Position numbers and translations under genes: made by a program
Shown: positions 1 to 54,472 of the stretch, in pieces
Layout of the letters: each line of letters opens with the position of its first letter
How positions within the stretch are numbered: the first letter of the stretch is position 1
Source of the DNA: a virus
DNA length: 54,472 nucleotides
Reading direction: 5' to 3' (one strand)
IMG/VR virus record: IMGVR_UViG_3300023503_000001
Coordinates: 1-54,472 of that record
Notes under the pieces: model-generated
The model's input: only the letters and a program-made list of their open reading frames with translations
What the model was told of the DNA's origin: nothing
Databases searched by the model: none

Positions 1-84
1 AACTATAACTTCGTGTAAAGCAAATCCAACTACAGATGAAATAAATTGAACTTAAACTTTTTTATCAGAACATGCCTTAAACAT
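1..84 (-). pseudogene. Left copy of the 5' end of the 107-residue protein, with early stop
   Basis: This is the start of the gene at 54055-54378, duplicated by the terminal overlap. The ATG lies at 84-82. The single mismatch between the copies turns the tyrosine codon TAT of the right copy into TAA at 54-52, so this copy would stop after ten codons. It is either an assembly-edge error or a minor population variant. The right copy should be taken as the gene. Confidence 0.7.
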
Positions 85-178
85 TTTAATTGCTCCACAT
101 TACTGAAATTATAGTTCCAAATATAAATCCAGCTATAAACATAGATAGATTCGTAAAAATAAGATCTATTTTTGATTC
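1..178. repeat. Terminal direct repeat, left copy
   Basis: Bases 1-178 repeat at 54295-54472 with a single difference: T at 52 versus A at 54346. This is the overlap expected when a circular or circularly permuted genome is linearised by assembly, so the leftward genes at the two ends form one continuous operon. A true short terminal repeat on the virion DNA cannot be excluded from sequence alone. Confidence 0.95.
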
Positions 179-220
179 TTCTTGTTTAGGTTTTTCGACA
201 TAATCTTTAGGTTGTTGCAT
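86..220 (-). CDS. Small membrane protein, 44 aa
   Basis: I chose the ATG at 220 because AAGGAA lies about eight bases upstream, and because the longer in-frame start at 271 would overlap the tRNA-Arg gene. The first half is charged and rich in Lys, Glu and Gln. The second half (about residues 23-41) is one hydrophobic helix with small residues, ending in MWSN. This suggests a single-pass inner-membrane micro-protein of unknown role. Its stop lies one base before the start of the next leftward gene (84 in this copy, 54378 in the other), so they are co-transcribed across the junction. Confidence 0.7.
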   Translation of the reverse strand: MQQPKDYVEKPKQEESKIDLIFTNLSMFIAGFIFGTIISVMWSN

Positions 221-238
221 CTTATGTTCCTTATCAAC

Positions 239-315
239 TGGCACCCCTGACAGGACTCGAACCTGTAACACCGAGGGTAGAAACCTCGTGTTCTATCCGG
301 TTGAGCTACAGGGGC
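239..315 (-). tRNA. tRNA-Arg(UCU)
   Basis: A complete 77-nt cloverleaf. The acceptor is GCCCCTG paired with CAGGGGT (G1-U72 wobble), the anticodon stem is CGAGG/CCTCG, the loop TTTCTAC gives anticodon TCT, and the T arm is ACAGG-TTCGAGT-CCTGT. The discriminator is G and CCA is encoded. The D stem GCTC/GAAC has one mismatch. It reads AGA, and AGG by wobble, codons expected to be common in this AT-rich phage. It lies four bases from the next tRNA. Confidence 0.95.
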
Positions 316-319
316 AAAA

Positions 320-395
320 TGGTGGGCCCACCAGGATTTGAACCTGGGACCAAGAGATTATGAGTCTCCTGCTCTAACCACTGAGCTATAGGCCC
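320..395 (-). tRNA. tRNA with CAU anticodon, probably tRNA-Ile2 (AUA-reading)
   Basis: A complete 76-nt cloverleaf with GGGCCTA/TGGGCCC acceptor, anticodon loop CTCATAA (CAT), T loop TTCAAAT and encoded CCA. The D arm and anticodon region (AGTGGTTAGAGCAGG, GACTCATAATC, TTGGTC) match bacterial tRNA-Ile2 as I recall it more closely than elongator or initiator tRNA-Met. If so, the host TilS enzyme would convert C34 to lysidine so that it reads AUA. Elongator tRNA-Met remains the alternative. Confidence 0.9.
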
Positions 396-524
396 AAAAC
401 TATTATACCTCAAAATCTAAACAGGTACGTGTGTTATTTGTAATTGTTTTTAGTATGATTGGTGCTATCATTGAAGCCATTGTAGATTACTTCGTTTATT
501 GAAAAATGTGATGAATGCTTTAAT

Positions 525-800
525 TCATATTAAATCATGACATTTAGACGCACCATAGCGCTTTATACATTTTCTCTCTTCAATAAGAAGATCTAACCTT
601 TCATTAGCTTCCTGCTCGAGTCGGAGCAGATCTAATGTAGGAATTTTAAATTTTACTTTATGTCCACTTTTCCACCTAACAATTAGGTCTTCAATATAAT
701 CATTAGGCAAACCTACGCTTGGATCAGCTGGCGCTATCTGAGCCTCAACTATTACAGATAATCCACTTTTAATAGTGGATTCAAATTCAAATTTGTACAT
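525..800 (-). CDS. Hypothetical protein, 91 aa
   Basis: The start at 800 is preceded by GAGAGGAAC about eight bases upstream and by a promoter of the phage early family (827-856). The protein has an N-terminal beta-rich half and a C-terminal charged helix (about residues 55-80) rich in Leu, Glu and Arg. It ends in a short Cys-containing tail. I recognise no family. It sits between the tmRNA and the tRNA-Ile/tRNA-Arg pair and is probably the first gene of the leftward transcript that carries those tRNAs. Confidence 0.75.
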   Translation of the reverse strand: MYKFEFESTIKSGLSVIVEAQIAPADPSVGLPNDYIEDLIVRWKSGHKVKFKIPTLDLLRLEQEANERLDLLIEERKCIKRYGASKCHDLI

Positions 801-826
801 AATTTGTTCCTCTCTATTTTAAAAAT

Positions 827-856
827 ATTTTAACAAATTTGAATTTATTTGTAAAA
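827..856 (-). promoter_or_regulatory. Early promoter, degenerate member of the repeated family
   Basis: On the minus strand, -35 TTTTAC (856-851) and -10 TAAAAT (832-827) are separated by 18 bases, about 25 bases before the start codon of the 91-residue gene. An AT-rich stretch lies immediately upstream, as in the better-conserved members of this family. Confidence 0.55.
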
Positions 857-920
857 TTAAAATTTTTTATTTAGCTATAAAATATAGCTATATGAAATAT
901 ATTTAACTATCCATAGTGTT

Positions 921-980
921 CTAAATATTTTTCAATATTTCTGCGTAGCTCATTTCTTCATCGCCTAACCAAGTTGTGCG
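921..980 (-). other. Candidate tmRNA tag reading frame
   Basis: Downstream of the coding-piece tRNA-like start, one frame ends at TAG (923-921) and reads ...TTWLGDEEMSYAEILKNI. The acidic middle resembles degradation tags, but the C-terminus lacks the usual LAA or VAA ending. The resume codon cannot be fixed by eye because this frame stays open further upstream. Two other frames give very short products (AHNLVRR or AQLG). Confidence 0.4.
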
Positions 981-1150
981 CTTTGATTTCAGCCGATGTA
1001 ATTTAGCAAGTGCTTCGCTGAACGCACCTGGACCGTCCACTTGCGTTCGTGTACCCGTCGAAACCCGTCACCTCCGTCATGGTGGAAGTGGGTGGAATCG
1101 AACCCCTGTCCGAACGCCATCACGTTCGCTTCATCCGGCCAGTTGCCAAC
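921..1150 (-). ncRNA. ssrA: Circularly permuted two-piece tmRNA (ssrA)
   Basis: Reading leftward, the tRNA-like 3' half (T loop TTCGATT at 1102-1096, acceptor CACTTCC 1090-1084, A, CCA 1082-1080) comes first. After only four bases (TGAC, 1079-1076) the 5' half follows: GGAGGTG (1075-1069), then the D-loop-like GGTTTCGACGGG hallmark. GGAGGTG pairs with CACTTCC over seven base pairs (one G-U), and CGAACGC (1049-1043) pairs perfectly with GCGTTCG (1117-1111), giving the long tmRNA helix between the pieces. This is the gene order of permuted tmRNAs known in alphaproteobacteria, cyanobacteria and some betaproteobacteria. Oddities: the G-U wobble falls at 4-69 rather than the alanine-identity 3-70, the T stem has two mismatches, and the acceptor piece could also fold CGAACG/CGTTCG on itself. 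The outer ends of both pieces are estimates. Confidence 0.85.
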
Positions 1151-1172
1151 CTCACCGGGAGTGAGATTCTTT
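1140..1172 (-). repeat. Hairpin element, copy 1
   Basis: On the minus strand this reads AGAATCTCACTCCCGGTGAG then GTTGGCAACTGG. It forms a hairpin (CTCAC/GTGAG) followed by a GTTG-G-CAAC palindrome. A diverged copy lies at 1330-1364. In each case the stop codon of a small membrane-protein gene falls at the 3' arm of the hairpin. Confidence 0.6.
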
Positions 1173-1310
1173 CGAGGCCGTGAAATAGTCGCGCATCACT
1201 TCTTCCTCATAATCGTCGTCGTCGAGATCAATATCAGGTGGTTCGCTGAAAACAGCGATCACTATTAGGCACATCACACCGACGGCAAACACTGCAAACA
1301 AGGCGTCCAT
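1152..1310 (-). CDS. Single-pass membrane micro-protein, 52 aa
   Basis: The ATG at 1310 follows GAGGGG with six-base spacing. Residues 2-21 form a hydrophobic helix (ALFAVFAVGVMCLIVIAVF), followed by a very acidic cytosolic or periplasmic tail (PPDIDLDDDDYEEE) and a short basic end. I recognise no family. The gene ends immediately before the tmRNA acceptor piece, so the tmRNA precursor is probably transcribed with this small-gene operon. The GC content is well above that of the replication genes. Confidence 0.7.
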   Translation of the reverse strand: MDALFAVFAVGVMCLIVIAVFSEPPDIDLDDDDYEEEVMRDYFTASKESHSR

Positions 1311-1329
1311 TACATTCCCCTCTATCTAC

Positions 1330-1364
1330 TCAGTTGTCAACTTCACCGGGGGGGTGAAATTCTA
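1330..1364 (-). repeat. Hairpin element, copy 2
   Basis: On the minus strand this reads AGAATTTCACCCCCCCGGTG then AAGTTGACAACTG. The stem is TTCACC/GGTGAA, followed by GTTG-A-CAAC. It is clearly related to the copy at 1140-1172 and keeps both palindromic parts while the sequence has drifted. Confidence 0.6.
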
Positions 1365-1459
1365 AAAATTTTTCGAAGCACAAACAGTCCAAACGCTAAA
1401 AGCAAATACCCAACTGCCAATAGGATTTATGCCGCAAGTATCCATAACAGATCATGCAT
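1343..1459 (-). pseudogene. Membrane micro-protein gene with internal stop
   Basis: An AAAGGT site lies about eight bases before the ATG at 1459. The frame reads MHDLLWILAA, then TAA (1429-1427), then continues ILLAVGYLLLAFGLFVLRKI and a short basic tail to TGA at 1345-1343. Without the stop this would be a 38-residue protein with one long membrane helix and a positive C-terminal end. The stop splits the hydrophobic segment, so the gene looks broken unless read through. All three stop codons end normal genes elsewhere in the genome, so general stop recoding is unlikely. Confidence 0.5.
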
Positions 1460-1756
1460 TCATGCACCTTTCTTCTCATTATGTGCTTGTTGAAAGCCGA
1501 GCTCTATGACAGGACATCCGTTGCGATGTGCTCCGCGTTCTGAGCGGTAAATGCCACATGTACCTCTACGACATTTTGCACGCGCCCACTCTTCTACCTG
1601 GCGCAGGTCGTTGGTCAGCTGCTTCAGTATGTCGGCAACTTCAGGAGCGGCATCCAGATATTTTGCGCCGTAGGGAAAGAGACTCGGCGTTTCTACGAGA
1701 TTGTTGGCAAGGGTTGCCAGCTCGCGGGCGCGTTTGATCAATTCATCGTGATTCAT
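1460..1756 (-). CDS. Hypothetical protein, 98 aa, paralogue of 2394-2609
   Basis: It starts at ATG 1756, overlapping the stop of the upstream gene by four bases. The N-terminus MNHDELIKRARELA closely matches MSNDELIKRAREVA of the gene at 2394-2609. Both continue as helical proteins with a VADIL-Q or VANLLEQ segment. The C-terminal third has three Cys residues and a His (CRRGTCGIYRSERGAHRNGC), a possible metal site absent from the paralogue. Its base composition is GC-rich like its neighbours. The function is unknown. Confidence 0.7.
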   Translation of the reverse strand: MNHDELIKRARELATLANNLVETPSLFPYGAKYLDAAPEVADILKQLTNDLRQVEEWARAKCRRGTCGIYRSERGAHRNGCPVIELGFQQAHNEKKGA

Positions 1757-1992
1757 TGCCCTTCCCTCTCCATCTGTGCCAGGTCGCCCGCATCAAATGT
1801 GTTGGCGTACGGGACACCTGTGATTCCCGCGAACTTGCGGCACCGGAACTGCTTGGCGTTCGTCCGGCTCACCCGCATCTGGAGTAGATGCCCGGTGCTC
1901 ATGAAGTTGAACACGGCCACGTAGATCCAGTTCGACCACCAGCGCCAGCGGCCGATCTTCACATTTTCCACGGTCAGCACGTTGACTTTCAT
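1753..1992 (-). CDS. Hypothetical protein, 79 aa
   Basis: The ATG at 1992 is preceded by TAGGAGAAAG about nine bases upstream. The central part contains a tryptophan-rich strand pattern (GRWRWWSNWIYVAVF), followed by basic residues and the motif KQFRCRKFAGITGVPYANTF. No family is recognised. It is small, basic and lacks a clear membrane helix. It overlaps the downstream gene by the four-base ATGA arrangement, which implies translational coupling. Confidence 0.7.
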   Translation of the reverse strand: MKVNVLTVENVKIGRWRWWSNWIYVAVFNFMSTGHLLQMRVSRTNAKQFRCRKFAGITGVPYANTFDAGDLAQMEREGQ

Positions 1993-2040
1993 CAGAGCTT
2001 TCTCCTAAGTATTTCTCTCCTTGTCGCAAACCACGAAGGT

Positions 2041-2172
2041 TTAAATAGTCGGCCTACCCCATGTACGTGTTACGGTAACTTTCACACCAGGGCTATCGGG
2101 ATACCATAGTCTAACCGTCTTTGGACGTAAAACGATGTTGTATAAAGGTACAATCAAGACTTTTATTTTCAT
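2041..2172 (-). CDS. Small basic protein, 43 aa
   Basis: The reading frame runs from ATG at 2172 to TAA at 2043-2041, with a weak GAGA site upstream. The product (MKIKVLIVPLYNIVLRPKTV, then a segment with WYPDSPGVKVTVTRTWGRP) looks like a short beta-rich domain with conserved-looking Pro, Gly and Trp residues. The gene falls between the tRNA-Thr side and the 79-residue gene and fills an otherwise empty gap. No family is recognised. Confidence rests on position, spacing and composition. Confidence 0.55.
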   Translation of the reverse strand: MKIKVLIVPLYNIVLRPKTVRLWYPDSPGVKVTVTRTWGRPTI

Positions 2173-2187
2173 AAGTAATTTCTCAAC

Positions 2188-2262
2188 TTAGAAAAAATTT
2201 TTAGGATCGTATAAAATTAAAAGTACTAACACAAAAGCTATTAAAATTAATATTGAATCCAT
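2188..2262 (-). CDS. Possible membrane micro-protein, 24 aa
   Basis: A short frame from ATG 2262 to TAA 2190-2188 encodes MDSILILIAFVLVLLILYDP and four more residues, almost entirely one membrane helix. The upstream ribosome site is poor (AGAGAC). It lies in the leader between tRNA-Thr and the next gene. It could equally be untranslated sequence. Confidence 0.35.
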   Translation of the reverse strand: MDSILILIAFVLVLLILYDPKNFF

Positions 2263-2277
2263 ATTAGTCTCTAAATT

Positions 2278-2353
2278 TGGAGCCAGAGACAGGAATCGAA
2301 CCCGCGACATCCTCATTACAAGTGAGGCGCTCTACCTACTGAGCTACTCTGGC
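2278..2353 (-). tRNA. tRNA-Thr(UGU)
   Basis: A complete 76-nt cloverleaf with acceptor GCCAGAG/CTCTGGC, D stem GCTC/GAGC, anticodon stem CCTCA/TGAGG, loop CTTGTAA (anticodon TGT), T arm GCGGG-TTCGATT-CCTGT with G-U pairs, discriminator T and encoded CCA. It reads ACA. It lies within the GC-rich cassette between two groups of small genes. Confidence 0.95.
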
Positions 2354-2393
2354 ATTATAGCACAAATAAACGGAAGTCGAACCCACACTCTGT

Positions 2394-2609
2394 CTATAAA
2401 TGTAGCTCCTCTTTCTGTTCTGCTATCGCCTCGTGCGCTAATTGCGCGGACATGTCGAGTTTCTCCAGACGATCGGCCATCTGCTCAAGCAAATTTGCCA
2501 CCTCGTCTGCATAAGCTGCCTTGTTCAATACCCCAGTCTCGGTGAGTGGCTGCGATTTGATGTCGTTCGCCACCTCTCTGGCGCGTTTGATCAGTTCGTC
2601 GTTGCTCAT
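2394..2609 (-). CDS. Hypothetical protein, 71 aa, paralogue of 1460-1756
   Basis: I chose the ATG at 2609 (MSNDELIKRAREVA) because GCGAGG sits six bases upstream, and because the longer in-frame extension would run through the repetitive micro-protein gene in another frame. The protein is all helical and acidic, with a likely coiled-coil (VANLLEQMADRLEKLD). It is homologous to the N-terminal half of the 98-residue protein at 1460-1756, so one arose by duplication. The ATG overlaps the TGA of the upstream micro-protein gene. Confidence 0.7.
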   Translation of the reverse strand: MSNDELIKRAREVANDIKSQPLTETGVLNKAAYADEVANLLEQMADRLEKLDMSAQLAHEAIAEQKEELHL

Positions 2610-2713
2610 TTCAACCTCGCCCACGGTGATGACAGGAGCGCCAGGATCGCGGCGCAGATGACGACTATCAGGATCGCGGCGCAGATGACGACTATCAGGA
2701 TCGGCTCGCTCAC
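2606..2713 (-). CDS. Membrane micro-protein with internal duplication, 35 aa
   Basis: GTG at 2713 overlaps the TGA of the upstream gene (GTGA), and its own TGA overlaps the ATG of the next gene. This is the tight coupling seen throughout the operon. The product is VSEPILIVVICAAI followed by an exact repeat of the nine residues ILIVVICAA, then LALLSSPWARLK: one hydrophobic helix with a positive end. The repeat reflects a perfect 27-bp DNA duplication (2644-2697). A role in the membrane, for example as a toxin or lysis modulator, is speculation. Confidence 0.6.
   Translation of the reverse strand: MSEPILIVVICAAILIVVICAAILALLSSPWARLK
2644..2697. repeat. Perfect 27-bp tandem duplication
   Basis: The unit starting GGATCGCGGCGCAGATGACG occupies 2644-2670 and 2671-2697 exactly, with six more matching bases at 2698-2703. 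Its length keeps the micro-protein frame open. Confidence 0.95.
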
Positions 2714-3156
2714 AGCACCACCTCGCCTCGGTTGAGCTTATCAACAAGCTCCTCAACTTTTTCTCTCGGGCCGTAAGGTATCCAGGGGTTCCTGTATGCC
2801 ACGTCACACGAAGCATCCCACTCCTCAAACTGTACGTCGTATTCAGGAAAGTACGCGGGTAGTCCGGTCTCCGGCACCTCGTAGTCGGGCCAATGCTCCA
2901 GGGCATAGGCGACAAGTCGGTGGTGGACGCGCATGAGGTCGGCTGCCCGTGCTGCCAGGGCTTGGGTTGGGTACTCAAGGCCGAAGCGTCTGCGCATGGA
3001 TGATTCGATGCCCTCGCCTACATCCCCCCAACCGTTCACATAGAACCGCCCGCCCTTCGGCTCCCATTGTTGCGGCTTCGGGGGTTCGATGGTGATGCTC
3101 TCACCGCGTTGTAAAACATCCCACTGCTCATCAGTAAACTGAATTGTCTTGCTCAT
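2710..3156 (-). CDS. Hypothetical phage protein, 148 aa
   Basis: I chose the second Met (3156) because AAGGAG lies about seven bases upstream. The protein begins with a short helix-strand segment (KTIQFTDEQWDVLQRGESIT), then a Trp/Gly-rich stretch (WEPKGGRFYVNGWGDVG), a helical middle (ARAADLMRVHHRLVAYALEH) and an acidic C-terminus. The layout resembles small uncharacterised proteins of tailed phages with WEPKGG motifs, but I cannot name a family. It is GC-rich and heads the tightly coupled cassette that ends at the tmRNA. Confidence 0.75.
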   Translation of the reverse strand: MSKTIQFTDEQWDVLQRGESITIEPPKPQQWEPKGGRFYVNGWGDVGEGIESSMRRRFGLEYPTQALAARAADLMRVHHRLVAYALEHWPDYEVPETGLPAYFPEYDVQFEEWDASCDVAYRNPWIPYGPREKVEELVDKLNRGEVVL

Positions 3157-3364
3157 GATCACACTCCTTATTATGGATCAATCTATTCAATGTCTCTTCT
3201 ATTTGACGTGCTTTTACTCGATGGATGTAAAGTCTTTGCATATTTGGATAATAATTCATCATCCGCAATTTTGGACTAAATGAATTGCGCTTCAATACAA
3301 AGACAAACCAAAACCAATCAAAAAACCCAACGGCTTTAATTTCTTTGATGTATCTTTTTAGCAT
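3131..3364 (-). CDS. Hypothetical protein, 77 aa
   Basis: The start at 3364 lies inside the end of the upstream gene and the end overlaps the next gene by 26 bases. The N-terminal half is aromatic and hydrophobic (VGFFDWFWFVFVLKRNSF) and could sit at a membrane. The C-terminal half is a basic helix (RLYIHRVKARQIEETLNRLI). No strong ribosome site is visible, so the start is less certain than its neighbours. No function is recognised. Confidence 0.6.
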   Translation of the reverse strand: MLKRYIKEIKAVGFFDWFWFVFVLKRNSFSPKLRMMNYYPNMQRLYIHRVKARQIEETLNRLIHNKECDHEQDNSVY

Positions 3365-3707
3365 TGATTAAATCCGTATAAATCTCACAAGAATTTGGTC
3401 GGCATTTATCTGAGTCTAGAGCACAACCACCATCTACAAAGTTGGTACAAGTTTCATAAAGAGATTGTTGCTCGCATATTTTAAAAAGCATGGGATATTG
3501 ATTATCCACGCTAAAATTCATTTCTTTTCCAAGTTGTATGGAAGGCAACAATTTTTGAGCAACATAACGAGCACCTTCTTTTGTTATAGGCTGGGCCATA
3601 TAAACGCAATGAAAAACTGCGTCATTCAGTGTTTTGAATTGGGTGCGCAATGGACGCCAGAAGAAATCTGAGCCCTCTTTTTCTTTTCTAAAAGCTATAT
3701 AGCTCAT
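3336..3707 (-). CDS. Hypothetical protein with C-terminal Cys cluster, 123 aa
   Basis: The ATG at 3707 follows GAGGAGG about seven bases upstream and overlaps the previous stop (ATGA). The N-terminal two thirds are a mixed alpha/beta region. The C-terminus has a cysteine pattern (C-x6-GGC-x6-C-x3-SCEIY) that may bind a metal. A similar GG-x-C-x2-SC-x-IY pattern occurs in the small protein at 53405-53557, suggesting a shared zinc-binding motif. The role is unknown. Confidence 0.7.
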   Translation of the reverse strand: MSYIAFRKEKEGSDFFWRPLRTQFKTLNDAVFHCVYMAQPITKEGARYVAQKLLPSIQLGKEMNFSVDNQYPMLFKICEQQSLYETCTNFVDGGCALDSDKCRPNSCEIYTDLINAKKIHQRN

Positions 3708-4009
3708 AGTATATCCTCCTCTTGCTCGTTTAGCTCTTTTCGTTTTATTTTCCAGTAAAGAGGACCATAACCTCTAAGGGCAAACAATTCTTCAATATTT
3801 ATTGGCTTAGCCCATTCACCCCACTTAATGAGCTTAACAGTTGGCTTATCCTCTCTTACTTTTTTGATGAGTTTAATTATTTTATCGTCCTCCCAAGGCT
3901 GAGCACCATCCCACCCCATCAGATTTTGAAAAGGCGGAATTTGCTCTCCTTTTTCATCAAGGAACGTAGTATTTCCGTTAGTAAATAGTGCTATTTGGGA
4001 GATCTTCAT
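3704..4009 (-). CDS. Hypothetical protein, 101 aa
   Basis: The start at 4009 is preceded by GGAGGT. The protein is mixed alpha/beta, with several Trp residues in its middle (NLMGWDGAQPWEDDK) and a strongly basic patch near its C-terminus (YWKIKRKELNEQEED). I recognise no family. It is the first protein gene after the structured RNA and tRNA-Leu, and so is probably read from the promoter at 4312-4341. Confidence 0.7.
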   Translation of the reverse strand: MKISQIALFTNGNTTFLDEKGEQIPPFQNLMGWDGAQPWEDDKIIKLIKKVREDKPTVKLIKWGEWAKPINIEELFALRGYGPLYWKIKRKELNEQEEDIL

Positions 4010-4031
4010 AATTTACCTCCATCATCAATGA

Positions 4032-4119
4032 TGGTGCCCGAGGCCGGACTCGAACCGGCACTGTCTTACGACAGGCAGATTTTAAGTCTGCTGCGTCTAC
4101 CAAATTTCGCCACTCGGGC
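4032..4119 (-). tRNA. tRNA-Leu(UAA)
   Basis: An 88-nt class II tRNA with GCCCGAG/CTCGGGC acceptor, anticodon stem GCAGA/TCTGC, loop CTTAAAA (anticodon TAA), a long variable arm (CTGTC/GACAG), T loop TTCGAGT and encoded CCA. It reads UUA. It starts three bases after the closing stem of the structured RNA at 4123-4293 and is presumably processed from the same transcript. Confidence 0.95.
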
Positions 4120-4122
4120 AAT

Positions 4123-4293
4123 AAAGTTTATTAAAGAACTCCTGTGAGAGTGAGGCCTTTAAACTTAACACCTCATTTGAGATGATGGCTAGCACACCAT
4201 CTCCTTTCTACTCTATTGTAGAATCACTCCTATGGCCACTTGAAGCAGGGTTCTTCAACAACCCCTCTACACAGGAGCTCTTCAATAAACTTT
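4123..4293 (-). ncRNA. Unidentified structured RNA closed by a 24-bp stem
   Basis: Bases 4270-4293 and 4123-4146 pair over 24 positions. The only two non-Watson-Crick positions are U-G wobbles on the minus strand but A-C mismatches on the plus strand, so the RNA is leftward. Inside are a hairpin GGGUU-GUUGAAG-AACCC whose loop UUGAAG can pair with CUUCAA just downstream (pseudoknot), a CUAC/GUAG hairpin, a nine-pair hairpin GAGAUGGUG/CAUCAUCUC with one G-U, and a GAGG/CCUC hairpin. A promoter ends just upstream (4312-4341) and tRNA-Leu follows by three bases. I cannot match it to a known RNA family from memory. Confidence 0.7.
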
Positions 4294-4311
4294 AAACATT
4301 TTGTAAAATAA

Positions 4312-4341
4312 ATTATAATTTAATTGAAAGAAAAAGTAAAA
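4312..4341 (-). promoter_or_regulatory. Early promoter for structured RNA and tRNA-Leu
   Basis: Minus-strand -35 TTTTAC (4341-4336) and consensus -10 TATAAT (4317-4312) have an 18-base spacer and are preceded by the family-typical AAAAAAGTTTAA. Transcription should begin near 4305, about twelve bases before the structured RNA. Confidence 0.75.
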
Positions 4342-4396
4342 TTAAACTTTTTTATAGCCTTATAAATTTAATTTATAGGGCACTATCTATTTAACA

Positions 4397-4800
4397 CTAA
4401 AGAAAATGTTGAAAACGAGCCTTCATAGCATCAATTGTCTTCTGTGGCACGTCATGTGCACTTTTATTTCCGTGTAAATTATTGACAGTCAGTACAATTA
4501 CTTCATAATCCTCCTCTTCTGCTTTGTTGAGATATTTTTTGAACTCCCAACACTGTGTGTTTGTACTGTCTACGATAACAGTGGTTTCTCGACGTTCGAG
4601 AGCCTCTCAGAATTGCCGGAAACAGGCGGCGTGGGCTAAGTGCAATTTCTTGCTATCGAAAACATATTCACCATACTCATTAACGAAATAGTTGTCGGCG
4701 GACACGACAACAGTATCACAGGGATTCAAACTGACGAGTAACTCTGCGAAATGTGACTTCCAGAACAAGGCAATCCACGTAAGATAATGCATGTCGACAT
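4397..4800 (-). pseudogene. P-loop nucleotide kinase gene (N4BP2-like), frameshifted and interrupted
   Basis: Reading from ATG 4800 gives MSTCIILRGLPCSG, a good P-loop start. One A appears lost at 4757-4761 (GGAAG where GGAAAG would give SGKS). The frame then continues KSHFAELLVSLNPCDTVVVS and ADNYFVNEYGEYVFDSKKLH, meets an in-frame TGA at 4609-4607, and resumes EALERRETTVIVDSTNT to TAG at 4399-4397. The pieces align with P-loop kinases of the AAA_33/N4BP2 type (P-loop, S-A-D-x-Y-F, VDxTNT). Two independent lesions within about 400 bases indicate decay. Sequencing error in the A run could explain one of them but not the TGA. Confidence 0.8.
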
Positions 4801-4802
4801 AA

Positions 4803-5057
4803 TTAATTCCTCGCTTGTTTTACAAATGACACAGCTTCTTTCCACTCAAAGAACTCACCTTGAGTAAAGAGTCGAAAACACTCCTCACCAAACCCTGTCA
4901 TACTAACGACGAGTTCATTATCAGACTCACGTCGCCTGAAAGATATACAACGCAAACGAAACAAGCTCGCAAGTGTCATAAAGTGAAACTGCGGTGCTTT
5001 TCTCTCTTTAATGAAGAGTAATCGCAGACAATGTTTCTGGGATTCAGAAAATTTCAT
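4803..5057 (-). CDS. Hypothetical protein, 84 aa
   Basis: This small basic protein has the N-terminal helix SESQKHCLRLLFIKERK and a beta-like middle with FRLRCISFRRRESDNELVVS. It starts at 5057, three bases after the end of the upstream gene, and ends two bases before the kinase pseudogene, so it belongs to the same leftward operon. No family is recognised. Confidence 0.65.
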   Translation of the reverse strand: MKFSESQKHCLRLLFIKERKAPQFHFMTLASLFRLRCISFRRRESDNELVVSMTGFGEECFRLFTQGEFFEWKEAVSFVKQARN

Positions 5058-5060
5058 AAG

Positions 5061-5357
5061 TCACCTCACTTGTTTACAGGTGAGGTACACAGTTTCAAAA
5101 GGTGATGACAAAGAAACTTTCGATTTTAATTTAAGTTCCTTAATAAGATCAATAACATTTTCGTTAAGAAGCTGTAATGTTTCTTCATTGATATAAAGCT
5201 CCCTGAAACATTCTTTCAAACTATTTATTATAGGATGAAGAACATCAGACATTATGACGTAGGTCATAGTACATTGTGTAGGATCAAAACCGCGGACTGA
5301 GTCGACGGCGAAATTATTTGTGTAAACAAAAACTTTGCACGGATAGTTATTAGACAT
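5061..5357 (-). CDS. Hypothetical protein, 98 aa
   Basis: I chose the ATG at 5357 because GAGGAG lies nine bases upstream. The frame stays open to 5558, but that extension crosses the TGCGAA repeat cluster and lacks a comparable ribosome site. The protein starts with beta strands (CKVFVYTNNFAVDSVRGF) and ends with a helix (LQLLNENVIDLIKELKLKSK). No family is recognised. Confidence 0.65.
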   Translation of the reverse strand: MSNNYPCKVFVYTNNFAVDSVRGFDPTQCTMTYVIMSDVLHPIINSLKECFRELYINEETLQLLNENVIDLIKELKLKSKVSLSSPFETVYLTCKQVR

Positions 5358-5477
5358 GACTATCACTCCTCTATAACTAAGCTGACAAAACAAAGAAAAG
5401 GAAAAAATTTTCACGAAGCAAGACATTTTCCTTACAGAAGAAATTTTGTGTAAATTTTTTGAAAAAATCTCACTTTG

Positions 5478-5575
5478 TATATGCGAAGTTACGCGAAAAT
5501 AGCAAAAATGCCTTGCGATGTTATGCGAAAGACCACAATCGCACATAATCGCGCACAATCGCGATTTGCGAAACC
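5478..5575. repeat. Cluster of TGCGAA/TCGCA half-sites
   Basis: In the gap upstream of the 98-residue gene, TGCGAA, CGCGAA, TGCGAT, ATCGCACA and ATCGCGCACA elements follow one another with short AT-rich spacers. They share the core of the inverted repeats at 6046-6078 and 11219-11305. The pattern looks like multiple binding half-sites for one protein. No gene is convincingly encoded here. Confidence 0.55.
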
Positions 5576-5585
5576 TTTGTCTCCG

Positions 5586-5903
5586 TCAAATTTCTTCTCT
5601 CTCACGCCCTCGCGGAGTATGTTTCATATAGTAACCTTTCAAATACTCCCAATCTATTAACGCATAACAAATCACAAGAAGTTCTCTAATGAATTCTGCG
5701 TTTGATGCAAACTCTAACTCCTCATTTAGGAGGTTATCTTCCATCAAGAATAGATTAAAATCTGTTGCAAAATCTTCGATGGAAAAGAGTTGATCTGGGT
5801 CGTAAAAATTGATAACAGCCTGCGTTAGGCTCTTTATTTTATCTTCTACTGATGAAGCCACAGCTTGTTGATATTGATGTTGATCTGTAGTATTTTCTTT
5901 CAT
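5586..5903 (-). CDS. Hypothetical protein, 105 aa
   Basis: The ATG at 5903 has TTAGGAGGT about six bases upstream and the early promoter 5940-5968 directly before that. The protein is acidic and largely helical (SSVEDKIKSLTQAVINFYD, then LFLMEDNLLNEELEFASNAE), with a basic C-terminal tail. No membrane segment or motif is recognised. It is the promoter-proximal gene of a short operon that runs through 4803. Confidence 0.7.
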   Translation of the reverse strand: MKENTTDQHQYQQAVASSVEDKIKSLTQAVINFYDPDQLFSIEDFATDFNLFLMEDNLLNEELEFASNAEFIRELLVICYALIDWEYLKGYYMKHTPRGREREEI

Positions 5904-5939
5904 AATGAACCTCCTAACAAAATTTCAATTTATACTTAT

Positions 5940-5968
5940 ATTATAGTTTAAATTTTTAAAAAGTACAA
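5940..5968 (-). promoter_or_regulatory. Early promoter, consensus member
   Basis: Minus-strand TTGTAC (5968-5963), a 17-base spacer, then TATAAT (5945-5940), preceded by AAAAAAGTTTAA. It matches the promoters at 8614-8643, 8920-8948, 9417-9446, 10877-10905 and 48860-48888. Confidence 0.85.
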
Positions 5969-6045
5969 TTAAACTTTTTTATTTTTGAATAAAATTTATT
6001 TATATCATTTTTACAATTTTTATAAAATTATAAATATAGTGCATT

Positions 6046-6078
6046 TTCGCAAAATGCGAAAAATTTCGCATTTGCGAA
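6046..6078. promoter_or_regulatory. Paired TTCGCA/TGCGAA inverted repeats
   Basis: Two adjacent palindromes lie here: TTCGCAAAATGCGAA at 6046-6060 (three-base spacer) and TTCGCATTTGCGAA at 6065-6078 (two-base spacer). They sit just downstream of an AT-rich stretch (TTTACA, TATAAA at about 6008-6035) that could be a rightward promoter. An operator or an initiator-protein site is likely. Confidence 0.65.
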
Positions 6079-6753
6079 AAACATCCAGTAACAATTTATA
6101 AAATTATTACTGCGTTGTTAAACTGTAAAATTGTAATTCTTATAAGTGTTTCGCGCACAATGTACCGGGCAGGCGTCCCTACCTGGGCGAGGGAGCCGAC
6201 CAAGCGAAGTTTGATGAATAATCACCCGAATTCACTATAACAAATTTGCTCTTCGCACGAGTTCGCATACATTCGCAAGCACAACGCAGCGTCGTCCTCA
6301 CCTGGATGACCTAGGGCCTGTCTTGTACTGGCTGGGGAGTCTTAGTTTCGCACAGCGTTGCATAACTTCGTTCAAGTTCGCAAAGTATAAATGAGTCAGG
6401 CCCCCCTGGGTAACTACCTTGAGTTGACTGCGTTGGCCCCCCCCCACTCGGGGCTAAATTGGCATTAAGTAGCGGGCGTGTGAAGAGCCAAAAGGCCTAG
6501 TGTCCAAGAGTGCACACACCCGAACTAGTGCATTTCTATATTCATAAAAAAAAAAAAAATATTATATATACATATATATGTTATTATTCTAGTAATTACA
6601 GACTGCTAGTCTGTAAGCTAGGCCCAGTCGATTTGGCTTGGGCCTAGTGCGTTTTGATGGATGTATGTCCTTGGCGGGCCCGTCATAGGAAGGACCTGGG
6701 CCTGGCTGGGCTCGACCAGGGACAGCGCTGTGTCTCTTTTGTGTGCGAAAATC

Positions 6754-6768
6754 TTCGCAACTTGCGAA
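6754..6768. promoter_or_regulatory. TTCGCA-ACT-TGCGAA inverted repeat
   Basis: A perfect six-base inverted repeat with a three-base spacer. A TGCGAA half-site (6744-6749) lies five bases to its left. It belongs to the same family as 6046-6078 and 11219-11305. Confidence 0.6.
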
Positions 6769-6785
6769 AAAATTTATTAAAAGGT

Positions 6786-6813
6786 AAAAAATGCCTCCCA
6801 CAATTGGGAGGCA
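6786..6813 (-). terminator. Intrinsic terminator of the 6831-8537 operon
   Basis: An eight-pair stem GCCTCCCA/TGGGAGGC (6793-6800/6805-6812) with loop CAAT is followed on the minus strand by TTTTTT (6791-6786). Confidence 0.9.
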
Positions 6814-6830
6814 AAACTACCAAGAGAAAG

Positions 6831-7016
6831 TTATGATGTTTTTGGAGGAGGCAAGAGCAATTTAGGCTCTGGCGGGGTTGATTTTTGTTGGACGGTAAAG
6901 GTGGGTGTTTTCTTTGACAGTGTAGTTTGCTTGAAGTAAGCCACACAGTCAACACAACCACAGAAAGGAGCATCAACGCAGATTGTAGGCATACCAACGC
7001 AGATTGTATGATTCAT
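6831..7016 (-). CDS. Small Cys-rich protein, 61 aa
   Basis: The ATG at 7016 follows TTAGGAGGT with eight-base spacing. The N-terminal half holds five Cys residues (TICVGMPTICVDAPFCGCVD and one more four residues later), a likely metal-binding or disulphide knuckle. The C-terminal half is low-complexity and rich in Pro, Lys and Thr (STPPEPKLLLPPPK). It is the last gene before the terminator at 6786-6813. No family is recognised. Confidence 0.65.
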   Translation of the reverse strand: MNHTICVGMPTICVDAPFCGCVDCVAYFKQTTLSKKTPTFTVQQKSTPPEPKLLLPPPKTS

Positions 7017-7048
7017 GACAAATACCTCCTAAAGGAAAGAGGCTAGGA

Positions 7049-7348
7049 TTAAAAGATATACCAGCTATCGAACTCAAATTGAGGACGTTCGCCTTCTGGT
7101 GCTCTGTTGATATTGCGAGCTACGGCGATCTTATAACCAGCGTTATGGAGCGTGAGAGCGGCAGCTGGATGAACTACACCAACAATTGTATTGAGTGGTT
7201 GGCCATTAAGTCTTACTGTGGTTAGTAGTTTTTCCATGTTGAAGGCGTCAACATCACCAACCTCTTTGATTTGGGTCACGCCGAGATTTTTGAGTGCTTC
7301 TATTTGTTTACCATTCAGTGAATGACGGCTAATCCAAAGAAATTTCAT
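7049..7348 (-). CDS. Hypothetical alpha/beta protein, 99 aa
   Basis: I chose the second Met (MKFLWISRHSLNGKQIEALK) at 7348 because GGAGGAA lies about eight bases upstream and the start then overlaps the previous stop. The pattern of strands and helices, with conserved-looking motifs such as VGVVHPAAALTLHNAGYKI and a C-terminal FDSWYIF, suggests a compact Rossmann-like fold. I cannot name the family. Confidence 0.7.
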   Translation of the reverse strand: MKFLWISRHSLNGKQIEALKNLGVTQIKEVGDVDAFNMEKLLTTVRLNGQPLNTIVGVVHPAAALTLHNAGYKIAVARNINRAPEGERPQFEFDSWYIF

Positions 7349-7566
7349 TTGTGGTTCCTCCAAGTGTGTCCAATTTGGCCAATAACTTTGTCAATCAAGA
7401 GATTTGACAAAAGCACAAAAAAGATATAAGGTGGGCCTATCATACCAAAAATGGCATATGTCTTCAATAGCATCCACCAAAATTCTTCACCTTGTGGGCC
7501 TGAGGGCCATGGTGCCCAAAGCGAAAGGCTTAAGGCTGAGAAAAAAATTGTTATCGCTATTTTCAT
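7345..7566 (-). CDS. Two-helix membrane protein, 73 aa
   Basis: Residues 1-18 are hydrophobic (MKIAITIFFSALSLSLWA), followed by a loop with PWPSGPQGEE and a long hydrophobic segment (about residues 33-60: LLKTYAIFGMIGPPYIFFVL onward). The protein ends with a basic tail (IGHTWRNHK). The first segment could be a signal anchor. It overlaps both neighbours by four bases, so it is translationally coupled. It may be a small inner-membrane early protein. No family is recognised. Confidence 0.65.
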   Translation of the reverse strand: MKIAITIFFSALSLSLWAPWPSGPQGEEFWWMLLKTYAIFGMIGPPYIFFVLLSNLLIDKVIGQIGHTWRNHK

Positions 7567-7871
7567 TGCAATTGCCCCGCCCAGCGCTCAAGATATTGCT
7601 CATACTCGCCTACAATATAGGCGAATAGATACTTTTCCAAAGTAGTAAGGTCTGTGTTTACAAACCGCCACTTCTCGAGCTCCAGAACGTAAGCATTTTG
7701 TTCTGGTGACCACTTAATGGCCCAGTGGTTGTCGTAGAGATAACCAACCCCACCCTCAGGGTAGGCATGAGATACATCACTAGGGACCGCAGATCTTTGC
7801 CATCTTGTAAATGCCAACCACCAAATTGTGGACTTTTCGTTAAATGGATAGACCTCATCAAATTCAAGCAT
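7563..7871 (-). CDS. Hypothetical protein, 102 aa
   Basis: The ATG at 7871 follows GAGGAGG with seven-base spacing. The protein is rich in Trp and Tyr, with a beta-rich first half (EVYPFNEKSTIWWLAFTRWQ) and a helical end (LTTLEKYLFAYIVGEYEQYL). There is no membrane segment or known motif. Its ATGA overlap with the membrane-protein gene downstream suggests they are made together. Confidence 0.65.
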   Translation of the reverse strand: MLEFDEVYPFNEKSTIWWLAFTRWQRSAVPSDVSHAYPEGGVGYLYDNHWAIKWSPEQNAYVLELEKWRFVNTDLTTLEKYLFAYIVGEYEQYLERWAGQLQ

Positions 7872-7917
7872 TATAGCCTCCTCTATGTCCTGATTAGAGA
7901 TGATTGATTAACCACCT

Positions 7918-7946
7918 CTAAAAAGGACACAGTCAGAAACTGTGTC
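7918..7946 (-). terminator. Hairpin with U tract
   Basis: Stem GACACAGT/ACTGTGTC (7926-7933/7939-7946), followed on the minus strand by CTTTTT. It lies between the 49-residue gene and the ribosome site of the 102-residue gene and may terminate part of the upstream transcription. Confidence 0.65.
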
Positions 7947-7953
7947 AAAGGAG

Positions 7954-7983
7954 CAAGAGCCCTAGAGAGGAGAGACTAGGACT
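7954..7983 (-). other. Hairpin just after the 49-residue gene
   Basis: AGAGCCCTAG and CTAGGACTCT pair over ten positions. The only imperfect position is a U-G wobble on the minus strand. There is no U tract directly after it. It probably protects or shapes an mRNA end. Confidence 0.5.
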
Positions 7984-7984
7984 C

Positions 7985-8134
7985 TCACGTGAACCACCGC
8001 TGAGCTATGATACACCGCCGACCAACAGTCGTTAACCAGCCCCGAAGGGGGTCTGAGCTGAAGTCCACTAGTTTTAGTACTTCATCTTCTGTCCACACCC
8101 AAAATAAGGCCTTGAAATATGGAAAATGTTGCAT
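7985..8134 (-). CDS. Small protein, 49 aa
   Basis: I chose the internal Met at 8134 (MQHFPYFKALFWVWTEDEVL) because GAGGAG lies six bases upstream. The longer start at 8182 would lie within the terminator at 8152-8183. The short product is aromatic at its N-terminus and basic at its C-terminus (TTVGRRCIIAQRW). Its function is unknown. Confidence 0.55.
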   Translation of the reverse strand: MQHFPYFKALFWVWTEDEVLKLVDFSSDPLRGWLTTVGRRCIIAQRWFT

Positions 8135-8151
8135 GGAAGTCTCCTCTGTGT

Positions 8152-8183
8152 AAAAAAGAGATGTGACACTTACGTGCCACATC
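8152..8183 (-). terminator. Intrinsic terminator after the 114-residue paralogue gene
   Basis: Ten-pair stem GATGTGACAC/GTGCCACATC (8160-8169/8174-8183; one G-U on the minus strand) with loop TTAC, then CTTTTTT leftward. It separates the highly expressed-looking gene 8193-8537 from the weaker downstream genes. Confidence 0.85.
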
Positions 8184-8192
8184 CCTTAGTTG

Positions 8193-8537
8193 TCATGCTT
8201 CTTTTTCTTGCTTGGCCCACTCGAGGGCCATGGCAATGTAGTTATAGGCATGCTGATTTGAGCTGTACTTCTTGCCATTAACTTCACACATGCTTTTGAT
8301 GAGCTCCTTCTTAGGCATTTTACCATAGTTGGCACGAAGGAACTCGACAGTAGGGCCCCAGTCTGAAGAACCACTATGTGCGACTATGCCGAGCTCTTCT
8401 TTGAGCTCTTTGACGGTCTTTTTTGCTTCGTTTGTTGAAAAATCATGAGCGTAGATAAGGAATCCTTCCGCCTTGGCGGAAGTTGCACCAGCTTCCAGGA
8501 GTTCACGAGCTTGATCAATGGGGTTGACGTTTGCCAT
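8193..8537 (-). CDS. Two-module HTH-like protein, 114 aa, paralogue of 10339-10689
   Basis: Two helical modules are visible. The first (about residues 5-55) contains AHDFSTNEAKKTVKELKEEL. The second (about 60-114) contains VEFLRANYGKMPKKELIKSM, NQHAYNYIAMALEWAKQE. The second is almost the same as in 10339-10689, and a relative closes the 192-residue protein at 48216-48794. The modules look like small helix-turn-helix units, so a DNA-binding role is likely, perhaps an abundant chromatin-like or regulatory protein. It has its own consensus promoter (8614-8643) and terminator. The family name is not known to me. Confidence 0.8.
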   Translation of the reverse strand: MANVNPIDQARELLEAGATSAKAEGFLIYAHDFSTNEAKKTVKELKEELGIVAHSGSSDWGPTVEFLRANYGKMPKKELIKSMCEVNGKKYSSNQHAYNYIAMALEWAKQEKEA

Positions 8538-8613
8538 GGTTGTTTACCTCACGGTAATGGTCCTGCTATGGTAGATATGAATAGAGTGGCAGGACATTCG
8601 CTCTATACATATA

Positions 8614-8643
8614 ATTATAGACAAAAAGTTTAAAAAAGTACAA
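8614..8643 (-). promoter_or_regulatory. Early promoter, consensus member
   Basis: Minus-strand TTGTAC (8643-8638), an 18-base spacer and TATAAT (8619-8614), preceded by AAAAGAGTTTAA. It drives the paralogue gene 8193-8537. Confidence 0.85.
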
Positions 8644-8674
8644 TTAAACTCTTTTATCTATGTATAAGTTTTAT

Positions 8675-8887
8675 TTATGTCATGTTTTCAAAATCATGTA
8701 AACTACAATCTACTTTCTTACCACCTGGCGTTTCAAGTATCCATGCATCTTCATATGATATGTCCATTATATCACAAAACAGATAGAAAAAGTCAAATAT
8801 GGTCATATCATGATGTGGCCACATCTTGACATAGTAGCATTTACTGCTACTAAGATCTTTCAACTTACCATGTCTTAGTTTGCTCAT
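8675..8887 (-). CDS. Hypothetical protein, 70 aa
   Basis: The ATG at 8887 is preceded by AGGAAG about nine bases upstream and by the promoter at 8920-8948. The middle is hydrophobic and aromatic (MTIFDFFYLFCDIMDISYED) but contains acidic residues, so it is probably soluble. It has a compact alpha/beta pattern with a C-terminal GGKKVDCSLHDF. No family is recognised. It appears to form a single-gene transcription unit. Confidence 0.65.
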   Translation of the reverse strand: MSKLRHGKLKDLSSSKCYYVKMWPHHDMTIFDFFYLFCDIMDISYEDAWILETPGGKKVDCSLHDFENMT

Positions 8888-8919
8888 GGTTTACTTCCTG
8901 TTGTCCACTTATACTTATA

Positions 8920-8948
8920 ATTATAGGCAAAAAAATTAAAAAATACAA
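8920..8948 (-). promoter_or_regulatory. Early promoter, consensus member
   Basis: Minus-strand TTGTAT (8948-8943), a 17-base spacer and TATAAT (8925-8920), preceded by AAAAATTCAA. It drives the 70-residue gene. Confidence 0.8.
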
Positions 8949-9043
8949 TTGAATTTTTCTATGAGCATATAAACTTATTTTATAACATGAGGCAAATACC
9001 GCCAGGGGTACCCGCCATATTTAGAATATAGCAACGCCAGAAG

Positions 9044-9071
9044 ATACCATAGGCTTCCTTGCCTATGGTAT
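9044..9071 (-). other. Perfect 11-bp hairpin with AAGGAA loop
   Basis: ATACCATAGGC and GCCTATGGTAT pair perfectly. On the minus strand, the transcribed one, the six-base loop is AAGGAA closed by C-G, as in the hairpin at 10293-10326. It follows the stop of the gene at 9082. On the plus strand it would look like a terminator (TTTTT follows), but no rightward gene precedes it. Confidence 0.7.
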
Positions 9072-9081
9072 TTTTGTTATG

Positions 9082-9348
9082 TTATTTTATTTCTATGTTA
9101 AATCTATGCCATTGAGTACCATCAAAATACTCAGCCCCCCATTCTTGCTCTCCATTTATGAAGATCATGTTTAGTAGGGTACTAATTACTGCTATAGGCA
9201 GTGACTCATGGTAAAGACTTGTTATGGCTTCATACAATTCTTCTTCTTCTTTGAATTTTATTGTCTTTGCATATTTTGTATATATTGTATCATTATTTTC
9301 TTGTAGTGGTGTGACAATGATGGTCAACTCAGTTTTGTCTTCAAACAT
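9082..9348 (-). CDS. Hypothetical acidic protein, 88 aa
   Basis: I chose the internal Met at 9348 (MFEDKTELTIIVTPLQENND) because AGAGGAAG lies about nine bases upstream. The upstream in-frame Met at 9390 would leave little room after the promoter at 9417. The order is a beta-strand N-terminus, a charged helix (KFKEEEELYEAITSLYHE) and a C-terminal WGAEYFDGTQWHRF strand pair. It is a small acidic alpha/beta early protein of unknown function. Confidence 0.65.
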   Translation of the reverse strand: MFEDKTELTIIVTPLQENNDTIYTKYAKTIKFKEEEELYEAITSLYHESLPIAVISTLLNMIFINGEQEWGAEYFDGTQWHRFNIEIK

Positions 9349-9416
9349 GGTATGCTTCCTCTTAGTAAGATATATGATGCACTTTATCAAGAGCTTTTTA
9401 AACTCTTGACATTTAT

Positions 9417-9446
9417 ATTATAGACTAAAAGAATTAAAAAGTACAA
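9417..9446 (-). promoter_or_regulatory. Early promoter, consensus member
   Basis: Minus-strand TTGTAC (9446-9441), an 18-base spacer and TATAAT (9422-9417). It drives the 88-residue gene. Confidence 0.85.
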
Positions 9447-9516
9447 TTGAATATTCTTTTAAGTCTATAAAATAAATTTATATGGTATTGAATACCATAG
9501 TGCACGCAGGATTGTG

Positions 9517-9557
9517 ATAAAAAAATAGCGGCAAGTTAAAAACTTACCGCTATTTAT
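9517..9557 (-). terminator. Intrinsic terminator after the 112-residue gene
   Basis: A long stem, AAATAGCGG-x-AAGTT paired with AACTT-x-CCGCTATTT, has one U-G wobble on the minus strand. It is followed leftward by seven T (9523-9517). Confidence 0.85.
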
Positions 9558-9572
9558 ATGGTAGTTTAATTA

Positions 9573-9911
9573 TCAGCTTTCAAATAGTTCAAGCTGTAAT
9601 TCTGCCATGTCTTTATCTATCACATTCTCATTATGAAAGAATGTGATCATAGGATTCACACCAGGTTTCATATCAAGCTTGAATATGTATGTTTCATTTT
9701 CATACTCAATATGAAACTCTACATGTGAGAGTTCAACTCTGATGTGTTTGATCACACCATAGTTTACAACTCTATATATTAAACTTGCTTGATTAAATGA
9801 TACATCATAAAATTCTGTATCATTTTCACAAAGCATGATAACATCTTCAATATCATGCTCTTTATTATCAATAATCAAGCAACCAGCACTAAAATATGCA
9901 TCTTGACTCAT
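9573..9911 (-). CDS. Hypothetical acidic protein, 112 aa
   Basis: The ATG at 9911 has an AGAGAG site upstream. The protein is mostly beta strands with acidic surfaces (HDIEDVIMLCENDTEFYDVS, then RVELSHVEFHIEYENETYIF). This suggests a beta sandwich or barrel. It has its own terminator (9517-9557) and a degenerate promoter upstream. The family is not recognised. Small acidic early proteins of this kind often inhibit host factors, but nothing here proves that. Confidence 0.65.
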   Translation of the reverse strand: MSQDAYFSAGCLIIDNKEHDIEDVIMLCENDTEFYDVSFNQASLIYRVVNYGVIKHIRVELSHVEFHIEYENETYIFKLDMKPGVNPMITFFHNENVIDKDMAELQLELFES

Positions 9912-9993
9912 GGTATCTACTCTCTTGGTAAGTTAAAATTTGTATCATATAAAATATGATACAGTTCATATCAAGAATATTACATTCTTGATA

Positions 9994-10028
9994 ATTATAT
10001 TATATTATATAATTTTCTCCTTGTAAAA
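9994..10028 (-). promoter_or_regulatory. Degenerate early promoter region
   Basis: TTTTAC (10028-10023) and two TATAAT candidates (10009-10004, 9999-9994) occur on the minus strand in the same context as the promoter family. The spacers (13 or 23 bases) are non-standard. It probably serves the 112-residue gene. Confidence 0.4.
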
Positions 10029-10125
10029 TTGAATTTTTTATTTTTGAATTAGTTTTTCTTATATCATACATAACTCTCACTTAACACCACACTGCATACT
10101 ATATAAGGCACTCTCACACCAGGTC

Positions 10126-10269
10126 TTACGCATGGCACCCTGGATTATGGGTGGCGAAGTATATTAGGTGATATGCATGTTTTCGTGTATAGCCCTTCTC
10201 TATAAGGACTTTTATTGCTTGTTCTCTTCCTCGTGTCCGGAGGTATTTCGCCGTCTCGTTGATGATCAT
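10126..10269 (-). CDS. Small HTH-like protein, 47 aa
   Basis: The ATG at 10269 has GGAG seven bases upstream and the frame runs to TAA at 10128-10126. The product starts MIINETAKYLRTRGREQAIK and continues VLIEKGYTRKHAYHLIYFAT, two basic helices separated by a turn. This resembles one module of the HTH-like paralogue family next door. It sits 69 bases after the paralogue gene 10339-10689, with a perfect hairpin between them, so it is probably translated from the same mRNA. Confidence 0.65.
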   Translation of the reverse strand: MIINETAKYLRTRGREQAIKVLIEKGYTRKHAYHLIYFATHNPGCHA

Positions 10270-10292
10270 TAGTTTGTCTCCTCTGTTGATTG

Positions 10293-10326
10293 GCAGAACA
10301 TATCACTTCCTTGTGATATGTTCTGC
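10293..10326 (-). other. Perfect 14-bp intercistronic hairpin with AAGGAA loop
   Basis: GCAGAACATATCAC and GTGATATGTTCTGC pair perfectly. On the minus-strand mRNA the loop is AAGGAA closed by C-G. There is no U tract. Its loop matches the GGA hexaloop favoured by CsrA/RsmA-type RNA-binding proteins. Confidence 0.75.
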
Positions 10327-10338
10327 TTGGTTACTTAC

Positions 10339-10689
10339 TTACTTCTGAGCTTCGACTTCCTGTTTAGCCCATTCAATCGCCATTGCGATATAATTGTATG
10401 CGTGTTGGTTGGTCTTATAGGTCTTTCCGTTGACCTCACACATACCGTTGATCAACTCCTTTTTGCCAAGCTTGCCGTAATTTTCCCGAAGGAATTTCAC
10501 AGTCTCGGTCCAGCCGGCCTTGCTATAGGCGTTGGTGGAGATTCCGCATTTTTCGAATGCTTTGGCCGCCAAGGTTTTTGCCTCGTTGACCGAGCAATCG
10601 TGCATGTAGATGAGGAACCCCTCAACTTTCGCCTTCGTGGCGCCGCCCTCGACCATCTCGATTGCTTGTTGCATCATTTCATTGCTCAT
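10339..10689 (-). CDS. Two-module HTH-like protein, 116 aa, paralogue of 8193-8537
   Basis: The start at 10689 follows AGAGGAGAAA. The order matches 8193-8537: module one with EGFLIYMHDCSVNEAKTLAA, module two with VKFLRENYGKLGKKELINGM and NQHAYNYIAMAIEWAKQE. It is noticeably less AT-rich than most of its neighbours. As the first gene of the leftward arm, read from a consensus promoter through a structured 190-base leader, it is probably one of the earliest and most abundant products. A DNA-binding role is inferred from the small repeated helical modules. Confidence 0.8.
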   Translation of the reverse strand: MSNEMMQQAIEMVEGGATKAKVEGFLIYMHDCSVNEAKTLAAKAFEKCGISTNAYSKAGWTETVKFLRENYGKLGKKELINGMCEVNGKTYKTNQHAYNYIAMAIEWAKQEVEAQK

Positions 10690-10723
10690 TTTATTTCTCC
10701 TCTAGTTGAGCATTTGACACATC

Positions 10724-10841
10724 GCTAAGTAATTATTTACTTAGCTCGAATTGCTAATAAACTAAATTGGTAAAAACGTCATTAGTTTATTAGACTTATC
10801 AAATTGTTAAAGAACATAACATATTACATATTTGTAATATG
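10724..10841 (-). promoter_or_regulatory. Structured 5' leader with three hairpins
   Basis: Three strong stems lie in the leader of the 116-residue gene: GCTAAGTAA/TTACTTAGC (10724-10732/10737-10745), CTAATAAACTAA/TTAGTTTATTAG (10754-10765/10782-10793) and CATATTACA/TGTAATATG (10820-10828/10833-10841). They may stabilise the mRNA or control its translation. Confidence 0.6.
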
Positions 10842-10876
10842 ATTTTTATTTATTATTTTTATTTTTCATATTAATA

Positions 10877-10905
10877 ATTATAACATATAAATTTAATAAG
10901 TACAA
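10877..10905 (-). promoter_or_regulatory. Main leftward early promoter
   Basis: Minus-strand TTGTAC (10905-10900), a 17-base spacer and TATAAT (10882-10877). It is the outermost of the promoter family and faces away from the late promoter. Confidence 0.85.
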
Positions 10906-10948
10906 TACTAATTTTCTATATGTATATAAAAAATTTTTATACATAAAA

Positions 10949-11183
10949 GGGGCTTATAGGGGTATAAATAATTTTGATAGGGCTGGCGGTGTGTCCGTGT
11001 CAGTTCCACACACACACACACATACACACACCTCAGTCACTCACGCACTACATACTCACTTACTCGCCTCAGTCTCCCCCCACTCACACACACATACTCA
11101 TACACTCACTCACACACCTTAGTCCCTCACCATCACACTTTACACTCTATGTACCAGATAGATTGCTAAGCCCCCTATAGCCC
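10949..11183. other. CA-rich, G-depleted tract bounded by inverted repeats
   Basis: Between 11003 and about 11150 the plus strand is nearly free of G and built of CA, CTCAC and CTCAGTC units. CCTCAGTC occurs at 11031 and 11067, with CCTTAGTC at 11117. The tract is bracketed by GGGGCTTATAGGGG (10949-10962) and GCCCCCTATAGCCC (11170-11183), which are imperfect inverted repeats. No gene is supported here. The strand asymmetry and degenerate repeats in the divergent gap suggest a replication origin, a primosome or primer site, or a packaging-related signal. Confidence 0.6.
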
Positions 11184-11218
11184 TCCAATTTAATTTTCAT
11201 CAACAACGCAGTATATAT

Positions 11219-11305
11219 TTCGCACACGCGAAGAGAGCACCTCGCGCGAAATACTTCGCGTAGCCTCGCACGCCTTCGCATGAGATTCATTTCGCAACGT
11301 GCGAG
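11219..11305. promoter_or_regulatory. Operator-like TTCGC/GCGAA cluster upstream of the late promoter
   Basis: The cluster holds TTCGCACACGCGAA (11219-11232), CTCGCGCGAA, TTCGCG, CTCGCA, TTCGCA half-sites and TTCGCAACGTGCGAG (11291-11305). Further TGCGAG and CGCGAA elements continue to 11348, and GTGCGAAG lies just after the start region (11391-11398). The late promoter is thus flanked by these sites, as expected for a regulator-controlled switch. Confidence 0.65.
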
Positions 11306-11352
11306 AAAATATTTGAATTACGAATATTTCTGTGCGAGGCCGCGCGAAGGGG

Positions 11353-11380
11353 TTTACTTTTTTTTTCTTTGTGCTATAAT
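11353..11380 (+). promoter_or_regulatory. Rightward late promoter
   Basis: TTTACT (11353-11358), a 16-base spacer (17 if GTTTAC is taken), then TATAAT (11375-11380), 36 bases before the terminase small subunit start. It lacks the upstream conserved block of the early promoters, consistent with separate control. Confidence 0.75.
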
Positions 11381-11416
11381 AGAAAGAAGCGTGCGAAGAG
11401 AGGCGAGGAGTTTTCA

Positions 11417-11863
11417 GTGTCTGAAAATGAAACATCAAGCATAGATTGGGATATGTTATCCGATGAAGACTATGCAAGGGAGATTATCCGTCAATGGGGT
11501 AAGCCTATTCCACGTGAGTGGGACCAGCAATCTTTAACTTTTTTCAAAGCTATCGAGGATAGGTCCTTAATTGAATCGTTAGCCAAAGGCCTGACAATAA
11601 CAGAAGCGTTGAATTACTTTGGTTTGGTGCCAGAGATCTTACCGGAGTACGACGCAGTTTATTTTGTTTCTACCTTTTTGAGAGGCAGGATCAATGCAAA
11701 GCGTCAGGCTGTAGACGCTTTATTCCAAAATATGAATGTTGGGGCTGGCAATTCAGGTGTTCAAGCGTCTGTGACATACCTGAAACAGTTTGCTGATTCA
11801 TTTAAAGATACCAAAGGTATCGATAGTAATGTTAAAGCTATCAAAATAGAAGTTGTCGAATGA
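11417..11863 (+). CDS. terS: Terminase small subunit, 148 aa
   Basis: I chose the GTG at 11417 because GGCGAGGAG lies six bases upstream and the longer ATG frame would begin within the promoter. The protein is helical, with a likely DNA-binding turn (SLAKGLTITEALNYFGL) near residue 60, and a C-terminal segment ending IKIEVVE that may contact the large subunit. Its position immediately before the large terminase, with an ATGA overlap, is the main support. It should recognise the phage DNA and load it into the packaging motor. Confidence 0.85.
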   Translation: MSENETSSIDWDMLSDEDYAREIIRQWGKPIPREWDQQSLTFFKAIEDRSLIESLAKGLTITEALNYFGLVPEILPEYDAVYFVSTFLRGRINAKRQAVDALFQNMNVGAGNSGVQASVTYLKQFADSFKDTKGIDSNVKAIKIEVVE

Positions 11864-13182
11864 GTGTAGCATTAGTACAAAATGCTGGTTTCTTACCTAA
11901 GCGCCGTAAAACAGCGCCGAAGACCAGTAATGGTACACTCAAAATACAAGCTCTTAAACATCAGGCTAAAATGCTTAAGGCCAATAAGAAGTTTATGCTT
12001 CTTGTGGCTGGATATGGTTCTGGTAAGAGTCATACTTTACATTTATGCACAGTAACTGATGTTTTAGCCTATCCTGGGATTAAAATATTAATTCTGGCAC
12101 CGTCTTATGACTTGCTTAAACTTAATAACGTCCCGGGAATAGAAGAACAGCTTAATAATTATGGAATTGATTATAAATTTAATAAGTCTGACTACATTTG
12201 TTATTTGAGCAACGGCTCACAAATAATCTTTCGTAGTATGGATAATCCATCGCGGATTGTTGCATTTGAGGTTGCTCGAACTTATATTGATGAGGCTGAT
12301 GTTTTACCACTAGCCCAAATGGAAATTGCGTGGACTAAGGCATTAGGTCGTACTCGTCAAGTACTTGTAGTTGATGGAAAACAGATTGAAAATAGAGTTT
12401 GGGCATTTTCGACGCCAGAAGGCTTTAAATTCTGTTATAAGAGATGGGTGAAATTAGGTGGAAAAGAGTATGGAATGATCCAAGCTAAAACCACTGATAA
12501 TCCATTCTTGCCTTCCGACTTTGTACAAAGTTTACGAGACACATATCCAGCGCAGTTAATTGACGCCTACCTTGAAGGTAAATTTGTAAATTTAACTTCC
12601 GGTACTGTTTATTATACTTTTGATAGAGAAAAGCATAATTCTACCGAAGAACCACAACCAAAAGAGACGCTGTATATTGGAATGGACTTTAACGTAGGTA
12701 AACAAGCTGTGGTTGTGTATGTTAAAAGAGGAGAAAATTATCATGCGGTTTGGGAATTTAAAGATCTCCTCGATACTCCTCAATCTATTGAACTTATTAA
12801 AAAACGTTTTCCGGATAATACTATTGTCGTTTATCCTGACTCTACTGGGAAGCGCCGTAATACTACTAATGCGTCTACTGGAGTTAGCGACATAAGTTTG
12901 TTGAAAAAAGCTGGTTTTTTAGTTAGAGCATATTCAACAAACCCTCTAGTTAAAGACAGAGTTGCCGCTGTTAATGGTGCATTTGAAAAAGGGCGATTAT
13001 TTGTAAATACTGAGAATTGTCCTGAATTAACTGAGTGTTTAGAGCAACAAGTTTATGATGTCAATGGACGTCCCGACAAAAATTCTGGGCAAGATCACAT
13101 GAATGACGCAGCTGGTTATCCTATATGTCGTCTTTTACCAATTACAGATCGTAAAGCTTATCTTACTGTAGTTAATGTATAA
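11860..13182 (+). CDS. terL: Terminase large subunit, 440 aa
   Basis: The ATPase-nuclease motor of DNA packaging. Walker A is GYGSGKS at residues 51-57 and Walker B is TYIDEAD near 141-147. The RNase H-like nuclease domain starts with YIGMDFNVG (Asp276), has YPDSTG near 325-330 and a final DHMNDAAGY near 412-420, providing the acidic metal ligands. The length is normal for the family. It overlaps terS by four bases and shares one base of its stop with the portal start (TAATG). Confidence 0.97.
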   Translation: MSVALVQNAGFLPKRRKTAPKTSNGTLKIQALKHQAKMLKANKKFMLLVAGYGSGKSHTLHLCTVTDVLAYPGIKILILAPSYDLLKLNNVPGIEEQLNNYGIDYKFNKSDYICYLSNGSQIIFRSMDNPSRIVAFEVARTYIDEADVLPLAQMEIAWTKALGRTRQVLVVDGKQIENRVWAFSTPEGFKFCYKRWVKLGGKEYGMIQAKTTDNPFLPSDFVQSLRDTYPAQLIDAYLEGKFVNLTSGTVYYTFDREKHNSTEEPQPKETLYIGMDFNVGKQAVVVYVKRGENYHAVWEFKDLLDTPQSIELIKKRFPDNTIVVYPDSTGKRRNTTNASTGVSDISLLKKAGFLVRAYSTNPLVKDRVAAVNGAFEKGRLFVNTENCPELTECLEQQVYDVNGRPDKNSGQDHMNDAAGYPICRLLPITDRKAYLTVVNV

Positions 13183-14639
13183 TGGTTCCAGATAAATTAC
13201 AAGATAGTCTTCACAGTAGCTTTACAACAGCAACGCCGAAGTGGCGTACTGTACGTGATGCTTTGGAAGGGGAGGTAGCAATTAAGGCGGCAAATACTCG
13301 TTATTTGCCTATGCCGTCTGCAATGCTAAATGTTAATGCAAAAGCTCCATCAGAGACCATATATGGGGAAAATTTTGCATATAATGATCATGAGAATAAG
13401 CCATACGCAGCTTATAAAGCTCGTGCATTCTTTCCTGAATTAACAGATGCAACATTAAGAGGTATAGTTGGTTTAATTCAGAGAAATCCGTCAGCATATG
13501 CAGAACTTCCCGATTCTGAACTTTTACAAAAAGCTACGCCAGATGGAAAGTCTCTTCAAGAGCTTGAACTTCTGCTTAATACAGAAGTTATGAGTGTTGG
13601 ACGAGTTGGTCTTTTAGTTGATATTTTTGATAACAAATTGAAATTTGTCGTCTATAAGACTGAAGCGATCTTAAATTGGCAAACAGAAGGCACGACTGAA
13701 GACATTAGATTCACTGGCGTATTATTACAAGAAGAATCAACTAAAGCTAATTTTTGGGATCAAAGTGCCTCAAAAGACGTTAAATTACTTCTTTTCTTAG
13801 ATGAAAAAGGTATTTATACAGTAGCTCGTTACGAGGATAACAAGCTTGTTAAGATTATTCAGCCTTCACATTTAGGTAAAACACTTAATTTTATACCTTT
13901 TATAACTATTGGTACTTTAGATTTAACGCCTGATATTGATAACCCTCCTATGTGGCCTCTGGCCAATCTTTCTGTAAAAATTTACCAAGCTTCAGCCGAT
14001 TTGCGCAATGCGCAGTATATGTCATGTAATCCTACATTAACTCTTTCTGGGGTTGATCAAGATCAACTTCCTTCTGCTTTAGGCAGTAACATTGTTTTAG
14101 CTTTACCTGATCCAATGGCTAAAGCGTATTATCCTAAAACAGATACTACTGCCTTAGACCATGTTCGTTTATATATAAAAGATCTGGAACAAGAGGCAAT
14201 TAAGTTAGGAGCTAATTTATTAGGCCATTCTGGTAACTTAGCAGAATCGGGTGAAGCCATCAGACTTCGACAGTCTATGGCTGCTGCTACAGTAGCTTCT
14301 GTCGTAGCTACAACTGGTAAAGGTCTTTTAAGAGGTCTTAAATTTATCGCTGAATGGCTCGGAGCCAATAATGAACCTTCTGTGAAGGTTAATAAAGAAT
14401 TCTCTAGCTTCCAGATGACAGCAAATGAGCAAATTGCTCTTGTACAGTCTTGGCAAGCTGGTGCACTCAGCTCTCTTACTATGCTCGAAAACTTCAGACG
14501 CGCAGGTATGCTTCAAGAAGGTGAAGATCCCACGGTCGAACTTGAACGTTTGCAAAATGATGTTTATCGGGAAAAACTTTTACAAGAGAGATTACAAGGT
14601 AAGGACATAAGTCCTCAATTTGATAAACGTATTAAATAA
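13182..14639 (+). CDS. Portal protein, DUF4055 type, 485 aa
   Basis: It forms the ring at the capsid vertex through which DNA passes. The segment KPYAAYKARAFFPELTDATL, then RGIVGLIQRNPSAYAELP, and the following helical region are typical of DUF4055 portals. A long C-terminal region includes an Ala-rich helix (RQSMAAATVASVVATTGKGL) that would line the stem. Its position between terminase and scaffold supports the call. The start is fixed by the TAATG overlap with terL. Confidence 0.9.
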   Translation: MVPDKLQDSLHSSFTTATPKWRTVRDALEGEVAIKAANTRYLPMPSAMLNVNAKAPSETIYGENFAYNDHENKPYAAYKARAFFPELTDATLRGIVGLIQRNPSAYAELPDSELLQKATPDGKSLQELELLLNTEVMSVGRVGLLVDIFDNKLKFVVYKTEAILNWQTEGTTEDIRFTGVLLQEESTKANFWDQSASKDVKLLLFLDEKGIYTVARYEDNKLVKIIQPSHLGKTLNFIPFITIGTLDLTPDIDNPPMWPLANLSVKIYQASADLRNAQYMSCNPTLTLSGVDQDQLPSALGSNIVLALPDPMAKAYYPKTDTTALDHVRLYIKDLEQEAIKLGANLLGHSGNLAESGEAIRLRQSMAAATVASVVATTGKGLLRGLKFIAEWLGANNEPSVKVNKEFSSFQMTANEQIALVQSWQAGALSSLTMLENFRRAGMLQEGEDPTVELERLQNDVYREKLLQERLQGKDISPQFDKRIK

Positions 14640-14655
14640 TCCTGTGGAGAAAGAA

Positions 14656-15444
14656 ATGAAAGTCTGTGACAAAGTAAATTACCGTGTTTATGCTTTTGAT
14701 GGCAATAATGACATCGAAAAGAAGTTAAAAGAATTACAAGAGGCTCAAGCTGCATTACAAGAACGAGACGCAGAAATTGAGCGTTTACGTAATCATTCTC
14801 AAAAAATCCTAGATGAAAAGAAAAAATTACAAAAGCAATATGAAGGTCTTGGTGATCCAGAGCATGTAAAACAAATTCTTGCACAATTTGAGAATGATGA
14901 AGATGCAAAGCTCGTCGCTGAGGGTAAATTTAAGGATGTTCTAAAGAAACATACTGAACGACTTTCTTTAGAATATAAAAGTCAGCTTGACGAATTAAGT
15001 AAACAATTAAAAGAATTAGAAGAGGCAAAAACAAAATTTGAAGGGCTTTATCATGAATCAGAGGCAGGGCATGCCGTTAGCGCAGCCGCTATAAAAGCAG
15101 GTATCCGTGATACCGCTATTGAAGACGTGCTTATGCGTGCAAAAGGCGTGTTCCGTGTCTCTGAGGATGGTAAGCTTGAAGCTCGTGATAAAGAAGGTAA
15201 TTTAGTTACTGTTGAAAATAAACCATTAACTCCTGAGTTATTTGTGCAGCAACTAAAAGAAAAATATCCGCATTATTGGCCTGAAAGCCAAGGTGCTGGT
15301 GCATCCGGAGGTTCCGGCGAAACAGTTAAAGATAATCCTTTTAAGAAAGGTTCATCTTTTAACTTAACTAAGCAAGCATTACTTCGTAAAAATGATCCAG
15401 AACTTGCTAAAAAATTGGAGCAAGAAGCTAATGCTGCCGCTTAA
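14656..15444 (+). CDS. Capsid scaffolding protein, 262 aa
   Basis: I chose the ATG at 14656 because GTGGAGAAAG precedes it. The earlier in-frame Met lies inside the portal gene without a ribosome site. Residues about 15-140 form a long charged coiled-coil rich in Lys, Glu, Leu and Gln. The C-terminal third has a Gly-rich linker (GAGASGGSGE) and a basic helical tail that could bind the coat protein. Such proteins template the prohead and then leave. Position directly before the major capsid gene supports the role. Confidence 0.85.
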   Translation: MKVCDKVNYRVYAFDGNNDIEKKLKELQEAQAALQERDAEIERLRNHSQKILDEKKKLQKQYEGLGDPEHVKQILAQFENDEDAKLVAEGKFKDVLKKHTERLSLEYKSQLDELSKQLKELEEAKTKFEGLYHESEAGHAVSAAAIKAGIRDTAIEDVLMRAKGVFRVSEDGKLEARDKEGNLVTVENKPLTPELFVQQLKEKYPHYWPESQGAGASGGSGETVKDNPFKKGSSFNLTKQALLRKNDPELAKKLEQEANAAA

Positions 15445-15508
15445 AACTTTAATTTTAAACGCTAGTTGTACTAGTGGTAAATCATAACTTTTAATTAGGA
15501 GAAAAATT

Positions 15509-16519
15509 ATGGCCGTAGTTCAATTGGCTGATATTTACGAACCTATTACATTTAATCAAGGTGTACAAGAGGCCGCCACTGAGCGAAATGTCTTTATTCA
15601 ATCTGGTGTCGTAGTCGATGACCCACGTTTGTCGGCTATGGCAAGCTCGGGTGGCACTACTGGTGACATTCCGTTCTTCTTTGGGCTGACTAATGACGAA
15701 CCAGATTATACGTCTGATGACCCGGCCGTTACGTCTACTCCGGCAAAAATCAGTGGCACCAAACAAATTTGGCGCCTTGCTAATATGCACAAGTCGTGGT
15801 CGACCATGGATTTGGCCCGAGAACTTGCCTTGGCAGATCCGCTGGGTGCTATTATTTCTCGCATTGGTCATTACTGGTCCACTGCTTATCAGCGCCGCGT
15901 TATTCAATCTGCTTTAGGTCTTTTGAACGACAGTGTCGCAAATCATGGGGGTGATTTACTCTTCAGTGTGGCCACAGACGACCCCGCCGCCGTTACGGCA
16001 GCAGAGCGAATTTCCGCAGATGCGGTTATTTCTGCTGCTGCAACGATGGGCGACGCTGCGAGTCAATTAAGTGTTATTGCAATGCATTCTGTTGTATATA
16101 ACACTTTACAACGTAATGACCTTATTACCTTCCGGCCGACCTCTGTTCAAGATATTAAAATTCCTACTTATCTTGGTTATGATGTTATTGTTGATGATGC
16201 CCTGCCGGCTGTGGCTGGAATTAATCGCATTACTTATACTACAATCCTGTTTAGCCGTGGTGTTACCGGGATGGGTAGCGGTAAAGTTATTGTTCCTTCT
16301 GAAATTGAGCGTTCAGCTTCCGCTGGTAATGGCGGCGGCCAAGACATTATTCATACTCGTAAGAGTGTAATTCTTCATCCGGCTGGTTATGCTTGGCAAG
16401 AAGCGGCAGTCGCAGGACAGTCTCCTACCGAGGCTGAACTCGCTAATGCTCTGAACTGGGCCCGAGTTTATCAAGACCGGAAGAATATCGGTATTGCATT
16501 TTTACAAACTAACGGCTAA
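15509..16519 (+). CDS. Major capsid protein, 336 aa
   Basis: The shell subunit, probably HK97-fold. AGGAG lies nine bases before the ATG. Codon use is richer in G and C than the flanking genes, as expected for the most abundant protein. Recognisable features are an N-terminal ELADIY-like start (VVQLADIYEPITFNQGVQEA), a middle with LADPLGAIISRIGHYWSTAY (spine helix region) and a C-terminal domain with YLGYDVIVDDALP and HPAGYAWQEA. It is followed by a weak terminator hairpin, which would favour its production over downstream genes. Confidence 0.92.
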   Translation: MAVVQLADIYEPITFNQGVQEAATERNVFIQSGVVVDDPRLSAMASSGGTTGDIPFFFGLTNDEPDYTSDDPAVTSTPAKISGTKQIWRLANMHKSWSTMDLARELALADPLGAIISRIGHYWSTAYQRRVIQSALGLLNDSVANHGGDLLFSVATDDPAAVTAAERISADAVISAAATMGDAASQLSVIAMHSVVYNTLQRNDLITFRPTSVQDIKIPTYLGYDVIVDDALPAVAGINRITYTTILFSRGVTGMGSGKVIVPSEIERSASAGNGGGQDIIHTRKSVILHPAGYAWQEAAVAGQSPTEAELANALNWARVYQDRKNIGIAFLQTNG

Positions 16520-16530
16520 TTTTCATGGTG

Positions 16531-16550
16531 AGGCCAAGGATGGCCTTTTT
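16531..16550 (+). terminator. Weak attenuator after the capsid gene
   Basis: The stem AGGCC/GGCCT with loop AAGGAT is followed by TTTTT. Five pairs only, so partial termination is likely. Confidence 0.6.
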
Positions 16551-16561
16551 AGGAGGTTATT

Positions 16562-16861
16562 ATGACAGAGCAACAGAAAAAAGTTACTGAAGCTTCGAAG
16601 GAGCAAACAGAAAAACAAGTTGAGGAACAAAAAACCACGAAAAATGATTATGAAAAAGCAGTAGAAGAAATGAAAAAACTGAAAGCTATTTATGAGGAAG
16701 CAAAACAAAAAGTAGCTAATTTATATGCTTCTTTTGCTCAACCGAAACAGGCATCTCTTCAAGAATGCATTAAAAAAGAACATGCAAATCGGAAAAAGGA
16801 GATTGAGCAGAAATTGAAGCAACAAGAGTTAATTACAAAGGCGTTAGGTTCTAATGACTAA
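16562..16861 (+). CDS. Coiled-coil protein, 99 aa
   Basis: A strong AGGAGG precedes the ATG. The whole protein is charged helix, extremely rich in Lys, Glu and Gln (EQQKKVTEASKEQTEKQVEE), with a short break around PKQASLQEC. It overlaps the following membrane-protein gene by eight bases. Possible roles are head decoration, a second scaffold or a head-tail adaptor chaperone. No family is recognised. Confidence 0.7.
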   Translation: MTEQQKKVTEASKEQTEKQVEEQKTTKNDYEKAVEEMKKLKAIYEEAKQKVANLYASFAQPKQASLQECIKKEHANRKKEIEQKLKQQELITKALGSND

Positions 16862-17072
16862 TGAAACAGACTCTAAAAATACTAATCATGTTTTAGGAAC
16901 AAGAATCCTCGAAGTAATTATTGCGGCAGCAATTATTGGTTTAATGAATATGTATGCTTCTTCTTACGCTTTAAACGAGCGTTTTGAAGTAATTAAAGCT
17001 CAGATAGAAGACATAAAAACAACATTAAACCAATTAAAAAATGATTTTTATGTTCCTCGTTTTAGGAAGTAA
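16854..17072 (+). CDS. Membrane-anchored protein, 72 aa
   Basis: The protein has a short polar start, one transmembrane helix (about residues 18-36: ILEVIIAAAIIGLMNMYASS) and a coiled-coil tail (ERFEVIKAQIEDIKTTLNQL). The layout resembles small XhlA-like or holin-associated phage proteins, but a single-pass anchored protein inside the head operon is unusual. The gene overlaps its upstream neighbour, indicating coupling. The function is not established. Confidence 0.65.
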   Translation: MTNETDSKNTNHVLGTRILEVIIAAAIIGLMNMYASSYALNERFEVIKAQIEDIKTTLNQLKNDFYVPRFRK

Positions 17073-17077
17073 ATAAT

Positions 17078-18889
17078 ATGACAGCACAACAAGATCCTAA
17101 TTTAGGTCTTTTCTATGGTTGGGCCTTAATGGAAGATAATTGGAATCAAGGTATGGATTCCAATTTGAAAAAATTAGGTTCTTTAGTACAACTTTCTGTT
17201 AAGTCTCGCCAATTAACTTCTGAACCTGCCTCTCCTGTAGAAGGTGATCGTTATATTGTAGCCTCTCCTGCTTCTGGAGCTTGGACTTCTCAGGAAAATA
17301 ATCTTGCTGTTTACATTAATGGGACTTGGGAGTTTCATACTCCTAAAGTAGGCTGGCACGCAGATGTTCAAGATGAATTGGTAACAATTCGCTATAATGG
17401 GACTTCTTGGCAAGTAGCTTTTGCTACTTATGTGAAAAATAATTTTAGTGCCACAGTAGATCCTACCACAACAAATGATTCTTCACAAGGTTATGCCTTA
17501 AATAGCACATGGGTCAATACCACGACTTCAGAAGTTTTCAGGTGTATTGACGCCACAGTAAATGCGGCTGTTTGGATAAAAACATCCCTCACAATCGATG
17601 AATTAGGCGCAGTTGCGGTAGAAGATGTTGTACCGGTATCTAAAGGTGGTACAGGTTCTACAACGCCGTCAGCAGCAAGAGCGGCTTTAGGAGCTGCTTC
17701 ACTAGACGCGAATGGCGAAGTTGTCGAATTTCCAGCTGTTTTACGTACATTAGCTGGTAATATAAATGATCCACTTGTTCATATTCCTTTTAGACGTGCT
17801 AATGATGAATTACGTTTGTCAGGTATGCAAACGTTTACTAGGGCATCTACCGCGACTTATGTTGACCCAGTAGATGGACTGATAAAGACAGCACAAAATG
17901 ATGCACCACGTTTTGAGAAGATGGCGGATGGTGGTGTTGGGATTCTGCTGGAAGGTTCGAGTACGAATCTGCTTTTGCATAGTGAATCATTTGATGATGC
18001 TACGTGGGCAAAGACTGGTATCGCAGTCACACCGGATGTGGTTGTTGGGCCAGATGGGAATACAACTGCTGACAAGATTAATGCCAATGCGGCGGACAGT
18101 TACATGAATCAGATCGCTACGCTAACACCTGGAGATACAGTGACGTTCTCCGTGTGGCTACGGAGTGTTACTGGTGACATAACACTGAACATCCGAATTG
18201 TAAAGGACGGCGCCGGATTTGTTGCGAATACGGTTACCCTAACAACCGAGTGGCAGAGGGTGAGTGTAACTGGCATTGTGCCCTCTGGCGGAACAACCTA
18301 CGGAGTAAGGATAGGCGGAGGTAACACATTCTCAACTGGCGAAAGCATCTACGCATGGGGCGCCCAACTCGAAGCTCTCCCCTTCGCCTCCTCCTACATC
18401 CCCACCACCACGGCACCGGTGACGCGGGCAGTGGATCACCTAGCAATAGTATTGGCAGGTAACAGACCTGGATATGCTGATGACTACACATTTGTTGTTG
18501 ATTACGACAAGCTAGGAAATCCATCTCTAGGGGATAGTAGCCGATTAATAACACCCGATTTCGCCAGTCAAGCCTCTGTATTTCACACAGGAAACGGTAA
18601 TAATTTATCTACATACTACAACTTCTATCATACGACAACGAGTAGTACTTTCATACCTCATGTTACTCATAGGGTCGTTGTTCGTGTGCGTGGTAAAAAT
18701 GTTAGTATTTGGCGCAATGGAGTAGTAGAGTACTCAGAATCACCTATTGATACAAGTATAACACAGCAAGGCGGCAGCACGATATACATAGGTGCAGATA
18801 GACTTGGCATTCAACCTCTATATGGCCACATCCGTAGCCTACGCATCTACGACCGCGCACTCACTGATGTTGAAATAATGGCAGCATAA
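17078..18889 (+). CDS. Receptor-binding or fibre-like protein with DUF2793 start, 603 aa
   Basis: Residues about 5-115 match the DUF2793 pattern (PNLGLFYGWALMEDNWNQGM, then SPVEGDRYIV and GWHADVQDEL). A VPVSKGGTGSTTPSAARAAL segment follows near 185-205, as in many tail fibres. The C-terminal 370 residues are beta-rich, carbohydrate-binding-like modules (NLLLHSESFDDATWAKTG; GAQLEALPFASSYIPTTT; RSLRIYDRALTDVEI). From about 17820 to 18470 the DNA is more GC-rich than its surroundings, suggesting a swapped adhesin. Its position between the head genes and the connectors, away from the tail tip, is uncommon. Confidence 0.8.
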   Translation: MTAQQDPNLGLFYGWALMEDNWNQGMDSNLKKLGSLVQLSVKSRQLTSEPASPVEGDRYIVASPASGAWTSQENNLAVYINGTWEFHTPKVGWHADVQDELVTIRYNGTSWQVAFATYVKNNFSATVDPTTTNDSSQGYALNSTWVNTTTSEVFRCIDATVNAAVWIKTSLTIDELGAVAVEDVVPVSKGGTGSTTPSAARAALGAASLDANGEVVEFPAVLRTLAGNINDPLVHIPFRRANDELRLSGMQTFTRASTATYVDPVDGLIKTAQNDAPRFEKMADGGVGILLEGSSTNLLLHSESFDDATWAKTGIAVTPDVVVGPDGNTTADKINANAADSYMNQIATLTPGDTVTFSVWLRSVTGDITLNIRIVKDGAGFVANTVTLTTEWQRVSVTGIVPSGGTTYGVRIGGGNTFSTGESIYAWGAQLEALPFASSYIPTTTAPVTRAVDHLAIVLAGNRPGYADDYTFVVDYDKLGNPSLGDSSRLITPDFASQASVFHTGNGNNLSTYYNFYHTTTSSTFIPHVTHRVVVRVRGKNVSIWRNGVVEYSESPIDTSITQQGGSTIYIGADRLGIQPLYGHIRSLRIYDRALTDVEIMAA

Positions 18890-18903
18890 TTAGGGAGATA
18901 ACA

Positions 18904-19290
18904 ATGTATTACGATTTAATTACTTATTGTTCTGATACAACTGCACTACTCACTGAAGTTGAACAACTAGCACCAGATTATCTTATTAAGGATGAAAATG
19001 GTAACTCTATAGGGTTTGCAATTAATAAAACACCTACAATACGTAATAGTACAGAAACTTTAGCTGTTGTTCGTGTTAATGATGATGAATTAGCAGTTAT
19101 AAAATCGTTAACTTCATTAAACGTTTTAGCCGAAGTACCAGCTGGTGGAAACTTATTAGCCTCGATGTTAGCATCAAATAAAGCAATTTATGATAAGGTG
19201 TATCTAAGAACCCCGATTGATATATTCGACGATCAAGGTAATGTAGTTGGGCAACAGACCCCACCAGAATTAATAGGAGCATTTGCATGA
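18904..19290 (+). CDS. Hypothetical protein, 128 aa, fibre-associated
   Basis: A TTAGGGAG site precedes the ATG. It is a mixed alpha/beta protein (YYDLITYCSDTTALLTEVEQ start) with a central VVRVNDDELAVIKSLTSLN segment and an acidic C-terminal tail. It directly follows the receptor-binding-like gene and overlaps the next gene by four bases. An assembly chaperone or accessory fibre protein is possible from position, but I recognise no family. Confidence 0.65.
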   Translation: MYYDLITYCSDTTALLTEVEQLAPDYLIKDENGNSIGFAINKTPTIRNSTETLAVVRVNDDELAVIKSLTSLNVLAEVPAGGNLLASMLASNKAIYDKVYLRTPIDIFDDQGNVVGQQTPPELIGAFA

Positions 19291-19595
19291 TTTGGTTTTT
19301 ATTTGTTTTATTTGTACTATTGCAAATAGCAGACGTAGTTACAACACGTATTATCTTAAATCATGGTGGAAAAGAACTAAACCCAATTATGGCTTATGTT
19401 CTAAATAAGGCAGGATTTAAAGGTCTTATTTTAGTTAAGTTAATCGGTATATTTATTATTTTTATAACGATATATCTTAGTATGACTTATTCTCTTAATA
19501 TTTTATGGTTTTTAAGCTCTATTTGTTTAGTTTATTTTGCTGTTGTTCTTTTTAATTTAATAACTTTATTTAAAAAAATTGATCCAATCTTTTAA
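19287..19595 (+). CDS. DUF5658-like membrane protein, 102 aa
   Basis: Three hydrophobic helices are visible. The sequence LLQIADVVTTRIILNHGGKE followed by LNPIMAYVLNKAGFKG matches the DUF5658 pattern (Q-x2-D-x2-TT, GG-x-E-x-NP). The family is found in bacteria and phages and has no firmly known role. The ATGA overlap with the upstream gene indicates coupling. It is odd to find an integral membrane protein between the fibre and connector genes. Confidence 0.75.
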   Translation: MIWFLFVLFVLLQIADVVTTRIILNHGGKELNPIMAYVLNKAGFKGLILVKLIGIFIIFITIYLSMTYSLNILWFLSSICLVYFAVVLFNLITLFKKIDPIF

Positions 19596-19610
19596 GTAGA
19601 GAAATTAATT

Positions 19611-20021
19611 ATGGTCGCCCTGACTACAGAACAAGCATATGCGACGGTCACAGATGCAGATCTTTATTTTAGTACAAATAGTGTATGGTCTGCATTGACC
19701 ACTGAGCAAAAAACTGATGCTCTTTTATGGGGGCGCTATTGGATTGATATCACTTACGATTGTAGTGCACTTACAGATACAACTAGAGAATTAGTAATCT
19801 CTAATTGTCTACTTGCTTTAGATTATGTCGAGCAGGGTGACCTATTTTTTGCAAATGATTCAACAATAAAAAAAGAACGAATTAAAGCTGGCTCGGTAGA
19901 GACAGAAACAGAATATTTAAGCGGAGCTAAACAATTACCTAATTCTGCTGTGAAAGTTTTTGCATTACTTTCGTCTATTTGTCCTAAAAAACAAACAATT
20001 AATTTTATAGGTAGAGCATGA
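19611..20021 (+). CDS. Head-tail connector, DnaT-like/gp6-like, 136 aa
   Basis: A helical protein with the pattern T-x-ADLYFSTNSVWSALTTEQK, then LLWGRYWID, a central helix with LAL-DYVEQGD, and a C-terminal segment with VKVFALLSSICPKK. This matches the phage proteins often annotated as DnaT-like ssDNA-binding, which occupy the head-tail connector slot. Its position before the stopper and tail-completion genes supports the connector role over DNA binding. It overlaps the next gene by four bases. Confidence 0.75.
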   Translation: MVALTTEQAYATVTDADLYFSTNSVWSALTTEQKTDALLWGRYWIDITYDCSALTDTTRELVISNCLLALDYVEQGDLFFANDSTIKKERIKAGSVETETEYLSGAKQLPNSAVKVFALLSSICPKKQTINFIGRA

Positions 20022-20374
20022 GTTTACGTACAAAACTTACATCGAAAATAAAAAAAGGTTTCGATAAATTAGACGATATTATATTAAATATAGTTTATAT
20101 TGATGTTAATGAGGTTTTTTCACCTATTACAAATACGGTGAATTTAACTGAAACACCTTATTCAACAAAAGGTATACGTTTAGATAAGCTAGAAAAAGAT
20201 ATTAAAGATCGGCCAGACGCTGATCGATATATCTACTTTTTAATTTTACAGGATGATTTACTTATCAATCCAAAAGAAGGTAGTATACTTAATGTAGAAG
20301 GTATTCGTTACACTATTATTGATATATCTTCAGATCCAGCTAGTATTTCATGGGAATTTAAATGCCAAGAGTAG
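20018..20374 (+). CDS. Head closure (stopper-like) protein, 118 aa
   Basis: The N-terminal helix SLRTKLTSKIKKGFDKLDDI is followed by a beta-rich domain (FLILQDDLLINPKEGSILNV, EGIRYTIIDIS). This is the usual pattern of gp16-type stoppers that close the portal channel after packaging. Length and operon position fit. Sequence similarity alone is too weak to be sure. Confidence 0.65.
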   Translation: MSLRTKLTSKIKKGFDKLDDIILNIVYIDVNEVFSPITNTVNLTETPYSTKGIRLDKLEKDIKDRPDADRYIYFLILQDDLLINPKEGSILNVEGIRYTIIDISSDPASISWEFKCQE

Positions 20375-20724
20375 ACTCATTTAAAGAAGCTGGTAAATTA
20401 ATTGCTCATTTTGTTGATGTACATACAAAAGATTTTTTATATGATTTATGGTTTGAATTAGTTGAGTTGACCCCCGTTGATACAGGACGAGCTAGAGCTA
20501 GCTGGTATGTAACAGGAGGTGCTCCTAAGCGAGTAGTTTTACCTGATGGACAATATGATTTTCCGAGTCCACCCGATCTAGATAAATATAAAAGAAATTA
20601 TACAAAATGGTTTGTCTCTAATACTGCGCCGTATATTGAGTTTTTAAATGCCGGACATTCTAGACAAGCTCCTTCAGGTTTCATCCAACAAGCAATCGCC
20701 AAAGTAACATTGAGATATAAATAA
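20362..20724 (+). CDS. Tail completion protein, HK97 gp10-like, 120 aa
   Basis: It carries the family signature: a helical start, TPVDTGRARASWYVTGGAP, NTAPYIEFLNAGHSRQAPSG and a final helix. It joins the head stopper to the tail. It overlaps the upstream gene by 13 bases and shares one base with the next start (TAATG). Confidence 0.88.
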   Translation: MPRVDSFKEAGKLIAHFVDVHTKDFLYDLWFELVELTPVDTGRARASWYVTGGAPKRVVLPDGQYDFPSPPDLDKYKRNYTKWFVSNTAPYIEFLNAGHSRQAPSGFIQQAIAKVTLRYK

Positions 20725-21116
20725 TGGCTACATTTAATGAGATAAATAATTCATTTACTCAGCGCATCGCTTCGATGTGGTCAACTACAGCTGTTGCTTG
20801 GGATAATGTTGATTTTGAACCGAATCCAGATCAAGCATGGATTAGATGTACTTTAATATCTACTCCCTCAGAAAATAATGAGTTAGGACTGTCAGTCATT
20901 CATAGAGGTTTATTTTGGATTCAAATTTTTACACCATTAAATAAAGGTACAGGTGAGGCTTATACTATTGTAGATGAACTAACTACATTATTTTCAAATG
21001 TACAATTTGATGGTATTTTTTGCCACGCAGCTGATGTTCAGAGAGTCGGTGACGATGGGCGTGGATGGTTTCAAGTTAATTTTAGAGTGCCGTACTGGTC
21101 ACATCAGAGAGGATAA
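20724..21116 (+). CDS. Tail terminator, DUF4128-like, 130 aa
   Basis: The pattern fits DUF4128 tail terminators: an N-terminal helix (NEINNSFTQRIASMW), WDNVDFEPNPDQAWIRCTL, strand GLFWIQIFTPLNKGTGEAY, then a helix and a final strand RGWFQVNFRVPYW. It caps the growing tail tube and connects to the head. Its position between the gp10-like protein and the tube protein is canonical. Confidence 0.88.
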   Translation: MATFNEINNSFTQRIASMWSTTAVAWDNVDFEPNPDQAWIRCTLISTPSENNELGLSVIHRGLFWIQIFTPLNKGTGEAYTIVDELTTLFSNVQFDGIFCHAADVQRVGDDGRGWFQVNFRVPYWSHQRG

Positions 21117-21119
21117 ACA

Positions 21120-22289
21120 ATGGCTATTACTTCTACTAATTATGTAAATTTTGCATATGTTGAAGAAACTACCCCGGGTGTAACACCCGCGACACCTTCT
21201 TTTCAACAACTGCCTGTTACGAGCGTAGGGTTAACGGAGCAGCTTGATACAGCTGTTTCTGAAGTTATTCGATCCGACCGCCAAACTGATGATTTGGTTG
21301 TTGTGGGCGCTAAGGTTGAAGGTGATTGTAATTATGAGTTATCTTATGCACCGTTTAAACCTTTAATTCTATCCTTGATGCAGAATACAAGTATTGCTGT
21401 TAATATTGCAGGAGCAGCAGATATTGACGCAAGCGCTACAACTAGTGCTTTTACATCTGCTACAACGGATTTCATCGCAGCAGGTATTTTAGTTGGCCAT
21501 TATATTAAAGTCAGTGGTTTTATTGGTACAGCAAATAATGGTATCTTTAGAGTTACAGCTGTTACAGCGAATCAAATTGATGTAACACCTTCGCCTAATT
21601 CTGATGAATTAAATCCTGGTTCAGTATCGATAGTTGGTGAAAATATAAGAAATGGTGCAAATGAACCTGATTCTTATACTTTTAGAAAGCAATTAAATGC
21701 GCCTGGAGGTACTACATCTATTTTCTATTATCGTGGTTGCCAAGTTAATAGTATGTCCTTTAATTTAGCTTCAGGTTCTATTTTAAATGGAACGATGAAC
21801 TTAATAGGGTTGACTTCTGAAGGAACAGCCACAGCTATCACAGGAGAAACAATTACTGCTCCACCGGCATACGATATTATGAATGCAGTTAGCTCTGTGA
21901 CAAATATATCTGTTACAGGGCTTCCTGGTAACGTTGAATTTAAATCTTTAAATTTGACGATAGACAATCAAATAAATGCCGCTGACGCAATAGGAACTTT
22001 AGGCGCAGTAGATCTTGCACCCTTTAGTTTAGATATTAAGGGTGACCTTGAAATTTATTTTGAAGATACTAGCGTTTATAATATTTATAAAAATTCTTCT
22101 GGTTTCAGTGTATCATTTACACTGACAGATAACAGTGGAAATACAATGGTAATTTATTTACCTTATTGTAAATTTGAGTCTTTAACAGAACCAGTTGACG
22201 GTAAGGATAATTTCTTAATGGAGAGTGGTTCGTTAAAAGCTTTACGTGACCCAGTCACTAATATGATGGCACAAATTACATTTATGTAA
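21120..22289 (+). CDS. Major tail tube protein, 389 aa
   Basis: The N-terminus NYVNFAYVEETTPGVTPATP and TSVGLTEQLDTAVSEVIRSD, then ADRQTDD-type motifs, match the phage tail tube family (Phage_tube_2). The rest is beta-rich and includes a repeated Ig-like insertion of about 70 residues (AADIDASATTSAFTSATTDF), which may decorate the tube. It is followed by a weak terminator (22303-22335), consistent with high production. Confidence 0.88.
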   Translation: MAITSTNYVNFAYVEETTPGVTPATPSFQQLPVTSVGLTEQLDTAVSEVIRSDRQTDDLVVVGAKVEGDCNYELSYAPFKPLILSLMQNTSIAVNIAGAADIDASATTSAFTSATTDFIAAGILVGHYIKVSGFIGTANNGIFRVTAVTANQIDVTPSPNSDELNPGSVSIVGENIRNGANEPDSYTFRKQLNAPGGTTSIFYYRGCQVNSMSFNLASGSILNGTMNLIGLTSEGTATAITGETITAPPAYDIMNAVSSVTNISVTGLPGNVEFKSLNLTIDNQINAADAIGTLGAVDLAPFSLDIKGDLEIYFEDTSVYNIYKNSSGFSVSFTLTDNSGNTMVIYLPYCKFESLTEPVDGKDNFLMESGSLKALRDPVTNMMAQITFM

Positions 22290-22302
22290 TTTTAGTATTT
22301 CT

Positions 22303-22335
22303 GTAAGATTTTCTTAGATAATCTTACTTTTGTTT
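22303..22335 (+). terminator. Weak terminator after the tail tube gene
   Basis: Stem GTAAGATT/AATCTTAC (22303-22310/22320-22327), followed by TTTTGTTT. It is probably an attenuator, because the chaperone genes downstream still need this transcript. Confidence 0.6.
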
Positions 22336-22359
22336 AATCTATGATGTGAGGTAAGGGCA

Positions 22360-22740
22360 ATGAAATTAACACCGACATCTAAAGAAAAGGAAATTAACGG
22401 CGTTGAAGCATTTTATCATGGCGTAAAATTAATTATTGCGCGAGATACAAATATTCATTATAAAAATGCATTGCGTCGTCTGATGAAACCATATCAGCGT
22501 GAAATTGATAAAGGTACATTAGATGATGCTACGACTGATGAGATTTTATGTACAGCGATCGCCGAAGGTATTTTAGTTGGATGGGATGCCTCAACTTTTC
22601 CTAATGGTATTGAATATACTAAGGAAAAAGCAAAAGAATTAATGTTGGATGATGAAGATTGCCGAAGATTCGTTTTAGAATTCGCTGCTGATTTATCTAA
22701 TTATTTAGAAGCTGAAAAAGAGGCAGTCAAAAAGGAGTAA
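22360..22740 (+). CDS. Tail assembly chaperone, G frame, 126 aa
   Basis: A small protein located between tail tube and tape measure, with the typical beta start (EINGVEAFYHGVKLIIARDT) and helical end. It should bind the tape measure during tail assembly. It ends with ...AVKKE* at 22738-22740. The next frame lacks a start codon and continues in -1, so a longer G-T protein is expected from frameshifting at C-AAA-AAG (22728-22734). Confidence 0.85.
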   Translation: MKLTPTSKEKEINGVEAFYHGVKLIIARDTNIHYKNALRRLMKPYQREIDKGTLDDATTDEILCTAIAEGILVGWDASTFPNGIEYTKEKAKELMLDDEDCRRFVLEFAADLSNYLEAEKEAVKKE

Positions 22741-23075
22741 TTAGACTTCTTGAATTCAATTTAGAGCATGGGCCGCATATTGACTTTTATAGACAGTTAA
22801 CTAAACGAAATATTCCAAATCCATTAGAATCTTTTGAACCAACAAAAGATGAATTAGTCTTATGGTTTTTAACTGTCTATAAACGATTAGAAGCTTCAAG
22901 AAGTCCTGAGAGTTTAAGAATTCCTTTTTCCGAAATAATGAGTTATACTGATTATTTTGAATTAATGTGTGATAAGGAATTTTTCTTAGATATAATTAAT
23001 GCAATGGACGAATTTTTTGCTGATTATAGTCTTTCACAACGAAAAAAGAGATTAAAGGCAAAAGAAAATGGCTGA
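22737..23075 (+). CDS. Tail assembly chaperone, T extension (frameshift product)
   Basis: The -1 frame opens at the end of the G gene and reads LLEFNLEHGPHIDFYRQLTK through a helical domain to TGA at 23073-23075, overlapping the tape measure start at 23068. No ATG, GTG or TTG suits an independent start. The candidate slip site is C-AAA-AAG (22728-22734), followed at once by GGAG. The first base breaks the usual X-XXY-YYZ rule, so slippage would rely mostly on the A-site lysine tRNA. Confidence 0.8.
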   Translation, partial: VIRLLEFNLEHGPHIDFYRQLTKRNIPNPLESFEPTKDELVLWFLTVYKRLEASRSPESLRIPFSEIMSYTDYFELMCDKEFFLDIINAMDEFFADYSLSQRKKRLKAKENG

Positions 23076-26000
23076 AGAAATTGGCGTTAATATAGAAATA
23101 GATGTTACTAATTCTCAGCGTATTCTGGCTGACCTTAGTCGTCAACTTCTTCGCAATGATGAATTAATTGCTCAGCTCAAGAAAAATGGAGTTTCTTGGG
23201 CAGATTCTTTTTCAGATAAACTTAAAGAATTAAAAGAACGTATTGATATTTTAGGCTTATCTTCATTTAATTATTATAAACAAGGAAAAAATTTATCTCA
23301 AACTCATATTAATAAAATAAAGAAAGAAATAGCAGCAGTTGCTAAATTAACCAAAATGTATCAACAGATGCAAGCTGCTACTTCTCAGTTTAAATTTGGG
23401 AAATCAACTTTATTAGATATTTCAAAAGAGCCTTTTACTGCACATTTACGGGATCCTTTTAAGAAACAAAAAGAAAAGGAGCTTAAAGAGCAAGAAAAAT
23501 TAGCAAAAACTACTGCTAAGTGGGAAAATAAATTTTGGAGTAATATTGATAAGGCTCGTTTAAAAACTCAAAAAGATGATTTAAAAGCATTTCTTACTAC
23601 CTTACAAGAGGTTTCAAAAACACATATAGCTGCTAGTTTAGGCGGAAAAGCTGCTACTAAAGATTTAGAGCGACGTAAAAAAGAGTTAGAAAAATTTGGT
23701 ACTTGGGAAAAGAATTTTTGGTACAATTTAAGCCAAGCGAAAATAAAAGCTCAGCAAGAAGATTTAAAAAGATTTATTAAGTCTTTACAAGATGCCTCAA
23801 AAAGTTATACAACAGCCTCATTAGGAGGACAAGCGGCTGTTAAAGATTTAGAAAAGAGGAAACAAGCCCTTCAAAAGTTTGAAACTTGGGAGAAGAATTT
23901 TTGGCATAATATTGGAAAAGCAAAATTAAAAGCACAAAAGGAAGATTTAAAACGTTTCATAGATTCGTTAAAAGAAACAGGTCGAATTTATAAGAAAATT
24001 AAAGATGACAACTTAAGAGCATTTATTACTTCATTACAAGCTAATGATATTTCAGGGAATAGAGTATTAGCTTCATTAGGTGGTAAACGTGCTCAAAAAG
24101 AGTTAGAAAAATTTAGAAAAGAACAAGAAAGAATTATTCGTCAACAAAATAAAGTTAGAGGCGAGACAGGTCGTTTAGTTGATGGAATCGTCCTAAAAGA
24201 ACGGCGTTTAACCTCTGAATATCTTGCCCAACTAGGTGTGCAAAATAAATTAAAAACGGTAGCTTTATTATTAAAACAAACTTATAAAGAAACAATCTCG
24301 ATAGCTAATATCTTAAATACGGCATTAAAAATTTCAACTTATGCTCTGGTTAATAAAGTAGCCGATTTTGGTACATTCTTACAAGAATCTGCTACAATCG
24401 CTAGTGATTTTATCGGTTATAAAAATGCTTTAGCTATAGCAGCTGGTAGCCAAGAACAAGCTACAAGAAGGATGCAAGACGCTGTCAAAATAGCTATTCA
24501 ATTAAAATTATCAATTACGGCAGTTGTTAAAGAATTTTCTAAATTTATTAATGCTACAACTTTGGCAGGTTTGTCTATAGAAAAAGCCACAAATATATTT
24601 AAAGATTATGCCATCGCAGCTCGAGTTTTAAATTTAAACGAAGAGCGTACTTCAAGTATGTTCTTAGCATTAGAACAAATGGTCTCTAAAGGAACGGTGT
24701 CTATGGAAGAACTTCGTAGACAATTAGGTGACCATTTGCCAGGCGCATTAAATTTAGCAGCCCAAGCAATGGGTTATAGTAAGGATAAGATAGGCGAGTT
24801 TGTTAAGGCTGTTTCTCAAGGTAAGATTAAGTCATTAGAATTAGTTGAAGCTTTAGGTGAATTAGTTAAGAAGAAAACCTCACCTTACTTAACAGCAGCT
24901 TTAGATAAATATACAGCTAAAATACAACATTTACAAAACGCTATAACTTTACTTAAAGAAAAAATTGGTAAAGTATTTGGATGGGTTGTAGGTGGGGGAG
25001 CCGAATTTATTGGTGATGTACTTTTTTGGTTTAATAAATTCTTACCAAATTCAGCGACATTAGGCGCCGCGTTTGATTCAGCTGGTAATGCTATTGTTTC
25101 TGCTGATGGTTATTTACAGGATTGGAATAAAGATTTAATAGCTTCACAGAATGAGACTAAAACAACAGCAGAAAAATTAAAAGATTTTTCTGATCAAATG
25201 AAGATAGCTACCAGTGAATTAAACGTTGCACAAATGTCTGTGCTTGCTTTCACGGGCATAATAGCCACTAATGCTTCTTTCAATGTTTTAAAAATGCTGT
25301 TAAGCCCACTTAATAAAATAAAAGATTTATTCATAGCTATCTTTGGCCTAAAAATTGCTTCAAAATTTAGAATTATAGGTACTGCTTTTGCTTATGGTAT
25401 CGATATAATTAAGAATTTCCCTAAATATATTGGAATTTTAAGATTAGCTTTAGCTGGATTAATGGACCCATTAGGTTGGTTAGCCATAGGATTCACAGCT
25501 ATTAGTTCTGGCTTATTTTACTTCTTAGTTCATTCAAAAAAAGGATCTGTTATTTTAAAAGTTTTTGATAATCATTTAATTGAACTTACAGATTCTTTAT
25601 CAACTTATTCAGAAGAATTAGATAATTATCTTGTAAAAGCATCAAAAGTTCAAAATTTCCAAGCAATAGACCAAATTACACAACAGCAACAAGAATTAGA
25701 AAAAATTCATAATAGAATTGTTCTTTTAGCTAATAAGAAAAAAGCATTAGAGCAATCTCTAGGGACAATCGAGAAATATTTAGCTGAACATGGCTATTAT
25801 ACAGAAAATGCTAAACAAGCTCTTCAGTTTATTCAACTCTTAGACTTAGAAATTCAAGCTTTAACTAATTATGAGAAAACATTAAAAACATCTTTTGAGA
25901 GTACTAAAAATGAAATTGATGATCAAGTTAAGAGCTTAAATGAATTATTAAAAAAATACAAAGAGTGGAGTGATAATTCAGAATCCTATTTACTAGATGT

Positions 26001-27291
26001 AAAAATTAATATTGTTGGATTACCTAAGAGTCAGCAAAAAGAAATTTTAATTCGATACAAGGCAGTTCAAATAGCTCTTCAACGTATAGCAAAAGAGGCT
26101 CAAAACGCTGCCGACATAAATAAAATAATGAGCCAAGAAATGGCCAAGGCAGAAAAACAAATACAGTTAGAACGCCTTCAAAGAAGGATAAAAGATGCAA
26201 ATGACTCAACTAAAAAGTTTGATGATACTTTTAAAAAGCTATTTAAAACAATTTCTGATGGTACTAGGTCTACTAAGCAAGAAAAAGAGCAGATTGGCTT
26301 AAGTTCTTTTGAGATTGAAAGATTAAAAATAAGTTATGAGCAAGAAACATTAGATAAGCAAATTTCTGAATTAGCTACAAAAGCACTTACAAAAGCCCAA
26401 AGAGCACAGATTGAAACTTTAAAGCAAGCGTTAGCTCTTTATGTAAAATTAAGAACAGAGACTTTACAACAAAAAGAAGCAGAGGATAAACGAAAGAAAA
26501 CTCTAGAAGAATTGACGAGACAGCAAGAGGACTTTAATAAGTTAAGACTACAAGGCTTTGACTTAATAAAAGAATTTTTACCGCTTGAGCAGCAATATGC
26601 TTTACAAATCGAAGAAATAGATAAAAAATTAAAAGCATACGGGGCAACGGCAGAACAAATAAAGAAAGTCCACAGAAAAGTATGGAAGGATATTCTCGCA
26701 AATGCGAAAGAGACACAGATAACCTTAGAGGATGTCACGAAACAGCTCGCAGAAAAGATGCAGTCGCATTTTTCCGACTTTTTCTTTGATGTAATGCAAG
26801 GAAAATTCGAAAATATGGCTGATTCTTTCAAGCAAGCTTTAGACCGGATGGTTGCAGATGCAATGGCCGCTAATTTGACGAAATACTTAATGGGTCAAGT
26901 TGCACCGAGTGGTTCGTTTGATGGTATTTTAGGTTCTATTGTATCTGGTTTATTTGGAGTAAATCAAACTGCCACACCTCCTTCCACAGGTATAAGTTTT
27001 ACAACCGCTGCATCTTTTACTGGTGGTGCTTTTCCTCAATTTGCAACTGGAGGTGAATTTAGAGTTGGAGGAACAGGCGGTACAGATTCTCAAATAGTCG
27101 CGTTTAGGGCCTCGCCAAATGAAATTGTTAGTATTAAAACGCCTTCACAACAAAAACAAGAAAATAAAAGCCAAGTAATAAATATTACTATGAATATATC
27201 TACACCTAACGCAGATAGCTTTATGCAAAGTAAAAATCAAATTCTTAACGATATTAAATTACAAATGCAACACGCTGGGCGTTTATCATGA
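23068..27291 (+). CDS. Tape measure protein, 1407 aa
   Basis: It sets the tail length and is ejected with DNA. Order: an N-terminal helical region; 61-residue tandem repeats at residues about 151-350; a tape-measure N-terminal-type domain at about 400-610 (GLSIEKATNIFKDYAIAARV; MVSKGTVSMEELRRQLGDHL); hydrophobic helices near 720-830 (GLKIASKFRIIGTAFAYGID; LMDPLGWLAIGFTAISSGLF); long coiled-coils; and a C-terminal domain with FENMADSFKQALDRMVADAM and a Gly-rich stretch. By the common rule of roughly 1.5 Angstrom per residue the tail would be near 200 nm. That is inference from length only. Confidence 0.93.
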   Translation: MAEEIGVNIEIDVTNSQRILADLSRQLLRNDELIAQLKKNGVSWADSFSDKLKELKERIDILGLSSFNYYKQGKNLSQTHINKIKKEIAAVAKLTKMYQQMQAATSQFKFGKSTLLDISKEPFTAHLRDPFKKQKEKELKEQEKLAKTTAKWENKFWSNIDKARLKTQKDDLKAFLTTLQEVSKTHIAASLGGKAATKDLERRKKELEKFGTWEKNFWYNLSQAKIKAQQEDLKRFIKSLQDASKSYTTASLGGQAAVKDLEKRKQALQKFETWEKNFWHNIGKAKLKAQKEDLKRFIDSLKETGRIYKKIKDDNLRAFITSLQANDISGNRVLASLGGKRAQKELEKFRKEQERIIRQQNKVRGETGRLVDGIVLKERRLTSEYLAQLGVQNKLKTVALLLKQTYKETISIANILNTALKISTYALVNKVADFGTFLQESATIASDFIGYKNALAIAAGSQEQATRRMQDAVKIAIQLKLSITAVVKEFSKFINATTLAGLSIEKATNIFKDYAIAARVLNLNEERTSSMFLALEQMVSKGTVSMEELRRQLGDHLPGALNLAAQAMGYSKDKIGEFVKAVSQGKIKSLELVEALGELVKKKTSPYLTAALDKYTAKIQHLQNAITLLKEKIGKVFGWVVGGGAEFIGDVLFWFNKFLPNSATLGAAFDSAGNAIVSADGYLQDWNKDLIASQNETKTTAEKLKDFSDQMKIATSELNVAQMSVLAFTGIIATNASFNVLKMLLSPLNKIKDLFIAIFGLKIASKFRIIGTAFAYGIDIIKNFPKYIGILRLALAGLMDPLGWLAIGFTAISSGLFYFLVHSKKGSVILKVFDNHLIELTDSLSTYSEELDNYLVKASKVQNFQAIDQITQQQQELEKIHNRIVLLANKKKALEQSLGTIEKYLAEHGYYTENAKQALQFIQLLDLEIQALTNYEKTLKTSFESTKNEIDDQVKSLNELLKKYKEWSDNSESYLLDVKINIVGLPKSQQKEILIRYKAVQIALQRIAKEAQNAADINKIMSQEMAKAEKQIQLERLQRRIKDANDSTKKFDDTFKKLFKTISDGTRSTKQEKEQIGLSSFEIERLKISYEQETLDKQISELATKALTKAQRAQIETLKQALALYVKLRTETLQQKEAEDKRKKTLEELTRQQEDFNKLRLQGFDLIKEFLPLEQQYALQIEEIDKKLKAYGATAEQIKKVHRKVWKDILANAKETQITLEDVTKQLAEKMQSHFSDFFFDVMQGKFENMADSFKQALDRMVADAMAANLTKYLMGQVAPSGSFDGILGSIVSGLFGVNQTATPPSTGISFTTAASFTGGAFPQFATGGEFRVGGTGGTDSQIVAFRASPNEIVSIKTPSQQKQENKSQVINITMNISTPNADSFMQSKNQILNDIKLQMQHAGRLS
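23518..24117 (+). repeat. 61-residue tandem repeats inside the tape measure
   Basis: Three clear units begin at residues 151, 212 and 273 with W-E-(N/K)-(K/N)-FW-x-N, continue with KAQ-x-EDLK-x-FI-x-SLQ and end with ASLGG-x-A-x-KDLE-x-RK-x-L-x-KF. A fourth, partial unit (LRAFITSLQ; VLASLGGKRAQKELEKFR) ends near residue 350. Growth or loss of whole units would change tail length in steps. Confidence 0.85.
26695..26708. repeat. TTCGCA-type inverted repeat within the tape measure gene
   Basis: CTCGCAAATGCGAA differs by one base from TTCGCAAATGCGAA, which is the reverse complement of the site at 6065-6078. It lies in coding sequence. Confidence 0.6.
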
Positions 27292-27917
27292 GCTTTGAAG
27301 AAGTCCAATTTCCTAAATCTATTTCATATGGTTCATCTGGCGGACCAGGGTTTTTAACACAAATTAATACAATATCTTCTGGTTTTGAAAAAAGAAATTT
27401 ACGTTGGCCATATCCTAGACATAAATATAATGTAGCTTATGGAGTTAAGACTGCGTCACAATTAGAGGAGTTGATTAATTTTTTCAACGCAATGAACGGT
27501 CGAGCCATAGGCTTTAGATATAATGATCCTTTAGATCATAAAACTTGTTCTTATAAAAATCAACCATCAGCTTTTGATGTTACTAATATTACATCAGCTG
27601 TTGGAGGTGAAACAACTTTTCAATTAGTTAAAAAATATCAAGTAGGTTCAAGAATAATAACTAGACCAATAAAAAAACCGATCCAAGGCACAGTTAAAGT
27701 TGCAGTTAATGGTAATGAATTAACACCTGCTTATTTTACAGTGGATCATACACAAGGATTAGTAACTTTAAACGTTCCTCTAACTGCTGGTGATAGCGTC
27801 ACAAGTGGCTGTGAGTTTGACGTTCCTTGTCGTTTTGATACCGACACTTTGCAAATCAATCTTGTAGCAGATATCGTTGGTAATACAGAAATTCCTGTTG
27901 TTGAGATTAAAGTATGA
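27288..27917 (+). CDS. Tail tip protein, DUF2460, 209 aa
   Basis: It matches the DUF2460/TIGR02217 family found in gene transfer agents and related phages: FPKSISYGSSGGPGFLTQIN, RNLRWPYPRHKYNVAYGVKT, FFNAMNGRAIGFRYNDPLDH, FDTDTLQINL. It forms part of the distal tail hub beneath the tube. It overlaps the tape measure and the next gene by four bases each. Confidence 0.92.
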   Translation: MSFEEVQFPKSISYGSSGGPGFLTQINTISSGFEKRNLRWPYPRHKYNVAYGVKTASQLEELINFFNAMNGRAIGFRYNDPLDHKTCSYKNQPSAFDVTNITSAVGGETTFQLVKKYQVGSRIITRPIKKPIQGTVKVAVNGNELTPAYFTVDHTQGLVTLNVPLTAGDSVTSGCEFDVPCRFDTDTLQINLVADIVGNTEIPVVEIKV

Positions 27918-28966
27918 AAAATATATCAACACAATTAGTTCAGCATTATCAACAAGAAGTAACTACTGTTTGCTCTTGTTGGCGTTTAGAACTAACAGAT
28001 GGAACTATTTTAGGTTTTACAGATCATGTTGATGATTTAGTAATAGAAGGAGTCACTTATGAAGCAATGACTGGCTTCAATAGGACAGCTATTCGTCAAA
28101 ATAGGAATTTTAAAGTAGATAACCACGACATAACTGGGTTAATTGACTCTTTAACTATTACAGAAAGTGATTTACTTGCTGGACGATATGCTAATGCTAA
28201 ATTATATTATTTTGAAGTAAATTATGAAGATTTAACACAAGGTATTGTTAAATTAGATGTTGGTTATTTAGGCGATATTACTCTTAAAGATGGTATTTTT
28301 ATAGCCTCTTTTAACTCTATAACAAGAAAATTAGACCAAACTATCGGCGAAAAGTATAGCCGCTATTGCCGACATATTTTAGGAGATGCAAATTGTGGTG
28401 TACATATTCCTAAAGATATTTGGCGGCCAAATACAGTTTATAATGTCGGCGATATTGTTTTATCTCCAACATTAGCTACTAATGTTCAATTTATCTGTAT
28501 TACCGCTGGAACATCTAACATTTCTGGTAATGGTTTAGAACCAGCGTGGGATACCACTATAGGCAATACTATCCTAGATACTGACGTAGTTTGGCAAGTA
28601 GAAGCAAGTAACGGCAAGATAGGACAAGTTGTTAGTTTAATTGATGACTATTCATTTAATTCGACAGTAACAGACGCAGATTCTTGGTACCAAAAAGGTA
28701 CTTTAGTTTTTTATTCAGGTGCAAACACTGGATATAGTTTTGACGTTAAACAATCCTTTTCAACAGGTGAAATTCAGCTTTTAACAAAAATTTATAATGA
28801 AATAAATATTGGAGATAAATTTTTTATAACAGTCGGCTGTAATCACATTTTAAAATCCGCAGATGGTACTTATAATGGTGATTGCAAGATAAAATTTAAT
28901 AACGTTTTAAATTTTGGAGGTGAACCAGAAATTCCTGGTAATAATAAAATTCTTGCTGGAGCTTAA
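27914..28966 (+). CDS. Tail hub protein, DUF2163/BR0599-like, 350 aa
   Basis: The order CSCWRLELTDGTILGFTDHV, NFKVDNHDITGLIDSL, then YSRYCRHILGDANCGV and VGCNHILKSADGTYNGDCKI is typical of the DUF2163 plus BR0599 pair that follows DUF2460 in gene transfer agent tails. Four or more conserved Cys residues are in place. About 100 residues in the middle (YNVGDIVLSPTLATNVQFIC) form an extra carbohydrate-binding-like insertion. Confidence 0.9.
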   Translation: MKNISTQLVQHYQQEVTTVCSCWRLELTDGTILGFTDHVDDLVIEGVTYEAMTGFNRTAIRQNRNFKVDNHDITGLIDSLTITESDLLAGRYANAKLYYFEVNYEDLTQGIVKLDVGYLGDITLKDGIFIASFNSITRKLDQTIGEKYSRYCRHILGDANCGVHIPKDIWRPNTVYNVGDIVLSPTLATNVQFICITAGTSNISGNGLEPAWDTTIGNTILDTDVVWQVEASNGKIGQVVSLIDDYSFNSTVTDADSWYQKGTLVFYSGANTGYSFDVKQSFSTGEIQLLTKIYNEINIGDKFFITVGCNHILKSADGTYNGDCKIKFNNVLNFGGEPEIPGNNKILAGA

Positions 28967-28967
28967 A

Positions 28968-29390
28968 ATGCGAGATAAAATTATACAGGAAGCAAGAACT
29001 TGGCTTGAGACACCTTTTCAGCATCAAGGTAGAAAGAAAGGAGTAGGCGTTGATTGTGTTGGATTAGTTGAGCAAGTTGGTTTTTCTTTAGGCCTTGCTC
29101 CAGCTGATTATGTACCTGTTTTAAATTATAGTCAAAGTCCTACTGAAATAATGACAAAAATTTTAAATAAATATTTAAAACAAATATCTAAAAACCAAAT
29201 AACACAAGGAAGTATTCTCTTTTTTAAGACTTCACCGAGAGCTCTTTGGGGACAGCATTTAGGGTTTTATACAAGAGATAATACTTTAATCCATGCTTAT
29301 AGTCCTAAAAATAAAGTAGTAGAAGTTACTTTTAGTGCTCTTTGGAAAAAACAACTTATTGCTGCTTATGATTTTATCGGAGTAAATTAA
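28968..29390 (+). CDS. NlpC/P60 peptidase of the tail tip, 140 aa
   Basis: I chose the ATG at 28968 (MRDKIIQEARTWLETPFQHQ), two bases after the previous stop with GGAGC upstream. The longer frame lies within the hub gene. The catalytic Cys is in VGVDCVGLVEQ, the His in WGQHLGFYT, and a further His in LIHAYSP. In related phages this enzyme cuts peptidoglycan peptides or matures the tail tip. Its place in the DUF2460-DUF2163-NlpC-tip series is canonical. Confidence 0.92.
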   Translation: MRDKIIQEARTWLETPFQHQGRKKGVGVDCVGLVEQVGFSLGLAPADYVPVLNYSQSPTEIMTKILNKYLKQISKNQITQGSILFFKTSPRALWGQHLGFYTRDNTLIHAYSPKNKVVEVTFSALWKKQLIAAYDFIGVN

Positions 29391-29391
29391 A

Positions 29392-32300
29392 ATGGCAGTT
29401 TTAGCATTATCTGTGGCGGGCGCAGCTATTGGCGGAACTTTAGCATCCGAAGCTGTCTTATTTGGGTTAACAGGTGCTCAAATTGGCTGGACATTAGGTG
29501 GTATTGTCGGAAACATGCTGTTTGGGCCTGATGATGTTTCTCAACAAGGGCCTCGTTTAGAAGATACATCGGTTTCATCAGCCGCCGAAGGAGCTGTTAT
29601 ACCTGTTTTATATGGTACAGGGCGATTGGCTGGACAAGTTATCTGGGCAGACGATTTAGTTGAGCATGTTCATGTTCAATCTAGCGGTGGAAAAGGAGGA
29701 GGTCCTTCTGTAACTTCAACATCGTATACTTACACAGCGTCGTTCGCTGTGTCTTTTGGCTTGAATAAAAATACAAAATTATTACGTCTTTGGGCAAATA
29801 AAAAATTAATTTATGACGCAACAAATAATTCTGATCTTGCTTTTAACTTAAATTTAAATTTTGTATTTTATGATGGAACACAAGAAGAACCTGATGCAAC
29901 GATTGAAGCTTCAGTTGGATTAGGCAATTGTCCTGCTTATAAAGGATTAGCTTATATTGTTTTAAATGATTTAGATTTATCTGAACATTTTGGAAATAGA
30001 ATTCCGTCGATAGAGGCGGAGTTAAGTCACGATACATCTATAAGTCATTCAGTAGGTTCTACATGGGCATATCCTTATGAAGCACCTACTCCTGCTAATA
30101 TGCCTACTCCTGCTAATATGCCTCCTCCAAATTATTCAACTATAACAAGGCATCCTTTAACTGGTTTTTTTGATGGTCAATATTATTATATACAAACTAG
30201 AGTAGATTATTCTAGATATAGTTTAGATTATTCTTTTATTTATCGTCAAAATTTAAAAAATGACCAATTAGAAGAAGTCGTCAGACTAAATGATATATTT
30301 AACGTAAAACCTACTTGGATCGGAGATGAATATTTAAGTACAGGTTATTTTTATGCCTCAAGCAATCCTTCTGATATTGATTCTTTTGTTTGTTTAAAAC
30401 AAAATGCTAAAACAGAAGGACTTATTTGTTTTTATAATATAGAAAACAGGCAAAGTAATTATTTTAACTATCAAACACCAGTTGCTATAACAAGTACAAA
30501 TTCTCATTTAATTTTAGGAGAAACTGCTAATACGCTTCTTATATATTGTAAAAATTCTTATTCTACTATTGGTTATTTTGGTAAAATAAATAAACATTTA
30601 CGTGGAGGTTTATTTAATACTCAAACAGTATATTTAGAAGAATGGGATACTTTTTCTACTAATTCTTATAATTATCATCTTATAATAGATTGGGCAACTG
30701 ATAAATATTTTTACATAGATGAAGACACCTCAGGAAAATATTTACAAGAAACAAATACAACATTTTCGTCAAATCCTAAAATTTATTTACAGTATGCTTC
30801 TTCTTATACTGGTCCAGATATTTTAAATGATTTCTGGGCTACTTTAAGATATTTATATGTGTCAATTTATGGCGCTATAAAATGGGGCATATATTGCGCA
30901 GACATAAATGAAACATGGTATATTTTACGTAATTTTACAGATGGCTATCCTTATTTAATACAACTAGAAGCTACAGGCGAATTATTTCACGCGATTAAAT
31001 TACCTACTGACCTTTCAAGCTTTACTTCAAAATTCGAGGCTGCCGGTGGCTTAAGGTATCATGGAGGCTATATTACTTTTGCATATGGCTCAGGCTATAC
31101 TGAAAGACTTATTAAATTTAATCCAGTAACAAAAGAATTAATTGAAATACAAACTAACGCAGGATATTTTCCTGTAGGTATTTACTATCTACCTGAAAAA
31201 TTATCTTATACTGGACTTGTTCACTATTTATCATATCTAGGTCCTAATAATACAAATCAAGTAGACGCACTTAATTTTTTCTTACTTCGAGAGGGCTTAG
31301 CTTCAAATAAAATTTGGTTACAAGATGTAATTTTAGATATTTGTAAAACTGCTGGTTTAAAAGATAATGAATTAGATGTAACAAATATTACGCAACAATT
31401 AACTGGCTATATAAGAACAAGACTTTCAGCGGCTAAAAATGAGCTTCAAAATTTAACAACTTTTGCTCAATTAGATGCTATTATCCATGATTGGAAATTG
31501 ACTTTTGTTTCTAAAAATAGAGATTTTAGTTTAGCATTAGTTGAAAACGATTTTGCACTTGAGTCTGAAACTTCAAATAATCTTTATGACTTTAAGTCTC
31601 CAATTATTACAGACTTACCTAAAAAATTTATTTTAGAGTATAGCTCTTCTGACCAACTTTATGAAATAGCTACTGCACAAAGTATCTGGGCAACAGGAAA
31701 AACAGAACGGGTAGTAAATCTTCAACTGCCTATAATAATGTCAGATCAGGAAGCTTTAGCTTTAGCTGAATTTTTACATCAATTATCTATAAATACTGTT
31801 TCTCTTTCGTTTAATCTTTCAGATGCATATATTCAATTAGAGCCTACTGATATATTAAAAATTACTTTAAATGGTAAAGATTATACTTTAATCATTAATA
31901 GAATAGACTATGGTTTAAATAGACTATTAAAAATAGAAAGTATTTTATATGATAAAAATTATTTAACATCGTATGGGGAAGCAGGCGGTACTTCTGATAG
32001 ATTACCAAATTTAACAGATAATCCATTTTATGAGTGTATAATTTTAGATACACCTTTGTTACGAGATGTGGATTTAGATCAACCTGGCCCTTATTTGGTT
32101 CCTTATAGCTTAACGAATGTCTATAAAACAGCGCATCTTTTTACTTCTCCTGACTCTTTAAATTATTCTCTTGAAAAGTCAGTTTCTGGTGAGCTAACTA
32201 TAGGCTATGTTGAGTTTCAACCTACTGATATTACTTCTTATGGGGAGTATGATTATATTAATACTTTAGTTGTTACTCTATTTTCTGGACAGCTGTCTAG

Positions 32301-35300
32301 TACAACTGAAGCAGCTTTATTAAAAGGTGCAAATGTTTTTGCTTGGGGTCAAGAAGGTCGATGGGAAATTTGTCAATTTGAGTCCGTAGAATTAATTGAT
32401 ACAAATAAATATTTACTTAAAAAGCTGTTAAGAGGCCGCAGAGGCACAAATAAATTCATAAATACACATCAGGTAAATGATAAGTTTATTTTACTTGATA
32501 GTAATAAAATTGTTCGTCAACAATTAGTTTTAAATGATATTGCTTCTACTTATTATTATAAGTTTTTAGCCTCTCAACAAACATTAGCAGATGTAACTGC
32601 TAAATCATTTACTATAAATGATAATGCTTTAAAGCCATTTTCACCAATCAATATTACATATGATGACAATAATGGAGATTTAATTTTCACTTGGACTCGA
32701 CGTACTAGACGAAATGGTTTCTATTATAATTTATATGATAGTGTAGGAGGCTCTTTACAAGAAGACTTTGAAAAATATAAAATAGAACTCTATGACACAA
32801 ATAATATACTAATTCGTTCTGAATTTGTAACAACAGCTACATATACATATACTCTTGTCCAACGGATCCAAGACGCTGTATTTGATAATTTTACAATAAA
32901 AATATATCAACAAAGCGCAGTAGTTGAAGATGGCTTTGATGAGGTATATACATATCTTTCATCCGTTGATGTAGATCTTAATTTATATTTTTCGACTGCT
33001 TTATCTTTTGATTCAGCATATATTCTTCCTATTGTTCAACCTTATTTAAGTGGATATGGTACTAAGTATGGCTTAAATTATGGAGGTGATGCGTTTAATT
33101 ATTATTTCTCGTCTCAAAATAATATTGAAATAAAAGGGCATTCTGTCGTATCAATACAATCAGATGGGACTGATGAATTAGCATATATACGGCCTAAGAT
33201 ATTTCCTTCTTCATATCAATTTTTATTTAAAATAAAAGGTGTACCTACTAGTGGGACTATTCCATTCTTTTTAGAACGTTATAATGATTCTCCAGAAAGT
33301 CCTTTTATTGGTTTAGCTCTTGTAAATGGTAGGTTTAATAGAGCTATAAGATATAATTTTAATAGTGGAATTTCTTACTACTATTCTGGCGTTACTTATA
33401 ATGGTTCAGATTTTTACGTTAAAGTAATTTATTCTCAAAAAAATGAAGAAATTACTTTTTATATGTCATATGATTTAGAAAATTGGACCTTCATAAGTAC
33501 AGAACAAATAGCTTACTTACCCTTGCCTTGTTTATGTGGTAATACTTCTGTTGTAGCAACTTTTGAATTAATTGAATATTCTCCAGAAATAATAGTCTCC
33601 AAAGATTTAAATGCTACTTATGTAGAGATGTGCTCTAAATTAGGCGCAGTTGTACATTGGTCATTTGATGAGCTTTCTGGTCAAACAGCAATTGATAGCA
33701 TTGGTAGTTTAAATGGAACTTATAATAATACTATATTAACCCAGACGCCCTTACAACTCGAATCTGATTATTCTATTAAATTTAACACTGGAGGCTTCAT
33801 TTCAACTCCATTAAATTTAACTAATAATACAGATATTACTATTTCATGTTTCTTTAAAAGCCCTATACAATTACCTTCTACTATGAAAGTAATTTGTAGC
33901 TTAGGAGATACAATAAATGAAACAGATAAAAAAGTATTATATATAAGTCAAGGTTATGTTTATGCTGATGGTTCAAAAAATTTAACAAATCTTTTCATAT
34001 CTTTTGGTGATACATATTTAGACACTAAGGTTGCAATTAATGATGACTTAATTCACCATTTAATTGTGAGCGTTAAAACAAATGAAGTAAAAATTTATTT
34101 AGATAATCAATTACTTACGTATGAGTATAATAATACAATTGGAAATATAGATTTGACAGGAAGTCAACCTTTATTGATTGGAGCTAAAACAACCACTGAT
34201 ACTGCCTTTAATTGGCATGGTTACCTGGATGAATTTAGTGTCTTTACAGAGGTTCTTCCTTATGCTAAAATTAATCAATTATTTAAACGCAGTATTTCTA
34301 CTTATGCTCAATTTATTTATCAATTAAAGCCATATGCTTATTATCCATTAAATGATTTACGTGTAAATGATTTTTCTGGGAATGAATTTAATTTAGTAAC
34401 TAGTAATGCATTAGTTTTAACAAATAGTTTAGTAGCTAATAAAAAAGATTCAGCGTTACAATTTGATGGTACAGCTTATGTGAAAACAAACACACCGGCA
34501 TTAACTAGTGTTGCAACTATTTGTTTATGGGTTACTTTTGATTCTTCTGCCTCAACAGTTAAAAATATTATATACAGTACAGGACAACCTGACTCTACTC
34601 AGGGTGAAAAAATAGAAATAGGCTACATAGATGAATTAGGTACATCTTCTTTAGCTGTCTTCTTCGGAGGTAACTATATAAAAGATAGCTCGCTCAGAAA
34701 CATAAAAGACGACGCAGTACATTTTATCTGTGTAGTTCTTGGTCCAACCATTGATGCAACTGAACTTTATTTGGATGGTATAAAACTTACTACTGTTAAA
34801 AATAATACCACAGTAGAAAAATCAACTATTGATTTAGGTTATACCTATTTAGGTCGTTCTGTTGATGCTGTTTCTAATAACCATAAAGGAAAACTTGACG
34901 AGGTAACTATATTTAATAAAAAGCTTACTCCCGAACAAATCTTAGTATTATATAAAATAGGTAAGCAAACTTATAGTTCTTTAGCTTTAACTAAATCTAC
35001 TTTTGCTTATTTTAAATTTGAGAAAACATTAAATTTAATTGAGATAAAGGATGAATATCTTCAGTTAACTTCTACTGACTTTAATTTAATTTCGCTTGAG
35101 AGTGGTAATTTAATTGAAGAAACTGGTTGTAAATTCATAGCTGAAACAAGTTATGTGAAAATTATTAATTTAAATAATAGTTTAAATACACTAAAAGGAT
35201 TTAATTTTATTACAGCGATTGATTCACAATTAACCGCTAAATCATCAATTATATCCTTTGTTAATCAAACATTAACGCAGGGCTTTATTCTTTCATATAC

Positions 35301-35643
35301 TTTATCTGGTACATTACTATTTGAAACATATGGTAGTAATGGTTTACTTGATTCTATTAATGTGACAATAGATCGTACTCAACAAATGCATATTGCGATT
35401 GAATGGTCGGGTTTAAATATAGGCGATATTCTTACAATTTATGTAAATGGTCAAAAACAAATAGTTTATACATTTACATCTACGTGGTCTTTGCCTACCA
35501 CTGATCTATACTTAGGTCAAAATACTTTAGTATCTTCTTCTGGATGTGTTTGTTGTATTTCACATTTAGTTTTAAATAATGAGCTTATTGGCGAATTTGA
35601 AATTGCGTCTTTAGCAAATTTCATGGAGAAAACAAATGCTTAA
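29392..35643 (+). CDS. Giant tail tip/host-specificity protein, GTA type, 2083 aa
   Basis: The N-terminal 240 residues (Gly/Ala-rich hydrophobic start, then EGAVIPVLYGTGRLAGQVIW and a Tyr/Thr-rich segment) match the tip proteins of gene transfer agents and related phages. A PTPANMPTPANMPP linker follows near residue 230. A beta-propeller or jelly-roll-like region then precedes the conserved hub region (VLDICKTAGLKDNELDV; SIWATGKTERVVNLQLPIIM; KKLLRGRRGTNKFI). The C-terminal third has at least two LamG/concanavalin-like lectin modules (VVHWSFDELSGQTAIDSIGS; YAYYPLNDLRVNDFSGNEF), each with a typical FDGTAYV-like strand, and a third degenerate one. These likely bind host surface glycans. Confidence 0.9.
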   Translation: MAVLALSVAGAAIGGTLASEAVLFGLTGAQIGWTLGGIVGNMLFGPDDVSQQGPRLEDTSVSSAAEGAVIPVLYGTGRLAGQVIWADDLVEHVHVQSSGGKGGGPSVTSTSYTYTASFAVSFGLNKNTKLLRLWANKKLIYDATNNSDLAFNLNLNFVFYDGTQEEPDATIEASVGLGNCPAYKGLAYIVLNDLDLSEHFGNRIPSIEAELSHDTSISHSVGSTWAYPYEAPTPANMPTPANMPPPNYSTITRHPLTGFFDGQYYYIQTRVDYSRYSLDYSFIYRQNLKNDQLEEVVRLNDIFNVKPTWIGDEYLSTGYFYASSNPSDIDSFVCLKQNAKTEGLICFYNIENRQSNYFNYQTPVAITSTNSHLILGETANTLLIYCKNSYSTIGYFGKINKHLRGGLFNTQTVYLEEWDTFSTNSYNYHLIIDWATDKYFYIDEDTSGKYLQETNTTFSSNPKIYLQYASSYTGPDILNDFWATLRYLYVSIYGAIKWGIYCADINETWYILRNFTDGYPYLIQLEATGELFHAIKLPTDLSSFTSKFEAAGGLRYHGGYITFAYGSGYTERLIKFNPVTKELIEIQTNAGYFPVGIYYLPEKLSYTGLVHYLSYLGPNNTNQVDALNFFLLREGLASNKIWLQDVILDICKTAGLKDNELDVTNITQQLTGYIRTRLSAAKNELQNLTTFAQLDAIIHDWKLTFVSKNRDFSLALVENDFALESETSNNLYDFKSPIITDLPKKFILEYSSSDQLYEIATAQSIWATGKTERVVNLQLPIIMSDQEALALAEFLHQLSINTVSLSFNLSDAYIQLEPTDILKITLNGKDYTLIINRIDYGLNRLLKIESILYDKNYLTSYGEAGGTSDRLPNLTDNPFYECIILDTPLLRDVDLDQPGPYLVPYSLTNVYKTAHLFTSPDSLNYSLEKSVSGELTIGYVEFQPTDITSYGEYDYINTLVVTLFSGQLSSTTEAALLKGANVFAWGQEGRWEICQFESVELIDTNKYLLKKLLRGRRGTNKFINTHQVNDKFILLDSNKIVRQQLVLNDIASTYYYKFLASQQTLADVTAKSFTINDNALKPFSPINITYDDNNGDLIFTWTRRTRRNGFYYNLYDSVGGSLQEDFEKYKIELYDTNNILIRSEFVTTATYTYTLVQRIQDAVFDNFTIKIYQQSAVVEDGFDEVYTYLSSVDVDLNLYFSTALSFDSAYILPIVQPYLSGYGTKYGLNYGGDAFNYYFSSQNNIEIKGHSVVSIQSDGTDELAYIRPKIFPSSYQFLFKIKGVPTSGTIPFFLERYNDSPESPFIGLALVNGRFNRAIRYNFNSGISYYYSGVTYNGSDFYVKVIYSQKNEEITFYMSYDLENWTFISTEQIAYLPLPCLCGNTSVVATFELIEYSPEIIVSKDLNATYVEMCSKLGAVVHWSFDELSGQTAIDSIGSLNGTYNNTILTQTPLQLESDYSIKFNTGGFISTPLNLTNNTDITISCFFKSPIQLPSTMKVICSLGDTINETDKKVLYISQGYVYADGSKNLTNLFISFGDTYLDTKVAINDDLIHHLIVSVKTNEVKIYLDNQLLTYEYNNTIGNIDLTGSQPLLIGAKTTTDTAFNWHGYLDEFSVFTEVLPYAKINQLFKRSISTYAQFIYQLKPYAYYPLNDLRVNDFSGNEFNLVTSNALVLTNSLVANKKDSALQFDGTAYVKTNTPALTSVATICLWVTFDSSASTVKNIIYSTGQPDSTQGEKIEIGYIDELGTSSLAVFFGGNYIKDSSLRNIKDDAVHFICVVLGPTIDATELYLDGIKLTTVKNNTTVEKSTIDLGYTYLGRSVDAVSNNHKGKLDEVTIFNKKLTPEQILVLYKIGKQTYSSLALTKSTFAYFKFEKTLNLIEIKDEYLQLTSTDFNLISLESGNLIEETGCKFIAETSYVKIINLNNSLNTLKGFNFITAIDSQLTAKSSIISFVNQTLTQGFILSYTLSGTLLFETYGSNGLLDSINVTIDRTQQMHIAIEWSGLNIGDILTIYVNGQKQIVYTFTSTWSLPTTDLYLGQNTLVSSSGCVCCISHLVLNNELIGEFEIASLANFMEKTNA

Positions 35644-35866
35644 TAAAATTACTTATTTATTTGAAGAGCTAAAGTTAAGTCGTAGAATAACTTTATATTT
35701 TACGCTCTATCTTACATACTTTAGTGTGCACGAAAGTTTCGCATTTGCGAAAGATGCTTCAGATTTAACAGGTACCGCTGCTATTATCAGTGCAATAATG
35801 ATACCTGTTTCTGGCTTACAAGGTTTTGTGTTTAAACATTATCAAATAGGTCGTAACAATGGATAA
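35636..35866 (+). CDS. Small membrane protein, possible holin, 76 aa
   Basis: It overlaps the tip gene by eight bases and the next gene by eight. A hydrophobic N-terminal half (about residues 17-35: RITLYFTLYLTYFSVHESFA) and a second helix (about 47-66: AAIISAIMIPVSGLQGFVF) give two membrane segments with a charged link (AKDASD). Position before another membrane protein and the endolysin suggests a lysis role. The inverted repeat TTCGCATTTGCGAA falls in this gene. Confidence 0.6.
   Translation: MLNKITYLFEELKLSRRITLYFTLYLTYFSVHESFAFAKDASDLTGTAAIISAIMIPVSGLQGFVFKHYQIGRNNG
35738..35751. repeat. TTCGCATTTGCGAA inverted repeat
   Basis: Identical over 14 bases to 6065-6078 and, with its flanks, over TTTCGCATTTGCGAAA. 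It is in coding sequence 29.7 kb from the other copy. Confidence 0.75.
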
Positions 35867-36386
35867 TATTTTAGATATATTAGGTGTAGGAGCCTCTGTC
35901 GCTAGTGGCGGACTCTTTGGATTGTTAGGTTCTGTATTTTCTTGGTGGTCAAAACAAAAAGAAAGAAAATTACGTCTTGAAGAAAAAAGAGAAGAATGGC
36001 GGCAGCAAAAAGAGTTAATTCAATTACAACAACAAAGTAGTATGCAACAAGGTAGTTGGCAGGGTTTAGCTGTATCTCTTCAAGATGAAGCAACCTTAAA
36101 CTCACAACCCAATTATAGATGGGTAATTGCTGTAAAATCTTTATTTAGACCATTTATAACTACCTTTTTATGGGTTATGGTAGGTTTTGAAGCCTATATG
36201 CTCTTAACAGGAAGAATAGACTCGACTATTCGTGCAATAAGTGAAGGAACTGTTTTATTTGATTTTAATATGCTACAAGTTTTAGTTAAATACATTATAT
36301 ATAGTACAGTCTTCTGTGCAGTAGCAGCTACTTTGTGGTGGTTTGGTGAACGCGCAGTTTTACCTCCTGAACTAAAAAATAGGTGA
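35859..36386 (+). CDS. Three-helix membrane protein, holin-like, 175 aa
   Basis: A Gly-rich hydrophobic start (ILGVGASVASGGLFGLLGSV) is followed by a charged coiled-coil (residues about 30-65, KQKERKLRLEEKREEWRQQK) and two membrane helices (FRPFITTFLWVMVGFEAYML; VLVKYIIYSTVFCAVAATLW). This is the architecture of phage and GTA holins with three membrane segments. Together with the upstream 76-residue protein and the downstream peptidase it forms the lysis cassette. Confidence 0.7.
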   Translation: MDNILDILGVGASVASGGLFGLLGSVFSWWSKQKERKLRLEEKREEWRQQKELIQLQQQSSMQQGSWQGLAVSLQDEATLNSQPNYRWVIAVKSLFRPFITTFLWVMVGFEAYMLLTGRIDSTIRAISEGTVLFDFNMLQVLVKYIIYSTVFCAVAATLWWFGERAVLPPELKNR

Positions 36387-36390
36387 TAAT

Positions 36391-36765
36391 ATGGGTGATT
36401 TAACAAAAAATTTTAGCACACATGAATTTGCCTGTCCTTGTTGTGGACAAGCTTTTATGGATAAAGGTTTTATGTTTAGGCTACAAAGATTACGAGAAGA
36501 GTATGGTAAATCTTTTAGTCCAGTAAAAGGAGGAGGTTATCGTTGTGTTAATTATGCTAAGTCTAAATGTACAGCGCACAGAGAAGGGAAAGCTATAGAT
36601 CCGGATATACCTAAAGAAGATTATTTTATTTTTATAAAATTAGCCATGAAGCATGGCTTTACAGGAATAGGTGTAAAAAATAAAAAAGGGCATTATCAAT
36701 TACATATTGATGATGCCCTAGAAATTAAAGGAATAAGACCTAGACCATATTTCTGGTCTTACTAA
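36391..36765 (+). CDS. Endolysin, peptidase M15 type, 124 aa
   Basis: A D-Ala-D-Ala carboxypeptidase-like zinc enzyme. FSTHEFACPCCG opens the protein, TAHREGKAID provides zinc ligands His63 and Asp70, and QLHIDD gives the third ligand His105. It should cut peptidoglycan cross-links to release virions. The length is that of a single catalytic domain without a separate wall-binding module. An extra CPCCG knuckle near the N-terminus may hold a second metal. It is the last gene of the late arm. Confidence 0.88.
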   Translation: MGDLTKNFSTHEFACPCCGQAFMDKGFMFRLQRLREEYGKSFSPVKGGGYRCVNYAKSKCTAHREGKAIDPDIPKEDYFIFIKLAMKHGFTGIGVKNKKGHYQLHIDDALEIKGIRPRPYFWSY

Positions 36766-36972
36766 TTGCCCCGCCTCTTCGCGCCCTTTATTGGGCGCGC
36801 TTTTTACTTTATTGACTAAATAAAGTATACCAATAGATTCTTTTATTGCTAAGTTTAGCTTTTTAGTTGCTTTTTTATATTTAGCCACTGATTCGGCTTG
36901 ATATGCCTCAATTAAAAGCTTCCTAACAAGGTCTGCTTTTATAATCGCATCATTTAATTTCAGGTCATACAT
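36718..36972 (-). CDS. Hypothetical helical protein, 84 aa
   Basis: It starts at ATG 36972 (MYDLKLNDAIIKADLVRKLL), overlapping the ligase stop. The first 60 residues are a credible two-helix domain. The last 24 are read through the late terminator and into the endolysin end on the other strand. This convergent overlap is unusual and suggests the C-terminus is not under strong selection. It is the last gene of the leftward replication arm. Confidence 0.55.
   Translation of the reverse strand: MYDLKLNDAIIKADLVRKLLIEAYQAESVAKYKKATKKLNLAIKESIGILYLVNKVKSAPNKGREEAGQLVRPEIWSRSYSFNF
36780..36805 (+). terminator. Terminator of the late arm
   Basis: Seven G-C pairs, CGCGCCC/GGGCGCG (36780-36786/36793-36799) with loop TTTATT, then CTTTTT. 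It separates the convergent late and replication transcripts. Confidence 0.93.
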
Positions 36973-38047
36973 TTTTCTCATTCTCCCAACATTTAGCTAC
37001 AGCGTGAAATGGCAGATTTTCTGTCGTCCATTGACTGAATTGTATAACTAATTTTTGACCAATATATTTTTCTTTATTAGACAAATAGAAAAACTTATCA
37101 TCAAAAGTTCCTGGTAAAACTACGTCAAAAAACTTTCCTTCTTTTGTGACACATTTAGCCATAGGATGATTTTTCTCGGAGAGAAAAATATCAACTACTT
37201 CAAACTCATCATCCTCAAAATGTTTAATCTTAATTAAGCTTTTTGATCTTTTTCCTATTTCATAAGGAATGCCAGGCAGACGTAGTATAATTCCTTCATA
37301 ACCTTCACCTCTAGAGATAGCCATCGCAGCTGAGATAGAAAAACCACTCTCTTCTGTAATCGCAAAAGTAGGAACTAATTTAGCATTATCACCTAATTTT
37401 AATGTATTTAATAATTGCCACCTAAATTTAAAAGACATTGTTTCTACGCAGTCAAAGACTCGTAATTTTATTTTCTTTGTTCCTTCTTGTGGAACAGTTA
37501 GCCATGATCTCAGAATATTTAAGGGCGTTCCATGGTGATAGAGCTCGCCGTCTATAGTTAGACCTTCTGGGAGCTCCATCCCTTCTAAAATATGATCTAT
37601 AGTTGTTATTCTTTTTCCATTTCTTGAATATGCGATTAATTCACCATCTTTGTTTGTAATTAAGCATCTATTGCCATCATATTTAAATTGCCACCAAGCC
37701 CCTAAGAAATCAATATTTTTAACACGATGCCATGGTTGAGCTAACATAGGCTTATGGAAACCTAATACATTTGTACGTCCTTTTTTTGCTTCTTTAATTG
37801 TTTCTTTATATCCTTTTAATTTTTGTTTATTAATTCGGCTTTCAACTCTAGACTTTATCTGCTGGTATACAGAACGTCCGCCTTTACCGACAGTTACTTC
37901 TTCAAATGTATCTTGTAAAGCACCTCCTAAATGCCCATGTGAGATTTTAATAGTATTATTATTTAATACAGAAATTCGCCACACACGCAGTTTATTGTCT
38001 GCACCAAGATAATAAAGTTTTGTAGGCTGAATGCTAAAAAGATTCAT
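36965..38047 (-). CDS. ATP-dependent DNA ligase with WGR-like start, 360 aa
   Basis: Residues about 1-85 form a WGR-like DNA-binding domain (KLRVWRISVLNNNTIKISHG). The nucleotidyltransferase domain carries motif I QFKYDGNR (the Lys that receives AMP), motif III LTIDGELY, motif IV YEGIILR and motif V LIKIKH. A C-terminal OB fold follows (DDEFEVVDIFLSEKNHPMAK). It joins nicks during replication and repair. GAGGAC precedes the ATG. Confidence 0.9.
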   Translation of the reverse strand: MNLFSIQPTKLYYLGADNKLRVWRISVLNNNTIKISHGHLGGALQDTFEEVTVGKGGRSVYQQIKSRVESRINKQKLKGYKETIKEAKKGRTNVLGFHKPMLAQPWHRVKNIDFLGAWWQFKYDGNRCLITNKDGELIAYSRNGKRITTIDHILEGMELPEGLTIDGELYHHGTPLNILRSWLTVPQEGTKKIKLRVFDCVETMSFKFRWQLLNTLKLGDNAKLVPTFAITEESGFSISAAMAISRGEGYEGIILRLPGIPYEIGKRSKSLIKIKHFEDDEFEVVDIFLSEKNHPMAKCVTKEGKFFDVVLPGTFDDKFFYLSNKEKYIGQKLVIQFSQWTTENLPFHAVAKCWENEKNV

Positions 38048-38050
38048 TGA

Positions 38051-38551
38051 TTAGTCCTCATAAACGGCCAATAAAACTGCGTCAGCGCGGTCTACATCTT
38101 TCTTTCTGGTTAAGTATCTAGCAGTCTCAGGAAACATTTTTAAAACATATTGCCTCGCTGCATCTTTTTCAGTAGCTTGTAAGAAAAAATGACGTTTCCA
38201 TTTTTGAGGCGTAATTAATTTATATTCAATATCTAAAGCAACACAAAGAGCCTCAGGCCAACATGCTGCGTAGCCAAAATTGAAGCTAGCAATTGCACTT
38301 TGTTTTGTAAACGCTTGAACCTTTTCTATATGGACAATTAATTTTCTGTCACTAGCAAAAGCCATATTTTTCCAAGCTTCTAAAATTTCAAATAAATATT
38401 TACCGTTTATTGATTTTTTCTTTTTCTTTGTGGTTAAAATTTGTTCAGTCATAGGCATATCAATTATGCCTACAATTTCATTAGCTTGTTTATCATAAAC
38501 AGCAAGGGCTCCAGTTGCCCCTGGATCGATACCTATAATTATTGGTTCCAC
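38051..38551 (-). CDS. RuvC-like Holliday junction resolvase, 166 aa
   Basis: An RNase H-fold nuclease with first acidic motif IIIGIDPGATGALAVYD, a second acidic site IVHIEKVQAF, and a final DVDRADAVLLAVYED. It probably cuts branched DNA before packaging. It starts at GTG 38551 with GGAG about ten bases upstream, overlapping the end of the polymerase gene by 13 bases. Confidence 0.88.
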   Translation of the reverse strand: MEPIIIGIDPGATGALAVYDKQANEIVGIIDMPMTEQILTTKKKKKSINGKYLFEILEAWKNMAFASDRKLIVHIEKVQAFTKQSAIASFNFGYAACWPEALCVALDIEYKLITPQKWKRHFFLQATEKDAARQYVLKMFPETARYLTRKKDVDRADAVLLAVYED

Positions 38552-40563
38552 CAGTGTCTTTCTCCTATGTCAATTTTTTCTTTAGCTTCTGCCCATGAAG
38601 GACCTTTTTCCATCTCCATAATAATAGGAACATTAAACTCTATAGCTGTTTCCATAATCTCTGCTAATTGTACAAATTCATTATGGAGATCAGGATGATA
38701 CCCTAAATCCAATTCATCATGTACTTGTCCATAAATTGGTATTCTATTAAATAGACCTTCTTTATAAGCTAAAACCATTCCTTTCTTAATGAGATCCGCC
38801 GCCGATCCTTGTAGCCTATAATTTAAAGCTTTATATGTTTCTGCGCGGCGGATTGCTTTACCATAACGAGAAACAGCTGCTTCATACGGCAAAGGATAAC
38901 CTTTACCTCTAATTGGCTCCCATTTATCAAATGTAGTTCGTCTATTTAAGATAGTTCTAATTTCACCTTGTCGCTGTGCTATTTGAGAGCATTCTTCCAG
39001 CAAGCGTTTAGCTATAGGGAATTTTTTATGATAATGTGTTATAAATAAATTAGCTAATTGCTCTACTGGTTTAGATAGAACATTAACTCCAAAACTTTTA
39101 ATTAGGTCATAAATTTCCTCCATTGTGAAAATCATGCCCATTTGTGATGTTATTGTTGCCTTGCCACCACCGTACACTAATGAAAAATTCATTGTTTTGA
39201 CGGCGATTCTTGGTAATTTACCACCAAGCTCTTTTCCTACATAAGCATGATAATCAGTAAATGGATCATCTCTATATTGTTGTATCAAATCTTTATCATT
39301 CGAGAAATGAGCTAACATCCGTAGCTCAATCGAACTATAGTCAGCTTTTACCCATTCATATCCTTCTTCTGGAAGAAAGCAAGACCTAATTAAAGGTCCT
39401 ATTTCTTTATCTCTTGATGGAATTTGTTGAACAGCTGGTTGACTCGCAGCAAAACGACCTGTTACCGTTCCTCCTGAATCTGATCTTAAAGGATGAAATG
39501 AAGGATGCACACGTCCATTTGTATGTTTTTCTAAAATAGCCCCTTTTAGGAAGGTATCTCTAGCTTTTGTATATTTTCTAATATCAATAATTAATTTTGA
39601 AGCTTCATCATATTGGCGCTCTAACCATGCTTTCTTGAAACTAGGATTACCTTTTTCTGTATATTCATATTTAATCCCAGCTTTATCATAAAGATATTGT
39701 AAATCATTTGTAGAATCTACATTAATTTCTCTACCTGCGAGTTCATTTAATCGTTGCTGTTTTTCATTTATTAATTTTGTTACTTTTTGACTTGAAAAAT
39801 ATGCACGCTCCTCTGAAATTGGGATGCCTCTTAACCTCATCTGTATAAGTAAGTCAATTAGATCACACTCTAACCTAAAAACATCAAGTAAGTTTAGAAT
39901 ATCTAATTGACTCCATTGTTTCTTAAGAATTTGAAAAGGCAAACGAGCGTCTGCTTCAGCGTAGGGGCCAACTAACGCAGGAGGTGCCCTCCAAATATTT
40001 TTTCTCTGAGAGCCATCTGGTTTTCCACCATAAGCCCTAGAACACCATTCATAGAGCTCATTACTACTCTTGCCTTCTCCTAAATATTTTTTTGCAATAT
40101 TATCTAGTGCATAAGAATACGCATTACCATCTAAAACAGCCTCAGCGAATTGTACATCATATTTACGACCACCTACATAAATATTTTCCGTAGTTAACCA
40201 ACCTACATCATATAAAGCATTCGCAAAAACTTTATCTTTATTATCTTGTAAAAGATCTCGCAAATACGAAAAAACATTGTCAGGATTTAAATTATCTTGA
40301 GAATCTATTTTATGTCTAACAGGAAAATACCACGCAGCATCTACTGTCGCGATAGAAACTCCAACTATATGGCCTACTCCCCTTCCCCATCCAGGACCTA
40401 TTGTCAATAGCTCTGGGTCATATGTTTCTGTATCGATTGCAATTGACTTCGCAGATGATAAATTAGGAAAATCTTTTGGTGGTGTCCATTTTTTTGAATA
40501 AGCAGGCAAAGAAACTCTTGTTTCTTTTTTTACATCTTTAAAAGGCTTTATATCAAACAGCAC
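38539..40563 (-). CDS. Family A DNA polymerase with 3'-5' exonuclease, 674 aa
   Basis: The proofreading exonuclease spans about residues 35-200 (SIAIDTETYDPELLTIGPGW; FANALYDVGWLTTE; YALDNIAKKYLGEG). The polymerase has motif A WVKADYSSIELRMLAHFS, motif B RIAVKTMNFSLVYGGG and motif C QVHDELDLG. The length is typical for T7-like replicative enzymes. The start overlaps the clamp-like gene, implying joint synthesis. Confidence 0.95.
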   Translation of the reverse strand: MLFDIKPFKDVKKETRVSLPAYSKKWTPPKDFPNLSSAKSIAIDTETYDPELLTIGPGWGRGVGHIVGVSIATVDAAWYFPVRHKIDSQDNLNPDNVFSYLRDLLQDNKDKVFANALYDVGWLTTENIYVGGRKYDVQFAEAVLDGNAYSYALDNIAKKYLGEGKSSNELYEWCSRAYGGKPDGSQRKNIWRAPPALVGPYAEADARLPFQILKKQWSQLDILNLLDVFRLECDLIDLLIQMRLRGIPISEERAYFSSQKVTKLINEKQQRLNELAGREINVDSTNDLQYLYDKAGIKYEYTEKGNPSFKKAWLERQYDEASKLIIDIRKYTKARDTFLKGAILEKHTNGRVHPSFHPLRSDSGGTVTGRFAASQPAVQQIPSRDKEIGPLIRSCFLPEEGYEWVKADYSSIELRMLAHFSNDKDLIQQYRDDPFTDYHAYVGKELGGKLPRIAVKTMNFSLVYGGGKATITSQMGMIFTMEEIYDLIKSFGVNVLSKPVEQLANLFITHYHKKFPIAKRLLEECSQIAQRQGEIRTILNRRTTFDKWEPIRGKGYPLPYEAAVSRYGKAIRRAETYKALNYRLQGSAADLIKKGMVLAYKEGLFNRIPIYGQVHDELDLGYHPDLHNEFVQLAEIMETAIEFNVPIIMEMEKGPSWAEAKEKIDIGERHWWNQ

Positions 40564-41404
40564 TTGCTAATACTCCTTGAAAATTTACGCCTTTGAAATA
40601 AACTTTATGCTGATCAAAATAATAATAAGCGCTATTTTCTATAAATCTTTTAAATTTTCTTGTGTCATATTTTCCTTGTCCAATAATACCCTCTATTAAA
40701 GAAGTAGCTCTTTCATTTTTAATAAAATGAGCGCCATCAGTTTTAAACTGGATATAATCTGCGGCGTCTATTAAATTATTTCTTAGTTTATCTGGAATTA
40801 GTTGCCAATCTAAACTAACTTCGAAAAAAGCATCAGTAGAGGGAAAATCTAGCTCTAAACCAGAAACAATAATATAAAAGTTAGGTCCTTTAAACCACAA
40901 TCTATTATTTAATATAGCATATTCTTCTATGCCTGAAGGAAGTTTACAATTTACAAAGATTCCTTCTTCTTTGTATCTATAATTCAAATACAGCCTAAAA
41001 ATATGCTGGCTAGATAATACTTCAATAAATGATCCTGCCATTCGTATGCCAGGATATTCATTATCTATAAATGAATTAGCGAAATTCCAAGCTTTGACAA
41101 TTTCTTTATCTGTCCAAAAATGAACAGATTGTGGTACCTTAGGAATTTTTTCTTTTGCTAATTTATTAAATACAATTTGTTGGGTTTCATCAAATAGGGT
41201 TAATGTTTCTTCTGTTTCATCAATGAAAAAGTTAGTATCTAACTTTTTCATAGCTTGGACAAATATTTTAGCGTCTACAGCTGTATTTACCTTTTTAAAT
41301 CGTTTATCTATTACTAAATAACCAATAGACCCTTTTAAGGCGAATAGAAGACCATTACTAATGGTAATAACATCACATGTTTTAAATTGAGACAATAATT
41401 TCAT
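40553..41404 (-). CDS. Sliding-clamp-like protein (inferred), 283 aa
   Basis: No catalytic motif is visible. The order of short strands and helices resembles beta-clamp domains: LKGSIGYLVIDKRFKK with AVDAKIFVQAMKKLDTNFFI, then a divider EKIPKVPQ, a second repeat FWTDKEIVKAWNFANSFI, and an end VYFKGVNFQGVLASAV like the C-terminal strand of bacterial clamps. Its place immediately before the DNA polymerase, with overlapping codons, fits a processivity factor. I chose ATG 41404 over the TTG two codons earlier. This is an inference from pattern only. Confidence 0.5.
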   Translation of the reverse strand: MKLLSQFKTCDVITISNGLLFALKGSIGYLVIDKRFKKVNTAVDAKIFVQAMKKLDTNFFIDETEETLTLFDETQQIVFNKLAKEKIPKVPQSVHFWTDKEIVKAWNFANSFIDNEYPGIRMAGSFIEVLSSQHIFRLYLNYRYKEEGIFVNCKLPSGIEEYAILNNRLWFKGPNFYIIVSGLELDFPSTDAFFEVSLDWQLIPDKLRNNLIDAADYIQFKTDGAHFIKNERATSLIEGIIGQGKYDTRKFKRFIENSAYYYFDQHKVYFKGVNFQGVLASAV

Positions 41405-41816
41405 TGTCAAGATCTACCTTAAATGTGTTTCCAGTCCAAAGCTCTTTAGATTTTGGCCAAGAGTGATGAAATTCAAAAATAAATAAATTTTGAATATTTG
41501 TAGCCATAATTGCTTGCATACATGATACACAAGGACTCAACGTGCTATAAATATTATAAGCATCCTGGATTGCACGACACGCAGTTATTGCACTTATTTC
41601 TGCGTGGGCAGCTACACAACTTTTTCCCGGTAAATGTCCTCCACAAGGGACCTCTTGGCAAGCTGGTAACTTTCTAGGTGGGCTATTATAACCTATAGAC
41701 AATACTCTATTATTTTTATCGGTTAAAATAGCTCCAACCTGTCTATCAATGCAGCCAGAACGTTTGCTTGCGAGCAACGCCATTTGCATATAATATATAT
41801 TAATATTAACCCTCAT
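41382..41816 (-). CDS. dCMP deaminase family protein, 144 aa
   Basis: A zinc-dependent deaminase with the catalytic AHAEISAI (His and Glu) and zinc-binding LSPCVSCMQAI motifs. An extra Cys/His set (CQEVPCGGHLPGKSCVAAH) lies just upstream, as in phage and bacterial dCMP deaminases. It would convert dCMP to dUMP. It is separated from the thymidylate synthase homologue by one small gene, and all three overlap by TAATG. Confidence 0.93.
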   Translation of the reverse strand: MRVNINIYYMQMALLASKRSGCIDRQVGAILTDKNNRVLSIGYNSPPRKLPACQEVPCGGHLPGKSCVAAHAEISAITACRAIQDAYNIYSTLSPCVSCMQAIMATNIQNLFIFEFHHSWPKSKELWTGNTFKVDLDNEIIVSI

Positions 41817-42067
41817 TAAAACGCTTCTCTATAAAAACCTTTATTTGTTTCATAACCAAATATGATTGGTTCTTTTTGCTCTTCATCTACAAAAATTATA
41901 CATCCATTTATACGTTTACCTGTATAACCTTTTGCCGAGGTGAGTCTTAATGACTTACATTCTATTACTAATTCTTTATGAGCTTCTTTACTTAAAGACA
42001 CAGCTGTAGGATACTCACCAAATTCATAAATAAAACGTTCTTTAGCTTTAATCAACTCTTTTAACAT
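41816..42067 (-). CDS. Hypothetical protein, 83 aa
   Basis: A small alpha/beta protein placed between the thymidylate synthase homologue and dCMP deaminase, sharing one base with each neighbour (TAATG). The N-terminal helix (LKELIKAKERFIYEFGEYPT) is followed by strands (GKRINGCIIFVDEEQKEPII). The family is not recognised. Its location suggests a part in nucleotide metabolism or its control. Confidence 0.7.
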   Translation of the reverse strand: MLKELIKAKERFIYEFGEYPTAVSLSKEAHKELVIECKSLRLTSAKGYTGKRINGCIIFVDEEQKEPIIFGYETNKGFYREAF

Positions 42068-42876
42068 TACAAAGCCATCTCTGCTTCTATTGCTGGATAA
42101 TGTTTATAATTAATTAATGATGCGTCTTCTGGTTTAAAAGAAAAGACTGAACAATCATTAGAGAGACTTAATCGTGGAGATCTATATGGTGTTCTCCATA
42201 ATTGTTCGTTAACTTGTTCTAAATGATTTAAATAAATATGTGTATCACCAAGATATACTTTTAATTGACCAGCTTTTAAGCCTACTGTTTTGGCAATTAA
42301 ATGTGTGAGTAAAGCATAAGATGCTATATCAAAAGGTAAGCCTAAAAATACATCACAACTGCGCATATAAAAAGATAAATCTAAAAAAGATTGTCTTCGT
42401 ACATATACTTGCCAGAAAATATGACAAGCTGGTAAGCATTGACGTTTTTCAGCTGGGTCCCACGCTGACACAACCATACGTCTATCAGTTGGATTATTTT
42501 TTATAGTTTCAATTAAATTAGTTAATTGATCAACTCCGTTAAAATCTCTCCATTTTGCTCCGTAAATTAATCCCATATCGTCAGGACCACGACAATATTC
42601 AGATTCTTGCCATGAAGGTGCATTTGCGTTTGCGTCCCATATTTTAGTGCCAAGTTCCCTCATTTCAGCTGCAGAAGTTACTCCACGTAAAAATCCAGCT
42701 AATTCAGCGCAGACTGAATTAAAATATAATTTTTTTGTTGTCACGACTGGAAAACCTCGTAAGAGGTTAAACTGCAGAGTGCATCCAAAAACTGAAAGAG
42801 TGCCTACGCCTGTGCGATCTTGACGTTTTTCGCCATTTCGCATAACATCGCTCAGAAGATTTAAGTAATTTTTCAT
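42067..42876 (-). CDS. Thymidylate synthase homologue with Asn to Asp change, possibly dCMP-specific, 269 aa
   Basis: The complete ThyA fold is recognisable: DRTGVGTLSVFG, the catalytic Cys151 in LPACHIFWQ, the phosphate-binding RSCDVF, the folate and nucleotide face LGDTHIYLNH, and the C-terminus PAIEAEMAL. In LGLPF-D-IASYALL the invariant dUMP-binding Asn (E. coli Asn177) is Asp183 (codon GAT at 42330-42328). T4 dCMP hydroxymethylase has Asp at the equivalent position, and the engineered Asn to Asp change in Lactobacillus ThyA shifts the substrate to dCMP. The enzyme may therefore make 5-methyl- or 5-hydroxymethyl-dCMP rather than dTMP. AGGTGA precedes the ATG. Confidence 0.9.
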   Translation of the reverse strand: MKNYLNLLSDVMRNGEKRQDRTGVGTLSVFGCTLQFNLLRGFPVVTTKKLYFNSVCAELAGFLRGVTSAAEMRELGTKIWDANANAPSWQESEYCRGPDDMGLIYGAKWRDFNGVDQLTNLIETIKNNPTDRRMVVSAWDPAEKRQCLPACHIFWQVYVRRQSFLDLSFYMRSCDVFLGLPFDIASYALLTHLIAKTVGLKAGQLKVYLGDTHIYLNHLEQVNEQLWRTPYRSPRLSLSNDCSVFSFKPEDASLINYKHYPAIEAEMAL

Positions 42877-43589
42877 ATTTTTTCACCTGTGAGAGTATAG
42901 AAGGCTTCCCTAAGAAGATTTTCATCAACTCCTTCTTTTTTCGCTTCAAAATATGCTACAGTTAGATCAACTTTTAGAATGTCTAATGCCTCAATTACAG
43001 ACATTTTTTTCTTTGTTTTCTTTTTTGGTTGTTTTTCTTCAACTAATTCAGCGTCTAATTTATTTCCTTCTTCGTCTTTAACATCTACTTTAAAAGGATT
43101 ATCTTCTTCGTCGCTATCCTCTTGCTCGATATTAGATATGTTTTCAGTAATCTTTTTCGATTTTTCTTTTTTCTTAGTTTGTTGCTTTTCTTCTTTTATC
43201 GTTTCTTTAATTGCTTGTATATCCTTAACTGTTGACGCAGGCGTAATATCTCCAAGATTAACAAATTCATCTAATTTATCATAAGGTAATTGAGTCAATT
43301 CATAAAGACTACGCGAACTAGCGGGAAGACTAGAACTATATTTAATCAATTTTTCAGCGTTGCGGCCTATTTTAGCAAATTGACTAGCACTAGAATTACT
43401 TAAGCCCCACTTTTCTAGTGCTAATTCTTGAAAATCATATTCAGGTGAACCTTCACACCTGTCTTTCAAAGTATATACAATTTTAGCGAAGACTAAAAGA
43501 CTTTCTACAGTTTTTTTCTGAAACTGAATACCAAGATCAATTAGATCGTCAATTGTAGCTGCTGCGTTTATTGTCTCTTGTAAATTCAT
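42873..43589 (-). CDS. Helical DNA-binding-like protein with acidic/Lys linker, 238 aa
   Basis: Residues about 1-120 resemble DUF3102/ParB-like helical regions (ALEKWGLSNSSASQFAKIGR; LPASSRSLYELTQLPYDKLD). A long low-complexity linker follows (about 125-195; EEKQQTKKKEKSKK, EQEDSDEEDNPF), then a short helical end. It may regulate gene expression or bind DNA. It overlaps the thyA-like gene by four bases. Confidence 0.7.
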   Translation of the reverse strand: MNLQETINAAATIDDLIDLGIQFQKKTVESLLVFAKIVYTLKDRCEGSPEYDFQELALEKWGLSNSSASQFAKIGRNAEKLIKYSSSLPASSRSLYELTQLPYDKLDEFVNLGDITPASTVKDIQAIKETIKEEKQQTKKKEKSKKITENISNIEQEDSDEEDNPFKVDVKDEEGNKLDAELVEEKQPKKKTKKKMSVIEALDILKVDLTVAYFEAKKEGVDENLLREAFYTLTGEKI

Positions 43590-43753
43590 TATTCTGCTTC
43601 CTCAAAAGTGTCACAAAAAGTTACATCGTCTTCCATACAATACCCAGTCATATCTACATTTGATGGTAGATGTTCTATATCAAAATTTAATGCATCTTCA
43701 TCGGCCTTCTTACATTTACCTTCTTCAGTACAATATTTACAACTTATCGCCAT
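43589..43753 (-). CDS. Small Cys-rich protein, 54 aa
   Basis: I chose the second Met (MAISCKYCTEEGKCKKADED) at 43753 because GGGAG lies upstream and the stop of the preceding gene overlaps it. CxxC at the start, CK after five residues, and further Cys residues near YC and FC suggest a zinc knuckle. It is acidic overall. The role is unknown. Confidence 0.65.
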   Translation of the reverse strand: MAISCKYCTEEGKCKKADEDALNFDIEHLPSNVDMTGYCMEDDVTFCDTFEEAE

Positions 43754-44016
43754 CTTGCTATAAACTCCCAAGTTTCTTTATCAAATTGCTTTTGTAAAAC
43801 AGAAATAAGCTTAATAATTTCTTTTTCAGATAAAGCATTCCAAATTGCTATAGCATTTTGAACTGTTTTAGTACTCTCAGGATGACGCTCTAAAAGAGTT
43901 CTTATTAAAATAGCTTTCTGAGCTTCAGATGCTGACGAAATATATCTCACACATTTCCGTAAAAATGCATTGGCTTCTTTTTCGTCAATTTCTTTATTTT
44001 CCATAACGTTCAACAT
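43744..44016 (-). CDS. Hypothetical helical protein, 90 aa
   Basis: All helical (KEANAFLRKCVRYISSASEA; LSEKEIIKLISVLQKQFDKE). The start may be Met 44016 or Met 44004. Both overlap the NTP pyrophosphatase gene. No family is recognised. Confidence 0.65.
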   Translation of the reverse strand: MLNVMENKEIDEKEANAFLRKCVRYISSASEAQKAILIRTLLERHPESTKTVQNAIAIWNALSEKEIIKLISVLQKQFDKETWEFIARWR

Positions 44017-44347
44017 TCACAAGTTGTTTCTCTCGAATCTTTAATAAAAAATGAGATGATGTAAATTCAAGTTCATTTAGTATGTTAAAAATAAATAATT
44101 GACAATCGACAAGCTCTTCAACCAAAGCATCTATATTTACATCTTTAGGCTGTTTCCAAGGTCTCCAATTTGTTTCATTTAAAACTTCATTTGCTTCACA
44201 AACTAATGCAATTGCATTATTTGCTAAACGTTTATCTTTTGTTTGGCCCATTGATAGTCTAAGAATAGATTGAATTTCTTGTTGTAAGGCCATCGCTGTC
44301 GCTAATTGATCAGAAGGTAAAGTATGTAATTTTTGGATAACGTCCAC
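43994..44347 (-). CDS. All-alpha NTP pyrophosphatase (MazG/dUTPase/dCTPase-like), 117 aa
   Basis: A helical protein with the metal-binding motifs of the dimeric dUTPase/MazG superfamily: E-A-N-E-V-L-N-E in helix 2 and EELVDCQLF in helix 3, plus a conserved WRPWK. It would hydrolyse a dNTP to dNMP. Depending on specificity it may make dUMP from dUTP, or dCMP from dCTP, feeding the dCMP deaminase and the thymidylate synthase homologue downstream. It overlaps the helicase gene by 38 bases. Confidence 0.8.
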   Translation of the reverse strand: MDVIQKLHTLPSDQLATAMALQQEIQSILRLSMGQTKDKRLANNAIALVCEANEVLNETNWRPWKQPKDVNIDALVEELVDCQLFIFNILNELEFTSSHFLLKIREKQLVNVERYGK

Positions 44348-45956
44348 TAAAGTCTACCTCTAATTGTTTAGGTTGTTTCAATTCGCAAATGCGAGAGAGA
44401 GCTTCCTCTACAGAGGAGGGCACAGCTGAATCAGACCGCTGTTTCCACCAAAAAGATGAAATTGAATAAATAGAACTTTTAGGATCAAACGTTAAAAATT
44501 GAGTTATAGTTTTTAAATCTTCACATGAATAAGTGACCTTTAATAGGTCATTTCCTTTTTTTGACATGTAAGAAGTATAATATACATTTTTAACAGTTAA
44601 AAGTTTTCTTTTTGACTCTTCTTTAGAAATTACAGGTGCTTCAGATGCTGTTTTCAACAGCTTAGGCAAAGGCTTCCATTCAAAACCGCAATCAGGACAT
44701 ATTTTAACCTGTAAAGGTACAACTTCATCACACTCAGGACAAACTTTTGTTAATTGACGCCCTTTTCCCTTTTTATCTTTTTGGATTTGATCAAGCTCTA
44801 ATTTATCAATAGGCCCTAACCGTTTTAAATTCCCTGCGAAGTCTAAAACTAGACAATCAGGCTTCTCTGACTCTGCTATTGCTTTTAACCTATGCTTTTT
44901 ATTGTGTATGTCAAAATTATCTACCGCGTTTTTATTATAGATGACCCTTGAGCCTCTACCTATCATTTGCACATGTAAAACTGGTGACTTTGTTGGCCGC
45001 ATTAATACAACCATATCTATTCCTGGATAGTCAAACCCAGTGGTATATTTTTCAACGTTAACTAATGCTTGATATTCTCCCTGTTTAAATTTTTCAATTA
45101 TTCGTTTATTTAAGGAAGAAGGTAATTTAGAGTGAGCAAACGCAGTTTTTACACCAAATCGTTCTAAAATATCAGCTATTTTTTCAGCATGGTTAATACT
45201 GATTGCGAATATTAACCAATGCTTTCTTGTATCTTTATATCTAATTAAATCTTTACAGATTTGTTCTGTAATATCTGTGGAGGTACAATTTTGTTCCAAA
45301 GATTTAACAGAATAATCACCTGCAACTACTTTGACATGGCTCAAGTCCATTTGTATTTTTGCTTGCTTTGTTGAGAAGGAACAAAGAAAACCTTCCTGAA
45401 TAAGTCTTTTAATACTTATTTCAAAGATTATTTTATGAAAAATCTCATTTGGTCCGACAATAGATCCTTTACCTAACCGAAAAGGAGTAGCTGTTAAACC
45501 TAACACAAAGGTAGGATTAATTTCGCTAAGTAATTTACGATATTGACTTGTCTCTTTATCTGGTATTTTATGTGCTTCATCAATTATCACTAATTGATAA
45601 TCTTTAAAAAGACTTCCTGAATTATAAACAGACTGAATTGATGCTACAGTTATATCTTCGACCTCACGCTGAGAAAGCGACGCTGAATTTATACCTATTT
45701 TCAGATGAGGTATATATGCCCGTAACTTTTCGGCATTCTGCTGAATTATATCAACGGTGTGAGATAAAATTAAAACTTTTACATTAGGATATAACTCTTT
45801 AACTTTGGAACAAATTAAAGCAATTATATGACTTTTGCCAGCGCCTGTTGGCGCTACAATTAAAGGATTCTTTCCTTTATTATTTGAATCCTTTATAAAG
45901 TAATAAAAATTTTTCCAAGCTTGTTCTTGGTAATAAAAAGGCTTAAACATCGTCAT
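44310..45956 (-). CDS. SF2 DNA helicase, 548 aa
   Basis: A DEAD/DEAH-type helicase: Walker A VAPTGAGKSH near residue 35, Walker B VIIDEAHKIP, motif III LGLTATPFR, a second RecA-like domain with VEKYTTGFDYPGIDMVVLMR and motif VI QMIGRGSR, and then a zinc ribbon CPECDEVVPLQVKICPDCGF. It probably opens or remodels DNA during replication or recombination. The start overlaps the nuclease stop (ATGA). Confidence 0.92.
   Translation of the reverse strand: MTMFKPFYYQEQAWKNFYYFIKDSNNKGKNPLIVAPTGAGKSHIIALICSKVKELYPNVKVLILSHTVDIIQQNAEKLRAYIPHLKIGINSASLSQREVEDITVASIQSVYNSGSLFKDYQLVIIDEAHKIPDKETSQYRKLLSEINPTFVLGLTATPFRLGKGSIVGPNEIFHKIIFEISIKRLIQEGFLCSFSTKQAKIQMDLSHVKVVAGDYSVKSLEQNCTSTDITEQICKDLIRYKDTRKHWLIFAISINHAEKIADILERFGVKTAFAHSKLPSSLNKRIIEKFKQGEYQALVNVEKYTTGFDYPGIDMVVLMRPTKSPVLHVQMIGRGSRVIYNKNAVDNFDIHNKKHRLKAIAESEKPDCLVLDFAGNLKRLGPIDKLELDQIQKDKKGKGRQLTKVCPECDEVVPLQVKICPDCGFEWKPLPKLLKTASEAPVISKEESKRKLLTVKNVYYTSYMSKKGNDLLKVTYSCEDLKTITQFLTFDPKSSIYSISSFWWKQRSDSAVPSSVEEALSRICELKQPKQLEVDFSGRYPKITYFTF
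44382..44395. repeat. TTCGCAAATGCGAG inverted repeat within the helicase gene
   Basis: One base different from TTCGCAAATGCGAA, the reverse complement of the site at 6065-6078 and 35738-35751. It lies near the 3' end of the SF2 helicase coding sequence. Confidence 0.6.
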
Positions 45957-46774
45957 GCTTTAATGCTATCATATTTATCACACGCAGCTTCTTGATCTGC
46001 TAAAGATAATTCATGTTTATTTACTTTGGGATTAGTACAAATCCATTTGCCTTCATCACAAGGCTCAGAAGAACTACATGTTCTACATGTTTTTTCATAA
46101 TTTTCATGCAAATGGCAAACATTAAACAGGTCACACCATGTGCATCTAAAGTAGGTAGGATCTTCAGACAAACGTTTCATTGGAACAGGTGATAAAATTA
46201 TATCATCTGCTTTAGTTAATAAAATTTCTGCGGTTTGTTCGTCTTTCTTGACCAACTCAAAATGGAGTTCATCCGTATTTTTATTTAAGAATATATGCAA
46301 ACAATTTTTTAATTTATATCTAGATTTTTGCATATAGGTCATAATTTGACCATAATATTCTTCACTGTATTCTTTTAGTGATTTTTTTGCTCGCTGCTTC
46401 CAATACTTTTCTTGTGCTGTTTTATATTCTATTAAAGCTACTTCATTTTCATCTAATCCTGGGATATTAGTCCCTAAATTATCTATATGCCCTTTTGAAT
46501 GTCCCCAAGAATGACTAAATTCTTCTTTATCGTCTAAAATATTTATTCCTAAATGTTTTAAATAAGCACGAAGTCTTTCTTCTTCACTATGTCCTCTGCT
46601 AAACGTAGCTTCTTTTTTGGGGGTCATTGTAACCTTAGAAGCCCATCTAAAATAAAACCAAAGATAAGCTTTACAAGGATGACCTATTTGGCTTAGACCT
46701 AAATAAGGTCTAGGTAAAACTTTCCATGAAATGGATTTTAATTTTTTATTTAAAACATTATTTATGATATTCAT
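45953..46774 (-). CDS. Cas4/RecB-like PD-(D/E)XK nuclease with Fe-S cysteines, 273 aa
   Basis: The catalytic residues are GHIDN (Asp) and VALIEYKTA (Glu-x-Lys). A first Cys in IGHPCKAYLW and three more in FRCTWCDLFNVC (C-x2-C-x5-C) form the 4Fe-4S site of Cas4- and AddB-type exonucleases. A second Cys group near the end (CRTCSSSEPCDEGKWIC) may bind another metal. It would produce single-stranded ends for the Sak4/SSB recombination genes next to it. Confidence 0.85.
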   Translation of the reverse strand: MNIINNVLNKKLKSISWKVLPRPYLGLSQIGHPCKAYLWFYFRWASKVTMTPKKEATFSRGHSEEERLRAYLKHLGINILDDKEEFSHSWGHSKGHIDNLGTNIPGLDENEVALIEYKTAQEKYWKQRAKKSLKEYSEEYYGQIMTYMQKSRYKLKNCLHIFLNKNTDELHFELVKKDEQTAEILLTKADDIILSPVPMKRLSEDPTYFRCTWCDLFNVCHLHENYEKTCRTCSSSEPCDEGKWICTNPKVNKHELSLADQEAACDKYDSIKA

Positions 46775-47025
46775 TTGACTTTATGTTGGAAAGGTAAAGC
46801 GAAAGGATAACCATAGTGTAGCCAAGCTACATTGACGTCTAATTCAGAAGCTATTCTAAATAGAACAGCTTCTTCAGCTATACTCTCACATTCAATTCTA
46901 GAGAGTGTTGGTTGTGATATAAATACTTTCGAGGCAAGAGCCTTTTGAGTATATCGTCGTTTCCGTCGAATATACCTGACTCTTGCCCCGACAGTATTTA
47001 GTTTAATTAAAAGTTCTTTATTCAA
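46771..47025 (-). CDS. XRE-family HTH regulator, 84 aa
   Basis: The HTH is RYTQKALASKVFISQPTLSR followed by IE. The rest is a helical domain ending in a hydrophobic, His-containing tail. The frame has no ATG near the start. TTG at 47025 overlaps the stop of the DUF669 gene, so translation is probably coupled and weak. As a Cro/CI-like protein it could bind the TTCGCA repeats, but no evidence links them. Confidence 0.8.
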   Translation of the reverse strand: MNKELLIKLNTVGARVRYIRRKRRYTQKALASKVFISQPTLSRIECESIAEEAVLFRIASELDVNVAWLHYGYPFALPFQHKVK

Positions 47026-47480
47026 AAGAGTCCGCTATCAGACTCCCCGTCAGAACCTCCATGAAGTTCATTGACGGGCAAGAACTTTTTAACTACATTT
47101 GAATCCTCGTATCCATCCTTACCTTTTTGGATACCTACAACAATACCAAAAGGCTCACCATGAAGCTGCGCTGTGTCTGTTAACTCATCAATTCCCAAAA
47201 TTGTACAGAGTCGTTTCAATTGGCCTTTACCAATTCTTACGGCCATTTCACTTGGATTAACGATATTAAAGTTATGCCAAAGCTTCTTGCCATTAAATTT
47301 ACCATCACCTCCATCATCCAATACTTCCATAGTGATTTTGATGTACTCACCAGTACCGGCGGAGGTCGGTTTTACGTCACTCTCTTTTACAACAACAATA
47401 CATTTAGAACCAGTGGGGATCAGTTCAAAACCAGCGTCTTCTTCATTCTCGGGCACAAAAGTATTATTCAGCAGAACCAT
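47022..47480 (-). CDS. DUF669-like ssDNA-binding protein, 152 aa
   Basis: The sequence from AGFELIPTGSKCIVVVKESD through GEYIKITMEVLDDGGDGKFN and KLWHNFNIVNP to RLCTILGIDELTDTA matches the DUF669 family of phage ssDNA-binding proteins. The acidic C-terminus (DGESDSGLF) resembles the partner-binding tail of SSBs. The start has GGAG nine bases upstream. It is encoded with the Sak4-like ATPase, with which it probably acts. Confidence 0.85.
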   Translation of the reverse strand: MVLLNNTFVPENEEDAGFELIPTGSKCIVVVKESDVKPTSAGTGEYIKITMEVLDDGGDGKFNGKKLWHNFNIVNPSEMAVRIGKGQLKRLCTILGIDELTDTAQLHGEPFGIVVGIQKGKDGYEDSNVVKKFLPVNELHGGSDGESDSGLF

Positions 47481-48165
47481 TATCGGTTTCTCCTTTCAGA
47501 TTAGCTTGGATTTTATCAAAGATAGCAGATAGATTTGGACGTTCTTTTGCAGATAGAATCCCAGATCGATCTTTAGCTTCATATTGAATATCGGGGAAAG
47601 TTTGAAGGTAACGATATTCTTTACCTTCATGTTTTCCGATACGCATTGCAAAGACCATATCAACAAGATATGGCATATTTGCAGGAAGAACTTTACCTGG
47701 AAAAGCAGGACCAAACATCTGTTTTCCAGTTAGTTCGTCTTCTATTCGAGTTTGTTTTGCAATAAATACTACATGCATAGGTAAACTTTTAAATTTTCTT
47801 ACGACAGCAACTAGATTTTCTGCCATATCACCATATGCACGGCGGGGATCACGTTCTTCTTTTTTTCTAGCAGCAAGAACAACTTCTGCTACTTCTGATA
47901 ATGAATCAAAATAAACTGTTTGGTAGTCATGGTCTCCTTTCGCTAATTCTTCATAAACTTTAGCGAGGTCATTAATTGAGCGTATTTCAACATAATCTAT
48001 GTTGAAATTTGCCAGTGAGAGCAAACCATCTTCCGCAGCGAGGACCAACGGTTTTGGTGCTGTACTAGCTAAAAAGGTCTTACCTACACCAGACTGTCCA
48101 TATATAACACAATTAATATATGGATTATTTAAGTAAGAACTTGTTTTTTTGATTGGTAATGCCAC
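47464..48165 (-). CDS. Sak4-like RecA-fold recombination ATPase, 233 aa
   Basis: Walker A is IYGQSGVGKTF, Walker B is TVYFDSLSEVAEVV, and the helices around DPRRAYGDMAENLVAVVRKF with VVFIAKQTR are typical of phage Sak4 single-strand annealing proteins. I chose GTG 48165 because GGAGG lies five bases upstream. The longer GTG start at 48192 has no such site. It acts with the DUF669 protein and Cas4-like nuclease in recombination. Confidence 0.88.
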   Translation of the reverse strand: MALPIKKTSSYLNNPYINCVIYGQSGVGKTFLASTAPKPLVLAAEDGLLSLANFNIDYVEIRSINDLAKVYEELAKGDHDYQTVYFDSLSEVAEVVLAARKKEERDPRRAYGDMAENLVAVVRKFKSLPMHVVFIAKQTRIEDELTGKQMFGPAFPGKVLPANMPYLVDMVFAMRIGKHEGKEYRYLQTFPDIQYEAKDRSGILSAKERPNLSAIFDKIQANLKGETDNGSAE

Positions 48166-48215
48166 AGGCACCTCCAGTTTCCCACCTCCCACCCGCCAAA
48201 AGGCTCAATTAAAAT

Positions 48216-48794
48216 TTACTGCCCGAGTTCTTGCTTAGCCCACTCCTTAGCCATGGGCATATAGGTATAGAAAGCGCCGCAGGTACTCGGAGCATAACCG
48301 AGTTCTTCACTCATTTTAGCCACAAATTCTTGCTTCTTCAGATCAGCATTGGCACGCATGAAGCGTACGACTTCCTCCATGGGAAGTTTAGCCGAAACGC
48401 CCACACCTTCGCCGATAAGACCAAGTTTTTTGGCTTGAGTCGAATAAGTAGATGCGGCGGATTTCTTGGTGTAGCCAAATTTATCAACCATGGCCTCAAT
48501 AATTTCAGCACGAGACTTTCCTGCATCTGCTTCTTGTTTAATGAATTCTCGTACCTCCTCGGACTTATGGCCTTTATGTGCAGTCAGACCTGCCTCCGAC
48601 TTCAGCTTACGGAAACGGGCAACCGCGCTCGAAAGCGTCAGATCATGCTCTTCATGGAGTTTCATGATGATGTCGTCATCTTCCATCCCTTCCTCTTTCC
48701 ATTGCAGAAAGAGTGGCAGCAGAGCATCTTGCTTCTTTGCTTCAGTAGCAACTTCATTAGTTTCAGTAACTTCTTGATTCATGTCTTCAGACAT
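48216..48794 (-). CDS. Three-module HTH-like protein, 192 aa
   Basis: After an acidic start (residues 1-25), three helical modules follow: LFLQWKEEGMEDDDIIMKLH, REFIKQEADAGKSRAEIIEA and VRFMRANADLKKQEFVAKMS, each ending with a GL- or AKE-type turn. The last (YMPMAKEWAKQE) matches the end of the paralogues at 8193 and 10339. The DNA is less AT-rich than its surroundings. AGGAG precedes the ATG and a consensus early promoter lies at 48860-48888. It is probably an abundant DNA-binding protein. Confidence 0.8.
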   Translation of the reverse strand: MSEDMNQEVTETNEVATEAKKQDALLPLFLQWKEEGMEDDDIIMKLHEEHDLTLSSAVARFRKLKSEAGLTAHKGHKSEEVREFIKQEADAGKSRAEIIEAMVDKFGYTKKSAASTYSTQAKKLGLIGEGVGVSAKLPMEEVVRFMRANADLKKQEFVAKMSEELGYAPSTCGAFYTYMPMAKEWAKQELGQ

Positions 48795-48859
48795 TTTTAT
48801 CTCCTAACGTTAAGTGAAATAAACCTACAGTTAATTTTATTTTTTTAACTGTAAGAATA

Positions 48860-48888
48860 ATTATAACAAGAAAAAGAAAAAAGTACAA
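48860..48888 (-). promoter_or_regulatory. Early promoter ahead of the recombination module
   Basis: Minus-strand TTGTAC (48888-48883), a 17-base spacer and TATAAT (48865-48860), preceded by AAAAAAGTTTGA. It is the only member of the family outside the small-gene region and would drive the genes from 48794 leftward. Confidence 0.85.
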
Positions 48889-48934
48889 TCAAACTTTTTT
48901 ATACTACCTATAAAATTATTTTATATGGTAAAAA

Positions 48935-51661
48935 TTAAAGACGACCTTGTGCTGTCAATCTTACAACATTTTTTAAAGGTCTGTTTGAAATTCTAATATC
49001 AACTTGCTTGAGTTTGACGAATTCAATAAAACCAAGATCAGACAGAGCAGCACATATAGCCATACCTTCTTTTGTTTGAACCGCGGTATCTTTAGACAAA
49101 TATCGCAGAACACCGGATAAAGGCATAAAATGTTCTTTTGCAAAAAGATTTAAATAAGCCTGCTCGAAAGGTGTATTACGTATAACTTTTTGCCACCTTG
49201 ATGGTTTAGCATCTGCTGCCTTAATTGCATCTAACATCGCTTGATGTTTTTCATCTAAGCCTTTATCTCTAGCGATAAGTGTCCAAATTCTATTTGCTCT
49301 TACTTCATATTGATAGTCTCCTAAGCTAATTGCAAGATCAATTAAATCTGGGGTAGTTACAGGTTGTGTTGCAAAAGGATCTTTTCCTGTTTGATGACAT
49401 TCCCATAGATGTTGCATAAAAGTTAAGACAGTAAGATAACGCTCACTGCTCATTGCAACGCGATCGATAAATGTTCTAAATTCAATATCTTCGGAATAGA
49501 ATTCTAATCTTTTTTCTTTATCCCAATCAACATGCTTTTGTCGATTTGGGCCATTTTTATTTGGATCTACCCAATTTTCATCGTAATGAATCGGAACGTT
49601 TCGTGATATTTCATCAAAAGGGCCTTTTGATGTACTCGTTACATGTGCACTACAAACTGTTAAAACATATTTAATAAAGTCTAATGTTTCAAGTGAAAAA
49701 TTATAATCTCTAGTTACTTCTGCATCCAAAAAAGACACAATTTCATTACTTTCTGGTTTATCTGGAATGTAGTAATCAAATCGACCAATTACACCTTTAT
49801 ATAAAAGGCGAGGATTCATATAACGTTTAATTGACGCAGGTTGAGTTGCAAATAATAAATTATAACTTTCAAATAATGGCGCATCTAAATTTTCTTTTTC
49901 TTTTCCTGCCTTTGTCACAGGTGGGATAGGAATACCATCTTGTATGTTAATTACTACTTCAGCTAGATTTGATACTGAAGTATTTTCATCACTCATTTTT
50001 GCTATAATTGAAGTACATTCTGTGTTACGCCAAATAGCCCCATATTTATGATGATTACTAGTCGCCCATTTATGAAAAGCACTTAAGCTCGTTATTTCAG
50101 CATTACCAGAAATTAATGAATACACAATTTCTAACGATCTAATATCAGCTGATGCTAGATAGCCTCCTTGAAGTAAGTGATGTGCTAAAGCCCTTATAGG
50201 ACCTGAAATATTCAGGTCTTTACCTCCAGCTGATCTAGCTAACATTAAATGACAACCATTAGGTTTTCTTGTTTTTAATACTGGCATTACTGGTATATTT
50301 TGGCTTAGTAATGCAAATAATGAAATTATTGTTGCAAAATTAAATGACCTAATTGGGTTAGGTGACATTGACGTAAAATCTTCCATTAACAATGTTAATG
50401 GTTCACAACCTTTAGTTAAGGTTGGAAAATCTACAATCCAATCAGCGTCATGAATTGTTACATCATTATTTATTCTAATATTAGTGCTTTCAACTTTTGT
50501 TGCGAGAGCTAATTCATCAATTTTATGAGATACAGCTGCTTTAGCACTTCGTTTTATGTCGTTAAATCTTTTTTGCCACCTATTATCTCTATTAGATTCT
50601 GGTACCCTACACATTAAACTTTGTACAATATCTGTGACATACTTCGTATCTTGTACAAAATTTGCAAAATGCATACATAAAGCATGTAAATTTTGATGAT
50701 AATTTTCTGATGTAATTACTTCTTCCATTGCTTTGACTGGATCAAAGATGGAAATTAAATCTGATTCAACTTCCTCATTTAAAGAATGATCTTCTGTTAA
50801 ATTTTCACCAAAAGCATTTAATATTTCTTCCCAATCGTAGCGTTTTACCTTATCACAAAGGTCAGGTGTAAACGCATAAATTTCTTTCCCTCCTGCTTCC
50901 AATGAATATTTTATGAAATCTTCTGAAGGAACTGCTTCTATTGAAGTAAAATCTTCTCCTGTAAGGTGAACTATTCTTGTTGCAAATCGTGCTTTTTTCT
51001 TATGCCAAAATCCTGGAACCCTTAAAGCTCTGTTTCGGCCATTTGCACCAGGATCTGACCCATAAATTTTTGTCATAACTTGAACTTGGATTTTTTCCCA
51101 AGTTTCAAGATCTTCAGAATATGTTAGCCAATAATAATGATATTTTAACCTTGACGTTTCAACTACAAACGAATAAGGTAAAGGAAATTCTGACGGGGCT
51201 CTTGGTCCTTTACTCTGCTTTTCATCATCTTCTATCCAAATGGCCCTCGCAGCTATTACATTATCTTTTGTGCGCCGTGACCCCTCTATTTCATTAATCG
51301 CAACATAAATTCCGCAAGCTTTTGCATTTAAGAAAAATAAATGACTTTTATGCTCAAAAATAGAGCCGTAAAAGGAGCGCGCGCAGTAATCATTATGCAC
51401 CCATTCCTCATCTATTTTATCTCCTTGATCATCATTTGTTTGCCAATGAAACTTAACAGATGATTCTTCGACAAAAAATGACTCTGGCTTAGTCCCTGCT
51501 AAGGTATGAGTGGCGACAGCACTACTTATTTCTTCTGCGTATTCTTGAGATAATAATCCCAAAAATAATTCTATATGTTCTAGATAAGGCTGTGTTTTAG
51601 TATATAATTGACGCTTATTAAAAAGCTCTTTTGCTTGTTTAAAATCATTTTCTATAGTCAT
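48935..51661 (-). CDS. Primase-helicase, RepB/AEP-type start, 908 aa
   Basis: The N-terminal third matches RepB-like archaeo-eukaryotic primases (GIYVAINEIEGSRRTKDNVI with AARAIWIEDDE; YSFVVETSRLKYHYYWLTYS; NRALRVPGFWHKKK). The middle is a DUF3987-like ATPase (KPNGCHLMLARSAGGKDLNI; IIAKMSDENTSVSNLAEVVI; NLLFATQPASIKRYMNPRLL). The Walker A is degenerate (SAGGKD in place of GKS/T), as in several phage primase-helicases. It primes and unwinds at the fork. Its ATG overlaps the TGA of the upstream small gene. Confidence 0.85.
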   Translation of the reverse strand: MTIENDFKQAKELFNKRQLYTKTQPYLEHIELFLGLLSQEYAEEISSAVATHTLAGTKPESFFVEESSVKFHWQTNDDQGDKIDEEWVHNDYCARSFYGSIFEHKSHLFFLNAKACGIYVAINEIEGSRRTKDNVIAARAIWIEDDEKQSKGPRAPSEFPLPYSFVVETSRLKYHYYWLTYSEDLETWEKIQVQVMTKIYGSDPGANGRNRALRVPGFWHKKKARFATRIVHLTGEDFTSIEAVPSEDFIKYSLEAGGKEIYAFTPDLCDKVKRYDWEEILNAFGENLTEDHSLNEEVESDLISIFDPVKAMEEVITSENYHQNLHALCMHFANFVQDTKYVTDIVQSLMCRVPESNRDNRWQKRFNDIKRSAKAAVSHKIDELALATKVESTNIRINNDVTIHDADWIVDFPTLTKGCEPLTLLMEDFTSMSPNPIRSFNFATIISLFALLSQNIPVMPVLKTRKPNGCHLMLARSAGGKDLNISGPIRALAHHLLQGGYLASADIRSLEIVYSLISGNAEITSLSAFHKWATSNHHKYGAIWRNTECTSIIAKMSDENTSVSNLAEVVINIQDGIPIPPVTKAGKEKENLDAPLFESYNLLFATQPASIKRYMNPRLLYKGVIGRFDYYIPDKPESNEIVSFLDAEVTRDYNFSLETLDFIKYVLTVCSAHVTSTSKGPFDEISRNVPIHYDENWVDPNKNGPNRQKHVDWDKEKRLEFYSEDIEFRTFIDRVAMSSERYLTVLTFMQHLWECHQTGKDPFATQPVTTPDLIDLAISLGDYQYEVRANRIWTLIARDKGLDEKHQAMLDAIKAADAKPSRWQKVIRNTPFEQAYLNLFAKEHFMPLSGVLRYLSKDTAVQTKEGMAICAALSDLGFIEFVKLKQVDIRISNRPLKNVVRLTAQGRL

Positions 51662-51813
51662 TTATCTTCTACATTAAATTTTATACAATCTTTTTTTATT
51701 TTTTCAATTAATTCTGTAAAAAATGACCGATTCACAATTATTATACTAGAAGTTTTTCCTTCTAATAATTGTTTTATTAATTGAATAGAAGATAATTGCT
51801 TGTTTGTTTTCAT
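51658..51813 (-). CDS. Small basic protein, 51 aa
   Basis: A frame from ATG 51813 to TGA 51660-51658 fills the space between two genes exactly: it begins two bases after the upstream stop and overlaps the primase start (ATGA). The product starts MKTNKQLSSIQLIKQLLEGK, has a hydrophobic strand (TSSIIIVN) and ends with a Lys-rich helix. No family is recognised. Confidence 0.65.
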   Translation of the reverse strand: MKTNKQLSSIQLIKQLLEGKTSSIIIVNRSFFTELIEKIKKDCIKFNVEDK

Positions 51814-51815
51814 GG

Positions 51816-52088
51816 TTAATGTTGCTGATCTTTAACATAAGGAATATTTATTAATGGGTCAGGATCAGAAAAAGCTGAAATTATTTGATTAAATTTATCA
51901 TCTAAGACTAGATTTAAATTCCAATTATCATCTGCTGCAATGGTTCCTGGAAAAGGCATTGAAATAATGCTTTCGCCTAAAAACCTAACGCCGTATTCAT
52001 GAACAGCATATAATCGCGATTTAAAATTTTCGTCTACAGGAATAAATACTGTTTTTGATTTTGGGCAGAAAAATGCAGCTGATTCCAT
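51816..52088 (-). CDS. Hypothetical protein, 90 aa
   Basis: A compact alpha/beta protein (MESAAFFCPKSKTVFIPVDE; RLYAVHEYGVRFLGESIISM) with an acidic C-terminus. It shares one base with the upstream stop (TAATG). No family is recognised. It is operonic with the primase. Confidence 0.65.
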   Translation of the reverse strand: MESAAFFCPKSKTVFIPVDENFKSRLYAVHEYGVRFLGESIISMPFPGTIAADDNWNLNLVLDDKFNQIISAFSDPDPLINIPYVKDQQH

Positions 52089-52405
52089 TAATTTACTCCA
52101 ATTAACTTTAATAAGTTATAAATACCGCGTCCTTTAATAGGAGTGTGTCTAACTTTATATAACCCTGTAGAAGGCCAAAAATCAATAATAACTATTGATT
52201 CAGTTTCCTTAAATATATTCGTGTAATAATTATAAATTAATCCATTTGAATTATCACACGATAATACTAAATGGAAACCATTATTATGACTTGAAAATGA
52301 TATACCCTTTTCAACCAAAAGGTTTGTAGAAAATTCTTTATTCTTACGTCGCTTATATTTAGATGCTTCTTTCATGGCTTTAAAATCTTTAACTTTATGC
52401 TCCAT
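52088..52405 (-). CDS. Conserved phage hypothetical protein, 105 aa
   Basis: A basic N-terminal helix (KDFKAMKEASKYKRRKNK) precedes a beta-rich domain whose motifs VIIDFWPSTGLYKVRHTP and KGRGIYNLLKLI recall small conserved proteins of many tailed phages. I know of no established function. The start overlaps the end of the zinc-knuckle gene by 11 bases. Confidence 0.7.
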   Translation of the reverse strand: MEHKVKDFKAMKEASKYKRRKNKEFSTNLLVEKGISFSSHNNGFHLVLSCDNSNGLIYNYYTNIFKETESIVIIDFWPSTGLYKVRHTPIKGRGIYNLLKLIGVN

Positions 52406-52820
52406 ATCGCTGCCTCATTTTTCTAGCTTTCTCACGACAACTACCACTGCAATAAAGTTTATTTGCTACATCTTTTAAAAAAGTATTATTACAATTAATA
52501 TAAGCACATTCAACTACTTCTGGCACAAAGTTAGAATCAATATTCATGCCGGGAGATGCTTTTGCTAACAACGCCGCTGCTCTTCTTAAATTTTCAAAGG
52601 TTCGAAATTTTTCAAGGCGTAAATCATTTAATTCACGTTCATATTCTTTTAAGATGTTTAAAAGTTCATCTAATGTACTTTCTTCTTCTACTTCTAATAC
52701 TGATTCAACATAATCTTTGAATGTATCAGATTTAACCCAATCAGCTAGTTGGTCTAAAGCTGTGACTTCTTCTACCATAGATAGAATTAAAAATTTAACT
52801 TGTTCTAAAGTTATTTTCAT
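52395..52820 (-). CDS. Helical protein with C-terminal zinc knuckle, 141 aa
   Basis: I chose the Met at 52820 (MKITLEQVKFLILSMVEEVT), which overlaps the stop of the upstream gene, over the longer in-frame start at 52862. A helical coiled domain (ESTLDELLNILKEYERELND) leads to CAYINCNNTF and LYCSGSCREKARKMRQ. This C-x4-C...C-x3-C pattern resembles CGNR-like or HNH-adjacent zinc knuckles. DNA or RNA binding is plausible. Confidence 0.65.
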   Translation of the reverse strand: MKITLEQVKFLILSMVEEVTALDQLADWVKSDTFKDYVESVLEVEEESTLDELLNILKEYERELNDLRLEKFRTFENLRRAAALLAKASPGMNIDSNFVPEVVECAYINCNNTFLKDVANKLYCSGSCREKARKMRQRYGA

Positions 52821-53251
52821 AGCGGAAAATTGTCTCCATAGCTTGAATCGACAATTAGCCATAGATATTCCATGGCATTATAAACTTGAGTCATTGACTC
52901 AATGCCGAAGGGATAGTCTAGTGGATCATAAATAATGGGTTTATTTTGGCGATAATCTATTACAATACTATGATATTGATTTTCAATAGATTTAACTATT
53001 ACAAAATAAACTCCTAAAACATCAAAATCCTGAAGTCTTTGTGGAAAAACTCCTCGCTCTGTAAGCATTAGCAATGCATTTTGTATTGTCTCAGGCCTAC
53101 GACAACTAAAAGTTTCGTCATTAAAAATTGTTTTTAATGATGCTTCAATGCAACCATTTGGTTGCGCTGAATATCTTTTCAGCTTAAGTGGTAGTACTAT
53201 TCGAGTAGATGTTTGAGATCCAAAGTCTAGAAATAGTTGATTTGAGTTCAA
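52817..53251 (-). CDS. Papain-like cysteine peptidase fold (inferred), 144 aa
   Basis: The order of a helix starting AQPNGCIEASLKTIF, a strand starting YHSIVIDY and IIYDPLDYPFG matches the Cys, His and Asp of C39/papain-like folds. No other family fits. The start at 53251 is a TTG in a poor context. It is tightly packed with both neighbours. If active it could process a phage or host protein. Confidence 0.45.
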   Translation of the reverse strand: MNSNQLFLDFGSQTSTRIVLPLKLKRYSAQPNGCIEASLKTIFNDETFSCRRPETIQNALLMLTERGVFPQRLQDFDVLGVYFVIVKSIENQYHSIVIDYRQNKPIIYDPLDYPFGIESMTQVYNAMEYLWLIVDSSYGDNFPL

Positions 53252-53372
53252 TTCCTTTCACCTTTTTATTTTTTATGAATTTAGTGGGTACGTATTTAGG
53301 CTCTTTACCGTATAATTCTTTATATTTTTGCCTATAATCGTCGCCAAGTAAATAACTATCATATTCAAACAT
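53184..53372 (-). CDS. Hypothetical basic protein, 62 aa
   Basis: The first 45 residues (MFEYDSYLLGDDYRQKYKEL with KEPKYVPTKFIKNKKV) look like a real small basic protein. The last third overlaps the next gene by 68 bases in another frame and is less credible. The ribosome site is weak. No family is recognised. Confidence 0.5.
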   Translation of the reverse strand: MFEYDSYLLGDDYRQKYKELYGKEPKYVPTKFIKNKKVKGIELKSTISRLWISNIYSNSTTT

Positions 53373-53404
53373 TTATTTTAACCTAATAATATTCTTTTGT
53401 AAAA

Positions 53405-53557
53405 TCAATCTTTTTTATGCCTACATAAGCAATTTTTATTAACTTTAATAGTCAACAATGTATTATAAATTAAGCAACTAGATGGTTTACAATCACCTCC
53501 TTTTTTACATTTTGATTTAAGATTAAATTTACACTCTAAATATAACGGCGTAACCAC
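53405..53557 (-). CDS. Small Cys-rich protein, 50 aa
   Basis: GTG at 53557 lies two bases after the stop of the preceding frame, with AAAAGGAC about nine bases upstream. The product (VVTPLYLECKFNLKSKCKKG, then GDCKPSSCLIYN and CLCRHKKD) has at least six Cys residues in a knuckle pattern. GGDCKPSSCLIY resembles the end of the 123-residue protein at 3336-3707. Confidence 0.55.
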   Translation of the reverse strand: MVTPLYLECKFNLKSKCKKGGDCKPSSCLIYNTLLTIKVNKNCLCRHKKD

Positions 53558-53558
53558 T

Positions 53559-53727
53559 CTATTTTTGTCCTTTTGGAGCCTTTCTATATTGACGCATAAA
53601 ACGATAATGATTTCTTCTTTTTGTATAATTTTTTATACCAAAAGAATTTTTGAATCTTGGCCACCTATATTTTTTTTGGTGTAAGCCACCTAGGAAGAGG
53701 TCCAAATGTTTCGTCTAACCAGTCCAT
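53559..53727 (-). pseudogene. Small basic protein gene split at an A8 run
   Basis: ATG 53727, directly after the upstream stop, starts MDWLDETFGPLPRWLTPKK and meets TAG at 53667-53665 after a run of eight A (53677-53670). Removing one A gives a coherent continuation KYRWPRFKNSFGIKNYTKRR to TAG at 53561-53559, two bases before the next gene. So the gene is either frameshifted, read by slippage on the A run, or affected by a homopolymer error. The full product would be about 55 residues and very basic. Confidence 0.55.
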
Positions 53728-53728
53728 A

Positions 53729-54055
53729 TTAGTTATTCATTAAGGCTTTTTCAAGTTCAGTTAAATCTTGATTTGATAATCCTTCATTTTCCTTATTATC
53801 TTCTAAAATATTTGCTACTAAAGTAGCATATCCTGCTATATCGTTCCAATGATCGATATGGTTAGGATCCCCTGCTATTATTCTTGCCATTTTATGGCAA
53901 ATCATTTCCAATGATTCTTTTTGAGCAGCTGTTAATATTGTCTCTATTTCATCCTGGCAAAAAAGGCAATTTTTCAATTTTTGTGAAATTCTAGAATGAA
54001 TCTCAAAATCACCATGTTGACATTTTCTTTCTTTTAAAAGATTCTCTAAAGACAT
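53729..54055 (-). CDS. DUF6378-like phage protein, 108 aa
   Basis: It has the motif KCQHGDFEIHSRISQKL followed by a helical region and KMARIIAGDPNHIDHWNDIA with GYATLVANIL, which I associate with the DUF6378 family of phage proteins of unknown role. The charged helices and conserved Asp, His and Glu hint at a metal-binding or NTP pyrophosphatase-like domain. AGGAG precedes the ATG, which overlaps the upstream gene end by one base. Confidence 0.8.
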   Translation of the reverse strand: MSLENLLKERKCQHGDFEIHSRISQKLKNCLFCQDEIETILTAAQKESLEMICHKMARIIAGDPNHIDHWNDIAGYATLVANILEDNKENEGLSNQDLTELEKALMNN

Positions 54056-54378
54056 TACCTTCTCCTAATATCTCTAAGATATTTATAAAATGTATCCGAA
54101 CTTTCTAAAGAATGAATAATAAAATTATGAATGATATCTGCGTGACGTTCAATTACCTCCCTATAATAATTAATCTGGTTTACGGTTAAACCATTATTTA
54201 AAGCTACATCTATATCATAATTAGAAATACAAATATAATCAATGAAATTTTCTTCATTGAAGATATTTGGTGGCTCGAAGGTATAATCCGCTGTAACTAT
54301 AACTTCGTGTAAAGCAAATCCAACTACAGATGAAATAAATTGAACATAAACTTTTTTATCAGAACATGCCTTAAACAT
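54055..54378 (-). CDS. Hypothetical protein, 107 aa
   Basis: An alpha/beta protein (DKKVYVQFISSVVGFALHEV; NYDIDVALNNGLTVNQINYY; IERHADIIHNFIIHSLESSD). Its first codons lie in the terminal repeat and recur at 1-84 with a stop mutation. The upstream gene in the circle is the membrane micro-protein at 86-220. No family is recognised. Confidence 0.75.
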   Translation of the reverse strand: MFKACSDKKVYVQFISSVVGFALHEVIVTADYTFEPPNIFNEENFIDYICISNYDIDVALNNGLTVNQINYYREVIERHADIIHNFIIHSLESSDTFYKYLRDIRRR

Positions 54379-54472
54379 TTTAATTGCTCCACATTACTGA
54401 AATTATAGTTCCAAATATAAATCCAGCTATAAACATAGATAGATTCGTAAAAATAAGATCTATTTTTGATTC
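54295..54472. repeat. Terminal direct repeat, right copy
   Basis: Copy of 1-178 with A at 54346 where the left copy has T at 52. The right copy keeps the 107-residue gene open. Confidence 0.95.

Follow-up and report, generated by a model that had tools for sequence, protein, structure and literature searches.

Circularly permuted tmRNA genes, from which a two-piece RNA is made, are already known in phages. The methylophage Melnitz carries one such gene, and 53 two-piece tmRNAs have been counted in phage genomes (PMC9004378). The Rfam family RF04321 (tmRNA_permuted) was built as the general model of permuted tmRNAs (PMC11915505). Another form of tmRNA derivative is that of mycobacteriophage DS6A, a tag-less tRNA-like tmRNA that comprises scarcely more than the tRNA-like domain and is not reported as permuted. 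Whether or not it can be charged, a tRNA-like domain of this kind is a strong inhibitor of tmRNA, an effect that it may exert through titration of SmpB (PMC4131195). The element that we describe here is phage-encoded and permuted, as is the Melnitz gene, but the latter is of the alphaproteobacterial type and complete. As with the DS6A RNA it is a phage-encoded tmRNA derivative without a tag, but it retains most of the coding piece upstream of the place of the tag.

Our own scans found about 110 phage loci with a permuted tmRNA. In IMG/VR, one pattern scan for the permuted order picked out 70 loci; each of them parsed as a permuted tmRNA gene, and their spacers measure 3–19 nt. BLAST added the Stenotrophomonas phages BUCTxx99 (OR529408) and QDWS359 (ON331942), the Xanthomonas phages Rb1 and XacN1, and the Synechococcus phage S-CAM1. 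These relatives were found with patterns that fix the letters of the T-loop and D-loop, tmRNAs degenerate there falling outside the sample; the scan of bacterial genomes covered spacers of up to ~31 nt. Of the 108 relatives, 96 are recognised by ARAGORN as permuted tmRNAs carrying a tag. Among the 12 left uncalled, three run into a contig end; in the rest, some of which duplicate a locus, a tag can be seen, with the exception of L038: a recognisable tag is present in every complete relative but this one. All 20 of the relatives sampled, as well as L080 and L071, score 80–143 bits over the full RF04321 model, above its cut-off of 47 bits. The original prediction, made from the letters of the DNA, knew of no well-described permuted tmRNA in a phage; as a class, then, the find is not new. 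The permuted short-spacer architecture is established in phages, and the present copy is, on the comparisons that follow, an outlier of the set.

Several points about the relatives deserve mention in their own right. Complete permuted tmRNA genes stand without tmRNA annotation in L071 (OR529408, 1963–2288, tag ANDDVYVVALAA), L072 (ON331942, 1970–2387, tag ANDSVYAQAIAA), L073 (HQ634177, 1943–2257, tag ANTSDSAANNIVAFSRSTVAA), L074 (PQ569993, ~1500–1810, tag ANDDNFRPALRLAA) and L075 (AP018399, ~1450–1870, tag ANTFDYALAA); in QDWS359 an annotated hypothetical protein spans the gene on the opposite strand. The permuted phage tmRNA of L038 (~1087–1330) has the frame ANS-stop, with EEALPLAP following out of frame, which may be a frameshifted tag, a sequencing error or a very short tag. 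Cyanophage-type copies (L001, L003, L005, L010 and similar) encode no CCA after the discriminator base, whereas beta-type phage copies do. Rfam also reports, in other phage contigs, a type-P5 twister ribozyme (L018, 7310–7367, 42.0 bits) and an abiF RNA (L064, 391–427, 47.5 bits).

The window, that is the whole stretch of DNA analysed, is a virus record of 54,472 bases. Genes for terminase, portal, tape measure and DNA polymerase identify a tailed phage, and the terminase shares ~50% identity with its counterparts in Salmonella and Escherichia siphophages. Close relatives of the phage carrying the element were not found in the collections searched: the relative with an identical terminase (L078, 100%) is an 11.7-kb contig that begins downstream of the element's position, and the next (L079, 69%) is a 39.5-kb fragment without a tmRNA. 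The neighbouring proteins, at 525–800 and 1460–1756, have no viral relatives in a search of viral sequences. There is no SmpB gene in the record, so that any action of the RNA would use the SmpB of the host. Positions 1–10000 form an accessory region on the minus strand, with small ORFs that match no family, among which tRNAs are interspersed (Arg TCT, Met CAT, Thr TGT, Leu TAA), and GC content swings from ~24% to ~63% over positions 1–6000. ARAGORN reports four tRNAs and zero tmRNA in the window. On the minus strand, CCGGTGARGTTGRCAACTG occurs twice (1140–1158 and 1331–1349; 0.02 expected by chance), directly upstream of the tmRNA element and of a small membrane-like ORF (1310–1152); the copies are possibly a promoter or a stem-loop element.

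The element itself lies on the minus strand and reads, from 1140 to about 921, GGCCGGATGAAGCGAACGTGATGGCGTTCGGACAGGGGTTCGATTCCACCCACTTCCACCA, then TGAC, then GGAGGTGACGGGTTTCGACGGGTACACGAACGC. The tRNA-like 3′ half precedes the 5′ half: the stretch 1107–1080 holds T-arm, acceptor 3′ strand and CCA, and after it come the spacer (1079–1076) and then the acceptor 5′ strand with GGGTTTCGACGGG (1075–1054). Its features, all on the minus strand, are as follows.

1080–1140: acceptor piece, which supplies the 3′ half of the tRNA-like domain and is encoded first; from the sequence and the RF04321 alignment
1091–1107: T-arm AGGGG-TTCGATT-CCACC, loop intact; from comparison with 108 relatives
1090–1084: acceptor 3′ strand CACTTCC; from the sequence
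1083–1080: discriminator A and CCA (ACCA); from the sequence
1076–1079: spacer TGAC, the 4-nt intervening sequence between the pieces; from the sequence
1069–1075: acceptor 5′ strand GGAGGTG; from comparison with 108 relatives
1054–1066: tmRNA D-loop motif, start of the coding piece; from the sequence
1043–1049: CGAACGC, able to pair with GCGTTCG (1117–1111); from the sequence
1031–1035: CGGTC, outer P2 strand, paired with GGCCG (1140–1136); from the Rfam model alignment
988–1029: possible H-type pseudoknot PK1, AGGTGC (1029–1024) with GCACTT (1013–1008) and TTCAGC (1022–1017) with GCTGAA (993–988)
958–993: frame AEIKAHNLVRR-stop at the conserved tag offset; from comparison with relatives
855–957: AT-rich stretch with AT-rich hairpins at 940–923 and 890–872; from base composition and comparison with relatives

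All the motifs named in the original prediction are there: four bases between the halves, the D-loop hallmark at 1066–1054 and an acceptor stem, GGAGGTG/CACTTCC, paired at 7 of 7 positions with one G·U. The prediction did not name the strand, and it passed over the mismatches of the T-stem, the A-U at the third acceptor pair, the register of the inter-piece helix and the lack of a recognisable tag frame.

Searched as 551 bases against 4227 Rfam families, the region matches RF04321 with 37.0 bits (E 6.2e-6) and RF01850 (beta_tmRNA) with 33.0 bits (E 1.1e-8). Neither score reaches its curated cut-off (47 and 84, respectively), and both matches are confined to the tRNA-like part, the RF04321 alignment spanning model positions 1–133 of 213 only. 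At gathering score Rfam leaves the element unreported, and ARAGORN does not call it; these are the two programs proposed at the outset as a check. Should we then see here a chance resemblance, or a degenerate tRNA instead of a tmRNA? The low score and the silence of ARAGORN would fit, yet this reading is barely credible: besides E-values of 6e-6 and 1e-8, the order of the motifs, the 4-nt spacer, the outer P2 helix and the context formed by ATGAAGC upstream and CGTTCGGAC recur in tagged phage tmRNAs, L015 and L072 among them, which for practical purposes refutes it. As judged from sequence, the element is derived from a circularly permuted tmRNA gene of the betaproteobacterial type, of the short-spacer kind common in phages. 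With the RF01850/RF04321 type it shares the succession of acceptor piece, spacer and coding piece, T-loop, D-loop motif, CCA and outer P2; it departs from it in an A3-U70 pair, a T-stem with 3 of 5 pairs, the lack of a degradation tag, a match to 133 of 213 positions and its 4-nt spacer. The latter length recurs in L015, L071, L049 and L018, with CTAC in BUCTxx99 (tag ANDDVYVVALAA) and CCGA in the IMG/VR locus L015 (tag ANDDVYAQAIAA). These two and QDWS359 (tag ANDSVYAQAIAA) are phage-encoded, permuted and similar in sequence as far as the coding piece, but, unlike the present element, they preserve every feature of a working tmRNA, and both ARAGORN and Rfam report them. It had been suggested that the RNA might reveal the lineage of the host; this cannot be read from it, as the nearest typed relatives belong to Stenotrophomonas and Xanthomonas phages, yet the RNA is beta-type.

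The inter-piece helix that had been put forward, CGAACGC (1049–1043) with GCGTTCG (1117–1111), is indeed complementary over 7 bp, but it stands out of the P2 register of the family, where the Rfam alignment pairs UCG with CGG beside the D-loop, and shuffled sequences often (2179 of 5000) contain a 7-bp helix at some place in these two stretches. Within the acceptor piece a local hairpin competes with it, and so does another GCGTTC in the coding piece. Inner P2 can thus be drawn with 3 plus 2 of 3 pairs in register, or with 7 bp out of register. Outer P2, by contrast, is kept with 5 bp (GGCCG/CGGTC); its counterparts are GGCTGT/ACAGCC in L015 and CGCGGT/ACCGCG in L020, and since it differs from both helices, both strands have changed. 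A pseudoknot similar to PK1 (6 + 6 bp) can be drawn, but it is matched by 81 of 2000 shuffles, so that it is only suggestive, and it would overlap the expected resume codon. The stretch nevertheless folds better than its own shuffles (z −3.7).

Three features have been lost. The third acceptor pair is A3-U70 in place of G3·U70, and the next is G4·U69. The wobble pair at 3:70 is stated to be conserved across all ssrA sequences (PMC3968760), and with A3-U70 alanylation is lost both in vitro and in vivo (PMC6451123). G3·U70 is present in 108 of 108 parsed relatives (50 of them distinct in acceptor, T-stem and spacer taken together), and G·U stands at 3:70 in all 24 distinct stems found among the 70 loci of a scan that left position 3 free. 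Patterns for permuted tmRNAs with A3 returned chance matches only in viral and bacterial genome contigs. The T-stem, AGGGG/CCACC, has two mismatches (3 of 5 paired in register, or 4 with a bulged A), when it is paired 5 of 5 in 108 of 108 relatives; the pattern specific to it, TTCGANTCCACCCACNTCCA, gave 10 loci, none of them permuted.

The tag is the third loss. In beta-type relatives it mostly lies 64–65 nt after GGTTTCGAC and opens with A-N-D/E/S-like codons; here the frame AEIKAHNLVRR-stop sits 63 nt after GGTTTCGAC and starts with an alanine codon, but at this conserved resume site it lacks the hydrophobic, mostly Ala-Ala end of a tag, and the resume context GC-N-AAY-GA, shared by most of the beta-type relatives aligned, is missing. 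At the expected end of the tag, GC content falls, approximately, from 57% to 24%, and positions 855–957 are AT-rich; in relatives this part contains GC-rich 3′ hairpins and the last portion of the tag. The fall fits a mosaic junction, as though the 3′ part had been replaced, and the AT-rich stretch is likely to be one. A 39-aa frame, MDGPGAFSEALAKLHRLKSKRTTWLGDEEMSYAEILKNI, overlies the coding piece (1040–921); tried as a fragment of a gene, it was rejected, as searches of phages, plasmids, PHROGs and Pfam gave nothing significant.

With the alanine identity pair, T-stem pairs and tag gone, we consider it unlikely that the element performs ordinary trans-translation. One could still imagine a working permuted tmRNA with an unusual, non-degrading tag such as AEIKAHNLVRR, charged by a host AlaRS that tolerates A3-U70/G4·U69 or by another synthetase. 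The frame close to the conserved offset, with its alanine codon first, the fully paired acceptor and the possible PK1-like pseudoknot speak for it; yet A3-U70 eliminates alanylation, and the AlaRS listed as charging G4·U69 are archaeal and eukaryotic, with no bacterial enzyme among them (PMC7302879). Moreover the frame is short enough to be due to chance, PK1 would overlap the resume codon, and all complete relatives but one have a recognisable tag: we regard this reading as decidedly doubtful. The original prediction of a two-piece phage tmRNA is, then, correct on origin, in that the permuted arrangement stands and the nearest model is betaproteobacterial, too strong on function, as these losses leave a working RNA unsupported, and wrong on the novelty of the kind.

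Genes for tmRNA are common sites of integration (PMC11915505), and the element could in principle be the remnant of an attachment site, a piece of the permuted tmRNA gene of a host carried by an integrating phage. This is very improbable: the 54-kb record has no match to the tyrosine integrase (PF00589) or serine recombinase (PF00239) families, the element crosses the permuted junction and is no mere 3′-end fragment, and many phages carry complete copies.

The explanation that we find best, with about an even chance of being right on the sequence features at hand, is that of a decaying relic, left by phage mosaicism with its 3′ part as if replaced. Should it be transcribed together with the minus-strand genes around it, cleavage at the 4-nt spacer by RNase P and 3′ processing would still be possible, but the product would neither be charged by a bacterial AlaRS nor tag proteins. 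Counted in favour of a relic are the 37 bits over positions 1–133 of 213, against 80–143 bits over the full model in relatives, the A3-U70 pair, the damage to the T-stem, the missing GC-N-AAY-GA context, the GC step at the tag, the lack of an SmpB gene, the chance-only outcome of the A3 patterns, and the silence of ARAGORN here as compared with 96 of 108 relatives. Counted against it, the D-loop and T-loop motifs, discriminator A, CCA and the seven acceptor pairs are all intact, a PK1-like fold is possible, the folding z-score is −3.7, and outer P2 is kept with a pair changed from U-A to C-G with respect to L015, which looks like retained selection. Phage genomes, besides, usually shed dead sequence.

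A decoy, too, would be expected to keep the T-loop, D-loop, CCA and acceptor pairing and to lose alanine identity and tag, as this element does: it would be an RNA made and processed, but uncharged and tag-less, whose intact tRNA-like elbow would bind SmpB and block trans-translation in the host during infection. Only position 3 separates its acceptor from the stem GGGGGTG/CACTTCC of a relative (L003). This reading, which we hold to be unlikely, is built on a single sequence without a sign of selection; the elbow that binds SmpB may be weakened by the T-stem mismatches, an A3 form does not recur in IMG/VR or in bacterial genomes with the patterns used, and the motifs retained are the very ones by which the element was noticed. 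By analogy, the element would be the permuted counterpart of the DS6A tRNA-like domain, a tmRNA that the phage would have converted into a decoy with neither charge nor tag, titrating SmpB and so switching off trans-translation in the host. We make this proposal tentatively and hold it to be improbable.

Permuted tmRNAs with spacers of 3–19 nt occur widely among phages, and in the public phage records that we checked most of them carry no annotation. This is of use for annotation, and it bears on the reason why phages bring their own ribosome-rescue RNA. The single copy that has lost charging and tag is either an ordinary relic or a natural test case for the interference of phages with ribosome rescue.

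Follow-up and report, generated by a model that had tools for sequence, protein, structure and literature searches.

A phage ThyA homologue with aspartate at the dUMP-discriminating position: a probable dCMP C5-methylase

Introduction

Within the thymidylate synthase (TS) family, Asp at position 177 (E. coli ThyA numbering) is a determinant of specificity for dCMP (PMC8670742, PMC6400193, PMC5175136). Exchange of Asn for Asp at this position turns TS from dUMP to dCMP, and the product is 5-methyl-dCMP (PMC8670742). Hydroxymethylation has a signature of its own, described by Park and colleagues as an acidic residue, Asp or Glu, at the third position ahead of the catalytic Cys (Cys-3) and a Ser or Thr at the second position ahead of the active-site Tyr; the hydroxymethylase that they describe is also devoid of the TS C-terminal tail (PMC6400193).

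Several phages are known or thought to carry modified cytosine. The DNA of Xp12 has 5-methylcytosine (5mC) in place of cytosine (PMC7653180, PMC9206674), and the XP-12 deaminase converts 5-methyl-dCTP to dTTP (PMC12088426). According to the authors of the AXL1 paper, the genetic basis of the modification is not known (PMC9206674). On contigs selected for modified cytosine by MetaGPA, TS genes co-occur with PF00383 and PF14437 deaminases and a PF01503 pyrophosphatase; TS genes on cytosine-modified phage contigs mostly encode Asp177, and position 147 is reported as a top differing site (PMC8670742).

A related problem exists among the T4-like phages. In Mosigvirus, the genus of RB69, a gp42 homologue is described as making 5-hydroxy-dCMP (PMC13390438). 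Acinetobacter phage 133, ZZ1 and the genus Gaprivervirus are reported to have no known modification enzyme and to retain homologues of DenB, Alc and dCTPase, which argue for a non-canonical base; an unknown protein was suggested as its source (PMC8056088). The Gaprivervirus phage VR7 has modified cytosines in unglycosylated DNA, according to a study of BREX (PMC6326788). As these accounts present it, the enzyme that makes the Gaprivervirus base was left open both in 2021 (PMC8056088), then also for 133 and ZZ1, and in 2025 (PMC12115623), when the base itself was still called unknown.

Here, a ThyA homologue from a virus record is compared with these systems. Its best explanation, held at a probability of roughly 0.7, is a ThyA-derived dCMP C5-methylase that provides 5-methyl-dCMP for incorporation into phage DNA, with a neighbouring deaminase diverting part of the product.

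A ThyA-family gene in a phage replication block

The window, meaning the whole stretch analysed, is the 54,472-base virus record IMGVR_UViG_3300023503_000001. Terminase, portal, capsid, tail and endolysin genes lie on its plus strand. The minus strand carries a block for replication and nucleotide metabolism with genes for a DNA ligase, a family A DNA polymerase (38539..40563; PF00476), a deaminase, the ThyA homologue, a dUTPase_2-type pyrophosphatase, a helicase, a Sak4-like recombinase and an SSB-like protein.

The ThyA-family gene (42067..42876, minus strand), a predicted dCMP C5-methylase of 269 amino acids, belongs to PHROG 160 and matches PF00303 at 302.9 bits, against a cut-off of 24.3. 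Its start overlaps by 4 bp a 238-amino-acid gene (42873..43589, minus strand) that matches no family and has a homologue in L187, a locus on the same contig as L002, which holds the nearest relative of the window enzyme. Downstream by 250 bp, on the same strand, is a gene of the Zn-dependent dCMP deaminase family (41382..41816; PF00383 at E 6e-18, PF14437, PHROG 174). An 83-amino-acid ORF between the two (41816..42067, minus strand) has no family match and is conserved in L187. The gene that the earlier note called an NTP pyrophosphatase (43994..44347, minus strand) is indeed an all-alpha NTP pyrophosphatase, now placed more precisely in PF08761 (dUTPase_2), a Pfam family that T4 gp56 dCTPase matches too; it is a possible source of dCMP or dUMP.

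Asp183 and the fold of the window enzyme

The residue at issue, Asp183, is encoded by GAT on the minus strand (42328..42330) and aligns with Asn177 of E. coli ThyA, Asp of T4 gp42 and Asn of SPO1 gp29. It sits in FLGLPFDIASYALL, where the remainder of the LGLPF-x-IASYALL motif is canonical. The earlier observation that an otherwise invariant Asn is replaced here in a full-length ThyA homologue is therefore upheld. A sequencing error is unlikely because L002, the closest relative at 63% identity, also has Asp there. Thus, the window enzyme does not carry the Asn177 mark of dUMP-specific thymidylate synthase; instead, it carries the Asp177 mark of the dCMP-type enzymes, among them T4 dCMP hydroxymethylase, MilA and engineered N177D TS. 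A second active-site position also differs from ThyA, with Met171 (ATG, 42364..42366, minus strand) in place of E. coli Gln165, as in T4 gp42.

The fold is that of a typical ThyA. An AlphaFold2 model (pLDDT 93.4) has Mtb ThyA (4fog_D) as its best structural match, with Z 36.8, an rmsd of 1.2 over 257 residues and 44% identity, and it overlays E. coli ThyA as well as it does the Mtb enzyme. T4 dCMP hydroxymethylase does not appear among the 50 listed fold matches, a result that carries no weight on enzyme class. The closest parallels to a ThyA core with a changed specificity residue are the engineered TS variants N177D (E. coli) and N229D (L. casei), dCMP methylases to whose methyl product that of the window enzyme is likened. 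In contrast to these variants, the window enzyme is natural and phage-borne and additionally has Gln165 changed to Met.

Methylation or hydroxymethylation

The residues that set methylases apart from hydroxymethylases can be read directly from the gene. In Leu148-Pro-Ala-Cys151-His152 (42421..42435, minus strand), the catalytic Cys is preceded at -3 by Leu, the methylase type, rather than Asp or Glu, and is followed by the retained TS His147. The Ser/Thr-x-Tyr of hydroxymethylases is replaced by Leu103-x-Tyr105 (42562..42570, minus strand). The C-terminal tail, missing from T4 dCMP hydroxymethylase, is present and ends in AEMAL (42070..42084, minus strand), aligned to APVAI of E. coli. Consequently, the published signature (PMC6400193) is absent at every point tested, an identity as a hydroxymethylase was rejected, and the 5-hydroxymethyl alternative offered in the earlier note is unsupported. 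Sequence and model together suggest an intact hydride transfer, with 5-methyl-dCMP as the product.

Comparison with T4 gp42 frames what can be said for the rival in which the window enzyme is a dCMP hydroxymethylase that yields 5-hydroxymethyl-dCMP and 5hmC in the virion. Both enzymes have Asp177 and Met165; however, gp42 carries Asp at Cys-3, Ser-x-Tyr and Thr147 and is devoid of the C-terminal tail, and the window enzyme shows none of these features. A gene for dihydrofolate reductase (DHFR, PF00186) is missing from the window and from all 13 nearest-type contigs, compared with its presence in 9 of 25 Asn-type contigs. This absence tells against a methylase, since a hydroxymethylase would not need DHFR; because a methylase makes dihydrofolate, a host DHFR must serve if the methylase reading holds. 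The retained His147 also has a side that counts against methylation of dCMP, being replaced in T4 gp42 and in the relatives of Xp12. Against hydroxymethylation stand the Leu at Cys-3, Leu103-x-Tyr, the retained tail and His147, and the lack of any sugar transferase among the window proteins scanned with Pfam or PHROGs. On balance, this rival is very improbable.

Recurrence of Asp177 and a second change at position 165

Asp177 is an uncommon but recurrent variant. In a first, unbiased search of IMG/VR, it was found in 13 of 74 homologous frames from 73 loci, and a motif search of the same resource returned 24 stretches with the Asp version and at least 120 with the Asn version. A larger set of 361 hits was reduced to 276 distinct sequences after removal of duplicates and of matches shorter than 200 residues. 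Asp is present in 32 of its 197 viral homologues (two viral rows have a gap), a proportion that overstates the frequency because the set was fed by searches with an Asp-type alignment and an Asp-specific DNA pattern. Only one of the 79 distinct cellular-contig homologues has Asp177, L087 from a Bacteroidales MAG (JAAZCF010000165.1), and this may be a prophage.

Trp80, Leu at Cys-3 and His147 are conserved throughout the 33 Asp-type rows. Position 165, Gln in E. coli, is Met or Leu in 24 of the 32 viral Asp-type rows and Met or Ile in 9 of the 163 viral Asn-type rows (Fisher 8e-17, uncorrected for kinship). Among T4-like phages, Met165 is likewise found in gp42 of T4 and in seven further gp42-type enzymes, and three relatives of Xp12 have Leu or Ile. 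A test on independent pairs of the 115-row tree described below gave about 2.5 concordant pairs and 0.1 opposite, which is not significant for so few pairs. The cited portions of the literature used here do not name position 165 as a mark of dCMP use.

These data bear on the rival in which the window enzyme is an ordinary dUMP thymidylate synthase that tolerates Asp. Its closeness to Mtb ThyA in sequence and fold would fit this rival, as would the retention of Gln165 in the remaining 8 of the 32 Asp-type viral sequences. Nevertheless, the known biochemistry of the Asn to Asp exchange (PMC8670742, PMC6400193), the joint change at position 165, the deaminase cassette and the pattern in T4-like phages described below all oppose it, and it is judged quite improbable.

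A tree of 115 rows, built without columns 177 and 165, places at least five Asn/Asp changes on well-supported branches, with seven on the best tree. This makes Asp a recurrent and retained state rather than a single accident, and the candidate grouping of Asp-type enzymes in one clade is unsupported. The smallest well-supported set that holds the window enzyme beyond its sister L002 comprises 28 rows, 22 with Asp and 6 with Asn, which makes the 13 nearest-type contigs a working group and not a proven clade.

The deaminase cassette and the fate of the product

Gene neighbourhoods were compared between 25 Asp-type and 25 Asn-type contigs drawn from 66 candidates. A PF00383 deaminase scores over the cut-off on 19 of 25 Asp-type and 4 of 25 Asn-type contigs (20 and 5 at E 0.001), and it immediately follows the TS gene, in the same orientation and within 2 kb, on 13 and none, respectively, counts that are non-independent and come from groups unmatched for kinship or completeness. 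Many Asp-type contigs also have a replication module of polymerase and helicase genes in common. One pyrophosphatase-like gene family is shared by 12 of 17 Asp-type loci, the window included; its five scanned members are pyrophosphatases of the PRA-PH or dATP/dGTP-diphosphohydrolase type. In one Asp-type locus (L189:9971-14855), the next gene after that for ThyA is one for DNA polymerase III alpha, which contains a weak LAGLIDADG-like stretch.

The earlier suggestion that the deaminase balances nucleotide pools can stand in refined form. Its role need not stop there, since the XP-12 enzyme yields dTTP from 5-methyl-dCTP (PMC12088426), and by analogy the pair of TS and deaminase may also serve as a thymidine supply. 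Trp127 of the window deaminase aligns with Trp128 of the deaminases of Xp12 relatives, and 11 of 12 deaminases of Asp-type loci have the equivalent residue. As a mark of 5-methyl substrates, Trp128 was discarded because the SP18 and ZZ1 deaminases have it too and it does not discriminate.

Taken to its limit, such a supply gives the rival in which dCMP is methylated and the product is wholly deaminated to thymidine nucleotides, a way of making dTTP without dUMP that leaves ordinary cytosine in the virion. The deaminase position in the window and the 13 Asp-type contigs agrees with it, as does the XP-12 reaction. ThyX is absent from all 50 contigs, which removes it as the TS replacement in Asp-type phages, and 24 of the 25 Asp-type contigs have no second TS. 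A search for a T4-type deoxynucleotide monophosphate kinase was negative in the window, which counts for this rival and against the leading explanation, and on 23 of the 25 Asp-type contigs; incorporation of 5-methyl-dCMP assumes phosphorylation by a host or unrecognised kinase. The contig of L166 (L237, IMGVR_UViG_3300024346_000306) also lends it support: an Asp-type ThyA and a deaminase are encoded there together with a hydroxymethylase that resembles T4 gp42, at 45% identity to the T4 enzyme, and the two dCMP-type enzymes may thus occur side by side. On the other side, MetaGPA saw Asp on contigs selected for modified cytosine (PMC8670742), and Asp in Td, the TS of T4-like phages, tracks phages thought to be cytosine-modified, of which VR7 is (PMC6326788). 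Moreover, Xp12 does both. Complete diversion to thymidine is thus considered unlikely, and the window phage probably builds 5mC.

The Xp12 parallel

The relatives DLP4, AXL1 and PaMx28 of Xp12 encode an Asp177 TS near a deaminase, a DHFR and a pyrophosphohydrolase; the relatives of Xp12 in Bosavirus and Pamexvirus have an Asp-type TS beside a deaminase. The window shares with these three phages Asp177, a hydrophobic residue at 165, a nearby Zn deaminase gene and the phage setting. However, their TS enzymes are far more divergent, with Pro at His147, Asn at Cys-3, a FVGLPYDVMGHALL motif and a DHFR in the cassette. The window has His152 and Leu148 at the equivalent positions and no PF00186 gene, which sets its enzyme outside the Xp12 branch. 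By analogy, it probably works like an Xp12 dCMP methylase.

Td in T4-like phages without gene 42

The weightiest check of the dCMP reading is the pattern of Td in T4-like phages. One Asp-type contig of the search, L238, is Acinetobacter phage 133. Td has Asp and no gp42-type enzyme is found in 133, ZZ1, SP18, VR7, VR20, VR26 and MP1, all of them phages for which the absence of any base-modifying enzyme had been reported. In contrast, Td has Asn in T4, RB69, CC31, JS98, Bp7, DP45, Ac42, Acj61 and VR5, which possess a gp42-type second enzyme, and in RB43 and RB49, which have no such enzyme and whose DNA is given as canonical (PMC8056088). Asn is therefore present in all 11 T4-like phages with a gp42-type enzyme or canonical DNA. 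AS-zj is a miss, having Asn in Td and no gp42 match though grouped with phages reported to lack a modification enzyme. AM101, whose Td has Asn, was left out of the counts. The association (Fisher 0.002) was computed before T4, VR5, VR20 and VR26 were added and ignores kinship; since SP18, VR7, VR20 and VR26 belong to one genus, Gaprivervirus, the Asp group amounts to three or four independent cases.

Td of 133 and ZZ1 resembles the window enzyme in its ThyA core, Asp177, His147 and Met165. Gaprivervirus Td shares the first three features; however, the four Gaprivervirus phages and MP1 keep Gln165 and thus do not match the window enzyme fully in type. Gaprivervirus, 133 and ZZ1 further differ from the window in their T4-like setting and in a DHFR near td. 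From sequence comparison, Td with Asp177 is probably the simplest candidate for the missing cytosine-modifying enzyme of T4-like phages without gene 42. The VR7 modification, left unnamed in the cited passages (PMC6326788), could be the product of another enzyme. Those parts of the open-licence PMC literature that were searched name no naturally occurring Asn to Asp exchange in Td.

Three distant genes, the ThyA frames of L246 (9080-10471) and L067 (4615-5964) and RB49 td (NC_005066: 136873-138099), have long in-frame insertions near the active-site Tyr loop, at roughly equivalent positions. No Pfam family matches the inserts in the L246 and L067 frames.

Proposed pathway and implications

The earlier reading of Asp183 as a dCMP-type residue is borne out by the specificity site itself, the second active-site change, the deaminase cassette and the T4-like phages without gene 42. 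For the window phage, we infer dCMP as substrate, 5-methyl-dCMP as product and 5mC in the virion. In the proposed mechanism, Asp183 would bind and protonate N3 of cytosine, so that dCMP is selected over dUMP. Cys151 would attack C6, with methylene-THF as the carbon donor, and the retained TS parts (Trp80, Tyr105, His152, Leu148 and the C-terminal tail) would allow hydride transfer to give 5-methyl-dCMP and dihydrofolate. Kinases would raise 5-methyl-dCMP to 5-methyl-dCTP, which the phage polymerase could insert for some or all cytosine, and the resulting 5mC may protect the DNA from restriction. Like the Xp12 enzyme, the neighbouring deaminase would convert some of the 5-methyl-dC nucleotides to thymidine nucleotides (or some of the dCMP to dUMP).

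A broader reading, whose chances appear evenly split, would join these systems. In that account, dCMP-methylating ThyA arose several times by Asn to Asp exchange, a cassette with a deaminase, in siphophages like that of the window, yields both 5-methyl-dC and thymidine nucleotides from dCMP, and Td is the modifier in T-even phages without gene 42. The base of Gaprivervirus, 133, ZZ1 and MP1 would then be 5mC, with dUMP-based thymidylate coming from the host. The window residue would thus point to Td, annotated as thymidylate synthase, as the modifier in cultured isolates of Gaprivervirus, 133 and ZZ1. It also suggests a rule for candidate 5mC phages in metagenomes, namely Asp177, a hydrophobic residue at 165 and Leu at Cys-3, in genes that otherwise pass as ordinary thymidylate synthases. 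Such phages are relevant to restriction escape, to bisulfite and nanopore work and to the choice of phages for therapy.

Additional features of the window

The tail module includes a 2083-amino-acid protein (29392-35643, plus strand) with gene-transfer-agent-like (Rcc01698) and laminin-G lectin domains and a DUF2460 protein (27288-27917, plus strand), which hint at an alphaproteobacterial host. Four tRNA genes (242-315, 323-395, 2281-2353 and 4035-4119) were identified on the minus strand with a covariance model.
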